Positions 1-44,091 of a stretch of DNA of 44,091 bases are shown one piece after another. Positions within the stretch are counted from its first letter, which is position 1; every line of letters begins with the position of its first letter. The notes under the pieces are model-generated. The model did no database searches, was not told where the DNA came from, and saw only the letters and a program-made list of their open reading frames with translations. The position numbers and the translations under genes were made by a program. Origin of the DNA: Fibrobacter sp. (GTDB lineage: Bacteria > Fibrobacterota > Chitinivibrionia > Chitinivibrionales > Chitinispirillaceae); contig JAAYEB010000069.1 of the NCBI GenBank assembly GCA_012728995.1, positions 1-44,091 of the forward strand. The letters run 5' to 3'.

Positions 1-110
1 CATTTTTCGGTCCGGTAAGAATCGCATTCGGACAATTGTTAAATAATTTAAACCAATTTGGTCTAAAATCTGAAAGTCAGGTATATTTCTCTGCAGGACA
101 TGATTTCTAA
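1..110 (+). CDS. C-terminal end of an outer-membrane beta-barrel protein (Omp85/BamA-like), partial
   Basis: Only the last ~35 codons are in the window. The frame starts at base 3, is open from the window edge and stops with TAA at 108-110. The visible tail has a GPVRIAFG strand, a short polar turn and a final strand ending in Phe (SAGHDF). This alternating pattern with a terminal aromatic residue is what the last two strands of Omp85-type barrels look like, where the C-terminal Phe is the signal read by the BAM machinery. Whether it is BamA, TamA or a patatin-fused barrel cannot be told from this fragment. No other frame in this stretch stays open. The family call is inference from a very short piece. 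Confidence 0.45.
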   Translation, partial: FFGPVRIAFGQLLNNLNQFGLKSESQVYFSAGHDF

Positions 111-199
111 AATTATATTGCTGTACCTGGAGAATTAAGATAAAATCAACAGATACCATTCTGTCAGTACCAAAATAGATAACAGAAAACTGTAAATTT

Positions 200-1312
200 A
201 TGCGCATTAATATCGCAATAAAACTTTATATTGGCTTTCTGGTCGTAATTTGTCTGAACACATTCTTTTTCTCTATTGTTTCCAGAATGGATTACGTTAA
301 TACTATTACCAGAATCCTGAAAAGACAAAATGAAGTGAAAAATTATTTATTAAGATTAAAAACTCTCCACAGGGTTCAGGGACCAAGTGTTATCAGTTTT
401 GAAAGGGTCGGCAGATCTGAATCAGCAGATAATTTCAGAGAAGTTAATAAAAAAATAGTAAACCTTTTTGATACAATTCAGTTAAAAATTGATTCCATAG
501 AGGAACTCGAAACTCTATTAATCACTGGAAAACATAATCTTCAATTTCAGCATTCATCAGACACTCTGAATAAAGCAATTAATGATATAAGCCTCCATAA
601 CAGTCTTTATTCCAACATGTTTGATAGTATAGTCCATGCAAAATTCAGCTATGTTCCCGCGAAAAAGAAAAATGTCTGGCATGATGTACTTAATAATGCA
701 GACAAAAATCTCACTTCAATTTTAGATTCTACAGAAATCTTTATTGATAATCAGGCAAATATAAGAATTAAAGAGATAGAAAACAGAGTTTATAACACCA
801 TAAAAATTACGATATATCTTATTGCTGGAATTACTGTATTTTCACTTTTTTTCGGTCTGTTCTTTTCGCGTCAAATAACCAAATCCCTGCGAAGGCTTAA
901 AGAATCTGCATCAACCATTGGAAAAGGAAACTTTAATACAGACCCTTCTGGTTATCCCAACGACGAAACTGGTGACCTGGCTACAGCTTTCTTCGAAATG
1001 TCAATTGATCTTAAAAATACCCAGGAAGAACTGATCAAATCAAAACGACTGGCTGCCATAGGTGAAGTAGTTGCTTCAGTAAATCACGAGATTAATAACC
1101 CGCTCATGATTATTTCCGGAAATGCCCAGTTTCTGGAAATGACGTTAAAGGGATACCCCGAAGAAATAAAAGAACGTGTCCGTACGATAATCGAAGAAAC
1201 AGAGCGAATATCACGTGTAACTAAAAAACTGCGTGAAATTAAAAATCCGGTTATTGAAGATTACACTTCAAGCGGTGAGCAAATGATTAATCTCGACAAG
1301 TCATCTGCATAA
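200..1312 (+). CDS. Membrane sensor with HAMP and HisKA phosphoacceptor domain, lacking the ATPase domain
   Basis: This 370-residue protein has the front half of a sensor histidine kinase. TM1 is at about residues 8-28, followed by a ~170-residue extracytoplasmic, mostly helical sensor region. TM2 is at about 201-223, HAMP at about 221-275, and a HisKA dimerisation helix pair carries the H-box HEINNPL with phosphoacceptor His296. It ends about 75 residues after that His, with no N, G1 or G2 box of a HATPase domain, and the next gene starts 17 bp later in a different family. It cannot autophosphorylate by itself as read. It may be phosphorylated by, or heterodimerise with, another kinase, or act as a signalling adaptor. 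The start at 200 puts TM1 directly at the N terminus; the ribosome site is weak. It probably belongs to the same transcript as the TPR lipoprotein and proB. Confidence 0.8.
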   Translation: MRINIAIKLYIGFLVVICLNTFFFSIVSRMDYVNTITRILKRQNEVKNYLLRLKTLHRVQGPSVISFERVGRSESADNFREVNKKIVNLFDTIQLKIDSIEELETLLITGKHNLQFQHSSDTLNKAINDISLHNSLYSNMFDSIVHAKFSYVPAKKKNVWHDVLNNADKNLTSILDSTEIFIDNQANIRIKEIENRVYNTIKITIYLIAGITVFSLFFGLFFSRQITKSLRRLKESASTIGKGNFNTDPSGYPNDETGDLATAFFEMSIDLKNTQEELIKSKRLAAIGEVVASVNHEINNPLMIISGNAQFLEMTLKGYPEEIKERVRTIIEETERISRVTKKLREIKNPVIEDYTSSGEQMINLDKSSA

Positions 1313-1329
1313 TGGAGACTATCGGTTAA

Positions 1330-1902
1330 ATGTACATGAAAAATTTTACACTCCTTTATACAGTTACAGTATCACTGCTCTTATTCGGATGCGCCGGACA
1401 AGTTATTACCATGGAACAAAAGATACTACATGAAGCTGATTCTCTTTTTAATGCAGGAAATTTTGAATATGCTAAATTAAAATATGCTAAAGTCAGAGAT
1501 TCCAAACCTGAGTCACGATTTTCACGTATTGCTCAATATCAGCTTGGCTATATCAATATCTATTATGAAAATCCTTTTGCAAACTGGGAAGCAGCTTTAA
1601 GAGAATTTGAACTGTTTGCATCTCTGTATCCCGATGATTTCAGAATTGGTGAAGTTAATTCATGGATAAGAATGTTAGTAGCAATGCGCTCTTATAAAAA
1701 AGATTACACAGGATCAACTGAGCAACTTCAACAACTCAAAACCAAAATGGAAAACCGTCCACGGTTAACCAGCAATATTGAAACAATAACCGAGTCTCTT
1801 CGAAACTGTTACAATGATAAGGATTCTCTTATGAGGAAAACAAAAGAACTGGAAAATGTAATTTTAGATCTTGAAAGAAAATGTCAGCAGGCAGGTAGAT
1901 AA
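1330..1902 (+). CDS. TPR-like outer-membrane lipoprotein
   Basis: This is an exported lipoprotein of 190 residues (188 if the in-frame ATG at 1336 is used). The hydrophobic leader ends in a lipobox LFGC, so Cys21 would be lipidated. Residues ~35-110 form helix pairs resembling the tetratricopeptide layout of BamD/CpoB-type proteins, with ADSLFNAGNFEYAKLKY as one clear repeat. The last 40 residues are charged and predicted coiled coil. It sits 17 bp after the kinase-like gene and 6 bp before proB, suggesting cotranscription, although nothing links it functionally to proline synthesis. BamD is an alternative, but the protein is shorter than BamD and lacks its five-repeat length. I read it as an envelope scaffold protein of unknown partner. 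Confidence 0.7.
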   Translation: MYMKNFTLLYTVTVSLLLFGCAGQVITMEQKILHEADSLFNAGNFEYAKLKYAKVRDSKPESRFSRIAQYQLGYINIYYENPFANWEAALREFELFASLYPDDFRIGEVNSWIRMLVAMRSYKKDYTGSTEQLQQLKTKMENRPRLTSNIETITESLRNCYNDKDSLMRKTKELENVILDLERKCQQAGR

Positions 1903-1908
1903 ATTCAA

Positions 1909-3036
1909 ATGAAAAAATCTCTATTTCGACAGGAATTACCACATATACATAACATTGTCGTCAAAATTGGCAGCAGAATACTTTCCGGCCCAGGCCATAG
2001 CGATAGAATCAAATCCCTCACAAAAGATATTATTACATTGCAAAAGAATGGACTGCGGGTTATCCTTGTCTCTTCAGGAGCAATTGCCCATGGTATGAAT
2101 TCTCTTGGCTTACAGAATCGCCCAACAACTATTCCGCTTCAACAGGCTTGTGCCAGTATAGGACAAAATCGTCTTATGAGTATATATGAAAATGCATTTA
2201 AACCTTATAATGCACTAATAGGTCAGGTTTTATTGACATGGGATGATCTGAGAAGCAAAAAAAGATATCTGAACCTCAGAAACACCCTGTTTCAATTACT
2301 TTCTTGTAATGTCATACCTATTGTAAATGAAAATGATTCGGTTGGTACCGAGGAGATTCAGTTCGGAAATAATGACATGCTCGCTGCTCAGGTCGCGCTT
2401 CTGATCCAGGCTGATGTTTTTGTCAACCTGACTGACGTAGGCGGACTGTATGATAAAAACCCCCAGACCGATATTTCCGCAAGTCATATTCCCATTATTA
2501 AAAGTTTTTCCGCTTCAGTTCACAATTTCGCTTCCGATAAAAAAAAGCAGATTAGCGTTGGTGGAATGGCAACTAAACTCAAAGCTGCAGAAATAGTTTC
2601 ACGGGCAGGTATTTTTGCTCTTATCGGTGACGGATTTAATCAATCACTTTCTGAAGTCCTGAATAATCAAAACAGTGCCACCCTGTTTATACCTTCAGAG
2701 CGAAAAATGTCTTCACGACACAGATGGATCGCTTTTACCGGACATGCAAAAGGTTCAATAATAATTGATAATGGAGCTGTCAGGGCGATAGTCGAAAAAG
2801 GAAAAAGCATTCTTCCTGCAGGTATTAAAAATGTTTACGGATTTTTCAAAGCAGGTGACAAAATCGAAATTAAAACTGAAAATGGACAAACGATTGCCGC
2901 CGGACTGGTTAATTATTCTGCTGAAGAGGTTAGTTTGATCAAAGGATGCAAAACATCACAAATTAACTCTAAGCTGGGTAGAAAAAGTTTTGACGAAGTT
3001 ATTCATCGGGATAATCTGGTACTGCTGAACCCTTGA
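1909..3036 (+). CDS. proB: Glutamate 5-kinase
   Basis: ProB phosphorylates L-glutamate to gamma-glutamyl phosphate, the first and usually proline-inhibited step of proline synthesis, in the cytoplasm. The 375 residues match the family length for the form with a PUA domain. The amino-acid kinase fold covers ~1-260, with VVKIGSRIL at the phosphate-binding start, VSSGAI, the glutamate-site NDMLAAQVA and the DVGGLY segment. A C-terminal PUA domain covers ~275-375. The ATG at 1909 lies six bases after the lipoprotein stop, and proA follows downstream on the same strand after a 161-bp gap. ProB and ProA together make glutamate semialdehyde, which cyclises to pyrroline-5-carboxylate. No proC is present in this window. 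Confidence 0.95.
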   Translation: MKKSLFRQELPHIHNIVVKIGSRILSGPGHSDRIKSLTKDIITLQKNGLRVILVSSGAIAHGMNSLGLQNRPTTIPLQQACASIGQNRLMSIYENAFKPYNALIGQVLLTWDDLRSKKRYLNLRNTLFQLLSCNVIPIVNENDSVGTEEIQFGNNDMLAAQVALLIQADVFVNLTDVGGLYDKNPQTDISASHIPIIKSFSASVHNFASDKKKQISVGGMATKLKAAEIVSRAGIFALIGDGFNQSLSEVLNNQNSATLFIPSERKMSSRHRWIAFTGHAKGSIIIDNGAVRAIVEKGKSILPAGIKNVYGFFKAGDKIEIKTENGQTIAAGLVNYSAEEVSLIKGCKTSQINSKLGRKSFDEVIHRDNLVLLNP

Positions 3037-3197
3037 AAGAATATCTCCGGTTTTTTAAGTAAATTACAGAAAACTTCTCATATTGTTTGCTAAAGCAGCA
3101 TAGCAAGTGATCTCTTGAAGAAGGAGGTTGCGTATTGTAATTTTTGTTTCTCTTCATATTCAGTTCCTGCAATTTTAAATTAATAAAGGATCATAAG

Positions 3198-4454
3198 ATG
3201 AAACTGAACGACAGGATAGAAAATATTGCAATACAGGCCCGAAAAACTGCATTGAAACTTCAGGATACACCTGTAAACAAATTAAACAGTGTCTTGTTGA
3301 AAATGGCTGATCTTATTGAAGAACGATCTGTTTTACTCAAACGTGAAAATGAGCAGGATCTTGTTTCAGCTCAAAAAAAGAATCTCTCGTCTGCAATGAT
3401 AGACAGATTAACATTATCCGATAAAACGATCGCATCCATGATAAATGGACTCCGAAAGGTTGCATCACTGAACAGTCCTCTGGGAACACGATTCGATGAA
3501 TTCAAACGTCCTGATGGATTGCTTATATATAAGATAAAAGTACCAGTCGGTGTTGTAGGTATAATTTATGAATCAAGACCGAATGTCACAGTTGATGCTG
3601 CTGCAATATGTCTTAAATCTGGAAATGCCGTTATCCTGAGAGGCGGGTCTGAAGCATTCCATTCAAATATGGCCCTTGCGGCTCTGTTCTCCGAAGCACT
3701 TGAATTTAGTGGCCTTTACCGGGATGCAGTTCAGATTATACCTGTAACCGATCGTGAAGCTGTTAATATGATGCTTGTTCAGGATAAATATATAGACCTT
3801 ATTATTCCAAGAGGTGGAGAACAGCTAATTAAAACTGTTGTTGAAAATTCAAGAATTCCGGTAATAAAACACTACAAAGGTGTTTGCCATGTTTATATCA
3901 GCAGCCATGCAGACCTGGATAAGGCTGTTGCCATAGCAGTCAACGCGAAAGCACAACGTCCCGGAGTTTGCAATGCCATGGAAACTCTCTTGTTAGATGT
4001 GAATATTGAACGTGAAAACCGGGTGAAAATTATACAGAAACTGCTTGAAAATGGTATATCAATATTTGGAGATCCTCAAACAGCAGCTTTGGCACCTGAT
4101 ATAAAAGAAGCTTCAGAAGAAGACTGGAATGCTGAATATCTGGATTTACGATTAGCAGTTAAAACAGTAAATGGTATCGATGAAGCAATTGAGCATATAA
4201 ACAGATACGGATCTCATCACACAGATGCAATTGTCACTGAATCAAAGGATGAAATTGACAGATTCATAAAGCAGACAGATTCCTCCTCAGTAATGATAAA
4301 TGCAAGTACACGATTCTCTGATGGAGGAGAATATGGAATGGGATGTGAAATAGGTATCTCAACCGACAAATTACACGCCCGCGGACCTATGGGAATAGCA
4401 GATCTAACAACATACAAATGGATAGTTGAAGGAAACGGACACATCAGATCCTGA
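3198..4454 (+). CDS. proA: Gamma-glutamyl phosphate reductase
   Basis: ProA reduces gamma-glutamyl phosphate to glutamate-5-semialdehyde with NADPH, the second step of proline synthesis. With the ATG at 3198 the protein is 418 residues, close to the E. coli enzyme, and an AAAGGA ribosome site lies 8 bases upstream. The frame remains open upstream to a TTG at 3144, but that would add a hydrophobic 18-residue tail not seen in the family. Aldehyde-dehydrogenase-fold landmarks are clear: the VGVVGIIYESRPNVT cofactor-binding segment, LRGG, and the catalytic Cys258 in RPGVCNAMET. The C-terminal half carries the conserved FSDGGEYGMGCEIGIST and KLHARGPMG segments. It pairs with the upstream proB. Confidence 0.96.
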   Translation: MKLNDRIENIAIQARKTALKLQDTPVNKLNSVLLKMADLIEERSVLLKRENEQDLVSAQKKNLSSAMIDRLTLSDKTIASMINGLRKVASLNSPLGTRFDEFKRPDGLLIYKIKVPVGVVGIIYESRPNVTVDAAAICLKSGNAVILRGGSEAFHSNMALAALFSEALEFSGLYRDAVQIIPVTDREAVNMMLVQDKYIDLIIPRGGEQLIKTVVENSRIPVIKHYKGVCHVYISSHADLDKAVAIAVNAKAQRPGVCNAMETLLLDVNIERENRVKIIQKLLENGISIFGDPQTAALAPDIKEASEEDWNAEYLDLRLAVKTVNGIDEAIEHINRYGSHHTDAIVTESKDEIDRFIKQTDSSSVMINASTRFSDGGEYGMGCEIGISTDKLHARGPMGIADLTTYKWIVEGNGHIRS

Positions 4455-4485
4455 AACAATATATTAAAATGGAAAGGTAATTTAT

Positions 4486-4845
4486 ATGAAACTTCTGGAT
4501 TCTGTAAAATTTGATGACAAAGGCCTGGTCACAGCAATTGCCCAGGACGCAAAAACAAATGAAATACTGATGCTTGCATATATGAACAAAGACACACTTG
4601 CTGAAACACTTGAAAAAGGTGTTATGGTGTATTACAGCAGATCCCGTCAGAAAAGATGGCTCAAAGGTGAAACTTCAGGTCATACACAGAAAGTACGGGA
4701 AGTATACATAGACTGTGATGGTGATGCTCTTCTTTTTAAAATCGATCAGACCGGAGCAGCTTGCCACGAAAACTATTTCTCCTGTTTTTTCCGAAAAAGA
4801 GATAACGATAATTGGAAAATTTTTAAAACTAAAATTACTGAATAA
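4486..4845 (+). CDS. hisI: Phosphoribosyl-AMP cyclohydrolase
   Basis: HisI opens the purine ring of phosphoribosyl-AMP to give ProFAR, the third step of histidine synthesis. It is a zinc- and magnesium-dependent cytoplasmic enzyme. The 119 residues are the usual length of the stand-alone form without a HisE domain. Recognisable are LMLAYMN, the substrate-site YYSRSRQKRWLKGETSGH, the metal-binding DCDGDALL, and the zinc ligands in ACHENYFSCFF. Many HisI proteins have Thr-Gly-Arg after the ACH, so the ENYF insert is a local variation. It lies 31 bp after proA and 9 bp before the alr start, so it is likely in an operon with them. No other his gene is in the window, so the pathway is dispersed in this genome. 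Confidence 0.93.
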   Translation: MKLLDSVKFDDKGLVTAIAQDAKTNEILMLAYMNKDTLAETLEKGVMVYYSRSRQKRWLKGETSGHTQKVREVYIDCDGDALLFKIDQTGAACHENYFSCFFRKRDNDNWKIFKTKITE

Positions 4846-4854
4846 GGATTAATT

Positions 4855-6009
4855 TTGGAAAAATCCGTTTTTTCACCCAGAGTTGAAATCCAGATTGAAA
4901 ACCTGTTATTCAATCTGGACCAAATCCGTAATCTTGCTGGACCCAAAGCAGGTATAATCGCTGTAATAAAGGATAATGCTTACGGATGCGGCAGCATCAT
5001 AATAGCAAAAACACTCGAACAAAAACGTGGAATCAGTTTTTTTGCTGTAGCCCGTCCAGAAGAGGCCTTCAAATTACGCAATGAGGGAATTAAAAGTGAA
5101 ATTCTGGTTCTTGGCAAAGCCACACCGCAACAACTGAAAGATGGTTACAAGAAAAATCTGGTTTTCACCCTGAATGGTCCGGCTGATCTGAAAACATGGA
5201 GTTCTCTAAATAATCCGGTAAGGTTTCATTGTAATGTGGATACAGGCATGAGCCGTCTCGGATTACTGCCACATCAATCAAATATCCTTATTGAGCACCT
5301 CGAAAAATACCCTAACCTCCTTCTAAACGGGGTTTTTACACACATGGCATGTGCAGATCAACCTGGAACAGAAACCATTTCGAAACAATTAGCTGTTTTT
5401 CAAAATTTCCTTTCTGCTCTCAAATCTGCTGGCATTATTCCTGAGCATATACATTTCAGCAACAGTGCAACCACCATGAAGTATACAAGCGATATTTGTA
5501 CCATGGTACGTCCAGGAATTGCACTTTACGGCTGTAATCCGGATCCGAATCAAAAATTTTCTGTTGAACTGAAACCTGTTTTATCTCTTAAAAGTTCCAT
5601 TATTGAATTACGGCAATTTCCACCACAATCACCAGTAAGTTATGGTGGAAACTATGTAACTACCTCCAATACATGGATAGCAACAATCGCAGGCGGTTAT
5701 GGACAAGGTCTCCCAAGGGCATTAAGCAGTAAGGGATCTGTGCTTATAGGAGGGAAACGGTTTAAAATTGCTGGAAATGTAACAATGGATTATATCATGG
5801 TGGATGTTGGTTCTGATCCAGAGGTAAAAACCGGTGATGAGGTTGTTTTAATTGGTCAACAGGGTAACGAATCAATTACTCCGGATGATATAGCAAAACT
5901 TACCGGAACCATAGGATATGAAATACTTTGTAATATTGGAACTGCTATAGACAGGTTTTACCTTTTGAATGACTCGATCGTATTACATGAACACGGCACT
6001 ATCTTTTAA
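4855..6009 (+). CDS. alr: Alanine racemase
   Basis: Alr interconverts L- and D-alanine using PLP and supplies D-Ala for peptidoglycan. The start is a TTG at 4855, six bases after an AAGGA ribosome site. This gives 384 residues, typical for the family, and places the PLP-binding lysine at position 39 as in the classical enzymes. The PLP motif reads VIKDNAYGCG, where most homologues have KANAYGHG. Other landmarks are NVDTGMSRLG, the FTHMACAD segment, VRPGIALYG, and the C-terminal barrel with SYGGNY carrying the second catalytic base (Tyr) and NVTMDYIMVDVG. It closes a likely proB-proA-hisI-alr group and is separated from the next gene by 101 bp. Confidence 0.95.
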   Translation: MEKSVFSPRVEIQIENLLFNLDQIRNLAGPKAGIIAVIKDNAYGCGSIIIAKTLEQKRGISFFAVARPEEAFKLRNEGIKSEILVLGKATPQQLKDGYKKNLVFTLNGPADLKTWSSLNNPVRFHCNVDTGMSRLGLLPHQSNILIEHLEKYPNLLLNGVFTHMACADQPGTETISKQLAVFQNFLSALKSAGIIPEHIHFSNSATTMKYTSDICTMVRPGIALYGCNPDPNQKFSVELKPVLSLKSSIIELRQFPPQSPVSYGGNYVTTSNTWIATIAGGYGQGLPRALSSKGSVLIGGKRFKIAGNVTMDYIMVDVGSDPEVKTGDEVVLIGQQGNESITPDDIAKLTGTIGYEILCNIGTAIDRFYLLNDSIVLHEHGTIF

Positions 6010-6110
6010 AAACTGATACAGCAATATCATTCAGACACTCCAGTTGTAATAAGGGAAAAGCCGCTGTTTTGGGTTAATAACTATTGTGTTAGTCAGATCA
6101 GTATGAGAAT

Positions 6111-6557
6111 ATGGAAATATTAAAACAAGTAAAAACAAATGGAATAATCTGGCGAGTTTCAAAAAATCAAATATCAGTTTTGATTGATCCGGATTGTTTA
6201 TCAAAAAAAGAGTGTCATGGCGGTTGCTCGGCGTGTTCCAGCCAGCCACAAAAAAAACTGATCCTGAAAACAAAAAATCAGCAGAATCTGTTTGAAGGAC
6301 AGAGGGTTACAATAAAAAGACATATGCCAGATGAAGCAATCGTTGCTTTTATTGTTTTCGGTATTCCAATTCTATTTTCAATAATCACACTCTGTATTTG
6401 GCATTCAATTTCACCGCAACAAGCGGAATCACCAATAGCTTATATTTCGGCCTCTGCTGCATTGATAGCAGGTTTCGGTGTAGTTGGCTTTATTGATGCA
6501 ATGTTCAGAAACCTTTATCCCCCTGTTATTACTTCACTGCAGGAAAATTTAAGATGA
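6111..6557 (+). CDS. RseC/SoxR-reducing family membrane protein
   Basis: This small protein of 148 residues has the RseC layout. A soluble N-terminal domain carries a cysteine cluster (Cys29, 35, 39, 42; the core is CHGGCSAC), followed by two hydrophobic helices at about 76-98 and 108-130. In gamma-proteobacteria RseC family proteins accompany Rnf electron-transport complexes and modulate SoxR or RseB signalling through redox. No rnf gene is visible here. The gene overlaps the downstream TPR gene by four bases (ATGA), a sign of translational coupling. Upstream spacing from alr is 101 bp with no strong terminator. Family assignment rests on Cys spacing plus the two-helix tail and length. Confidence 0.75.
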   Translation: MEILKQVKTNGIIWRVSKNQISVLIDPDCLSKKECHGGCSACSSQPQKKLILKTKNQQNLFEGQRVTIKRHMPDEAIVAFIVFGIPILFSIITLCIWHSISPQQAESPIAYISASAALIAGFGVVGFIDAMFRNLYPPVITSLQENLR

Positions 6558-8107
6558 GTGAATGGCTTGATTTTCATGAACTTGTTGAAAGTGCGCAGGA
6601 ACTTATTGAATATGGCCTTATTGAAGAGGCCAACCAGCTTTTAATCGATTACTCTGCTATATACGAAAATAAGTGGGAATTTCATTTTCTGTTTTCACGT
6701 ATATGTTCCGAACAAAACAAGCACCAGGAAGCCATTCTACACCTGGAAAATGCACTGATATGCGACAAAAATAATCTTGAATGTCTGTTAGGCATGTTTT
6801 ATGCATATTCGATGATTAACGATTTTAAAACTGCTGAAAAATTTCTAAATCTTGCTAATGATTACCATCCGGATAATGAGACAGTCCATTCAACATTTGT
6901 ATGGTATCATACTGAAACAAATCTGCTTGAAAAAGCGATCTCCTGCTTTCAACAGTATAAAGAAACAGATTCGACCAATCCGGATCTGTTTCGTAATGGA
7001 GGAATCGCTTATCAACGAAACGACAATTACGATAACGCAGAACTCTGTTTTAAAAGAGCACTGGAACTCGACCCGGACAATGATGAACTAAGGGATTTAC
7101 TTGCAGATCATTATATTCTGGTTCAGGAACATTTAAAGGCAATATCCCTTTACCAGGATGCACTTAAAAAGTCCCCCAGAAATATCCGTTTATTGTCAAA
7201 GCTTGCTTTCTGTTATTCACAATCGGATCAGATGCAGCAGGCCTCATCAATTGCAAAAGAGATAATACGGCTATACCCCAATACACCAGCCGGATATCTG
7301 GATCTGGCATTTATATGTATCAACAGCAACAAATTTGATGATGCTATTATGTATGCAAAGAAAGCTATGGACATTTCGCCAATTAATAGTGAAGCTTACA
7401 GAATAGCAGGTATTGCATATTCAGAAAAGAATGATTTTACAAATGCAGAGAATGCTTTCCAGACTGCAATATCATATGATGAAAAAAACACAGATATAAT
7501 AAGAGATTATTACCATCATCTGAAAAGTACCGGTCAATTTGCAAAAATGGAAGAACTGGTTCATACGGCAATAAGACTTGATACTCCATATTGCATAGAA
7601 GATTATCTGTTTCTGGCAGAGTTATATCTGGAACGAAATCAACATCAGAAGGCTTTTCACTATCTGAAAACCGCATATAAAAGCATGCCGGGAGAAAAAG
7701 ATTTTTTACCCCCTATTATTGATATTCTTCTGGAACGTGGTCACCTGGGCTATTCTGTGTTGTTTTTAATGAAATATGTTAAAAAAAAGGGTTGGAATGA
7801 TGTTATGTACGATTTCGCCCGACATAGGCGTTTAAGGGGTAAAATGTCCCAGGAGGGGGTACGTTTTCTAAGGTTCACAGCTACAAAGGATAACGAATAT
7901 CATAAATACATTTTCTCTGAATACCTGAAAAAATTAACCATCCTTTCTTCCATACCCCTTGTACCTGCACTTATATTGCCAGTATCAATACTGTTTGGAA
8001 TAAAAGTGACTTTTGTTGTTTCTCTTGTTCTTTTTTTGGTTCCTGGATTGTTTTTCGGGGTTCGGTATATTTCAAGAAAAAAAGACTCACACAGGACAAT
8101 ACAATAA
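6554..8107 (+). CDS. Tetratricopeptide repeat membrane protein
   Basis: This 517-residue protein is made of consecutive TPR helix pairs over roughly residues 5-390. Clear examples are NYDNAELCFKRALELDPDN and DDAIMYAKKAMDISP, with alternating small and large hydrophobics at the usual 34-residue spacing. The C terminus has two hydrophobic helices at about 457-478 and 481-503 and a basic tail, so the repeat array would hang from the inner membrane on the cytoplasmic side. There is no signal peptide. The start overlaps the stop of the RseC-like gene. TPR arrays bind partner proteins; the partner here is unknown. I saw no catalytic domain. Confidence 0.8.
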   Translation: MSEWLDFHELVESAQELIEYGLIEEANQLLIDYSAIYENKWEFHFLFSRICSEQNKHQEAILHLENALICDKNNLECLLGMFYAYSMINDFKTAEKFLNLANDYHPDNETVHSTFVWYHTETNLLEKAISCFQQYKETDSTNPDLFRNGGIAYQRNDNYDNAELCFKRALELDPDNDELRDLLADHYILVQEHLKAISLYQDALKKSPRNIRLLSKLAFCYSQSDQMQQASSIAKEIIRLYPNTPAGYLDLAFICINSNKFDDAIMYAKKAMDISPINSEAYRIAGIAYSEKNDFTNAENAFQTAISYDEKNTDIIRDYYHHLKSTGQFAKMEELVHTAIRLDTPYCIEDYLFLAELYLERNQHQKAFHYLKTAYKSMPGEKDFLPPIIDILLERGHLGYSVLFLMKYVKKKGWNDVMYDFARHRRLRGKMSQEGVRFLRFTATKDNEYHKYIFSEYLKKLTILSSIPLVPALILPVSILFGIKVTFVVSLVLFLVPGLFFGVRYISRKKDSHRTIQ

Positions 8108-8128
8108 TAATTTGAGAGGCTTATTATC

Positions 8129-8725
8129 GTGAACAAACCACCTCTTGTTCTTCATATATGCTGTGCACCGGATGAAGCATGGGTTGTTAATACACTTGAA
8201 AAACATTATAACTTGTTCTGCTTTTTCTGCAATCCAAACATTTCTCCCCAAAAAGAGTATCAATTTCGTCTTCAGGAAGCACAGACAGTAGCAAATCGGT
8301 TCAATGTACCGTTTTTCTCTGATCCATATCAACCTGATTCGTGGGAAAAAGCAATTGAAGGTTTTGAAAACACACCTGAAGGTGGAGAACGGTGCAAAAG
8401 ATGTTTTCTTTTACGTTTAGGAAGAACTGCTGAATTCTGCAGAAAGATGAATCTGCCATCATTTACTACTGTAATGAGTATCAGCCCGCACAAAAAAATC
8501 TCTCTGCTTAATGAAACAGGTAAAATCGCTGCTTCGAATTATGATGTAAACTATGAATGCTTTGATTTTAAAAAAAAGAACGGATTTCAGCAAAGTATCA
8601 TTTTAAGCAAAAAACTCGGCCTTTATCGACAGGATTATTGCGGATGCAGACTCAGTATGGCAGAAAGAGATCTGCGAAAAAGAAGACAACAGGAGAACCT
8701 CTTGAAAAAATCAGATCATGGTTAA
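8129..8725 (+). CDS. queH: Epoxyqueuosine reductase QueH family (DUF208)
   Basis: QueH removes the epoxide oxygen of epoxyqueuosine in tRNA to give queuosine, and is an iron-sulfur alternative to QueG. The 198 residues match the family. The N-terminal LHICCAP segment carries Cys11-Cys12. Further cysteines are in GGERCKRCF (Cys89, Cys92) and near the C terminus in DYCGC (Cys171, Cys173). SISPHKK is also typical. One oddity is that the residue after CCAP is Asp15, where my memory of the family motif has a further Cys (CCAPC). The start is a GTG at 8129 with the upstream GAGAGGC as a weak ribosome site. The gene stands 21 bp after the TPR gene and ends about 170 bp before tRNA-Pro; no other queuosine gene is near. 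Confidence 0.85.
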   Translation: MNKPPLVLHICCAPDEAWVVNTLEKHYNLFCFFCNPNISPQKEYQFRLQEAQTVANRFNVPFFSDPYQPDSWEKAIEGFENTPEGGERCKRCFLLRLGRTAEFCRKMNLPSFTTVMSISPHKKISLLNETGKIAASNYDVNYECFDFKKKNGFQQSIILSKKLGLYRQDYCGCRLSMAERDLRKRRQQENLLKKSDHG

Positions 8726-8896
8726 AACATTTTGCCCTGGAGTCAGCCTGTTTGTCTGGCGTTTCCGATTATTTCTATCAAAAGGTCATAATGGTTCCAA
8801 AGACCGAGGCTCCCTGACCAAAGAACAGGTAATTTTGGTTTAGAGTTATATCTTGCTGATTATTGCGGTTAAATGTATTTTTGTTTCTTAATTTTT

Positions 8897-8970
8897 CGGG
8901 CAGTAGCGCAGTCTGGTAGCGCACCTGAATGGGGTTCAGGTGGTCGGAGGTTCGAATCCTCTCTGCCCGA
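8897..8970 (+). tRNA. tRNA-Pro (anticodon GGG)
   Basis: This is a full 74-nt cloverleaf. The acceptor stem CGGGCAG pairs with CTGCCCG perfectly, the D stem is GCGC/GCGC, and the anticodon stem CCTGA/TCAGG has loop ATGGGGT with anticodon GGG. The T stem GGAGG/CCTCT encloses TTCGAAT, and the discriminator is A. The 3' CCA is not encoded. It lies in the gap between queH and uvrB and would read CCC/CCU proline codons. Confidence 0.95.
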
Positions 8971-9125
8971 TTCTTCTCATCCCAAATACAACACTTCCCA
9001 TTAACTATTTTTTATAGTAATCATTGATACGTAACGACATTGCCGTTTTCTGCTCAATTATTGCATAATATATTTCGTAATACTGACAAAATGTTTTGTT
9101 GCTTTTAAACTTTACCTGAAAAAAT

Positions 9126-11117
9126 ATGAAATTCAAACTTAAATCAAAGTATAAACCGGCAGGAGACCAGCCACAGGCTATCGAACAACTTGTGGAAGGT
9201 ATCAATTCTGATATAAATCACCAGGTTTTACTTGGTGTTACCGGTTCGGGCAAGACATTCACCATGGCCAATGTTATTGAGCAGGTACAATTGCCGACTC
9301 TTATAATTTCACATAATAAAACTCTTGCAGCCCAACTTTTCGGAGAATTCAGGGAGTTTTTTCCGGATAATGCTGTCGAATATTTTGTAAGCTTTTATGA
9401 CTACTATCAACCTGAAGCCTACATACCTTCTACAGATACTTTCATTCAAAAATCCTCCATGATTAACGATGATATTGACAGGTTACGCCTGAAAGCAACC
9501 AGTTCCCTCTTATCCCGCAAAGATGTAATCATTGTTGCAAGTGTTTCCTGTATATACGGGATTGGATCTCCCAAAGCCTACCTTGCATCCAGTTTTACTC
9601 TAAATAACGGAGACACGATCGATCGCCGAGCACTTCTGTTAAGATTTACAGAAATGCAATATACACGAAATGACATCTCCCTGCAGAGAAGTACATTCAG
9701 GGTAAAAGGTGACGTAATAGAATTACAACCAGCCTACGAGGAAACAGCACTCCGCATCGAAACATTTGGTGACCAGGTAGAAGCTATACGGAAAATAAAT
9801 CCCCTTACAGGAAAAGTGATTGGTGAACTTGATAAAATAACGATATTTCCAGCAAAACACTACATGACTACCGACGTTACTATGGATGAAGCTATAGAGC
9901 AGATTAATCGGGAATTACAGAATCAATTGGAATCCTTCAGAAATAATAACAAATTAGTTGAAGCACAAAGGCTGGAACAAAGAACCAATTATGATATGGA
10001 AATGCTGCGTGAAGTGGGTTATGTTAATGGTATAGAAAACTACTCCAGAATACTCGAAGGGAGGATGCCGGGGACAAGGCCTTATACTCTTATCGATTTT
10101 TTTGAAAAACCTTATCTGCTTATTATTGACGAATCTCACGCCTCTATTCCACAGATTCAGGGTATGTTTAACGGGGATAGAGCCAGAAAACGAACTCTTG
10201 TTGACCATGGTTTCAGACTCCCCTGTGCTCTTGATAACAGGCCACTGAAGTTTAATGAATTTGAAAAGCTCATGAGCAATGTTATTTATGTTTCGGCAAC
10301 TCCAGGTGATTATGAATTAAACAAAAGTGGCGGACTGATAATCGAACAGGTAATACGTCCGACTTATCTTGTAGACCCTCCTATCGAAATACGGCCTGCA
10401 ATAAACCAGGTAGATGATCTTATAGACCAGTTACGAAAAACTGTCGAACATAATGAACGTGCTTTAGTTACTACATTAACCAAAAAAATGGCTGAAGACC
10501 TTACTGAATACCTCGAATCACTTGATTTCAGAGTCCGGTATCTGCACTCCGAAATTGATACCCTGGAACGTTCCGACATTCTGCGCGACTTACGACTCGG
10601 GAAATTTGACATACTTATTGGAATCAATCTGCTTAGGGAAGGACTTGACCTGCCTGAAGTTGCACTGGTTGCAATTCTTGATGCAGACAAGGAGGGCTTT
10701 CTGCGTTCTGTAAGGTCGATTGTGCAGATTGCAGGAAGGGCTGCAAGAAATATCAATGGACAGATCATACTCTATGCTGATATAATTACAGATTCTATTC
10801 GAAAAGCAATTGATGAGAGCTCAAGAAGACGTAACAAGCAGCTTGAGTACAATAAACAACATGGAATCATTCCACAAAGTGTTAAAAGATCAATTGATGA
10901 ACAGATAATCTACAGAAATGTGGAATCGGAGCCGGTTCTGGCAGCTGCAGAACCGCGAACTGCTTATGGCGGCTCAAGAAAAACCGGAAGAAAAAAATCC
11001 GGAAAATCAAACCTAAAGGACCTGGAAAAGGAAATGCTTGAGGCTGCAAAAAATCTTGAATTCGAAAAAGCGGCCCGATTGCGGGATGAAATTTCAAAAC
11101 TGCGAGGAAGAAATTGA
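9126..11117 (+). CDS. uvrB: UvrABC excinuclease subunit B
   Basis: UvrB is the damage-verifying helicase-like core of nucleotide excision repair. It is loaded by UvrA and recruits the nuclease UvrC. The 663 residues are full length. Walker A GVTGSGKT is at 37-44, and the damage-probing beta-hairpin YDYYQPEAY is at 91-99. The helicase-type IIDESHASIPQ motif and motif VI QIAGRAARN are present. A C-terminal UVR helix pair (~628-660, LEFEKAARLRDEI) binds UvrC. The ATG at 9126 precedes MKFKLKSKY, as expected. I found no convincing LexA box in the 155 bases between tRNA-Pro and the start. The stop overlaps the TTG start of the HEAT-repeat gene, so the two are coupled. Confidence 0.97.
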   Translation: MKFKLKSKYKPAGDQPQAIEQLVEGINSDINHQVLLGVTGSGKTFTMANVIEQVQLPTLIISHNKTLAAQLFGEFREFFPDNAVEYFVSFYDYYQPEAYIPSTDTFIQKSSMINDDIDRLRLKATSSLLSRKDVIIVASVSCIYGIGSPKAYLASSFTLNNGDTIDRRALLLRFTEMQYTRNDISLQRSTFRVKGDVIELQPAYEETALRIETFGDQVEAIRKINPLTGKVIGELDKITIFPAKHYMTTDVTMDEAIEQINRELQNQLESFRNNNKLVEAQRLEQRTNYDMEMLREVGYVNGIENYSRILEGRMPGTRPYTLIDFFEKPYLLIIDESHASIPQIQGMFNGDRARKRTLVDHGFRLPCALDNRPLKFNEFEKLMSNVIYVSATPGDYELNKSGGLIIEQVIRPTYLVDPPIEIRPAINQVDDLIDQLRKTVEHNERALVTTLTKKMAEDLTEYLESLDFRVRYLHSEIDTLERSDILRDLRLGKFDILIGINLLREGLDLPEVALVAILDADKEGFLRSVRSIVQIAGRAARNINGQIILYADIITDSIRKAIDESSRRRNKQLEYNKQHGIIPQSVKRSIDEQIIYRNVESEPVLAAAEPRTAYGGSRKTGRKKSGKSNLKDLEKEMLEAAKNLEFEKAARLRDEISKLRGRN

Positions 11118-12016
11118 ATCTGAATATCGCAAAAAACAGCCTGAAATCAGATAATCCGGAAATCGTGATCTCTGCCCTTCATACGTTAACTAAAAATGGA
11201 AATCTGGCTGACCTTCCCGATATGATTGCACTGATAAAAAGTGCCAGAACCTCAATAAAAAAAGCTGCCACAGAATGTTCTTGTCAGCTCATAAAAGAGA
11301 ATCTGCTGACTCACTTTAATGAACTGGAATCCCGGGTACGTGAAAAACTTGGAATTTTATTACAATCTCTGGATCCTGCTATTGTTGATGGTATAGGAAA
11401 AGATCTTTACTGTAACAATGAAAACAGACGTCTCAGGGCTGTACAGATACTCGGTTTACTCAAGAAAAATCCGAGAGTGAAAGATGTCATGGCGAAACTT
11501 GTTCAGGATAAAGATGTCAGGATCAAGGCAACTGCTGTAAACCTGCTTGGAAAAATAATCGGACCAAATGACCATGAACTCCTCCTTTCCTTACTTAATG
11601 ATGATGACAAACGGGTCCGTGCAAACACCATTGAGGCATTGGAATTTCTTGGAAATAAACGGCTTGTTGCTATTCTTCTGCGTTTTCGAAAAGATCTTAA
11701 CAACCGCATAAGAGGTAATGTTCTTAAAGCTCTATATAATCTTGGATATAAAGAAATTGAACCGGATTTAATTGAAATGTTAAAAACCAACAACAACTTT
11801 ATGAAAGCATCAGCACTATGGGTTATTTCTCAAACCGGAATCTCTACCAGTTCGCTTGAAGATGCTGCAGGTGAATGCCTTTTATCCGACGATGAAATGG
11901 TCGTGAATAATGCCAAAAAAGCCTTAAAAGCTATTTCAACACCAAGAGCACAGGGATACCTTCATTATCTGCAAAACATGAATCCTGTTTTAACTGAAAA
12001 AACTCACCCAAATTGA
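11114..12016 (+). CDS. HEAT-repeat protein coupled to uvrB
   Basis: This 300-residue protein is built of HEAT/PBS-lyase-type helical repeats over most of its length. The repeating unit is visible in RRLRAVQILGLLKKNP, VRIKATAVNLLGKII, KRVRANTIEALEFLG and NRIRGNVLKALYNLGY, about 31-33 residues apart. There is no signal peptide, membrane helix or catalytic motif, so it is probably a cytoplasmic protein-interaction scaffold. The TTG start at 11114 overlaps the uvrB stop (TTGA) with GAGGAAG just upstream. This strongly suggests cotranslation with uvrB, but does not prove a repair role. No further gene follows for ~600 bp. Confidence 0.8.
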   Translation: MNLNIAKNSLKSDNPEIVISALHTLTKNGNLADLPDMIALIKSARTSIKKAATECSCQLIKENLLTHFNELESRVREKLGILLQSLDPAIVDGIGKDLYCNNENRRLRAVQILGLLKKNPRVKDVMAKLVQDKDVRIKATAVNLLGKIIGPNDHELLLSLLNDDDKRVRANTIEALEFLGNKRLVAILLRFRKDLNNRIRGNVLKALYNLGYKEIEPDLIEMLKTNNNFMKASALWVISQTGISTSSLEDAAGECLLSDDEMVVNNAKKALKAISTPRAQGYLHYLQNMNPVLTEKTHPN

Positions 12017-12494
12017 ACAAAGGTGTTTCTGTTTGCATACCACACGCACATTATATGTTTTTTTAAAGATTTTCATGCTCGCCGGGCGGACACGACTCCC
12101 GCGGTAGCAAGTAAAAATTCTATATATGAAATCCGAAATTCGAAACAGGAATAAAACATTGTTTAGATTGAAGTTTGGGGGCGTGTGGAACCCGGTGAAT
12201 AGCTCCAATTTACAAATGTATTCAGATAAAAACACTCGCAAAAACTACAAAATACGATTAGCTGCACAGCGACACTCCCGCAGAAAAGGTTTTTGCCTAT
12301 GAAAGTCAAGCAGGTGGCTTAACAAGAAACAAATCCCTGCCTCACAATGACTGTAAAACCCATTTTAAAAACAAAAAGGTTTTGAACCCGGTTTTAGTAC
12401 TCCAACTGACTAACAAGGCCTGGGGTGAACAGTTTTATTAGTTATTTTAAACAAGGTTAATTATAAAAAATTCAAATAAATGTACTCTTGTAAT
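12017..12494. other. Gene-free stretch upstream of the flgM promoter
   Basis: I see no convincing coding region here. The stretch contains copy A of a dispersed repeat (12053-12202), followed by ~290 bp of unremarkable AT-rich sequence that leads into the flgM promoter. Short open frames on both strands lack ribosome sites and recognisable protein features. Confidence 0.6.
12053..12202 (+). repeat. Dispersed intergenic repeat, copy A
   Basis: This ~150-bp segment matches, in opposite orientation, the segment at 21448-21590. The core from 12075 (ATGCTCGCC) to 12193 is nearly identical except for a 7-bp length difference and some substitutions; the flanks match more loosely. The ends can pair with each other: CCGGG (12082-12086) with CCCGG (12191-12195), CACG (12091-12094) with CGTG (12182-12185), and CTCCC (12096-12100) with GGGGG (12177-12181). 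No open frame or transposase is inside. It may be a MITE-like or structured-RNA element. It lies after the 3' end of the uvrB-HEAT pair. Confidence 0.8.
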
Positions 12495-12521
12495 TAAAGA
12501 ATTTTTTAATAATACCGATAA
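12495..12521 (+). promoter_or_regulatory. Sigma-28 (FliA)-type promoter for flgM
   Basis: TAAAGAAT at 12495-12502, exactly 11 bases, then ACCGATAA at 12514-12521. The flagellar sigma-28 consensus is TAAAGTTT-N11-GCCGATAA, so the match is 6/8 in the -35 and 7/8 in the -10 with the exact consensus spacing. Transcription would start near 12528, giving a ~86-nt leader before the flgM ATG. FlgM genes are classically sigma-28 dependent (class 3), which supports both calls. Confidence 0.7.
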
Positions 12522-12546
12522 ATATAACAAGAATACGGGGAAATAA

Positions 12547-12579
12547 TTCCAGGGAAGGAAATCTCTTCCAGGGATGGAA
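12547..12579 (+). promoter_or_regulatory. Tandem CsrA/RsmE-like hairpins in the flgM leader
   Basis: Two nearly identical 14-mers, TTCCAGGGAAGGAA (12547-12560) and TTCCAGGGATGGAA (12566-12579), lie 19 bases apart. Each folds into a small hairpin with TTCC/GGAA arms and GGGA in the loop; the second has a fifth A-U pair. Both contain the CANGGANG core recognised by CsrA/RsmE. They would lie inside the transcribed leader of flgM, 35-67 nt ahead of the start codon. CsrA binding is inferred from the motif; no csrA gene is in the window. Confidence 0.5.
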
Positions 12580-12613
12580 GGACCCCCTCCTTAAAAAGAA
12601 AGGCAGGTAAGCC

Positions 12614-12913
12614 ATGGATATCAAAGGATTATCAGGTGCTTACGGGGCCGAACCTTATAAACCATCTGTTGTTAACAACAAAAAGGCAGCTCCGGAAAAA
12701 TCGGTGGTTAATCAAAGAGAACAACTTGAACTCTCCAGTACCTCTCAATCTCTTCAGAAAGTACGGGAGACTCTTAATGAATTACCGGAAATCAGGATTC
12801 CTAAAGTCGAAGAGATAAAAACCAAAATCAGATACAACGGCTATCCGTTGGAATCCAATATCTACAAAGCACTAAAAAAACTGGTTGAGAATGAAATTCT
12901 AAACCAGTTTTAA
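12614..12913 (+). CDS. flgM: FlgM-like anti-sigma-28 factor
   Basis: FlgM binds and inhibits the flagellar sigma factor sigma-28 until it is exported through the completed hook-basal body. This 99-residue protein has the family pattern. A disordered polar N terminus begins MDIKGLSG, followed by a QLELSSTSQSLQKVRETL segment matching the conserved 'kvelSs.a..l..a...l' core. PEIRIPKVEEIKTKI then precedes a final helix ending near the C terminus, the sigma-binding part. The ATG at 12614 follows AAGGCAGGTAA. The sigma-28-like promoter upstream independently fits this identity. No other flagellar gene is in the window. Sequence similarity is moderate, so the name rests on both lines. Confidence 0.8.
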   Translation: MDIKGLSGAYGAEPYKPSVVNNKKAAPEKSVVNQREQLELSSTSQSLQKVRETLNELPEIRIPKVEEIKTKIRYNGYPLESNIYKALKKLVENEILNQF

Positions 12914-12927
12914 TCTCTTCACTCTCT

Positions 12928-12977
12928 TTCATGGATATAATTTCATATCATCCATGAATTTTGCTTGCTTTTTTTGC
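12928..12977 (+). terminator. Intrinsic terminator after flgM
   Basis: TTCATGGAT (12928-12936) pairs with ATCCATGAA (12950-12958), and a short inner ATAT/ATAT pairing extends the stem. The hairpin is followed by TTTTGCTTGCTTTTTTT. It starts 15 bases after the flgM stop and would end the flgM transcript before tRNA-Leu. Confidence 0.8.
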
Positions 12978-13009
12978 ATTCCTAACCCATATTTAAAAAC
13001 TGTTTTTCA

Positions 13010-13094
13010 GCCCGGGTGGCGGAATAGGTAGACGCTACGGACTTAAAATCCGTTGTCCTTTTTGGACGTGCCAGTTCGATTCTGGCCTCGGGCA
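13010..13094 (+). tRNA. tRNA-Leu (anticodon UAA)
   Basis: This is an 85-nt class II tRNA. The acceptor stem GCCCGGG/CTCGGGC has one G-U pair. The anticodon stem ACGGA/TCCGT has loop CTTAAAA, giving anticodon TAA. The long variable arm GTCC-TTTTT-GGAC is typical of leucine tRNAs. The T stem GCCAG/CTGGC encloses TTCGATT, and the discriminator is A. The 3' CCA is not encoded. It reads UUA/UUG codons. Confidence 0.96.
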
Positions 13095-13411
13095 ATTAAA
13101 AAAAATAAGCCACATCTCAAAAAAATTCATTTTTGCCTTTCTACCCTACTTTTTTGGTTTTTCAGTTTCTCTCAACAACAAAATCGTGCTATTATTGCCA
13201 CACAACTACAGAATAAAATTCATAAATACAATCTTTTACTGTTTTTTGTTCCAGATTTTTATATCTATCACACTCCCCTCCTTGCCACACAGATAACATT
13301 TTCAGGCTGCCATCTGTTTTGCGACTCCTGATCCGGCATTTTTATTGCAATTCATCTGTTTCTACATAACCAACGCTTTAACCCTTTAATTTAAACCGGA
13401 GGCTTAATATT
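13095..13411. other. Gene-free intergenic stretch
   Basis: This is 317 bp of pyrimidine-rich, AT-rich sequence between tRNA-Leu and the Ycf48-like gene. I see only the GGAGG ribosome site (13397-13401) of the downstream gene. A 92-codon open frame that begins inside the tRNA gene is not credible as a gene. Confidence 0.6.
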
Positions 13412-15676
13412 ATGATTAACCTTTTTGTACTCCTTATTCTGTCTATTATTCCTTTTTCACTCTGCGGCCAGGATTTCCAGTCAAAAATCCTTTTTAAAGC
13501 TACTACGTATAACTTGTACAGCATTTCTCAATGTCCAGGTTCTTCAGTATGGGCAATTGGAACTCCCCACTGGAACCAAAACAGTCTAAGTTATCAAAGC
13601 ACAGTTCTTTTTTCCAATGATACGGGTAAAACCTGGGAAAAAAAAGATGTTCCTGTAGTCGGTAAATTTACATCTGTTTTTTTCTCCAATAATAATCATG
13701 GCTGGATCTGCGGAGAAAATGGTCTCATTTTAAAAACTGTCAACAGTGGCAAAAACTGGAACAGTACCATCCTTGACCAGAATTTTGACATCCAGAATAT
13801 CTTTTTTACAAACCCAACTACAGGATATGCTGTAGGACACAATTCCCAAACTGCCCGTGTATGGAAAACCGAAGATGGCGGGGTAAACTGGCAGACGCAA
13901 CTACTTCCTTTGCAGTTGACACAACTCAATTCAGTAAAATTCGCAGATTCGCAAAAAGGCTGGATTTGCGGTTCATACAGTTTAAGCGGTAATAATTATG
14001 GTATCATTTTATGTACAAAAGATGGCGGGATAAACTGGGATGTTCAATTCAACGAGCCTGAGGAGTTGACTTTTACTACCCTGTTCTTTACAGATCCGGA
14101 ATATGGCTGGGCAGCCGGTTTCAATACAGCCAATTCAAGCAGCTCAACCATATTTAAAACTTCAGATGGCGGAAATTCCTGGACTCCACTTGCAACGCAA
14201 CACAAAATCTACTCGCTTCACTTCATCGACAGAAACAGAGGTCTCGCAGGGGGTATTCCGGCCAATTCCGCGAATGGACCCAAACTGCTCAGAACAGTAA
14301 ACGGTGGACAACATTGGGATGAACTGACAGTAAAACCCCATACAGGTGAAAATATTTACGGTGTATGGGCTAACCAGAATAGTTTTATAGCAGTCGGATA
14401 CAGAAGTCTTGTGTGCACAGGAACTCAGCCATGGGGCAATATAAACGTGGAATCCAAACATATACAAAACCGTTTCAGTTTTAACAGCATCTATTTTAAA
14501 GATAAAAATAATGGTTGGGTTGCTGGAACCAAACCATGGTTTGACCATGGTAATCAGATTATAATGAGAACCGAAGATGGCGGGAAAAACTGGAGTACCG
14601 TTTATGAACGGGATACTATCTGTGATGTTTATTCACGCTTGTTCAGCAGAGTCCGTGATATTGTAGTTTTTGATGACAATAGCGGCATTGCTGTTGGCGA
14701 TATCAAATCACATCCCTGCGATCAAATGAGTGCAACAGTACTTACAACCGTTGATGGTGGAAGAAACTGGCGGATTATGCAAAATATGCGCGACAGCATA
14801 TATGCCTTTCATGCCATAGATAAAAACAATATCTGGCTGATACCTCAAATCAACAATGGTTTACTGCATCTATGGAATGGAAATCCTGTCAGTTTACAAA
14901 AAAAAGAATATGGCCTGCAGGTCAATTTTTCCGGACAGGGTGACATTTTCTTTCTTGATGCAATGCGGGGATGGATTGCAGGTGGTAAAGGCATCATTGC
15001 AGCTACCAATGATGGAGGTACAAGCTGGCAAATAACAAACAATGGTGTCAGTTCCAGCAGCACATGCCAAACCATATGGTTTACAGAAGAATTGAAGGGA
15101 TGGATCGGAGGCAATGACCTGTATCAAACTGCTGATGGTGGCAAAACCTGGGTTAAACGGGATGATGTTCAGTTTAATTCGACTGAAATTTTTGACATTA
15201 AATTTACAGACAGTAATAATGGATGGCTTGCCGGAGACAAAGGTATTATTATGAGAACCTGCAATGGCGGACAAACATGGATTACAGAAAAAGGCAGAGA
15301 AAACTTCCAGAGAATCAGGGCAATCCATTTCATTGATGATTCAACAGGCTGGGGATGCGGTGATGACGGAACGATTGTTTCAATCAGAGGTACCACATCA
15401 AATTCAATTGTAGAAAGATTTAAACACAAGGTTCCTGCATTTGCAATAAAATCGCTCAAACATGGTATTCATGTCTCATTTGATTCGCCCAGAAAGGATA
15501 TCGCCTTTTTGGAACTGATTGATCTGCATGGAAGAAAACTCACAAGAATCAAAAAAAGTGTTTCTCCCGGTAAAAACATCATAACCATTCCAACACATGA
15601 AAAAAGTTGCGGAGTGTATATTGTAAAATACGTCTGCTCTGATTACTCCCTTGCAAATAAAATTACAATACAATAA
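13412..15676 (+). CDS. Secreted Ycf48-like beta-propeller protein with a type IX-like sorting tail
   Basis: This is a 754-residue exported protein. Residues 1-19 are a hydrophobic signal peptide. The body has about eleven repeats ending in a T-x-D/N-G-G-x-x-W motif (for example TEDGGVNWQT, TKDGGINWDV, TSDGGNSWTP, TADGGKTWVK, TCNGGQTWIT). They are interleaved with G-W-x-x-G strands such as GWICG, GWAAG and GWLAG. This is the Asp-box/BNR-like repeat of Ycf48/HCF136-type propellers, long enough for two propellers. The last ~75 residues (LELIDLHGRKL, a GVYIVKY strand, final KITIQ) look like the C-terminal sorting domain of the Por/type IX system. It is probably surface-displayed or released; substrate unknown. 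The GGAGG site and ATG at 13412 fit well. It is not a photosystem factor here; the name reflects the fold only. Confidence 0.8.
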   Translation: MINLFVLLILSIIPFSLCGQDFQSKILFKATTYNLYSISQCPGSSVWAIGTPHWNQNSLSYQSTVLFSNDTGKTWEKKDVPVVGKFTSVFFSNNNHGWICGENGLILKTVNSGKNWNSTILDQNFDIQNIFFTNPTTGYAVGHNSQTARVWKTEDGGVNWQTQLLPLQLTQLNSVKFADSQKGWICGSYSLSGNNYGIILCTKDGGINWDVQFNEPEELTFTTLFFTDPEYGWAAGFNTANSSSSTIFKTSDGGNSWTPLATQHKIYSLHFIDRNRGLAGGIPANSANGPKLLRTVNGGQHWDELTVKPHTGENIYGVWANQNSFIAVGYRSLVCTGTQPWGNINVESKHIQNRFSFNSIYFKDKNNGWVAGTKPWFDHGNQIIMRTEDGGKNWSTVYERDTICDVYSRLFSRVRDIVVFDDNSGIAVGDIKSHPCDQMSATVLTTVDGGRNWRIMQNMRDSIYAFHAIDKNNIWLIPQINNGLLHLWNGNPVSLQKKEYGLQVNFSGQGDIFFLDAMRGWIAGGKGIIAATNDGGTSWQITNNGVSSSSTCQTIWFTEELKGWIGGNDLYQTADGGKTWVKRDDVQFNSTEIFDIKFTDSNNGWLAGDKGIIMRTCNGGQTWITEKGRENFQRIRAIHFIDDSTGWGCGDDGTIVSIRGTTSNSIVERFKHKVPAFAIKSLKHGIHVSFDSPRKDIAFLELIDLHGRKLTRIKKSVSPGKNIITIPTHEKSCGVYIVKYVCSDYSLANKITIQ

Positions 15677-15714
15677 ACCTGGATCGACAGATATGAATTT
15701 CATCAGATTCAATA

Positions 15715-15735
15715 ACCACGGCTAACAGCCGTGGT
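15715..15735. terminator. Hairpin between convergent genes, possible bidirectional terminator
   Basis: A perfect 9-bp stem, ACCACGGCT (15715-15723) with AGCCGTGGT (15727-15735) and loop AAC, lies 39 bases after the stop of the propeller gene. It also faces the end of the convergent glycosyltransferase gene. There is no T-tract on either side, so it could be a weak or factor-dependent terminator, or a REP-like palindrome. Confidence 0.5.
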
Positions 15736-15913
15736 CTGGCTTACCGGACAAAGCCGGGAAAAGAATACAATATTTACTTGTGCAGTCTGGAATTGTCGTT
15801 GCATCAAAGCTGTATGTGTTTGTCCCCTGCCCCGAAAAAAAAACAATCAGGAGCCCTTTTTAAGTTAAGCTGCCAATCTGGCCTGTTTTTCAGATAATAA
15901 TAATCGGACAGCT

Positions 15914-17077
15914 CTATATCCCCCAGAATTTTCTGCATATATTGAACATCTCTTCGATGCGCATGTCATAAGTGTGGTTGGCCAAAACATTTTTCTGGGC
16001 TCTTTTTGCGATTTCCCTGCTTTCATCCTCATATTTGAGATAGTAATCAATAAGTTTAGTACACTGTTCCAGAGAATTGAATTGAACTATTTCCCGATCT
16101 GGACCTTCAGTCTGGAAAAAACTTTTGTTGCAACTTCGACTATCTGTCAGAAGAAATGCGCCACTTGCAGCACAGTCAAATATACGCTGGGTAAAAGCTG
16201 TACGAATCTGAATCCTGTTTACATTGAGATTTATTCTTGTAGAGCGATAATATTTACACAGATTTGTGTAATAACATGCATCTGTTGATACCTGTGAGGG
16301 ATCAATAAAAAGCTGCCAGTATGAATCACCAAAACAGATGAACCGGTTTTTGTATTTTTTTGCAATGGCACTGATAAAATCACGTCTGTAAAAATATCCG
16401 ATCAGCCATTCAACCATAAACAAAAGTGCACGATCATTCAAAGAAGTTTTGCCTTTCCAAAGGTGATCATTCTCAAGAAGATACTGGTTTATGTTAAGAG
16501 ATGGATTTTGAAAATAGGCTCTCCTGAGTCTGGATTGTAACGATACTAGCTTTTCCAGCTCCCTGCCGCTTGGTTCATCAATAATCGAATTAATAAACTG
16601 ACAACTAGAATTTCCAACAAATGCAATATCCCGTTTAAATTCGACTTCACCAATGCTGTTGAAATATGCCGGATCTGTTGCCAAAGGAAGAAAAAACGCA
16701 TTCATTCCTTTTACTCTCATTTCAGGCAAAAACGATTTTTCTGTAACAAAATCGATTCTTCTGTCTGAAAATTTTATCACCCTGTTATGGAAAATTTCTT
16801 CATAAAACGGATAATCATGATACCAATTTATGTGATAACAGCCGTTATCAGTCAAAGCCGATGGTATTTTGCCTGCATAATCACACCCTGCATCATTGAT
16901 TGTCAGAACTACAGCAGGAAAATGTGATTTAAGTTTGTCGATTATTGAATCTGTCTGAACCGATGCAGGGTACTGTGGAATATTTACATTAATTGTTTTT
17001 ATATCAGTTCTTTTTTCAAGTGAATGAAGAATCTCTTTGGTTAAGAATGTATGTGAATTGAAAAATATAAGATTCAT
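15914..17077 (-). CDS. CgeB-like glycosyltransferase
   Basis: This 387-residue cytoplasmic protein has the layout of the CgeB/DUF3880-type GT-B glycosyltransferases, which add sugars to spore, flagellar or cell-surface molecules. The N-terminal half starts with an MNLIFFNSHTFLTKEIL Rossmann-like strand and contains the INWYHDYPFY segment. The C-terminal half has the nucleotide-sugar binding region, with QRIFDCAASGAFLLTDS and a trailing helix bundle ending MRIEEMFNICRKFWGI. It is a lone minus-strand gene, convergent with the propeller gene and divergent from ndk, so its acceptor is not indicated. The family is fairly clear; the substrate is unknown. Confidence 0.75.
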   Translation of the reverse strand: MNLIFFNSHTFLTKEILHSLEKRTDIKTINVNIPQYPASVQTDSIIDKLKSHFPAVVLTINDAGCDYAGKIPSALTDNGCYHINWYHDYPFYEEIFHNRVIKFSDRRIDFVTEKSFLPEMRVKGMNAFFLPLATDPAYFNSIGEVEFKRDIAFVGNSSCQFINSIIDEPSGRELEKLVSLQSRLRRAYFQNPSLNINQYLLENDHLWKGKTSLNDRALLFMVEWLIGYFYRRDFISAIAKKYKNRFICFGDSYWQLFIDPSQVSTDACYYTNLCKYYRSTRINLNVNRIQIRTAFTQRIFDCAASGAFLLTDSRSCNKSFFQTEGPDREIVQFNSLEQCTKLIDYYLKYEDESREIAKRAQKNVLANHTYDMRIEEMFNICRKFWGI

Positions 17078-17715
17078 AAACTATCTCACTTGTTAAATCA
17101 AAAACGCATTTTCCTGCAAAAACATTAATTTGTCCCGACTGGAATGATTTTCTTGCGCCATACATACCGGTTTATATTTTATTCCGGAAAATGCTGTTAA
17201 GCTATTCATTTCTCTTAACTGAAAAATGTAAAACAATTTTCAATTACAGGTATTTATTATATCTGAAAGAATCCTTGATGTCAAATCGATAACTTTATTA
17301 CAGAAAAAAGACGCGGACTTTTCCTGTCTTTTGCCGCAAAGAGATATTTACCTGAATAGTAATGATTCCTTTACGCGAGTCTGTTTCGCGAACATTGGCA
17401 AAAAAATCAGATCCAGAACGCTTAACTATGCAGTTATACGATAACGACAACGATTGTAGTTTTTTTTCACCATTACCTTATGATTTTCACAGCCATAAAC
17501 CCCTTTCTGGGGTAGTGCCGCTATGCAGCACATTCCCGCACTGCGGGACAAGCTGTAAATTAATCGTCTCCATTCAGGATTTATTAATTGCCGGAATATG
17601 AGATTTTAAAGAATATATTTTGGAGTATGGCAATGTTTTAGTATTTTGGAATAGATTTTTTTCTGATTTTTTGTTCAGATTTAGAACTGTGTCCAAACTT
17701 GTAAGGAGATGCCAA
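17078..17715. other. Long intergenic region with a cloverleaf fold
   Basis: These 638 bp separate the divergent glycosyltransferase and ndk genes. I see the structured element at 17489-17556 and the AAGGAG ribosome site of ndk (17703-17708). A 79-codon open frame at 17362-17601 has no ribosome site, runs across the structured element and shows no protein-like features, so I do not call it a gene. Confidence 0.5.
17489..17556 (+). other. Cloverleaf-like four-stem fold of unknown identity
   Basis: An outer stem ACAGC (17489-17493)/GCTGT (17552-17556) encloses three consecutive hairpins. These are ACCCC/GGGGT (17499-17513, loop TTTCT), GTGCCGC/GCAGCAC (17515-17531, one C-A mismatch, loop TAT) and TCCCGC/GCGGGA (17534-17548, loop ACT). 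The short loops and the absence of a T-loop rule out an ordinary tRNA. It could be a small structured RNA, a leader element of ndk, or a DNA palindrome cluster. Confidence 0.4.
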
Positions 17716-18450
17716 ATGAGCAATTTCGATCAAACACTGGTTTTAATAAAACCAGATGCTCTTAAAAATTCGCTGACAGGGTATATTTTTTCAACTCTTT
17801 CTGAATTCCATACCGGACTTCGCTTTGCCGGTGCCAAGATAGTGCATGTTACCTCGATGCTGGCAGAGGAGCACTATTCTGAACATCACGGTAAACCATT
17901 CTTTCCATCACTTATAGAGTACGTAACAGGACAAATTCACTTTAAGAATGAACCTGAAAACCAGCGTGTTATTGCGATAGTCTACATGGGCAGAAATGCA
18001 GTGAAAAAGGTCAGGGAAATATCTGGCCCGACAAATCCGGAAAAAGCCAGAGAGGAAAAACCTGGATGCATCAGAGCATTGGGTACAGTTCATTTGATTA
18101 AAAATGAAAAAGGTGAAATAACAGGCGACAGAATGGACAATCTGATTCACGCATCAGCTTCAGATGAAGAAGCAGAGAGAGAAATCAAAATGTGGTTCAA
18201 ACCAAATGATATACCTCCTTCAATGCACGCTTATGAAACCCGGCAAAGTGAACAACATTTTTATTATAAAAATGGAAAACTATCCGAAAATTATCTGCCA
18301 CAAAGCGTGTGCATTCTGGCTCCAGGTGATATTGCCTGGAAATCGGATCTGGAAGGCTTGCAAAAAATTGCAAATAACCAACCATCTTCAATTACACTGC
18401 AGGCAATAATCGCAAAATATCTGGTAAATGAAAATCGCAATGAAATGTAA
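17716..18450 (+). CDS. ndk: Nucleoside diphosphate kinase, long form
   Basis: Ndk transfers phosphate from NTPs to NDPs through a phosphohistidine. The ATG at 17716 has AAGGAG seven bases upstream; an open frame extends to 17620 but its 32 extra residues are not family-like. Residues ~6-160 are the NDK fold: LVLIKPDAL with Lys12, HHGKPFFPSL, a GRNAVKKVREISGPTNP segment, and the active-site His145 in NLIHASAS (usually HGSDS). The protein is 244 residues, against ~140 for the common enzyme. The extra length is a ~80-residue C-terminal extension after WFKPNDI and a slightly longer loop before the catalytic His. The role of the extension is unknown. A strong hairpin terminator follows. Confidence 0.9.
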   Translation: MSNFDQTLVLIKPDALKNSLTGYIFSTLSEFHTGLRFAGAKIVHVTSMLAEEHYSEHHGKPFFPSLIEYVTGQIHFKNEPENQRVIAIVYMGRNAVKKVREISGPTNPEKAREEKPGCIRALGTVHLIKNEKGEITGDRMDNLIHASASDEEAEREIKMWFKPNDIPPSMHAYETRQSEQHFYYKNGKLSENYLPQSVCILAPGDIAWKSDLEGLQKIANNQPSSITLQAIIAKYLVNENRNEM

Positions 18451-18501
18451 TAATGGATGGCTGGTATCGGTATAATATCTAATGCAACAATATTGCACTG
18501 C

Positions 18502-18540
18502 AACAGTCCTTGTTGCATACAACAACAAGGACTGTTTATT
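18502..18540 (+). terminator. Terminator after ndk
   Basis: AACAGTCCTTGTTG (18502-18515) pairs perfectly over 14 bp with CAACAAGGACTGTT (18523-18536), with a 7-base loop CATACAA. It begins 51 bases after the ndk stop. The following TATTAT is only weakly T-rich, but the stem is by far the most stable one nearby. Confidence 0.75.
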
Positions 18541-18642
18541 ATAAGGGTACAGATCAGCCATTTTATTTGATAAAGGTTTGTAACTAATTGTAATTTAGTA
18601 CCATACAATAATTAACCATTTCAGCAGGACTAACAGTTATTT

Positions 18643-18660
18643 TTGGCATGAAACTCGCAT
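18643..18660 (+). promoter_or_regulatory. Sigma-54-like promoter candidate for the thioredoxin-like gene
   Basis: TTGGCATGAAACTCGCAT has GG and GC separated by exactly 10 bases and differs from the -24/-12 consensus TTGGCACG-N4-TTGCAT at two positions. It would start transcription near 18670, ~45 nt before the ATG at 18716. A TATAAT at 18660-18665 overlaps it and could instead be a sigma-70 -10 with a poor -35 (TTATTT at 18637). I cannot choose between them from sequence. Confidence 0.35.
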
Positions 18661-18715
18661 ATAATGGAAGTAATAAAAATTATAACTGTTATCCTCAGAA
18701 TGAAAAGGAAATATC

Positions 18716-19195
18716 ATGAAAAAAACTGGTACATATTTCATATCGGCAATGGTCGCCCTGTTCTTTTTGCTCCCATTGAATTCCTGCAGTAAAGATAATA
18801 AACAGAATAAAAATAACCAGTCGATATCTGAAGAGATAAAGACAATCAGTTCCACTGATGAACTGAAATCACTCCTCGAAAATTCAGATAAGCTCCTGAT
18901 CTTTGATCTTTATGCAGACTGGTGTTTACCTTGCAAGATACTTTCTCCGATTTTCAGTTCTCTTGCCAAAGAGCAGAAAAACAATGCTGAATTCTACAGA
19001 ATTAATGTTGACAAAAGCCCTGAGCTTTCCTATACATTTGGAGTAAGGGGTATTCCCTATGTTGTTTTTGTTAAAAACAGGGAAATAGTTTATTCACTGA
19101 CAGGAGTAAATCCCAAAGAAAGTTATGAAAAGGTGATTACTTCGTGTGGAGATGCAACTAATGAGCTTTGTATGGAAAGGCTTAAGGACCTGTAA
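18716..19195 (+). CDS. Thioredoxin-fold lipoprotein
   Basis: This is a 159-residue exported lipoprotein. A hydrophobic leader ends in LNSC, so Cys24 is the lipidation site, and a short charged linker follows. Residues ~46-150 are a thioredoxin domain with the active site WCLPC (Cys70, Cys73), the FDLYADWC strand before it, and the GIPYVVFV cis-proline loop. It would act in the periplasm as a disulfide oxidoreductase or reductase tethered to a membrane. CLPC differs from the CGPC of cytoplasmic thioredoxin and is seen in several envelope thioredoxin-like proteins. AAAAGGAA lies just upstream of the ATG. The substrate and its redox partner are not evident in the neighbourhood. Confidence 0.85.
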   Translation: MKKTGTYFISAMVALFFLLPLNSCSKDNKQNKNNQSISEEIKTISSTDELKSLLENSDKLLIFDLYADWCLPCKILSPIFSSLAKEQKNNAEFYRINVDKSPELSYTFGVRGIPYVVFVKNREIVYSLTGVNPKESYEKVITSCGDATNELCMERLKDL

Positions 19196-19275
19196 AAAAA
19201 TTCTGAATTGTTAAAATGCGTCTGTGGATTTATGGTTATCTTGCATTTTTCTGTTCAATGTGCTACATTTAAAAT

Positions 19276-19872
19276 ATGAAAACAAACAAGCTGATTTTAT
19301 TTCTGTTTTATATTCTGGCATCCTTAACAATTCACCAAACTTCTTATGCAGATGAAAACATTCCACCAGTTGTAATCAACCCTGTTATTGTGGAATTTGA
19401 TTCTTTTCCTGATATTCCCGAATCGATGAAATTGTATGTTGGCGATATCATTGATTCTTACTCCAAAGACAGCGCAGACATATTGGGTTATACCAGAACC
19501 GGAATAAAAAAGTATGCTCCTGTTGTTTGTTCACCCTCATTTCCAGACTGTTTTAAAAAATCTCTTCAACAGTTACTGTCACAAAAAGGGAACCTCAGTT
19601 CAGATGCCAGCTCTGCTCAACATATCATTGAAGTTAATATTGTTGAATTATCACTCACAGAAAATTCCCGTTTTCTGTCTCAGACCATTGATATTATCAT
19701 GAAAGTTGAAGTATCGATTGTTGATCCATTAAGCTCTGATTATGTCCGCAAGCTTAAAATTGAGAGTACAAATACAAAAAAACATATGGATACGACAAAA
19801 TACGCCGAAGAAGTAGCCCGCGGTGTAATTTCCAACATAATAAATGAGATTCTTAAGAGTCTCATTTCATGA
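19276..19872 (+). CDS. Exported protein of unknown function
   Basis: This 198-residue protein has an N-terminal signal peptide (~1-25, cleaved near SYA). The mature part has a beta-rich region with a pair of cysteines (SPSFPDC area and VVCS) that could form a disulfide. A central strand, HIIEVNIVELSL, is followed by a terminal amphipathic helix (EEVARGVISNIINEILKSL). This strand-then-helix plan resembles YajG/LpoB-like or ABC-auxiliary envelope proteins, but I do not recognise a family. It is 80 bp downstream of the thioredoxin-like lipoprotein, which might oxidise or reduce its cysteines; that is inference only. No clear ribosome site is seen, but the ATG at 19276 places the leader correctly. 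Confidence 0.65.
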   Translation: MKTNKLILFLFYILASLTIHQTSYADENIPPVVINPVIVEFDSFPDIPESMKLYVGDIIDSYSKDSADILGYTRTGIKKYAPVVCSPSFPDCFKKSLQQLLSQKGNLSSDASSAQHIIEVNIVELSLTENSRFLSQTIDIIMKVEVSIVDPLSSDYVRKLKIESTNTKKHMDTTKYAEEVARGVISNIINEILKSLIS

Positions 19873-19968
19873 GTTAACAAATTATCACTTTAATTTATAT
19901 CTTTTTTTCTGTATTTTATCTTGTCGAATAACTTTCCTTTTGCCCTGCATTAACAAGATAGAGGAATT

Positions 19969-21246
19969 TTGGCCAGATCTGTTTTTTCCGGAAACTATAT
20001 ACGGCTTTCCACAATGATGTTTCTGGAATTTTTTGTATTAGGTGCAACAAATCCGGTTTTTTCCCTTTACCTAAAAGATCAGTTAAACTTTTCCGGTTCT
20101 CAAACCGGATCCATTCTTGCAACATCTGCGGTTTCTGCCCTTATCTCTCCTGTTATTGGAGCAATGATTGCCGACAAGCTGATCCGTGCAGAACGGCTCC
20201 TTGCAGTAATCCATTTTTGCGGAGCTGCTGTCATCTACTTTTTATCTGTCCAAACCGGATTTATTCAGGTATTAGCTCTTTATCTTGTCTACTGGTTGCT
20301 AATAGGACCATCAGTGGCATTAACAACGACAATCACATTTCACCATTCTCTTAACAATTCAAACAGTTTTGGTATAATTCGTTTATGGGGAACTATCGGC
20401 TGGTTTGCAGCAGCATGGGTATTCAGCTATGTTGTATCGTTAAATAATAATCCCGTCGATTCTTGTGGTAATCTGCATTGGGCTCTTTATCTTGCCTGTG
20501 CGGCGTCTGTTATTCTGGGCCTCTATTCATTTACCCTCCCTACAGGAATTGGTAAAAAAGAAAAATCCAGTAATTTCAATCTTAATGATTCCTTAAAAAT
20601 TGTCCTTAAACCACAGATTCTGTTATTAGCCCTGTTTTCAATAATTATTACCTTTGCCGATCGTTTTTACATGTTTGGTGCTGCTCCGTTTCTCAAAACA
20701 CTGAATTTTTCTGAAAGTAAAATAATGCCTGTACTTAGTATCGGCCAGGTACCGGAAATTGTTGGTCTTTGTTTTCTTGGTTTTTTCCTGTCACGTTTGG
20801 GATTAAAAAAAGTATTGCTGCTTGGAATATTCTTCGAAATTTCCAGATTTGTTATTTTTTCAACAGGAACAGTTGGCCTCCCCCTTATGGCAGGCATCAG
20901 TTTTCATGGTCTTACCTATGCTTTTTTCTTTATTCCGGTTACAATATTTCTGGATAATTGCAGCGATCGTTACTCAAGAGCCAGCGTGCACCAGCTTTTC
21001 TCCATAATTACTGGCGGGATTGGCAACCTTGCAGGTAACCTACTTGCCGGTTTTGCTGCAGATATTTTTACAGTTTCATCTTCTGATTCACAAATAAACT
21101 TTACCCATTTCTGGATTGTGCCATTGGTATTGTCCATTTTGGGACTTTTTGGAATTTCAATCTGTCTAAGGGATAAAAAGCAGAAAGTCGATACCGGTAT
21201 GCCTGAATTTGACAAAAGCGAAAAGCCGGTTTTTTCTGAATCATGA
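19969..21246 (+). CDS. MFS transporter, nucleoside:H+ symporter (NHS)-like
   Basis: This is a 425-residue inner-membrane carrier with about twelve hydrophobic helices. The N terminus (RLSTMMFLEFFVLGATNP), the GAMIADKLIRAERLLA loop between TM2 and TM3, and FGIIRLWGTIGWFAAAW match the NupG/XapB-type nucleoside:proton symporters of the major facilitator superfamily. The start is a TTG at 19969 with GAGGAA eight bases upstream; no in-frame ATG keeps the first helix. The last ~25 residues are polar and cytoplasmic. The substrate could be a nucleoside, but NHS-like proteins in other phyla are uncharacterised. It is followed by a perfect hairpin and the dispersed repeat. Confidence 0.75.
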   Translation: MARSVFSGNYIRLSTMMFLEFFVLGATNPVFSLYLKDQLNFSGSQTGSILATSAVSALISPVIGAMIADKLIRAERLLAVIHFCGAAVIYFLSVQTGFIQVLALYLVYWLLIGPSVALTTTITFHHSLNNSNSFGIIRLWGTIGWFAAAWVFSYVVSLNNNPVDSCGNLHWALYLACAASVILGLYSFTLPTGIGKKEKSSNFNLNDSLKIVLKPQILLLALFSIIITFADRFYMFGAAPFLKTLNFSESKIMPVLSIGQVPEIVGLCFLGFFLSRLGLKKVLLLGIFFEISRFVIFSTGTVGLPLMAGISFHGLTYAFFFIPVTIFLDNCSDRYSRASVHQLFSIITGGIGNLAGNLLAGFAADIFTVSSSDSQINFTHFWIVPLVLSILGLFGISICLRDKKQKVDTGMPEFDKSEKPVFSES

Positions 21247-21421
21247 TTAAACAGTACACGGCTTTTAAAATCACCATGTAGGTATATTCAAGATTAATTA
21301 TCATGTGCGCTGATGCCGTCAACTGATTATAAGCCAATTTTTATATAATAAAGATAAGATTAATTTGTTACGCCGAGCGTTTCTATGGGACGATAGTTGA
21401 GATGGTCGACTTTTTTTGATT

Positions 21422-21448
21422 ATTTCCGATTTCCAGTAAATCGGAAAT
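21422..21448. terminator. Hairpin between convergent MFS and RND genes
   Basis: ATTTCCGATTT (21422-21432) and AAATCGGAAAT (21438-21448) form a perfect 11-bp stem with loop CCAGT. A GACTTTTTTTG run precedes it on the plus strand, which is an A-run/T-run context usable by minus-strand transcripts leaving the RND gene. A bidirectional terminator is the simplest reading. It directly abuts copy B of the dispersed repeat. Confidence 0.6.
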
Positions 21449-21590
21449 ATTCACAGGGTTCCACACGCCCCCAAACTTCAATATAAACAATGTTTTATTC
21501 CTGTTTCGGATTTCCTATTTCGAATTTTTACTTGCTACCGCGGGGGTCGTGTGCACTCGGCGAGCATGATCTTTTTAAAAGCACACATAT
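21448..21590 (-). repeat. Dispersed intergenic repeat, copy B (inverted relative to copy A)
   Basis: This is the inverted ~143-bp counterpart of 12053-12202. On the plus strand CACACG-CCCCC (21462-21472) and GGGGG-T-CGTGTG (21542-21553) can pair over 11 bp with one bulged T, enclosing a ~70-base AT-rich interior. At the position where copy B has a C-G pair, copy A has a T-G wobble, so the stem survives the substitution. There is no coding potential inside. Copies A and B both sit at 3' ends of plus-strand genes. Confidence 0.8.
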
Positions 21591-21719
21591 TGCGGCCAGC
21601 TAACATGAAACTTATCACATCAAAAAAATAATTTTTTACATTCATATTAAAACCCCAAAAACTGCTTATTACAATCCTTTTACCGTATATTACTAACTAC
21701 AAATTATCGATTGTTATGC

Positions 21720-24700
21720 TTAACTTTCTTTTTTTTTTCCAATTGAATATAATACAGGAACTACAAACAGACTTATCATTACTGATGTAATCCACCCTCC
21801 CAGAACAGAAACTGAAAATGTACCTTGAACTGACCCTTTAGACAAAACATGAAAAACCAGCATCAGAACAGTAGTTACGCTCATTATAATGATTGCCCTG
21901 AATTTTTCTTTACACGCCTCAACAACTGCATCAATACGAGTCCTGTTGTCGCTGGCAAGCTTATCCGCATATGATATTATCAAAACCGCACTGTTCACAA
22001 CAATTCCAGCAAGTGTAAACATTGACATAACAGCTATAACAGAAATTGTCTGCTCCGCAATAAACAAAGTCCAGAGCCAACCTGCAAACCCTGACATAAT
22101 TGCAGTCATTACAATTAAAGGTTTTACCATTGATTCGAAAACTCCTGCCAGCACCATAAAAACCAGAATAATGGCAAGTACTGCAACAACAGTTAAATTA
22201 CCAAAAAACTCTTCTATAATTTCCATCTTTCCGGCATAATCTATTTCGTATCCTGGTTTCAGGATAATACCATCTGTCAGTTTTTTCAGTTCTTTTGTTT
22301 TTGTTGCAGGTTTTCCTTCAATAACATTCATGTTGACGATTACAAGGCGTTCCCGATTTTTTCTGGTAATACGCCAAACTCCATTTTCCCGAATTATGTT
22401 GGTAACCGCTTTCACAGGTATAATGCCGGACTGTACTGGAATTGAAATGTTTTCAATATCAGAAATTGTTTTTTTTTCTTTATCTGCGTACTGAACCCTG
22501 ATTGTATACTTATCGTTATCTTCACGGAAAAGAGCAGTTCCGCTCCCCGACAGATATGCACTGGCAGTTCGACCCATCTGTGCTACTGTTATCCCGTACT
22601 CTTCGATCAAATTTCGGTCCGGGACCAGTTTTATCCGGGGTTTTGTGGTTTTGGGCATAATATCGATATCTGCCAATCCTTTAACAGTTCCTGCCATGTG
22701 TACAACTGTATCTGCAATACTCAAAATCTCATCAATTTTTTCTCCGGTAATTTCTATTCTGATATCCGATTCGTTTTTTCTTTTTCCTAAGCCATTTTTT
22801 CCAATCGAGAATTTTGCATCTGGAATGTCTGCCAATATAGGCCTTATTTTGCTTATTACCTCATTTGTAGTTCTACCACGATTTTTTCCAAGATTAACTT
22901 CAACAATTGCCATATTTTTTTCATTACCGGCCTCATTACCACCAATCGTTCCGTAAAGAGATTCTACTTCAGGAATGTCAATTATCCTTTTTTCGACTTC
23001 TGATAATACATGATCTGTTTCAGACAAAGAGGTACCTGATGGCATCTGGATAGTAATTTGAAAAATTCCCTGATCAATTTCCGGCAAAAACTCAACACCG
23101 ATTTTCGGCACTACATACCATACCGAAAATGCGCAGACAGTTATAAAACCTGCAATGATCAGTAATTTTCCTTTTATTGCGAATCTCAGGGTTTCAGCAT
23201 ACAGTTTTGCAAAAAATTCCAAGAGGCATTCTATTCCTTTTTTGAGTTCAGTATTCTTGTTTGTTTTTCTGAAGGCCCACGAAGTCATCAGCGGAACAAG
23301 TGTACAGGAAAGAAGCAAAGAAATTGCAGCACCTGTTAGTAGAACAATACCGATTGTCCTGTAAATTAGAGCCGCTAATCCATGGACCATAGCAGAAGGA
23401 ACAAAAACAGCCATGATTACTAAAACAGAAACAGACAGGACTTTACCGGAATCATTGACTCCCATCACCGATGCATCCGCTGTCTTAATCCCATCTTTAA
23501 TGTACTTTTTAATGTTTTCAAATACGACAACTGTATTTGTAACTGTTATAACTGCTGTTATACAGAGTGAAATCAGTGTAATAATATTCAATGTGAAACC
23601 TGCAATATATATCACACTGAAGGAAATTATAACCGATGTCAACAAAGTAAATGAAGTAATCAGCGTTACACGGAACCCGCCAGTAAAAAGAAGCAGCATG
23701 ATTATGACAAGTATCAAACCAGTCAGAAGATTTTTTAGTATTTTACCAGTGCACTCCTTTATGTACAAAGAACTGTCACTGACAATCCTTATGGATAAAC
23801 CATCAGGTAATCTGTCATTTAACTTTTCGACTGTTTTCCTGATCTGGCCGGCAACATGCACCGTATTGGCATCCGGTTTTTTTGTAACAGATATACTGAT
23901 GCAGTTCTGACGGTTAAACCTGCTCAGATCACCAGACTCCTTATATGCGTATTTAATTTCGGCAAGGGAGTGAAGAGGTACTGTAATCTTCTCTGTTTTT
24001 TCGGTTTCAACAGGTATACCAATATTTCTTATCTGCTCCAGAGTCTGCGGTCCGCTTTGTATATTAACCATGTATTCTTTACGAACCCCACTTACACTGC
24101 CAATCGGAATATCTGTTGTTTGCGACACAATAATCTCAGTTATCTGATCTACAGACAAACCAAGACCATCCAGCCGATATTTGTCAAGATTAACATGAAT
24201 TTCTCTTTCCAGCCCTCCCCTTATTAAAACAGATGCAACATCGTCAATTTTCAACAGGTTTTCTTTAATGGTATTTTCTGCAATCTTACGAATCGTTTCT
24301 GGATTCTGATTTCCGGTCAAGACAAGTAACGATACCGGATTGTCATTGATTTCGACACTGTTTATTAAAGGTTTTTCGTAAGCAGGAGGCATTTTCCAGG
24401 AAACAGCATCAAGTTTATCTTTTACATCAATTACAGCCAGATCAGGATTGACTTCGGGATCAAATTCAAGGACAACATATCCGACTTCCTCATAAGCGAA
24501 AGATTCAATATTCCTGGCTCCTTTGACAGCCGATATTTTTTCTTCAATCGGTTTCAGTACTGTTGTTTCAATTTCCAGAGGGCAAGCCCCTTTACAGGTT
24601 GTTTTAATCGTGATATAAGGCTGTACTGTATCGGGAAACAAATCTACCGGCAGTCTGAAATAATTGATAATACCAGAAATTACAAACATTAGAATGACCA

Positions 24701-24746
24701 TAAGCATGGCAGTTGGACGTTTTACACTTAAACCTGCTAAAAACAT
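21720..24746 (-). CDS. RND (AcrB/HAE1-type) efflux pump, unusual proton-relay residues
   Basis: This is the inner-membrane engine of a tripartite efflux system; its 1008 residues are typical for HAE1 RND pumps. TM1 at ~10-30 precedes the first porter domain (LPVDLFPD, then DVKDKLD). TM2-TM6 cover ~335-480, and a second large periplasmic domain begins after a GVEFLPEIDQG segment. The last helix block is at ~850-1000. The TM4 segment reads TAVITVTNTVVVFENI: T403-N404 stand where AcrB has the proton-translocating D407-D408. In TM10 the AcrB K940 position is Asn in GIVVNSAVLII. Glu410 corresponds to AcrB E414. The gene is the last of a tolC-adaptor-RND operon, with a 60-bp gap after the adaptor. 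Substrates are unknown. Confidence 0.93.
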   Translation of the reverse strand: MFLAGLSVKRPTAMLMVILMFVISGIINYFRLPVDLFPDTVQPYITIKTTCKGACPLEIETTVLKPIEEKISAVKGARNIESFAYEEVGYVVLEFDPEVNPDLAVIDVKDKLDAVSWKMPPAYEKPLINSVEINDNPVSLLVLTGNQNPETIRKIAENTIKENLLKIDDVASVLIRGGLEREIHVNLDKYRLDGLGLSVDQITEIIVSQTTDIPIGSVSGVRKEYMVNIQSGPQTLEQIRNIGIPVETEKTEKITVPLHSLAEIKYAYKESGDLSRFNRQNCISISVTKKPDANTVHVAGQIRKTVEKLNDRLPDGLSIRIVSDSSLYIKECTGKILKNLLTGLILVIIMLLLFTGGFRVTLITSFTLLTSVIISFSVIYIAGFTLNIITLISLCITAVITVTNTVVVFENIKKYIKDGIKTADASVMGVNDSGKVLSVSVLVIMAVFVPSAMVHGLAALIYRTIGIVLLTGAAISLLLSCTLVPLMTSWAFRKTNKNTELKKGIECLLEFFAKLYAETLRFAIKGKLLIIAGFITVCAFSVWYVVPKIGVEFLPEIDQGIFQITIQMPSGTSLSETDHVLSEVEKRIIDIPEVESLYGTIGGNEAGNEKNMAIVEVNLGKNRGRTTNEVISKIRPILADIPDAKFSIGKNGLGKRKNESDIRIEITGEKIDEILSIADTVVHMAGTVKGLADIDIMPKTTKPRIKLVPDRNLIEEYGITVAQMGRTASAYLSGSGTALFREDNDKYTIRVQYADKEKKTISDIENISIPVQSGIIPVKAVTNIIRENGVWRITRKNRERLVIVNMNVIEGKPATKTKELKKLTDGIILKPGYEIDYAGKMEIIEEFFGNLTVVAVLAIILVFMVLAGVFESMVKPLIVMTAIMSGFAGWLWTLFIAEQTISVIAVMSMFTLAGIVVNSAVLIISYADKLASDNRTRIDAVVEACKEKFRAIIIMSVTTVLMLVFHVLSKGSVQGTFSVSVLGGWITSVMISLFVVPVLYSIGKKKES

Positions 24747-24806
24747 TTATTTCCCTTCACATCTACCTCTTTTGTACATTTTGCCTCCAAAATGGCCAGG
24801 TTGCAG

Positions 24807-25895
24807 CTATCTGTTTACAATTAACTTTTCCGATTCGGTGACCTGCTCAACAATATTTACTTTAGCACCATCATATAACAGGCCTGCACCTCTTATTACC
24901 ACCAGGTCGGATTCATCGATTCCTGATATTATTTCACATCTGTCACCAGATCTTTTTCCTGCTTCAATGGCAATTTTTCTTGCAGAAGAATCATTTGCAA
25001 GAAATACATATTTCATTGTACCTTCATTTAAAATGTCGTCAATATTTAACGAAATAACATTTTTTTTGAAATCAGTAATTACTTTGACAGGAATGTGCAT
25101 GGCAGGTTTTATTAAATGTCCTGGGTTGTCAAAAACAGCTTCTATTTCAAACATATGTGTTGAACTGCTTCCTGCCAGGGAAACATTTTCGATGAAACCA
25201 TTCACAGAATCCTCACCAACTATAGCAACAGCTTTCTGTCCGGGTTTGAATCTGTTGATGATTTTATCACTGATTTTTAGTGGTATCCTTATCTTTTCAA
25301 TCTGAGCAACAGTAACCAGATCTTCTCCTGGTGTTATTTTACTGTTGGGAGTCTGGTGAATACTTACAACAGTACCAGAGAATGGAGAAAGAACAAACTG
25401 ACTTTTCCTTACAGCATCAAGGTCTTCTTTTGCTTTCATATATCCGGCATTGATTTCATCAATCAGTTCCTGGGAAACGCCACCCTGTTCAGCGAGTACC
25501 CTGATTCTCTGGCGGCTTTTATGTGCATTTTCATACTGTTGTTTTACGACATCATAGTTTTGCGCATGATCCGGTTCAATAGACATCAGTGAAGTATTTT
25601 TTTCTACATAATCACCGATCTTAGCACGGATATCAATTATTTTTCCTGGAATTGCTGCAGTCACTGTTGTTTGATAATATCCCCGGGCCGTTCCGCTTAA
25701 CAGTTCATATACCTGAAAGGTATCTTTTTTTACTGCTAATACTGAAACCGGTATTCCCTTTCTTTTCTGAATCTCATCAATACTGTCGTTTTCCGCTTTT
25801 TTCTGTGCAGAACAATGAAGCAATAAAAATGTTGATGCACAAGCCAAAAGGATCGAATATTTACCAATGTCTAAACAATGCATGTAGTTTTTCAT
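24807..25895 (-). CDS. RND periplasmic adaptor lipoprotein (membrane fusion protein)
   Basis: This is the adaptor that links the RND pump to the outer-membrane channel; 362 residues. The leader ends in LLLHCSAQ, so it is likely lipidated at the Cys. The order is the usual MFP one. A barrel-sandwich (lipoyl) half (IDIRAKIGDYVEKNTSLMSI) is followed by a short alpha-hairpin (QQYENAHKSRQRIRVLAEQGGVS). The second lipoyl half follows (LSPFSGTVVSIHQTPNSKITPGE with its motif), then a beta-barrel (KISDKIINRFKPGQKAV) and a membrane-proximal domain. It lies 28 bp after the TolC-like gene and 60 bp before the RND gene. The start may be the first Met or the Met five residues in; both keep the leader. Confidence 0.9.
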   Translation of the reverse strand: MKNYMHCLDIGKYSILLACASTFLLLHCSAQKKAENDSIDEIQKRKGIPVSVLAVKKDTFQVYELLSGTARGYYQTTVTAAIPGKIIDIRAKIGDYVEKNTSLMSIEPDHAQNYDVVKQQYENAHKSRQRIRVLAEQGGVSQELIDEINAGYMKAKEDLDAVRKSQFVLSPFSGTVVSIHQTPNSKITPGEDLVTVAQIEKIRIPLKISDKIINRFKPGQKAVAIVGEDSVNGFIENVSLAGSSSTHMFEIEAVFDNPGHLIKPAMHIPVKVITDFKKNVISLNIDDILNEGTMKYVFLANDSSARKIAIEAGKRSGDRCEIISGIDESDLVVIRGAGLLYDGAKVNIVEQVTESEKLIVNR

Positions 25896-25923
25896 TTAAG
25901 AATCCGTTCAGTTGACATTTTTA

Positions 25924-27357
25924 TCAATAATCCTCGATATCACCCATAAGAAGGTATAAATCAACCAGGGCGGTATGGAATTCATATTGAGCGGTATTAA
26001 ATTTTATCTTTGCCTTGTTCAGTTCAAATTCAGCATTCTGAACATCCAGCAGAGTTTTACTTCCGTTTTCATACTCGTTTTTGGCCAGAGCATATCGTTT
26101 TTCAGAGAGTTCAAGTACCAGAACGATGGCATCCATCCGGTCCCGGTTAAGTACAACTTTTTCGTATGCCTTTCTTGCCTGGAGCTCAATCTGTTCAATC
26201 TTCTTTTGTTTTATGAATCTGAACTGATCTTTATCTGCATAAGCTTTTCTTAATTTATGGTTTCTTGTCAAACCGGTAAAAAGATTCCATGTCAGACCAA
26301 CAAAAACATTTATATTATCGCCCCATATTGCCTTTGGAAAATTACTGAAACCATCAAATAATCCTGTTTTGTACAATGATGCGCCGGCAAAAACATATGG
26401 ATAAAAATCTGTTTTTGCCATATCAACCATTATTTCCTTTAGTTCTTCTTTACCTTTAAGCTGACTGATCTGATAGTTATTTTCCCTGACTTTTCCAAGC
26501 ACCAGCTCAAGCGGTAATTCAAACACAGTTTCCGGGAACTCTCCTGAGACCGAAAAACTATCCGGTATTTCGATTATTCCGCTAAGAGTAACGAGTGTTT
26601 CATAAGTCAAACATTTCGTACTTTGCGCTTTTTGAACTTCGATTTTTGCATTCTCCAGGTTCAATCTTGAAGAAAGTGTATCCAGTTCACTTGCCTTTCC
26701 AATAACATATCGTACAACAGCCAGTCTGTGGGTTTCCTTTGCAAGCTCAACAGCTTTATTTTGAATATCAACACTTTTCTGGGCCAGTAGTGATTCAAAA
26801 TAGATTTTGACAATATCTGCCTTTATTTTCATTTTCATGTCATAGTAGCGGCATATATTTATTCTCTGGGCAGTCTTTCCCGATTGAATCTCCTTGCTGA
26901 TTTTGCCTTGTGCAAATATGGGCTGATTCAAGGTAAGCGAAAGGATTGCTGAATCACCTGGTACATTTTGCATTTCACTAATAAGATAGTCAATTGATGC
27001 ATAGGTAATTGATGATCCCGTTCCCCGAAGCATTCCAGTGTGATCTTCCATATCTTCATATAAACTTCTGATTTTTTCAAGACCTTCAGATTCCATCAAG
27101 GACTGCAAAGGGTGAAGCGGGCTGATCTGTTTGAATGCATGACTCATTGTTATTGACGATCGCAATTGGGGCATGGCTTTACCCCGGGCTTCGGAAATAC
27201 CGGCATTGGTTTTTTCCATCTCTTTTTCAATGCTTCTAAGCTGTTTTGAATTTCGCAAAGCTTCTGCAATCAACTCTTCCAGTGTATATGTTCTTGCAAA
27301 TAGAAAGCAACTGAAAACAATGATCTGAATTAACGATTTTTTAATAATTGCGAACAT
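25924..27357 (-). CDS. TolC-family outer-membrane efflux channel
   Basis: This trimeric outer-membrane channel protein completes the tripartite pump. I take the ATG at 27357 (477 residues) because it begins directly with a signal peptide (MFAIIKKSLIQIIVFS) and cleavage fits before TYTLEELI. The frame extends upstream to a TTG at 27411, which would place 18 extra residues before the signal. The TYTLEELIAEALRNSKQL opening is the classic OEP start. Two long coiled-coil halves are visible, e.g. ETHRLAVVRYVIGKASELD and KRYALAKNEYENGSKTLLDVQNAEFELNKAK as paired helices, separated by beta strands (VGLTWNLFTG). It is the first gene of the minus-strand operon and diverges from otsAB across ~320 bp. 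Confidence 0.92.
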   Translation of the reverse strand: MFAIIKKSLIQIIVFSCFLFARTYTLEELIAEALRNSKQLRSIEKEMEKTNAGISEARGKAMPQLRSSITMSHAFKQISPLHPLQSLMESEGLEKIRSLYEDMEDHTGMLRGTGSSITYASIDYLISEMQNVPGDSAILSLTLNQPIFAQGKISKEIQSGKTAQRINICRYYDMKMKIKADIVKIYFESLLAQKSVDIQNKAVELAKETHRLAVVRYVIGKASELDTLSSRLNLENAKIEVQKAQSTKCLTYETLVTLSGIIEIPDSFSVSGEFPETVFELPLELVLGKVRENNYQISQLKGKEELKEIMVDMAKTDFYPYVFAGASLYKTGLFDGFSNFPKAIWGDNINVFVGLTWNLFTGLTRNHKLRKAYADKDQFRFIKQKKIEQIELQARKAYEKVVLNRDRMDAIVLVLELSEKRYALAKNEYENGSKTLLDVQNAEFELNKAKIKFNTAQYEFHTALVDLYLLMGDIEDY

Positions 27358-27678
27358 CAGTTTTTCCGGATACGCTACAAACAGTAATATTTTTTTTAAT
27401 CGCTTCAACAACCTTGATCGGTTTTTGACACTTCACCCTGCAAATAAACATGGTAGCCTGTTCACAAATTTATTTAAACAGGTGTGGTAATAGAATTAAT
27501 ATAAGTTTTATCGGTACTTTACGCACATGGTATTAAAAATATCAGCGAAAATATCGGCTTGCTCCAACTCCCACCTATCATTATATTAGAAGAAACGATT
27601 CTCTCTTTCATCATCATCAGTGGTTAATACTGCATAATTTTATTAAAATGACACACAACAAAAACACAGGATACAACC

Positions 27679-29883
27679 ATGCAACGATTACTTCTGATCT
27701 CAAATCGCCTTCCCATTACCGTTGAAAAGAAAAAAGGTACACTTTCCTATACAAAAAGTGTTGGTGGCCTGGCAACAGGTCTCGATTCTTTCTACCGCTC
27801 ATATAATTGTAGCTGGATTGGATGGCCCGGAACCTATAGTGAGCGTTTCAATGAAAATGATACTCAGCAGATAACAGAATCATTACTGGACCAGAAATGT
27901 TCCCCTGTTTTCCTTTCAAAAAATGACATAGACAACTACTATTATGGATTTTCAAACAGAACGATATGGCCGCTGTTTCATTACTTCCCGCTCTATGCAG
28001 TATACCAGAAAGAGCACTGGAAGTCCTATGTAGAAGTAAATAAAAAGTTCAGGGATGCCGTACTTGGAATATATGAAAAAAATGATTTTATTTGGATTCA
28101 TGATTATCAGCTCATGCTTCTCCCCAACCTTATCCGTGAACATATTCCTGATGCAAATATCGGTTTTTTCCTGCATATTCCGTTTCCGTCCATGGAAATT
28201 TTCAGGCTGATCCCCTGGCGCAAGGAACTTCTGGCCGGAATGCTCGGTGCTGATCTGATAGGATTCCATACCTATGACTATATCCGCCATTTCCTTAACA
28301 GTATCCGGCGACTGCTTGGAATTGAGCACAAACTCAGTCAGATCATTTACCAGAACCGGATAATAAGAACTGATGTTTTTCCGATGGGAATTGAATATGA
28401 ACATTTTGCAAACATAAAAAACATCCCGGATCTGAATAAAGAAGAAAAACATATTAAAAAAAGTATCGGAAACAGGAAAATCATACTCTCAATAGACAGG
28501 CTGGATTACACAAAAGGTATTCTTCAGCGTCTTGAAGCATTTGACTGGCTGCTTGATAAGAATCCACAACTTAAGGGAAAGGTAACAATGGTTCTCGTTG
28601 AAGTTCCGTCCCGCACAGGTGTTGATTCTTATCGCATGCTCAAAAAACGTTCTGATGAACTTATTGGAAGGATTAATGGCAAACATGGAACTATTGAATG
28701 GGCCCCTATTTTAAACTTTTACCGGGTCCTGCCTTTCAAAACACTTGCTGCCTTTTACCATCTCGCAGATGTTGCTGTTATTACACCTCTTCGGGATGGA
28801 ATGAACCTGGTAGCCAAAGAATATGTGGCCGCAAAAGGTGATAATAATGGCGTTTTGGTTCTTAGTGAAATGGCTGGAGCCGCACGTGAGATGGCTGAAG
28901 CCATAATCGTTAACCCCAACAGTATCGAAGATATTGCCAATGCGATTAAAGAAGCCCTTGAAATGGATCCACAAGAACAGATATCACGCATAAAAAACAT
29001 GCAGAATCGTTTAAAAAGATATGATGTGAACCGGTGGGCACATGATTTCATGCTGCGGCTTAAACAGATTGAACACTCCCGGGAAATGTTAAAATCCAAA
29101 ATTCTTTCTTCTGAAGAACGTAACACTCTTGAATTAAATTACGCTGACAGTAGAAAAAACCTGTTTTTGCTTGATTACGATGGTACCTTGGTTCCGTTTT
29201 CAAGAAAACCCAGGCATGCTGTTCCAGATGATGATTTGATCCAGCTTTTAAATGACCTTTGTGCAGATCCTCGAAATACTGTTGCTATCATTAGTGGAAG
29301 AGACTGTGAATCGTTACAAAAATGGTTCGGAGATCTCGAACTCAATATTTTTGCCGAACATGGCGTATGGTTTAAAGAAAAGAGACAAGACTGGAGAACT
29401 CTTGAACCACAGCAAAAGGAGTGGAAAGACGAAGTCCGTCCAATTCTTGAAATGTATGTGGACCGGACACCCGGATCTTTTCTGGAAGAAAAAGAGTACT
29501 CTTTTTCATGGCATTACAGAAATTCTGATCCGGAACTGGCCCTTATCCGTGTTCGTGAGCTAAAAGATACATTGATACATCTTACCACTAATCTTAATCT
29601 GGGTGTTATGGATGGAAATGAAGTTCTTGAAATTAAAAATGCCGGAATAAACAAAGGAGCTGCAGCCAAGGCCCTTCTTTTTAAAGAAAAATGGGATTTT
29701 GTTCTTGCTGCAGGTGATGATATAACAGATGAGGATCTTTTTACAAGTCTGCCAGATACAACATACTCAATAAAAATAGGTCTTTCACCATCAAGTGCCC
29801 GTTACAGTATAGAATCTATTAATGATTTCCGGAATCTCCTCTCCAGTTTATCTTTAAACAGAACGGAGATTACCGCTTTTTGA
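27679..29883 (+). CDS. otsAB: Fused trehalose-6-phosphate synthase / trehalose-6-phosphate phosphatase
   Basis: A single 734-residue protein carries both steps of trehalose synthesis: UDP-glucose + glucose-6-P to trehalose-6-P, then dephosphorylation to trehalose. Residues ~1-470 are a GT20 synthase with [49 protein letters not shown] and [12 protein letters not shown]. Residues ~490-730 are a HAD phosphatase with motif [11 protein letters not shown] (nucleophile Asp499, Asp501), IISGRD, and a C-terminal [12 protein letters not shown] metal site. All key residues are intact in both halves, so both should be active. Fusion would limit build-up of toxic trehalose-6-P. The ATG at 27679 follows AGGATACAACC. 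The UDP-glucose pyrophosphorylase downstream could feed it. Confidence 0.95.
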
Positions 29884-30111
29884 AAGTTTTATAAAAACCG
29901 GATCTGACTCCTTTTTTAAACATCACAAAACCTGAAAATATTACTATTTTTATGAAAGTAATATTATATTTCTTATAATTTCGCGTTATTCTATACAATC
30001 AAACAGAAAAACTGAAGCTATAAAAACTTTTAGCAGTTTTAACTGCCGATAGATTTGTCTTGTAATAAAAGTTTTTACTGTTTTCCAACTGTAAAAATTT
30101 CAGGCCTGATA

Positions 30112-31509
30112 ATGAAAATTGAACTTTTTATAAAAAAAATGAAAGAGTATCAGTTGCCACAAGCTGCAATAGCTTCTTTTGCACATTATTATTCGCTGTT
30201 TGTTAATGGAAATACTGGTTTTATTCCAGAAAATGAGATAACACCAGTACAAAAAGATGAAATCGACAGGTTGGCTGATCTTAACCATTATTACAATACA
30301 GGCAACAAATCTCTTGAAAGTACTGTTATCATCAAGCTCAATGGCGGCCTTGGAACTACAATGGGACTCAAGGGCCCAAAATCACTGATCCCGGTTAAAG
30401 ATTCCCTGCATTTTCTGGATATTACAGCTTTGCAGATTCGTAAACTGAACAGCGGAAACAGATCCAGAATTCCACTTCTTCTCATGAATAGTTTCAAAAC
30501 TGAAAATGAATGCCGCTCAGAATTACAGAAATATCCGGATATTAAAACAGATTTACCCGTTTCGTTTATTCAACATAAATTCCCACGCATTGATGTTTCA
30601 ACTCTTGCTCCTGTTGTTTATCCTCGAAACCCTTTACTAGAATGGAATCCTCCTGGCCATGGTGACCTTTATACCGCACTGTTAACTTCAGGAATACTTG
30701 AGATTCTCCTGAAAAAGGGTTATAAGTATGCATTCGTTTCAAACATTGACAATCTTGGTGCAAACCTTGATTCCAGCATACTTGGGTATTTTGCAGAAAA
30801 CAATTATTCATTTCTTATGGAAGTAACAGACCGCACCTGGATGGATCGCAAGGGTGGACATCTTGCACGTCTGAATGATGGCCGTCTGATTCTTCGTGAA
30901 GCAGCACAGTGTCCGGATGAGGAGATGGATAAATTCAAGGACATCTCCAGACACTGCTACTTTAACACAAACAATCTATGGATTAACCTGGTATCTCTGT
31001 ATGATCTCATGAATCACAAAAACAGCATTCTTGAACTGCCGATGATTCGAAACCGTAAAAGGATAGATCCCTCAAGCAGCGATTCACCTGAAGTATTCCA
31101 ACTGGAATCTGCCATGGGTTCTGCCATCTCTGTATTTGAAAATGCTGCAGCCGTTCGTGTTCCAAGGTCAAGATTCACTCCGGTTAAAAATTGTGAAGAG
31201 CTGCTTCTTTTATGGTCTGATTATTATCTGCTCACAGATGATTATAAAATTGTCCTTAACCCTGAACGGAAATCATCTCATGTTCAAATCAATCTCGACC
31301 CACTCTATTATTCCAGAATAGACCTGTTGAATGAACGGTTTCCTTTTGGTGCTCCATCACTTCTTGAATGTGATTCACTGACATTGAAAGGTGATATCCG
31401 TTTTGGAAAAAACGTCCGGATTATAGGTAACATATCAATATCAAACAGTAATTCAAAACCAATTTTCATTAAAGATAATTCTGTAATAAACAATGATATT
31501 ACAAACTGA
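30112..31509 (+). CDS. UTP-glucose-1-phosphate uridylyltransferase, eukaryotic (UDPGP) type
   Basis: This enzyme makes UDP-glucose from UTP and glucose-1-P. I take the ATG at 30112 (465 residues); the frame is open from 30055 but the extra 19 residues are not family-like. The nucleotide-binding loop LNGGLGTTMGLKGPKS, the PGHGDLYTAL segment and the FVSNIDNLGANLD motif are diagnostic for the UDPGP family (PF01704) found mainly in eukaryotes and some bacteria, distinct from bacterial GalU. The C-terminal ~60 residues form a small left-handed beta-helix (LKGDIRFGKNVRIIGN). It follows otsAB on the same strand with a 228-bp gap containing a dyad (30033-30046), so it may have its own promoter. I avoid the symbol galU because the family differs. 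Confidence 0.9.
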   Translation: MKIELFIKKMKEYQLPQAAIASFAHYYSLFVNGNTGFIPENEITPVQKDEIDRLADLNHYYNTGNKSLESTVIIKLNGGLGTTMGLKGPKSLIPVKDSLHFLDITALQIRKLNSGNRSRIPLLLMNSFKTENECRSELQKYPDIKTDLPVSFIQHKFPRIDVSTLAPVVYPRNPLLEWNPPGHGDLYTALLTSGILEILLKKGYKYAFVSNIDNLGANLDSSILGYFAENNYSFLMEVTDRTWMDRKGGHLARLNDGRLILREAAQCPDEEMDKFKDISRHCYFNTNNLWINLVSLYDLMNHKNSILELPMIRNRKRIDPSSSDSPEVFQLESAMGSAISVFENAAAVRVPRSRFTPVKNCEELLLLWSDYYLLTDDYKIVLNPERKSSHVQINLDPLYYSRIDLLNERFPFGAPSLLECDSLTLKGDIRFGKNVRIIGNISISNSNSKPIFIKDNSVINNDITN

Positions 31510-31675
31510 ATCAGACAATTCTTTTTTTCTATCTGCTTTGCAGCATTTATCCCTTTTTCACTCCTGTTATCAGTTGTTGTCGGAATAAAGCGTGCAATTC
31601 ACTCTGATTCTTGATTATCATTTTTGTTAACATACGTTTTTTTTCGAAAACAGCCCTGATAGAAAATATCAAACT

Positions 31676-32134
31676 ATGTCTTCAAAACTTCATCAATTTC
31701 TCCTGGAAACTTATGAAAACCGGCACATGTTTACGTTTTCAAAAAAAAAGATGTCGGATATCCCGATTCAAATTGACGATCAGGATGATAATGACAAACT
31801 GGATGAATTCTGTAATATATTCTGTATAGTCGGCTCAAATGATAATTTCCGGATTGAACTAAGCGGCAACTTCCCGATTACAAAGGAAATATCCGATCTG
31901 GCCGAAATCTACAATGGTTTCTCCGACACTATCAATGGTAAAGTTATTTTACAACTTAACACCGAACAGATTGAAGTTCTGACCGACCTTGCAGACAAGA
32001 TTCGTAAAACGTCCTTTTCGGGTCCATCAGTCAATAATGCCAACTGGATCTCCATCAGCGCCCGTACTATAAGTTCGCTTTATCGATTTGTAAGAACAAT
32101 CAAGGAATTCAAAAATACCAGGAAAATAAATTAA
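31676..32134 (+). CDS. Hypothetical soluble protein
   Basis: This is a 152-residue protein with no signal peptide, membrane helix or recognised motif. It has acidic and helical segments (DDQDDNDKLDEF; QLNTEQIEVLTDLADKIRK) and a mixed alpha/beta middle with NFRIELSGNFPI. It ends 21 bases from the tail of the convergent tssM. The ATG at 31676 has no clear ribosome site, but codon use and length look coding, and nothing else fits this stretch. It may be a small accessory or domain-of-unknown-function protein; its neighbours do not reveal a role. Confidence 0.55.
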   Translation: MSSKLHQFLLETYENRHMFTFSKKKMSDIPIQIDDQDDNDKLDEFCNIFCIVGSNDNFRIELSGNFPITKEISDLAEIYNGFSDTINGKVILQLNTEQIEVLTDLADKIRKTSFSGPSVNNANWISISARTISSLYRFVRTIKEFKNTRKIN

Positions 32135-32155
32135 TCCTGTATCAGGACGACGATC

Positions 32156-35100
32156 CTAATTCTTAATTTCATCTGAACCGCATGTAACCAGTTGAACAGG
32201 ATATGAAAACTGCCTGAATACCGGGTCTGTGAATGGATGATCCGCACCGGCAACAGCTATTCTGGCATCAATGTATACCATATATGTATTCTGAACATTC
32301 AGTTGCCATTTACAGGAAAACGAGCTGTTGTTTATCACACTTAATTGTGCTTTGTTAATCAGTTTCATGAAACCCCACTCACCATTAAAGGTAATATTCT
32401 GAGAAAAATTATCTCCGGTATAGATCTTCAGAACTGCAGATTTATTCTGAGCTGCAGGCCATTTGAAATAAGCTGATTTCCCTCCCGGGTGCAACTTGAT
32501 CACCTGTCCTTCTACAACCAAATCAGCCCTGTTTTTATTTGACTTTGAAGGAGTTATTGTAATATCCATAGAACGGGGAGATCCATCCTGTTTAAAAAAG
32601 ATATTTTTTATTCTTTCTGCACTTGAAAGTGAAGCTGCAAGATCAGGATTGAAATTTAGCTGCAACGTACCACTGGACTTGACCATCCAACCAGTTTCTT
32701 TCTTCACAATAAAAGCCGAAAGGATACGGTCATAAAACCCCCAGAAAGTACCGGTTGCAGGCCTGAAAAAATCCATAAAATCATTAAATGATGCATCTTC
32801 ACCCCTGGGATTAAAAGGGAATCGACCAGAAAAACGTTCTGTAAAATTCTTTACAACTTCTGTCTGCCATTTCGAATTCAAAGCATTTGCAAGAACATCT
32901 GAAACTGCAGTACCGGTATACCGAAACGGATTTAGCAGGAGATTGCCCAGTGATGATGATAATTCCTCAGGCATATTGTTAAGTGTATTTTGAGTATAGT
33001 TCCACCCATCCAGAAGAGGATCACTCTCTTTTCCATTAAATACATTTATAACATTCTGCTCTCCCTGTGATTCAACAGTATTAAGCTTCTCGGCAAGTGT
33101 CAATATTTTATCTTTGTATCCTTCAAATCCCCCAAGGGCACCACCTGATGACCGGACAAATTTACGCAGGTTTTCAAAAAATTGATTATGATTGTCAAAT
33201 GGAGAACTGCTTCCCAACGAAAAGCTTACTTTATCTTTTACTTTCCCGGTAATTTTGGAGGATTTAATTTTTGAAGCAGCTTCAAGTGCACTACTGCCAG
33301 CTTTCTCTGCAATGCTTTCGTTTTTTAACTGGGAATAATCAGCAACAGTTTCCATAAGGATCTGTAACTCTGAACCATCTGCCGCCAGTTTTTGTAAAAT
33401 CCGTGAAGATCTTTTCATGTCACCAAAAGGTTCAGTTTCAACAGACCCAAGAAAACCAAGCCACTGAATCTTGAAATCACTCAGATATGCTTCCATCATA
33501 TCGGATCTGAGTTTTTTAGTATCAAACGCACTTTCAGGAAGATCATCTTTAGTCATTCCAATAACCCAGTCGACCTTAAAAGGATTCCTTGCAGCATCTG
33601 TTAATGCATCGGAGACAAACTGATCAAATCCCTCCTGTGTATAAAGTGCACTTATTGTTTTGTTCGATTTCAGTATTCCCTCACTCTCCCGCTTCAGAAT
33701 CTGATCGAGAGTAATCTCGGGTACATCACTGCTTAATTTTAAAATAACAGCCTCATATAAAGACCTGGCACCCGGAAGTCTGCTCAGGCGTCTTCTTGCA
33801 TTGGAAACCAGGCGCTGATTTTCCTGAATTTTTGGAAACTCTCCCCTGCACAAATAAAACAGATACAATCCCATATTCTCATTCAATATGGTTTCAACCT
33901 GAGTAGGCAGACGCGATGTCTTTATAGTAGCAAGAACTGACTTTTTGATTCCTTCAAACAGTACTTTTCGTAATAATACGGTATCTTTTTCATTTTTACC
34001 GGAAGGCGCTCCTTCTGATATCAACAGATATGCTTTTAAAGATCTGTAAAGATCATCATATTCTTTTCCCGCAAGTTCTCCATAAGAATCTGTACGTCCG
34101 CGGATATCATATTCAAGATACCTCACAGCAGGTACAACCATGAATCTGCGTACCCTGTAAAAGTAACTCTTTTTCAGTTCTGATAATATTTCTTTACCAT
34201 TATAAAATCCAAGCCTCATGCTCAGAGGCGCTCCGTGATCATCATATTTCTGTAACCGTACTATTTGTGACCTGACAACATCCATAGCCTTATATTGCTC
34301 TATCAAAGGCGCATCTTCGGCAGGTAACTGTTCCAGCGAGATCTGTACTTCATGGAGAAAAGTTTTTGTGTTTTTGTATGCCGAAAACATATATGCGCAC
34401 ACTACAAGAACCGATACTGTTAAAGCTGCTATAATGGAATAGTGCCGCGCCATCTGCTTTCGGGTTCTTTTCTGGGTTGCTTTTACCAGTGATTTGTTTT
34501 TAACCATTATTTCACGAAACAGCGGCAATACAAAAACTGATTTTATCTCTTTCAGGGTGGATCTTTTTTGTTCTTCATTATGGCGGGAATGAGTTCCAAA
34601 CGCTTTATTCGGATTCAGCGGATGATTGACTATTGTAGAGCTGATACTGGATGTAGAAGTAACGGAAGTGGTATTTTGTTCGCTTTTCTGTTCAAAACAG
34701 CTTGTGAAATAAAATCCGCTGAAAATCGGCTTTCCTTCATAGCTTGACGATTTAAACAGTTCTGCAATCAGTGAACCCAGCTTTTGTTGAATTCCTTCAA
34801 AATGGATAACGAAACGACAGATCATCCGCTTTTTTGCTTCATCCCGTTCTTTATGAAGCTTATCCAGCCGCAGATCGGTCAGGGATTTGCACAACATATT
34901 GAATTCTTCAATGAAAGCAAATCTTGGTGTAATAGACTGAGATTTGGCAGAAAGAGTGGCACCAAAAATCTGTTCCTGACTTCTTTTAAGCTGCTCACCA
35001 AAATACTCCTTAAAACCTGGTACTTCATCTGTTCTGTTAAAAAGCAGATAAACCGGGAACTCAATACCCCATTGTGATATCAGCTCATCAATTCTGCTTC

Positions 35101-35761
35101 TGAGCTTTCGTGCGAGATCTTTTATACCTTTGTCATCACTGTTAAGAACCTCACTTGTATCTACAACAAGTGCGATTCCATCTACAGGATTCACAGGTCT
35201 GGCATCTTTTAGCGCAGCTATGAGCGCCTGCCACTCATCCTTGTTTTCCTCTTCCATATAACAGCCAGGTGTATCAATCCATACTGCTTCATTGGCAAAA
35301 TACCACATAACCTGAGGCGCACCTTCAACGATCAATCCATCCTTTTCTGAAGGATAGCGGAGGGGGAAACTCAATCCTGAACCGGCTAAAAGAGAACTTT
35401 TTCCTGCTTTTGAGGTTCCACAGAGTAAAAACCATGGCCGTTCATAAAGGGCACTCTTTTTGAGTATTCCTCGTCTGTTAACGGCATCAGTATATCGGGC
35501 AACCGCCTCCCTGGTTTCTTTGCTGATTCTGGAAAAAACCTGTTGATTTCCCAGAAATGCAACACCCGATTTTTTAACTGAAGTTTTTGCAAAAACCATT
35601 CTTATAATTATCCATGAAATTGATGAAACCCAGAATAATACAGCTATAAACCATGAAAGATTATCCGGAATACGGGTCAAAACACCAATAACAGCAGCAG
35701 CTATCCCTGCAACAAACAGAATTAACCATGTGATAATCAGCCATGGTGATAATTTTTTCAT
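32156..35761 (-). CDS. tssM: Type VI secretion membrane-complex protein TssM (IcmF)
   Basis: TssM is the large inner-membrane protein of the T6SS trans-envelope complex; 1201 residues, normal length. There are two N-terminal membrane helices (~8-28, 36-56), then a cytoplasmic NTPase domain with Walker A GTSKAGKSS (115-123), a DTPG motif (164-167) and an NRTD base-recognition motif (~242-245). A third helix follows at ~441-460, then a long periplasmic part with the IcmF-related and C-terminal beta-sandwich regions. The Walker motif is intact, which is not the case in every TssM. The ATG at 35761 has AAGGAA upstream. It is the last gene of tssK-tssL-tssM, 40 bp after tssL. TssM normally docks on TssJ, not found here. 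Confidence 0.95.
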   Translation of the reverse strand: MKKLSPWLIITWLILFVAGIAAAVIGVLTRIPDNLSWFIAVLFWVSSISWIIIRMVFAKTSVKKSGVAFLGNQQVFSRISKETREAVARYTDAVNRRGILKKSALYERPWFLLCGTSKAGKSSLLAGSGLSFPLRYPSEKDGLIVEGAPQVMWYFANEAVWIDTPGCYMEEENKDEWQALIAALKDARPVNPVDGIALVVDTSEVLNSDDKGIKDLARKLRSRIDELISQWGIEFPVYLLFNRTDEVPGFKEYFGEQLKRSQEQIFGATLSAKSQSITPRFAFIEEFNMLCKSLTDLRLDKLHKERDEAKKRMICRFVIHFEGIQQKLGSLIAELFKSSSYEGKPIFSGFYFTSCFEQKSEQNTTSVTSTSSISSTIVNHPLNPNKAFGTHSRHNEEQKRSTLKEIKSVFVLPLFREIMVKNKSLVKATQKRTRKQMARHYSIIAALTVSVLVVCAYMFSAYKNTKTFLHEVQISLEQLPAEDAPLIEQYKAMDVVRSQIVRLQKYDDHGAPLSMRLGFYNGKEILSELKKSYFYRVRRFMVVPAVRYLEYDIRGRTDSYGELAGKEYDDLYRSLKAYLLISEGAPSGKNEKDTVLLRKVLFEGIKKSVLATIKTSRLPTQVETILNENMGLYLFYLCRGEFPKIQENQRLVSNARRRLSRLPGARSLYEAVILKLSSDVPEITLDQILKRESEGILKSNKTISALYTQEGFDQFVSDALTDAARNPFKVDWVIGMTKDDLPESAFDTKKLRSDMMEAYLSDFKIQWLGFLGSVETEPFGDMKRSSRILQKLAADGSELQILMETVADYSQLKNESIAEKAGSSALEAASKIKSSKITGKVKDKVSFSLGSSSPFDNHNQFFENLRKFVRSSGGALGGFEGYKDKILTLAEKLNTVESQGEQNVINVFNGKESDPLLDGWNYTQNTLNNMPEELSSSLGNLLLNPFRYTGTAVSDVLANALNSKWQTEVVKNFTERFSGRFPFNPRGEDASFNDFMDFFRPATGTFWGFYDRILSAFIVKKETGWMVKSSGTLQLNFNPDLAASLSSAERIKNIFFKQDGSPRSMDITITPSKSNKNRADLVVEGQVIKLHPGGKSAYFKWPAAQNKSAVLKIYTGDNFSQNITFNGEWGFMKLINKAQLSVINNSSFSCKWQLNVQNTYMVYIDARIAVAGADHPFTDPVFRQFSYPVQLVTCGSDEIKN

Positions 35762-35801
35762 AAATATTCCTTACAAGTTCTTAGCGATTGCATTTATCAG
35801 G

Positions 35802-36551
35802 TCATTTAAAACTGATCTGATTCAGCATTGTCATGATTTCGGTTAATTGAGAATTACTGAAACGAATTAAAACTGCGTAGAGTCCACCTGTAATTGCAGC
35901 AAGAATTAATGCAGACAACCATATCGGAAAAAAGAATCCACTGTTTTTTTTTCGCAAAGAGACATTGTCAGCTCTGCTCCCGTGAGGAGAAAGACCTGTT
36001 GAAGCCCGAATGCGTGTTCTGCGCAGCTTTCTCCCAAGATCATCTATAATTGCATGACGTTCTTCAAGGTTGAAAAGTTTGTATTTACCTTCAAATCCAA
36101 GCGATAAACAGATATAGTAAACCTCCAGAACATCTTTTTTCTTTTCAGTCTGAAGCAGAAGTTTTTGCAATTTGTTATAGAATTCTTCACCTGCGATATT
36201 ATCACCAAACAGATCCAGCTGCAGCGGTCTGGAAAACCAGTAATCGCGACAAACACCGGGAATACTGAGCACAGTTTCATCAATCAATGCAACCAGTGCG
36301 TATTTTGCATCAAAAATTGATTCGCTGCTTATACCTGTTGCTTTACAGTTTTTCTCCAGCAGATTCAAAAAATAACCGATAAGTTTTCTGAGAGCCGCAG
36401 GCTCACCAAGATCTTCAGCTTCACGCATACGAATCACGATAAGAAAAATATCAGTACACAATCCGCTAAGGTCCTTGGCTGCTCCGAATGTTTTCGTTAC
36501 ATCAATTCTTAATGTCTGACTTGTAATTGTATCTACAAATGACGCACCCAC
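35802..36551 (-). CDS. tssL: Type VI secretion membrane-complex protein TssL (DotU)
   Basis: TssL is a tail-anchored inner-membrane protein whose cytoplasmic hook-shaped domain contacts TssM and the baseplate; 249 residues. The N-terminal DotU domain covers ~25-185 with FDAKYALVALIDETVL, the RPLQLDLFGDNIAGEEFY segment and YYICLSLGFEGKYKL. The single helix FPIWLSALILAAITGGLYAV is near 207-231, followed by only ~18 periplasmic residues, so it has no peptidoglycan-binding OmpA-like extension. The start is a GTG at 36551 with AAGGAT upstream. It lies 37 bp after tssK and 40 bp before tssM. Confidence 0.95.
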   Translation of the reverse strand: MGASFVDTITSQTLRIDVTKTFGAAKDLSGLCTDIFLIVIRMREAEDLGEPAALRKLIGYFLNLLEKNCKATGISSESIFDAKYALVALIDETVLSIPGVCRDYWFSRPLQLDLFGDNIAGEEFYNKLQKLLLQTEKKKDVLEVYYICLSLGFEGKYKLFNLEERHAIIDDLGRKLRRTRIRASTGLSPHGSRADNVSLRKKNSGFFFPIWLSALILAAITGGLYAVLIRFSNSQLTEIMTMLNQISFK

Positions 36552-36588
36552 ATTGAAATCCTTGACAGTTTTAAGTTTTACATCCGAC

Positions 36589-37941
36589 TTATTCTTTTAA
36601 AGCAAGCATTTCCAGTTTAAGTTCAGGATAGTTGTTTGGAAAATAAAATGCAATACTTCCGCTGCTTTGAATCCCGTTCCAGAACTGATTCTGCTGATCC
36701 AGAGAAAAATAGATGAATCCGGGTTTGGTCGAAAGGGTTTCAGGAGGACGCGATACATGCATGAGAGGTAATCCTGGCATTGCAGAAGAAATCAAAAGCT
36801 CAATTCTGTCACGCGAACACATTTTAATTCTTTGAAGAACCCCGACAATAAGTTCTTTTTCGGGGACACGCGCAGAAACACCTATATAAAATTTTGCACT
36901 TGATAACAATCTCTCATCCGGAACTTTACATACAAATGTAGCGGAATTAACCTGATCAATGGGAACGTTAACACATCCGGCTGAAATATCAGCCTCCAGT
37001 ACCGTACGGATGATATGTTCAAGCCTGATTAGCGTTGCTGTAAGGTTCTGATGCTCGTACATGGGGAAATCTTTAAGAAAAACCTGTGCAGAAAAAGAAC
37101 TCAGAGCACCTGCAAGCATGGAAAGATCGGTATACAATTGGAATGGGTGAGAAATACCGGAATTGTACTGATAATTTAGAAGCGGAGTATAAGTATTAAG
37201 AGTCTGAAGAAGTCGGAATGCAGTTTCTTCCGAACTTGAAAATTCTGCGAAACCGCCCTCTATCTGCCGCCTTCCCTGAGAAAGTGAACTGCATTTTGCC
37301 ATGAGCAGTTCAAGAAGACTCCTTATCCTTCCCGTCAGGTAACGTGATGCGTTTATCTGCAATACAGGAGGTATGTACTCTTCATCCAGCTCTATAAGCC
37401 CGCTTGAGGTCCGTTTAAGTCGGGCAATCTGAACAGATGAATAACTGTCCAGCGATTCATCTTCAAAAAGAATCTGAAAATTAAATTCACCCAGTTCAAT
37501 ATCTTTATTCTGTGTACCAAAAACCTCATCTGTTATCTTGGCTGTCTTACTGTTATACCTGCAAACCGAATATTGATCTGCTCCTATACCACCGTAATTT
37601 CCCTTGCCTTCCACCATCAGCGGCAAAGCAAGATAAACATTGAGTTTCTGCTGGTCATGACTGAAATGATCTGTAAAAGATCGGGATTTCGGTGCAGAAT
37701 TATCCACCGGAATAGAAAATACTGTACCATCGTATAAAACACCGGAACAGTTTTTCAAAGTAAACAGCTCATTTGCCAGGGCATCTTTGTCTATTTCAAG
37801 CTGTGTGATACCATAATAAAATGGCTGACATGCAGCAATTCTGGTGTTAATAGTGTTAAATAAATACTTCTCAGTCTGCTGGAAATGCTGCGGCTGAAGA
37901 AACATTCCCTCTTTCCATATAATTTTACTATAATTGGACAA
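36589..37941 (-). CDS. tssK: Type VI secretion baseplate-membrane connector TssK
   Basis: TssK is the trimeric cytoplasmic adaptor joining the T6SS baseplate to TssL-TssM; 450 residues, standard length. The hallmark N terminus IIWKEGMFLQPQHFQQ is present, followed by the shell domain, a helical middle (RIRSLLELLMAKCSSLSQ) and a C-terminal domain with the LPGLPL-type PGLPLMHVSRPP segment. The start is a TTG at 37941 with GGAGGG just upstream. It is the first gene of the minus-strand tssKLM operon. Upstream, across 524 bp, a kinase/PEGA group runs the other way. Direct repeats lie 41-70 bp before the start. Confidence 0.94.
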   Translation of the reverse strand: MSNYSKIIWKEGMFLQPQHFQQTEKYLFNTINTRIAACQPFYYGITQLEIDKDALANELFTLKNCSGVLYDGTVFSIPVDNSAPKSRSFTDHFSHDQQKLNVYLALPLMVEGKGNYGGIGADQYSVCRYNSKTAKITDEVFGTQNKDIELGEFNFQILFEDESLDSYSSVQIARLKRTSSGLIELDEEYIPPVLQINASRYLTGRIRSLLELLMAKCSSLSQGRRQIEGGFAEFSSSEETAFRLLQTLNTYTPLLNYQYNSGISHPFQLYTDLSMLAGALSSFSAQVFLKDFPMYEHQNLTATLIRLEHIIRTVLEADISAGCVNVPIDQVNSATFVCKVPDERLLSSAKFYIGVSARVPEKELIVGVLQRIKMCSRDRIELLISSAMPGLPLMHVSRPPETLSTKPGFIYFSLDQQNQFWNGIQSSGSIAFYFPNNYPELKLEMLALKE

Positions 37942-38465
37942 GATACCCTCCGGCTAAAAGAATGTAATTTACAACAAATCTAAAATTTTCTGCAGAGAAA
38001 ATTTTCCGCAGATTAAAAAAATAATATATATTATTTCGCTGTTAATTTAAATTATCTGATATCTGAATGAAGACAATCTTTGTGAAAGATAAACTTTTAC
38101 AGAAATATCAAATCGACTTTTAGGTGATTTGTTTTGTAAAATAAATCGTTCAGATCTGATAAAACCGAAGTGCAGAGAAACGGCCTTTCCCCTGCGGCTT
38201 CTCACGCAAGAGAAGATAATCTGGTTTTGTCATTTATGATTGTTGTCCGGATATTTAAAAACTGTCGAAATAATTTCCAGTGAGTACATCATTGCTGAAT
38301 ATATCGGGAACTGATGTGACACTTTCAATCTGGGAAGCTTAAACCGGTAATGCAGATACCAGTAAAATACACTCGTAATGGAATTGTCACTATTCAGATA
38401 TTAAATTAATTGAATAAACCCGATATTGGGAACACAATTACTTTTCTCTGCAAGGAGTTGCAATA
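37942..38465. promoter_or_regulatory. Divergent control region between tssKLM and the PEGA-kinase group
   Basis: These 524 bp hold no gene. Next to tssK are two 14-mers in direct repeat, AAAATTTTCTGCAG (37982-37995) and AAAATTTTCCGCAG (37998-38011), spaced 16 bp and differing at one base. Beside them is an 18-bp perfect palindrome AAATAATATATATTATTT (38019-38036) that could overlap a promoter -10. At the other end, TGCAA-GGAG-TTGCA (38449-38462) folds with the Shine-Dalgarno of the PEGA gene in its loop. The sites are seen; their function is inferred. Confidence 0.5.
38449..38462 (+). promoter_or_regulatory. Ribosome-binding-site hairpin of the PEGA gene
   Basis: TGCAA and TTGCA pair over five bases with GGAG of the Shine-Dalgarno as the loop, three bases before the ATG at 38466. 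Such a fold presents GGA in a small loop, the geometry recognised by CsrA-type proteins, and could also simply tune initiation. Confidence 0.35.
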
Positions 38466-39206
38466 ATGAAAACCGGAACTGTTTTTCCACTCATTATGCG
38501 ATTTATACTGATTTTCGGTATATTCAAAATAGCGTTCGCTGACGGATCCTTAACAGTACATACAGTTCCCGAGGGAATTGAAGTATGGCTGGACAATATG
38601 TTCATTGGAAATTCTCCTATAAACAACAAAAAACTCAAACCCGGCCAATATACACTAAAACTTGTTGATCCAGTTCAACGTTCAAGTACAGAGGAGGATG
38701 TTTTCATTCAGGACAATGAAACAACAGTTATTGAAAAAACCATAAAATCAAATTTTGGAACTCTAAAAATCACCTCGGATCCTGAAGGTGCTGAGGTTTA
38801 TGTTTCTACTGAACTTGGAAAGACCCCGCTCTCAAACGAATTTATGAACCCTGGCAAATACAGGCTGGAAATCCGCCATCCCAACACAAAATACCATCCT
38901 ATATCTGAAGATCTTGTTATACCCAAGGGTGAAATGGTATCCATTGCAAAAGAACTTGAAAAAGAAAAAACTTTTGGAAAAAAAGACATGTTCAGGCTGA
39001 TTTTAGGAGCCGGAACTGCAGTTGGTTTCATTTTTGGTGCTATTGAATATGGACTTTATAAACAGTATAATGAACAGGCCGGGTTTCCCGTTGCTGATTC
39101 GGACAAATTACGTAAAGATGCAGATAAATCGAAATTTTTAAGTATATTAGGAATTATCGGCGGTTCACTATGCCTGACAGGACTTGAAATCGTAGCATTC
39201 TTTTAA
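38466..39206 (+). CDS. Exported PEGA-domain protein with C-terminal membrane hairpin
   Basis: This is a 246-residue envelope protein. A signal peptide or N-terminal anchor (~1-25) is followed by two tandem PEGA domains at ~27-95 and ~96-165. Both have the V-x-x-x-P-E-G-A/I-x-V pattern (TVPEGIEVWLDNMFIG and TSDPEGAEVYVSTELG) and the PGxYxLxL turn (PGQYTLKL, PGKYRLEI). The C terminus has two hydrophobic helices (~176-198 and ~222-245) joined by a polar ~25-residue loop. PEGA domains usually bind peptides or surface structures outside the membrane. AAGGAG precedes the ATG at 38466. It is 24 bp before the kinase gene, so they are probably cotranscribed and may form a sensor pair. Confidence 0.8.
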   Translation: MKTGTVFPLIMRFILIFGIFKIAFADGSLTVHTVPEGIEVWLDNMFIGNSPINNKKLKPGQYTLKLVDPVQRSSTEEDVFIQDNETTVIEKTIKSNFGTLKITSDPEGAEVYVSTELGKTPLSNEFMNPGKYRLEIRHPNTKYHPISEDLVIPKGEMVSIAKELEKEKTFGKKDMFRLILGAGTAVGFIFGAIEYGLYKQYNEQAGFPVADSDKLRKDADKSKFLSILGIIGGSLCLTGLEIVAFF

Positions 39207-39230
39207 TAAAACCCAATAAGTGAAAGCAAT

Positions 39231-41285
39231 ATGACCAGACAATCGGATCAGGATTTTTCTGAAAACAGGAAAAAAATTGAAAAAACTTTTGTTGAAGGAG
39301 ATATGCACAATTCTCTGTTTGGCAGTTTACAGCCTGGTAAAAAACTGGATGCAACATCTCTGGGCTCAACCAATCCGTATGCACAACAAACAAATACTGG
39401 ACTCGGCAATACATCAATAAGGAATGGTACAGATATTCTCCCAAACGGAAAAGATCCCATTCCCCTTGGCTCCGGAACAGTTGTCGGATTACTCGGCTGC
39501 GGTGGAATGGCAAAAGTATACAAAATCTGGAACGAAAAACTTGAGGTTTTCAGAGCTGTAAAAATCCTGCTTCCAAACCAGCAGTCAGACTTAAAAAGCA
39601 GATTTGAAACTGAAGTCAAAATAACTGCAAAACTTCATCACCCAAATATCGTGGAAATCTATAATGTTGGTGAATGGAATGGCTTGCCATATCTTGAAAT
39701 GGAGTTTATTGACGGTGAATCGCTGGAAACATTTATCTCAAAACATGGAAAACTGCCCGATTCAGTTTCCAACTCCATTGCAATTTTTATCGCACGTGCT
39801 CTGGCTTACTCACACTGTCAGGAATTTCTGATTTATGGCAAAACCTACCATGGTGTCATTCACCGTGATCTTAAGCCTGCGAACATTATGATCTCTAAAA
39901 ACGGTGATGTCCGGTTGATGGATTTCGGGATTGCCCGCCCCACAGAAACGAGTCTGCATACTGTTGAAGGAAATATTGTAGGAACAATGCAGTATCTGTC
40001 TCCGGAACAGATGGACGGAGTGGATATAGACTGCCGTACAGATATTTATTCCTTTGGCGCGATTCTTTACGAAATGCTTACCGGTACAAAAACATTTCCT
40101 CAGGATACAATTACAAACCTGATGAAAAAGAAAATAATGAACGATTACCGCAGGTTTACAGATTTTGATTTCCACATCTCTCCGATGCTGTCAAAAACAT
40201 CTCAAAAATGTCTTCAGCTTAACAGAGAAGATCGTTATCCGAATATGGAAACCCTGCTTAGAGAACTTGAATCGATTCACAGATCAATTTCCAATGAACC
40301 ACCGGCAAAAGTTATCAAGCTGTTTCAGGCTAATCCTGAAAGTTTTGGGAGCTTCAGAAGAAAAAATAGCATTGCGAAATTCTCGGGAAAAATTCTGGTT
40401 CCAATATCTGCTGTTGCAATTATTGCAGCTTTAATTACATTTTTCTTACTGACAGGACCTGATATCAAACTGGGAAATGAAAAAACTGTCGCTTCAGTTA
40501 CACCTGAACAACCTTCTATGGAGCAAAGTACTGATACCAGGTCTCCAGTCACAGAATCTCCACAAACAACAGACAGCCTGAAACCGCTTTCATCATCTGA
40601 AAACAAACCGGTTTCAAATAATGCAGAATCTGTAAAAAAGCCTGAAGCAAAACCTGCCGGTACAGTCAAACCTAAACCTAAACCCCAAAAAGTACCTTCT
40701 GTAACAAAAAAGCCTTTGCAAGAAACGATTAGACAGGAATCCCCAAAACCGGAACTTTCTGCTGTTGAAAAACTCAAGTTAAAATATGAAAGCAGTGATC
40801 TTCTTGAAACAGGAAAAAAAGCAGCAATAGCCGGCGCTTACAGCGATGTGATTACAGCTCTGGAAAAAGTGGATGAAAACGGGCCTGAAGGTCAGTTACG
40901 AACCCTTCTTCTTTTTGAAGCATATCTTAAAACAAACAGAAATAAAGATGCTTTATATATTGCAAACAGCAAAAACTACAATGATGCACAGTATGATTTT
41001 TTATGTGCAAAAATGTACGAGAGTATGGGAAAAACAGGACAAGCCCTCCAACTTTTTCAAAGCGCATTAACCAAACCCAGTGTTGTCCGGAGCAGAAACG
41101 AAATTCGCAACGATGCTCTGTATTATACTGCAATAATATGGTCAAAAAATCATGTACAAAACCCTTCTCCTGAATCTAGAATTCAAGCCCTAAATGCCTG
41201 GAATATTGTAAAAAGAGCATACAGTAATAAACCGGATCACCCAAGATTTAAAAAAGCCAACAGTGAACTGGCGTCTATACAATAA
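39231..41285 (+). CDS. Transmembrane Ser/Thr protein kinase with periplasmic TPR-like tail
   Basis: This 684-residue protein has a disordered N terminus of ~80 residues and a Hanks-type kinase domain at ~83-340. It shows a glycine loop LGCGGMAKVYK (88-98), the catalytic Lys111 in AVKIL, HRDLKPANI (211-219), the DFG at 231-233, and the SPEQ activation-loop end (~257). All catalytic residues are present, so it should be active. A single membrane helix (~388-408) leads to a Ser/Thr/Pro/Lys-rich periplasmic stretch and then an alpha-helical, TPR-like domain (~525-684). This architecture resembles PknB/PpkA-type receptors. Its place beside tssKLM suggests it may control T6SS assembly, as PpkA does through Fha in Pseudomonas; no fha or phosphatase is in the window. 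It is 24 bp after the PEGA gene. Confidence 0.88.
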   Translation: MTRQSDQDFSENRKKIEKTFVEGDMHNSLFGSLQPGKKLDATSLGSTNPYAQQTNTGLGNTSIRNGTDILPNGKDPIPLGSGTVVGLLGCGGMAKVYKIWNEKLEVFRAVKILLPNQQSDLKSRFETEVKITAKLHHPNIVEIYNVGEWNGLPYLEMEFIDGESLETFISKHGKLPDSVSNSIAIFIARALAYSHCQEFLIYGKTYHGVIHRDLKPANIMISKNGDVRLMDFGIARPTETSLHTVEGNIVGTMQYLSPEQMDGVDIDCRTDIYSFGAILYEMLTGTKTFPQDTITNLMKKKIMNDYRRFTDFDFHISPMLSKTSQKCLQLNREDRYPNMETLLRELESIHRSISNEPPAKVIKLFQANPESFGSFRRKNSIAKFSGKILVPISAVAIIAALITFFLLTGPDIKLGNEKTVASVTPEQPSMEQSTDTRSPVTESPQTTDSLKPLSSSENKPVSNNAESVKKPEAKPAGTVKPKPKPQKVPSVTKKPLQETIRQESPKPELSAVEKLKLKYESSDLLETGKKAAIAGAYSDVITALEKVDENGPEGQLRTLLLFEAYLKTNRNKDALYIANSKNYNDAQYDFLCAKMYESMGKTGQALQLFQSALTKPSVVRSRNEIRNDALYYTAIIWSKNHVQNPSPESRIQALNAWNIVKRAYSNKPDHPRFKKANSELASIQ

Positions 41286-41375
41286 TCAGTTTATTTAAAG
41301 AATTGTTGAGTTTTGTTGTTTTTTCAACTATTTTATTTAACCATATTGCTTATTTTACCCAGGTAAGGAACTCAT

Positions 41376-42227
41376 ATGAACAAAACAATTTTCTTTTTGA
41401 TTCTTCTGGTGTTTTCAGTTTCCTATTCAGAAACCCATGTAACAGGTGATATAACATCCATGGTACTTGAATCTGATGGTAATCCATACATTGTAGAACA
41501 GGATCTACTTGTACCTGACGGGAAAAAAGCTGTTATTAAAGAGGGTTGTATCTTTTTATTTAAACCCTTTACCGGACTTCATGTACAGGGTCACCTTGAA
41601 GTTGAAGGATCTCAAGATAACCCGGTAATCTTTACAACTATCAATGATGGTGAATTTAATTCCCAAAGCGAACAACTTCCTAACCCGTTTGACTGGAATG
41701 GTATACTTGTATCACGTGAATCAGGAAAAGTTACATTCAGTAATTTCAGTCTCCGATTTTCCGTTTACGGCATAAAATCCCAGAATACCAATATCAGAAT
41801 TGAAAATGGACTTTTCAAACAAAATGGACAGTTTCATTTTACAATTAATGATAAGATCCAGTATGTCCAGGATAACATACCTTTTTCTTACTCAATTTCA
41901 GACAGTGATGAATCTGCTTCTGTAAAAAAACCAAAAACCGGAATGAAAAATAAAGACAAGAAGGATAATGTCAAATTAAAAAAAATCTTACGAATCTCTT
42001 CACTCTGCGTTGGCGGAGCTGGTCTGATAACAACTGCCATTTTTGGGCCACAATTACCTAAAGCTTATTCAGACTGGGACGACGCAGCAAAAGCAGAACC
42101 CGACAATGCGATGCGCGAATATCATGACAAGAAAAAAGCGTATCATTCAAAATTAACAGGTACAATAATTGGAGCATCGGTTTTCGTTCTGGGTGCAACA
42201 GGATTCGGAATCTCGTTCGCTTTCTGA
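41376..42227 (+). CDS. Exported beta-helix-like protein with C-terminal membrane hairpin
   Basis: This 283-residue protein has a clear signal peptide (~1-18, cleaved near SYS). The next ~130 residues alternate short strands and turns with Gly/Asn corners (LVPDGKKAVIKEGCIFLF, HLEVEGSQDNPVIFTT, ILVSRESGKVTFSNFSL), as in a right-handed beta-helix. A basic linker (~195-210) follows, then two hydrophobic helices (~210-230 and ~262-283) separated by a polar loop, ending the protein in aromatic residues. This tail plan is the same as in the PEGA protein upstream. It is 90 bp after the kinase gene. I suggest an envelope partner of the kinase module; the fold call is by pattern only. Confidence 0.65.
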   Translation: MNKTIFFLILLVFSVSYSETHVTGDITSMVLESDGNPYIVEQDLLVPDGKKAVIKEGCIFLFKPFTGLHVQGHLEVEGSQDNPVIFTTINDGEFNSQSEQLPNPFDWNGILVSRESGKVTFSNFSLRFSVYGIKSQNTNIRIENGLFKQNGQFHFTINDKIQYVQDNIPFSYSISDSDESASVKKPKTGMKNKDKKDNVKLKKILRISSLCVGGAGLITTAIFGPQLPKAYSDWDDAAKAEPDNAMREYHDKKKAYHSKLTGTIIGASVFVLGATGFGISFAF

Positions 42228-42396
42228 TTAATACCTGAATTCGAATTATTCCTTTACACCTGTCTTTTTCGTGTACATGAGCATAACGAGACTTTTTACC
42301 CATCTGGCCTTATCACCAGATTTCTTTCATAAGCATAAAATCCGTTGTACAAGTTCTCAGCAATCTTGCAGGCACAAACACCCATTCAGGTATTAA
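42228..42396. repeat. 13-bp perfect inverted repeat bounding the convergent intergenic region
   Basis: TTAATACCTGAAT (42228-42240) and ATTCAGGTATTAA (42384-42396) are exact reverse complements. The left arm begins on the base after the beta-helix stop codon and the right arm contains the stop codon of the DUF1854 gene. The 143 bases between them carry a small hairpin and no gene. Confidence 0.6.
42302..42328 (+). terminator. Possible terminator after the beta-helix gene
   Basis: ATCTGG (42302-42307) pairs with CCAGAT (42316-42321), followed by TTTCTTT. The stem is short, but it lies between convergent genes, 75 bases after the stop. A much larger 13-bp inverted repeat (42228-42240 with 42384-42396) encloses it. 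Confidence 0.5.
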
Positions 42397-42857
42397 AGAA
42401 TACGATCAAGTTCTATTCTCGATTTTTTATCGAGTTGTGATATATCTGCAATTGCATAGATATTGCCCATAACATCTCTTATCATTAATCCATCTCCACT
42501 CTTTCTGATTGCAGTGTATGGATTTTTCAGCACGAATTTAAAATCTCCCCTGTCTGTCTCAACTTCAAAATACCGGTTTCCCAAATAGATCCGGGTATTG
42601 ATTATTCTCTTTATTTCAGGAATGATATAGTTTTTTTTAAGTTCATCCTGTGCAATTTTTTGTGATAGTTGATCCAGCCTGTTCATACTGTCTATAACAA
42701 TCGACCTGTTGTTTTCGGTAAGCAAAGATATCTCTTTTCCGATTCCGGTTGCAGGACGAAGCCATACTATATCAACCGGAAACTGTTCACCTTTTGTGTC
42801 AGTTGCCAGAACCTGATCCCCTTTTCTTGTCAATTTTACTTCTGCCAAAGTTTTCAT
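42393..42857 (-). CDS. DUF1854 family protein, ABC transporter partner
   Basis: This is a 154-residue soluble protein of the DUF1854 type. It is recognised by the VWLRPATG segment, the IPEIKRIINTRIYLGNRYFEVETDRG core and IRDVMGNIYAIADISQLD. Genes of this family regularly sit beside an ABC exporter of the kind found here and, in some proteobacteria, near cyanophycin genes. The biochemical role is not known to me. I take the ATG at 42857, which overlaps the ABC stop in ATGA and sits right behind GGGGAGG. A GTG at 42866 would add three residues. The overlap implies translational coupling with the ABC gene upstream. Confidence 0.8.
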   Translation of the reverse strand: MKTLAEVKLTRKGDQVLATDTKGEQFPVDIVWLRPATGIGKEISLLTENNRSIVIDSMNRLDQLSQKIAQDELKKNYIIPEIKRIINTRIYLGNRYFEVETDRGDFKFVLKNPYTAIRKSGDGLMIRDVMGNIYAIADISQLDKKSRIELDRIL

Positions 42858-44091
42858 CCTCCCCACATTACAGACTGTAATTCATTTATTTTCGTATGTG
42901 ATTGCACCAAATCTGCATAAATCCCGTTATTTCTCACCAGTTCATCATGATTACCGATTTCCGCGATTTTGCCTTCATTAATTACAATGAGTCTGTCTGC
43001 GTTTCTCAATGTAGATAACCGATGAGCGATTGCAATTGTTGTACGCCCTTCAATCAGCCTGGCAATAGCTTCCTGTATCTGTTTTTCAGTTGTTGCATCA
43101 ACTGACGACGTCGCTTCATCAAGAATAAGAATCGGTGGATTATGAAGTATTGCTCTTGCGATTGAAACTCTCTGTTTTTCTCCTCCCGACAGCCGTTCTC
43201 CGCTCTCACCAACAAGAGTATCATAGCCATCCGGTTTCCGAATAATAAACTCATGAGCATGAGCAGCCCTTGCCGCTTCAACAACATCTTTAAATGAGAC
43301 ATGATTCATTCCATATGCGATGTTTTCGGCGATTGTAGCATTAAACAGAAACGGTTCCTGCATTACAATACCCATGTTGGCTCGTAATTGTGATAATTCA
43401 ATTTTCTCGATCGGTAACCCGTCTACATTTATCTGACCGGAATCCGGTTCATAAAACCGGCTCAAAAGGTTAATGATTGTACTCTTCCCCGCACCGGAAC
43501 GTCCCACCAACCCGATGGTTTCTCCTGGAGCAATAGAGAAGTTCAGACCTTTTATTACCTCTTTTCCTCTTTCATAACTGAAGCGCACATCATGAAACTC
43601 GATAGCTCCCTTTATGGATGGTAGAGTAACTGTGTCGACACTATCATGAGCTTCCGGAGCTGTATCAATCACTTCAAAAATTCTCTCGGCCCCGGAAAAT
43701 GCATGTGTCATCCAGTTGAAAACTACCGAAAACCACTGCAAAGGACCGTAAAACAACCATATATATCCCTCAAATGCAATAAGGTCACCCAATGTCATCG
43801 ACGGATTGGTTCCTGTAATTTTTCCTGCCGAGTAAAACCATACCAGTGCAATGCCGCCAGACATTACAAAATATAATATTTCATTGAAACTCCCCGATAT
43901 GCGCTGGGTTTCAATTCTTGTTCTTGCCAGTTTCTCGTTTACCGAATCAAATGCTTTAATACGATGTTTCTCTTTTGAACAAGCCTTTATAACCTTTAGC
44001 CCCTGAAGAGATTCACTTAAAACAGAATGAATATGCCCTACAATAGTTCCTTCACGAAGAAAAAGCGGATTCAGTTTTTTCCAGAACCAGC
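42854..44091 (-). CDS. ABC exporter with fused membrane and ATPase domains, 5' end outside the window
   Basis: The C-terminal ~412 codons are present and the frame is open to the window edge. The membrane part visible includes the coupling segment (LSESLQGLKVIKACSKEK, then RTRIETQRISGSFNEILY) and the last helices. The ATPase domain is complete. Walker A is GLVGRSGAGKST, the Q-loop MQEPFLF, the signature LSGGEKQR, Walker B ILILDEATSSVD and the switch AIAHRLST. This is an MsbA/MDR-type half exporter that works as a dimer. It is coupled to the DUF1854 gene downstream by a 4-base overlap. Its cargo cannot be read from what is visible. It belongs to a minus-strand operon that continues past the right edge. 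Confidence 0.93.
   Translation of the reverse strand, partial: WFWKKLNPLFLREGTIVGHIHSVLSESLQGLKVIKACSKEKHRIKAFDSVNEKLARTRIETQRISGSFNEILYFVMSGGIALVWFYSAGKITGTNPSMTLGDLIAFEGYIWLFYGPLQWFSVVFNWMTHAFSGAERIFEVIDTAPEAHDSVDTVTLPSIKGAIEFHDVRFSYERGKEVIKGLNFSIAPGETIGLVGRSGAGKSTIINLLSRFYEPDSGQINVDGLPIEKIELSQLRANMGIVMQEPFLFNATIAENIAYGMNHVSFKDVVEAARAAHAHEFIIRKPDGYDTLVGESGERLSGGEKQRVSIARAILHNPPILILDEATSSVDATTEKQIQEAIARLIEGRTTIAIAHRLSTLRNADRLIVINEGKIAEIGNHDELVRNNGIYADLVQSHTKINELQSVMWGG

Follow-up and report, generated by a model that had tools for sequence, protein, structure and literature searches.

The leader of flgM in the 44,091-nucleotide stretch of Fibrobacter sp. DNA analysed here (the window) carries two tandem CsrA/RsmE-type hairpins, H1 and H2, which probably form a conserved CsrA-binding element that couples the FliW-CsrA-flagellin switch to FlgM/sigma-28. 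Judged from the sequence features described below, the element is very likely bound by CsrA, and FlgM would likely be regulated post-transcriptionally through it. A sequence-only reading of this DNA had proposed the two hairpins, a sigma-28-like promoter before them and the identity of the downstream gene, and all three held up, the hairpin pair being well above chance: both 14-mers are exact and offset by 19 nt, their tandem is unique in the 4.97 Mb genome, the promoter matches TAAAG-N15-CCGATA (12495-12520) with zero mismatches, and the open reading frame is a flgM by its protein family (Table 1). Beyond that reading, we detected a helix (P1) enclosing both hairpins, a third hairpin in longer leaders and, in the window's family, a stem (P3) over the Shine-Dalgarno (SD) region.

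Table 1. Features of the flgM locus in the window (positions of the whole stretch).
Feature	Position	Strand	Sequence and basis
Sigma-28 promoter	12495..12521	+	TAAAG 12495-12499, N15, CCGATAA 12515-12521; zero-mismatch match; same promoter 5' of relatives' flgM
Outer helix P1, 5' arm GGGG (probable)	12537..12540	+	G-run/C-run flanking the hairpin pair in aligned leaders
Hairpin H1	12547..12560	+	TTCCAGGGAAGGAA; TTCC-AGGGAA-GGAA; GGA 12553-12555; CC-ANGGAN-GG in 24/24 aligned elements
Hairpin H2	12565..12580	+	CTTCC-AGGGAT-GGAAG; 14-mer TTCCAGGGATGGAA 12566-12579; GGA 12572-12574
Outer helix P1, 3' arm CCCCC (four used; probable)	12583..12587	+	Would pair with 12537..12540
Shine-Dalgarno region AAGGCAGG	12600..12607	+	Without GGA; kept as GAAAGGCAGGTA in most family members
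Leader strand of proposed SD-masking stem P3, GGC-AG-GTAAGC	12602..12612	+	Minimum-energy folds of many family leaders, including the window's
flgM, anti-sigma-28 factor, type A paralogue	12614..12913	+	PF04316, 34.5 bits (cut-off 25)
Coding strand of proposed P3, GCTTAC-GGG-GCC (Ala-Tyr-Gly-Ala codons)	12638..12649	+	Invariant synonymous codons

The two GGA loops are 19 nt apart, the same as the offset of the 14-mers. The core CCANGGANGG occurs three times in the window against 0.69 expected; two of these copies are the H1/H2 pair and the third lies antisense within a trehalose-synthase-like open reading frame. In the whole draft genome, the tandem CCANGGANGG-N3-20-CCANGGANGG occurs only at the flgM leader (reversed-pattern control: 0), and neither the tandem pattern nor a covariance-model search of the whole genome found a second copy of the element. 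Both hallmarks of a sigma-28 regulon, the promoter and the sigma-28 gene fliA, are present. A tRNA-Leu is encoded just 3' of flgM (window 13010-13094) and an equally distant tRNA is found at L029 (genome G016), so that the flgM-tRNA neighbourhood seems conserved.

Folded alone, the window's leader RNA has ordinary stability (z = 0.02). Its lowest-energy fold is other than the two hairpins, the 3' arm of H1 can pair with the 5' arm of H2, and forcing H1 and H2 together costs 3.2 kcal/mol. The case for the element is therefore conservation, not single-sequence folding.

A protein search recovered FlgM relatives in 22 of the 61 related genomes. Leaders were read locus by locus, each in its own orientation. 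Counting that of the window, an assembled leader was available for 21 type-A flgM genes (the G036 leader is cut by a contig end and was left out), and the hairpin pair is present in all 21. Relatives from the window's family are labelled Chitinispirillaceae, Chitinispirillum or Fibrobacter sp. and the farther ones Chitinivibrionales or Fibrobacterota; at L051 and L052, which belong to other, more distant families, the element also lies directly 5' of FlgM genes. The covariance model R1 gave matches in 25 of the 61 genomes at E ≤ 0.01, with one copy per genome, while a cut-off of E ≤ 0.001 applied to 168 genomes of the phylum also gave 25; one weak match was set aside per count (L053, which folds unlike the others, and L199), leaving 24. 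These 24 genomes of the phylum carry one copy each, located directly upstream of flgM in 23.

The GGA loops, whose conservation upstream of flgM in relatives the sequence-only reading had named as a check, are fixed: CC-A-N-GGA-N-GG is invariant in 24/24 elements. The other stem pairs and the linkers vary, the linker between the hairpins (12- and 14-mers) ranging from 5 to 15 nt. In the alignment of the 24 sequences, standard pairs occupy 90.8% of cells against 84.8% in shuffled and 42-63% in slid controls, two-sided stem changes are found in 20 cells against 7.5 in shuffles, and none of 500 shuffles reached the observed covariation score; these figures lean in favour of the structure, because related sequences were aligned by fitting them to the model. 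H2 is paired in 97.5% of cells, with both-sided changes at three of its five pairs, and RNAalifold run on this model alignment (A3) keeps both H1 and H2.

A strict version of the tandem pattern, scanned across about 85,000 species, returned 17 loci, 13 of which are flgM leaders of this phylum. The four outside the phylum group are L194, L195, L185 and L198. The first (L194:1020-1055) is a gammaproteobacterial intergenic RNA with many GGA motifs that looks like a CsrB/RsmZ-type sRNA, the second appears from its sequence to be the leader of a malic-enzyme-like gene, and in the third the pattern lies within a repeated unit. The fourth, from the Myxococcales (L198:7725-7757), has a GCCGAT box followed by tandem GGA hairpins and an open reading frame of at least 79 aa, hairpin 2 overlapping the likely SD. 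We considered it as a second flgM case and rejected it, as its reading frame is not FlgM; the true flgM of that genome is encoded elsewhere and has no such hairpins in the stretch read.

Most element-bearing genomes encode a second flgM, of type B (flgM-B; G000:C344:4461-4652, L072/L180, with relatives at L024-L027). The flgM-B leaders read in relatives lack CsrA-type hairpins, despite sigma-28 promoters close to the start codon. Two anti-sigma-28 factors, A and B, thus coexist in these genomes. Non-flagellated Fibrobacter-like genomes without flgM also lack csrA, fliW and the element. Several genomes (e.g. G003, G004, G026 and G029) have csrA and neither type-A flgM nor the element, which means that the Csr system can do without this wiring. 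One element copy, at L050:1501-1553 on the minus strand (G034:C13:20982-21034), follows a CCGATTAA box and a tRNA. Downstream of this copy there is no flgM, and a hairpin and a T-run come further along. The copy may possibly represent a stand-alone CsrA-binding sRNA.

The hairpin pair is flanked by a G-run and a C-run. In a hand-set register covering 23 leaders, including L051 and L052, three pairs of the P1 core are always G-C and the fourth, innermost pair is G-C in 11, A-U in 7, U-A in 2, C-G in 2 and unpaired in 1 (22/23 paired; shuffled mean 12.2). L052 has an 8-bp version (AAAGGGUU/AACCCUUU). P1 is present in most minimum-energy folds of the leaders and absent from the RNAalifold consensus of the 24-element model alignment, and an automatic permutation test was marginal (p = 0.048; p = 0.075 with longer flanks). 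Thermodynamic tests with shuffled flanks were discarded as uninformative, because G-runs and C-runs pair anyway. P1 likely, if not provenly, encloses both hairpins. Between the promoter and P1, an additional GGA-loop hairpin was identified in 13 of the 17 leaders that are long enough (shuffled mean 1.2, maximum 5); the short leader of the window has no such third hairpin and two sites in total.

Within the window's family, the codons for an Ala-Tyr-Gly-Ala run close to the N-terminus of FlgM are fixed (GCT 12/12, TAC 12/12, GGG 12/12, GCC 10/11), with mostly mixed codons at other conserved residues (e.g. Ala 3/3/3/3 at alignment column 90). In many family folds, GCUUAC-GGG-GCC pairs with the SD region GGC-AG-GUAAGC, and the resulting predicted stem, P3, likely masks the SD in this family. 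As P3 is partly broken in L013 and L017, the fixed codons may possibly serve another nucleotide-level role.

The trans-acting partners are encoded in the same genomes. The window's genome has csrA, which the proposal presupposes, within a fliC-fliW-csrA cluster, and its product retains RNA-binding residues. Both R6 and R44 of E. coli CsrA have retained equivalents in this protein, which matches RsmE (2jpp, an RNA complex) as well as a Geobacillus-type CsrA (5dmb, the Geobacillus FliW complex), the latter match reaching the C-terminal extension. Both csrA and fliW were each detected in 34 of the 61 genomes, and together in 23 of the 24 element-bearing ones. Neither was detected in the remaining genome, G043, an 850-contig draft in which the loss of a single contig would account for both absences, csrA and fliW being adjacent. 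In the window's genome, the flagellin leaders have an upstream GGA hairpin (e.g. CCGGC-AAGGAT-GCCGG) and a GGA-containing SD (CAAGGAGG), which is the hag/glgC design. Flagellin leaders with GGA hairpins and GGA-containing SDs were also found phylum-wide (L142, L028 upstream of 4572 on the minus strand, and L144-L181). The leader of the fliC-fliW-csrA cluster contains several GGA motifs, which suggests that the cluster may be autoregulated.

H1 and H2 each have an ANGGAN apical loop on a C-G-closed stem, and their 19-nt spacing falls within the 10-63 nt that a CsrA dimer bridges, with an optimum above 18 nt (PMC7652899). In the proposed mechanism, one CsrA dimer would bridge these two hexaloops in the sigma-28-driven leader. 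As expected from the fliC-fliW-csrA cluster, CsrA would itself be under a FliW-flagellin partner switch, so that excess cytoplasmic flagellin would free CsrA from FliW and the free CsrA would repress flagellin mRNA. Given this expected control, the element most likely ties FlgM output to free CsrA, that is, to flagellin build-up, and would couple the flagellin checkpoint to the FlgM-sigma-28 checkpoint. By a further inferred step, free CsrA would raise FlgM and flagellin transcription would be lowered as well.

The position of the hairpins bears on how the element would act. They end 29-67 nt before the start codon in the 21 leaders, clear of the SD, and imposing both of them changes predicted SD accessibility by a mean of +0.005 (up in 4 and down in 2 of the 21). 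We therefore dropped a CsrA-driven SD switch, at which a truncated fold with a CCCUCC arm masking the SD had hinted, and SD blocking is not the obvious mode. The sequence-only reading had implied dual control, transcriptional and translational; CsrA-type sites behind a sigma-28 promoter in a genome with csrA, fliW and fliA, conserved in relatives, are well supported. That their control is translational is a weaker proposal, as the hairpins avoid the SD and leave its predicted accessibility unchanged. Stabilisation of the mRNA or titration of CsrA would fit at least as well. Our tentative preference, held at somewhat less than even confidence, is that CsrA raises or preserves FlgM output by protecting the mRNA, by analogy with flhDC. 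As to the 5' end, near which sites that shield an mRNA from RNase would be expected, P1 begins 16 nt downstream of the -10 CGAT in the window and 32-64 nt downstream of it in most relatives. The positive sign is favoured because the sites avoid the SD and because only an increase in FlgM would parallel the repression of flagellin translation by CsrA.

The opposite sign, which the sequence-only reading implied, is rather unlikely. Free CsrA would then repress flgM translation, lower FlgM and release sigma-28. Repression is the commonest mode of CsrA (PMC7652899), the flagellin leaders of the same genomes have the classical design of a hairpin and a GGA within the SD, and in the L022/L023 family the flgM SD (CAGGGAGG) includes a third GGA, so that direct SD occlusion could occur in that family. 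Against this, the SD lacks GGA in most of the window's family, including the window itself (AAGGCAGG), the hairpins are distant from the start codon with predicted SD accessibility unaltered, and lowering FlgM while repressing flagellin would be contradictory feedback.

Equally unlikely, or slightly more so, is that the flgM leader acts mainly as a CsrA sponge, drawing CsrA off the flagellin leaders, with only a small effect on flgM itself, and thereby letting active sigma-28 lift the repression of flagellin. The third GGA-loop hairpin of the longer leaders and the G034 copy without flgM behind its CCGATTAA box would suit such a role, and titration of CsrA has precedents in the Salmonella fimA leader and in the C. 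jejuni flaA leader, whose two GGA hexaloops are separated by 21 nt (PMC4894983). A sponge needs abundance, however, and in 23 of 24 genomes it is flgM that carries the element, not the flagellin mRNAs, whose abundance is presumably much greater; the window's leader has only two sites. As the leader of a coding gene with two to three sites and no Rfam match at gathering score, it also differs from CsrB/RsmZ-type sponges.

Hairpins that bind a factor other than CsrA, or act as RNA structure alone, for example as a 5' stabiliser, are improbable. Stems alone could protect the 5' end, and some P1 arms are found 15-18 nt beyond the -10 box. Loop letters that stay invariant while stems change with compensation are the opposite of what a purely structural element would show, and the pattern matches outside the phylum include CsrA-type contexts. 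Very improbable is a chance or DNA-level repeat, in which TTCCAGGGANGGAA would have no function in RNA and would be a duplication or a palindromic operator. Both copies are imperfect DNA palindromes, which a transcription factor might recognise as a pair, but the pair always lies 3' of the -10 box on the coding strand, in one copy per genome, with a fixed, asymmetric loop and stems preserved by compensatory changes as the linker varies.

Among the closest known systems is the C. jejuni flaA leader (PMC4894983), in which neighbouring CANGGANG-like hexaloops each present a GGA motif, 21 nt apart compared with 19 nt here, on a flagellar mRNA that can titrate CsrA and with FliW as the CsrA antagonist. 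There the target is flagellin, whereas here it is an anti-sigma factor; the element also has a helix that probably encloses it and, in the window, an SD without GGA. Like the E. coli flhDC leader, where CsrA activates by mRNA protection (PMC7652899), the element places a pair of CsrA-type sites upstream of the coding region in a flagellar-regulator mRNA; the gene, promoter and lineage differ, and protection of flgM mRNA would be an extension by analogy. With the B. subtilis hag leader and its Hag-FliW-CsrA switch (PMC6529632, PMC7652899), the window's genome shares adjacent fliW and csrA and flagellin leaders with an upstream GGA hairpin and a GGA-containing SD, but hag in B. subtilis is controlled by CsrA and FlgM in parallel, while here CsrA-type sites are on flgM itself. 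RsmE/RsmA targets and the RsmY, RsmZ and CsrB RNAs (Rfam CL00106) also present several ANGGAN hexaloops on short stems per RNA; unlike those RNAs, the element is the cis leader of a coding gene, its best Rfam score being 10.1 bits to RsmY against a gathering score of 57, and no Rfam family matches it at gathering score.

The sequence-only reading knew of no description of this arrangement in such a lineage. Open-licence papers that we searched report no flgM leader with a CsrA element, and those returned for Fibrobacteres and CsrA were, by title and abstract, on other subjects. The claim is narrowed by C. jejuni, where CsrA gel-shifts flgM mRNA, with 5-fold enrichment in the open reading frame and none listed for the 5'UTR (PMC4894983). 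Both E. coli and C. jejuni are known to have small RNAs that affect the translation of flgM. What we describe would then be the standard design of CsrA-type sites placed on a target that is new and conserved, the flgM leader, and probably enclosed by a helix.

FlgM export, which acts on sigma-28, and FliW-CsrA, which acts on flagellin level, are the two classical flagellar checkpoints, and in B. subtilis they are described as reaching hag in parallel (PMC6529632). Being compact and conserved and having a natural control in the flgM-B leader, the element is testable with purified CsrA and a reporter. We consider the chances about even that flagellated Fibrobacterota use a conserved platform of two to three hairpins, dedicated to this role in the flgM leader, by which the FliW-CsrA-flagellin switch directly governs the FlgM-sigma-28 checkpoint, with P3 as a second layer in the window's family. 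If so, a CsrA element on flgM would join both checkpoints into one circuit, and one flagellin signal would set flagellin translation together with late-gene transcription.
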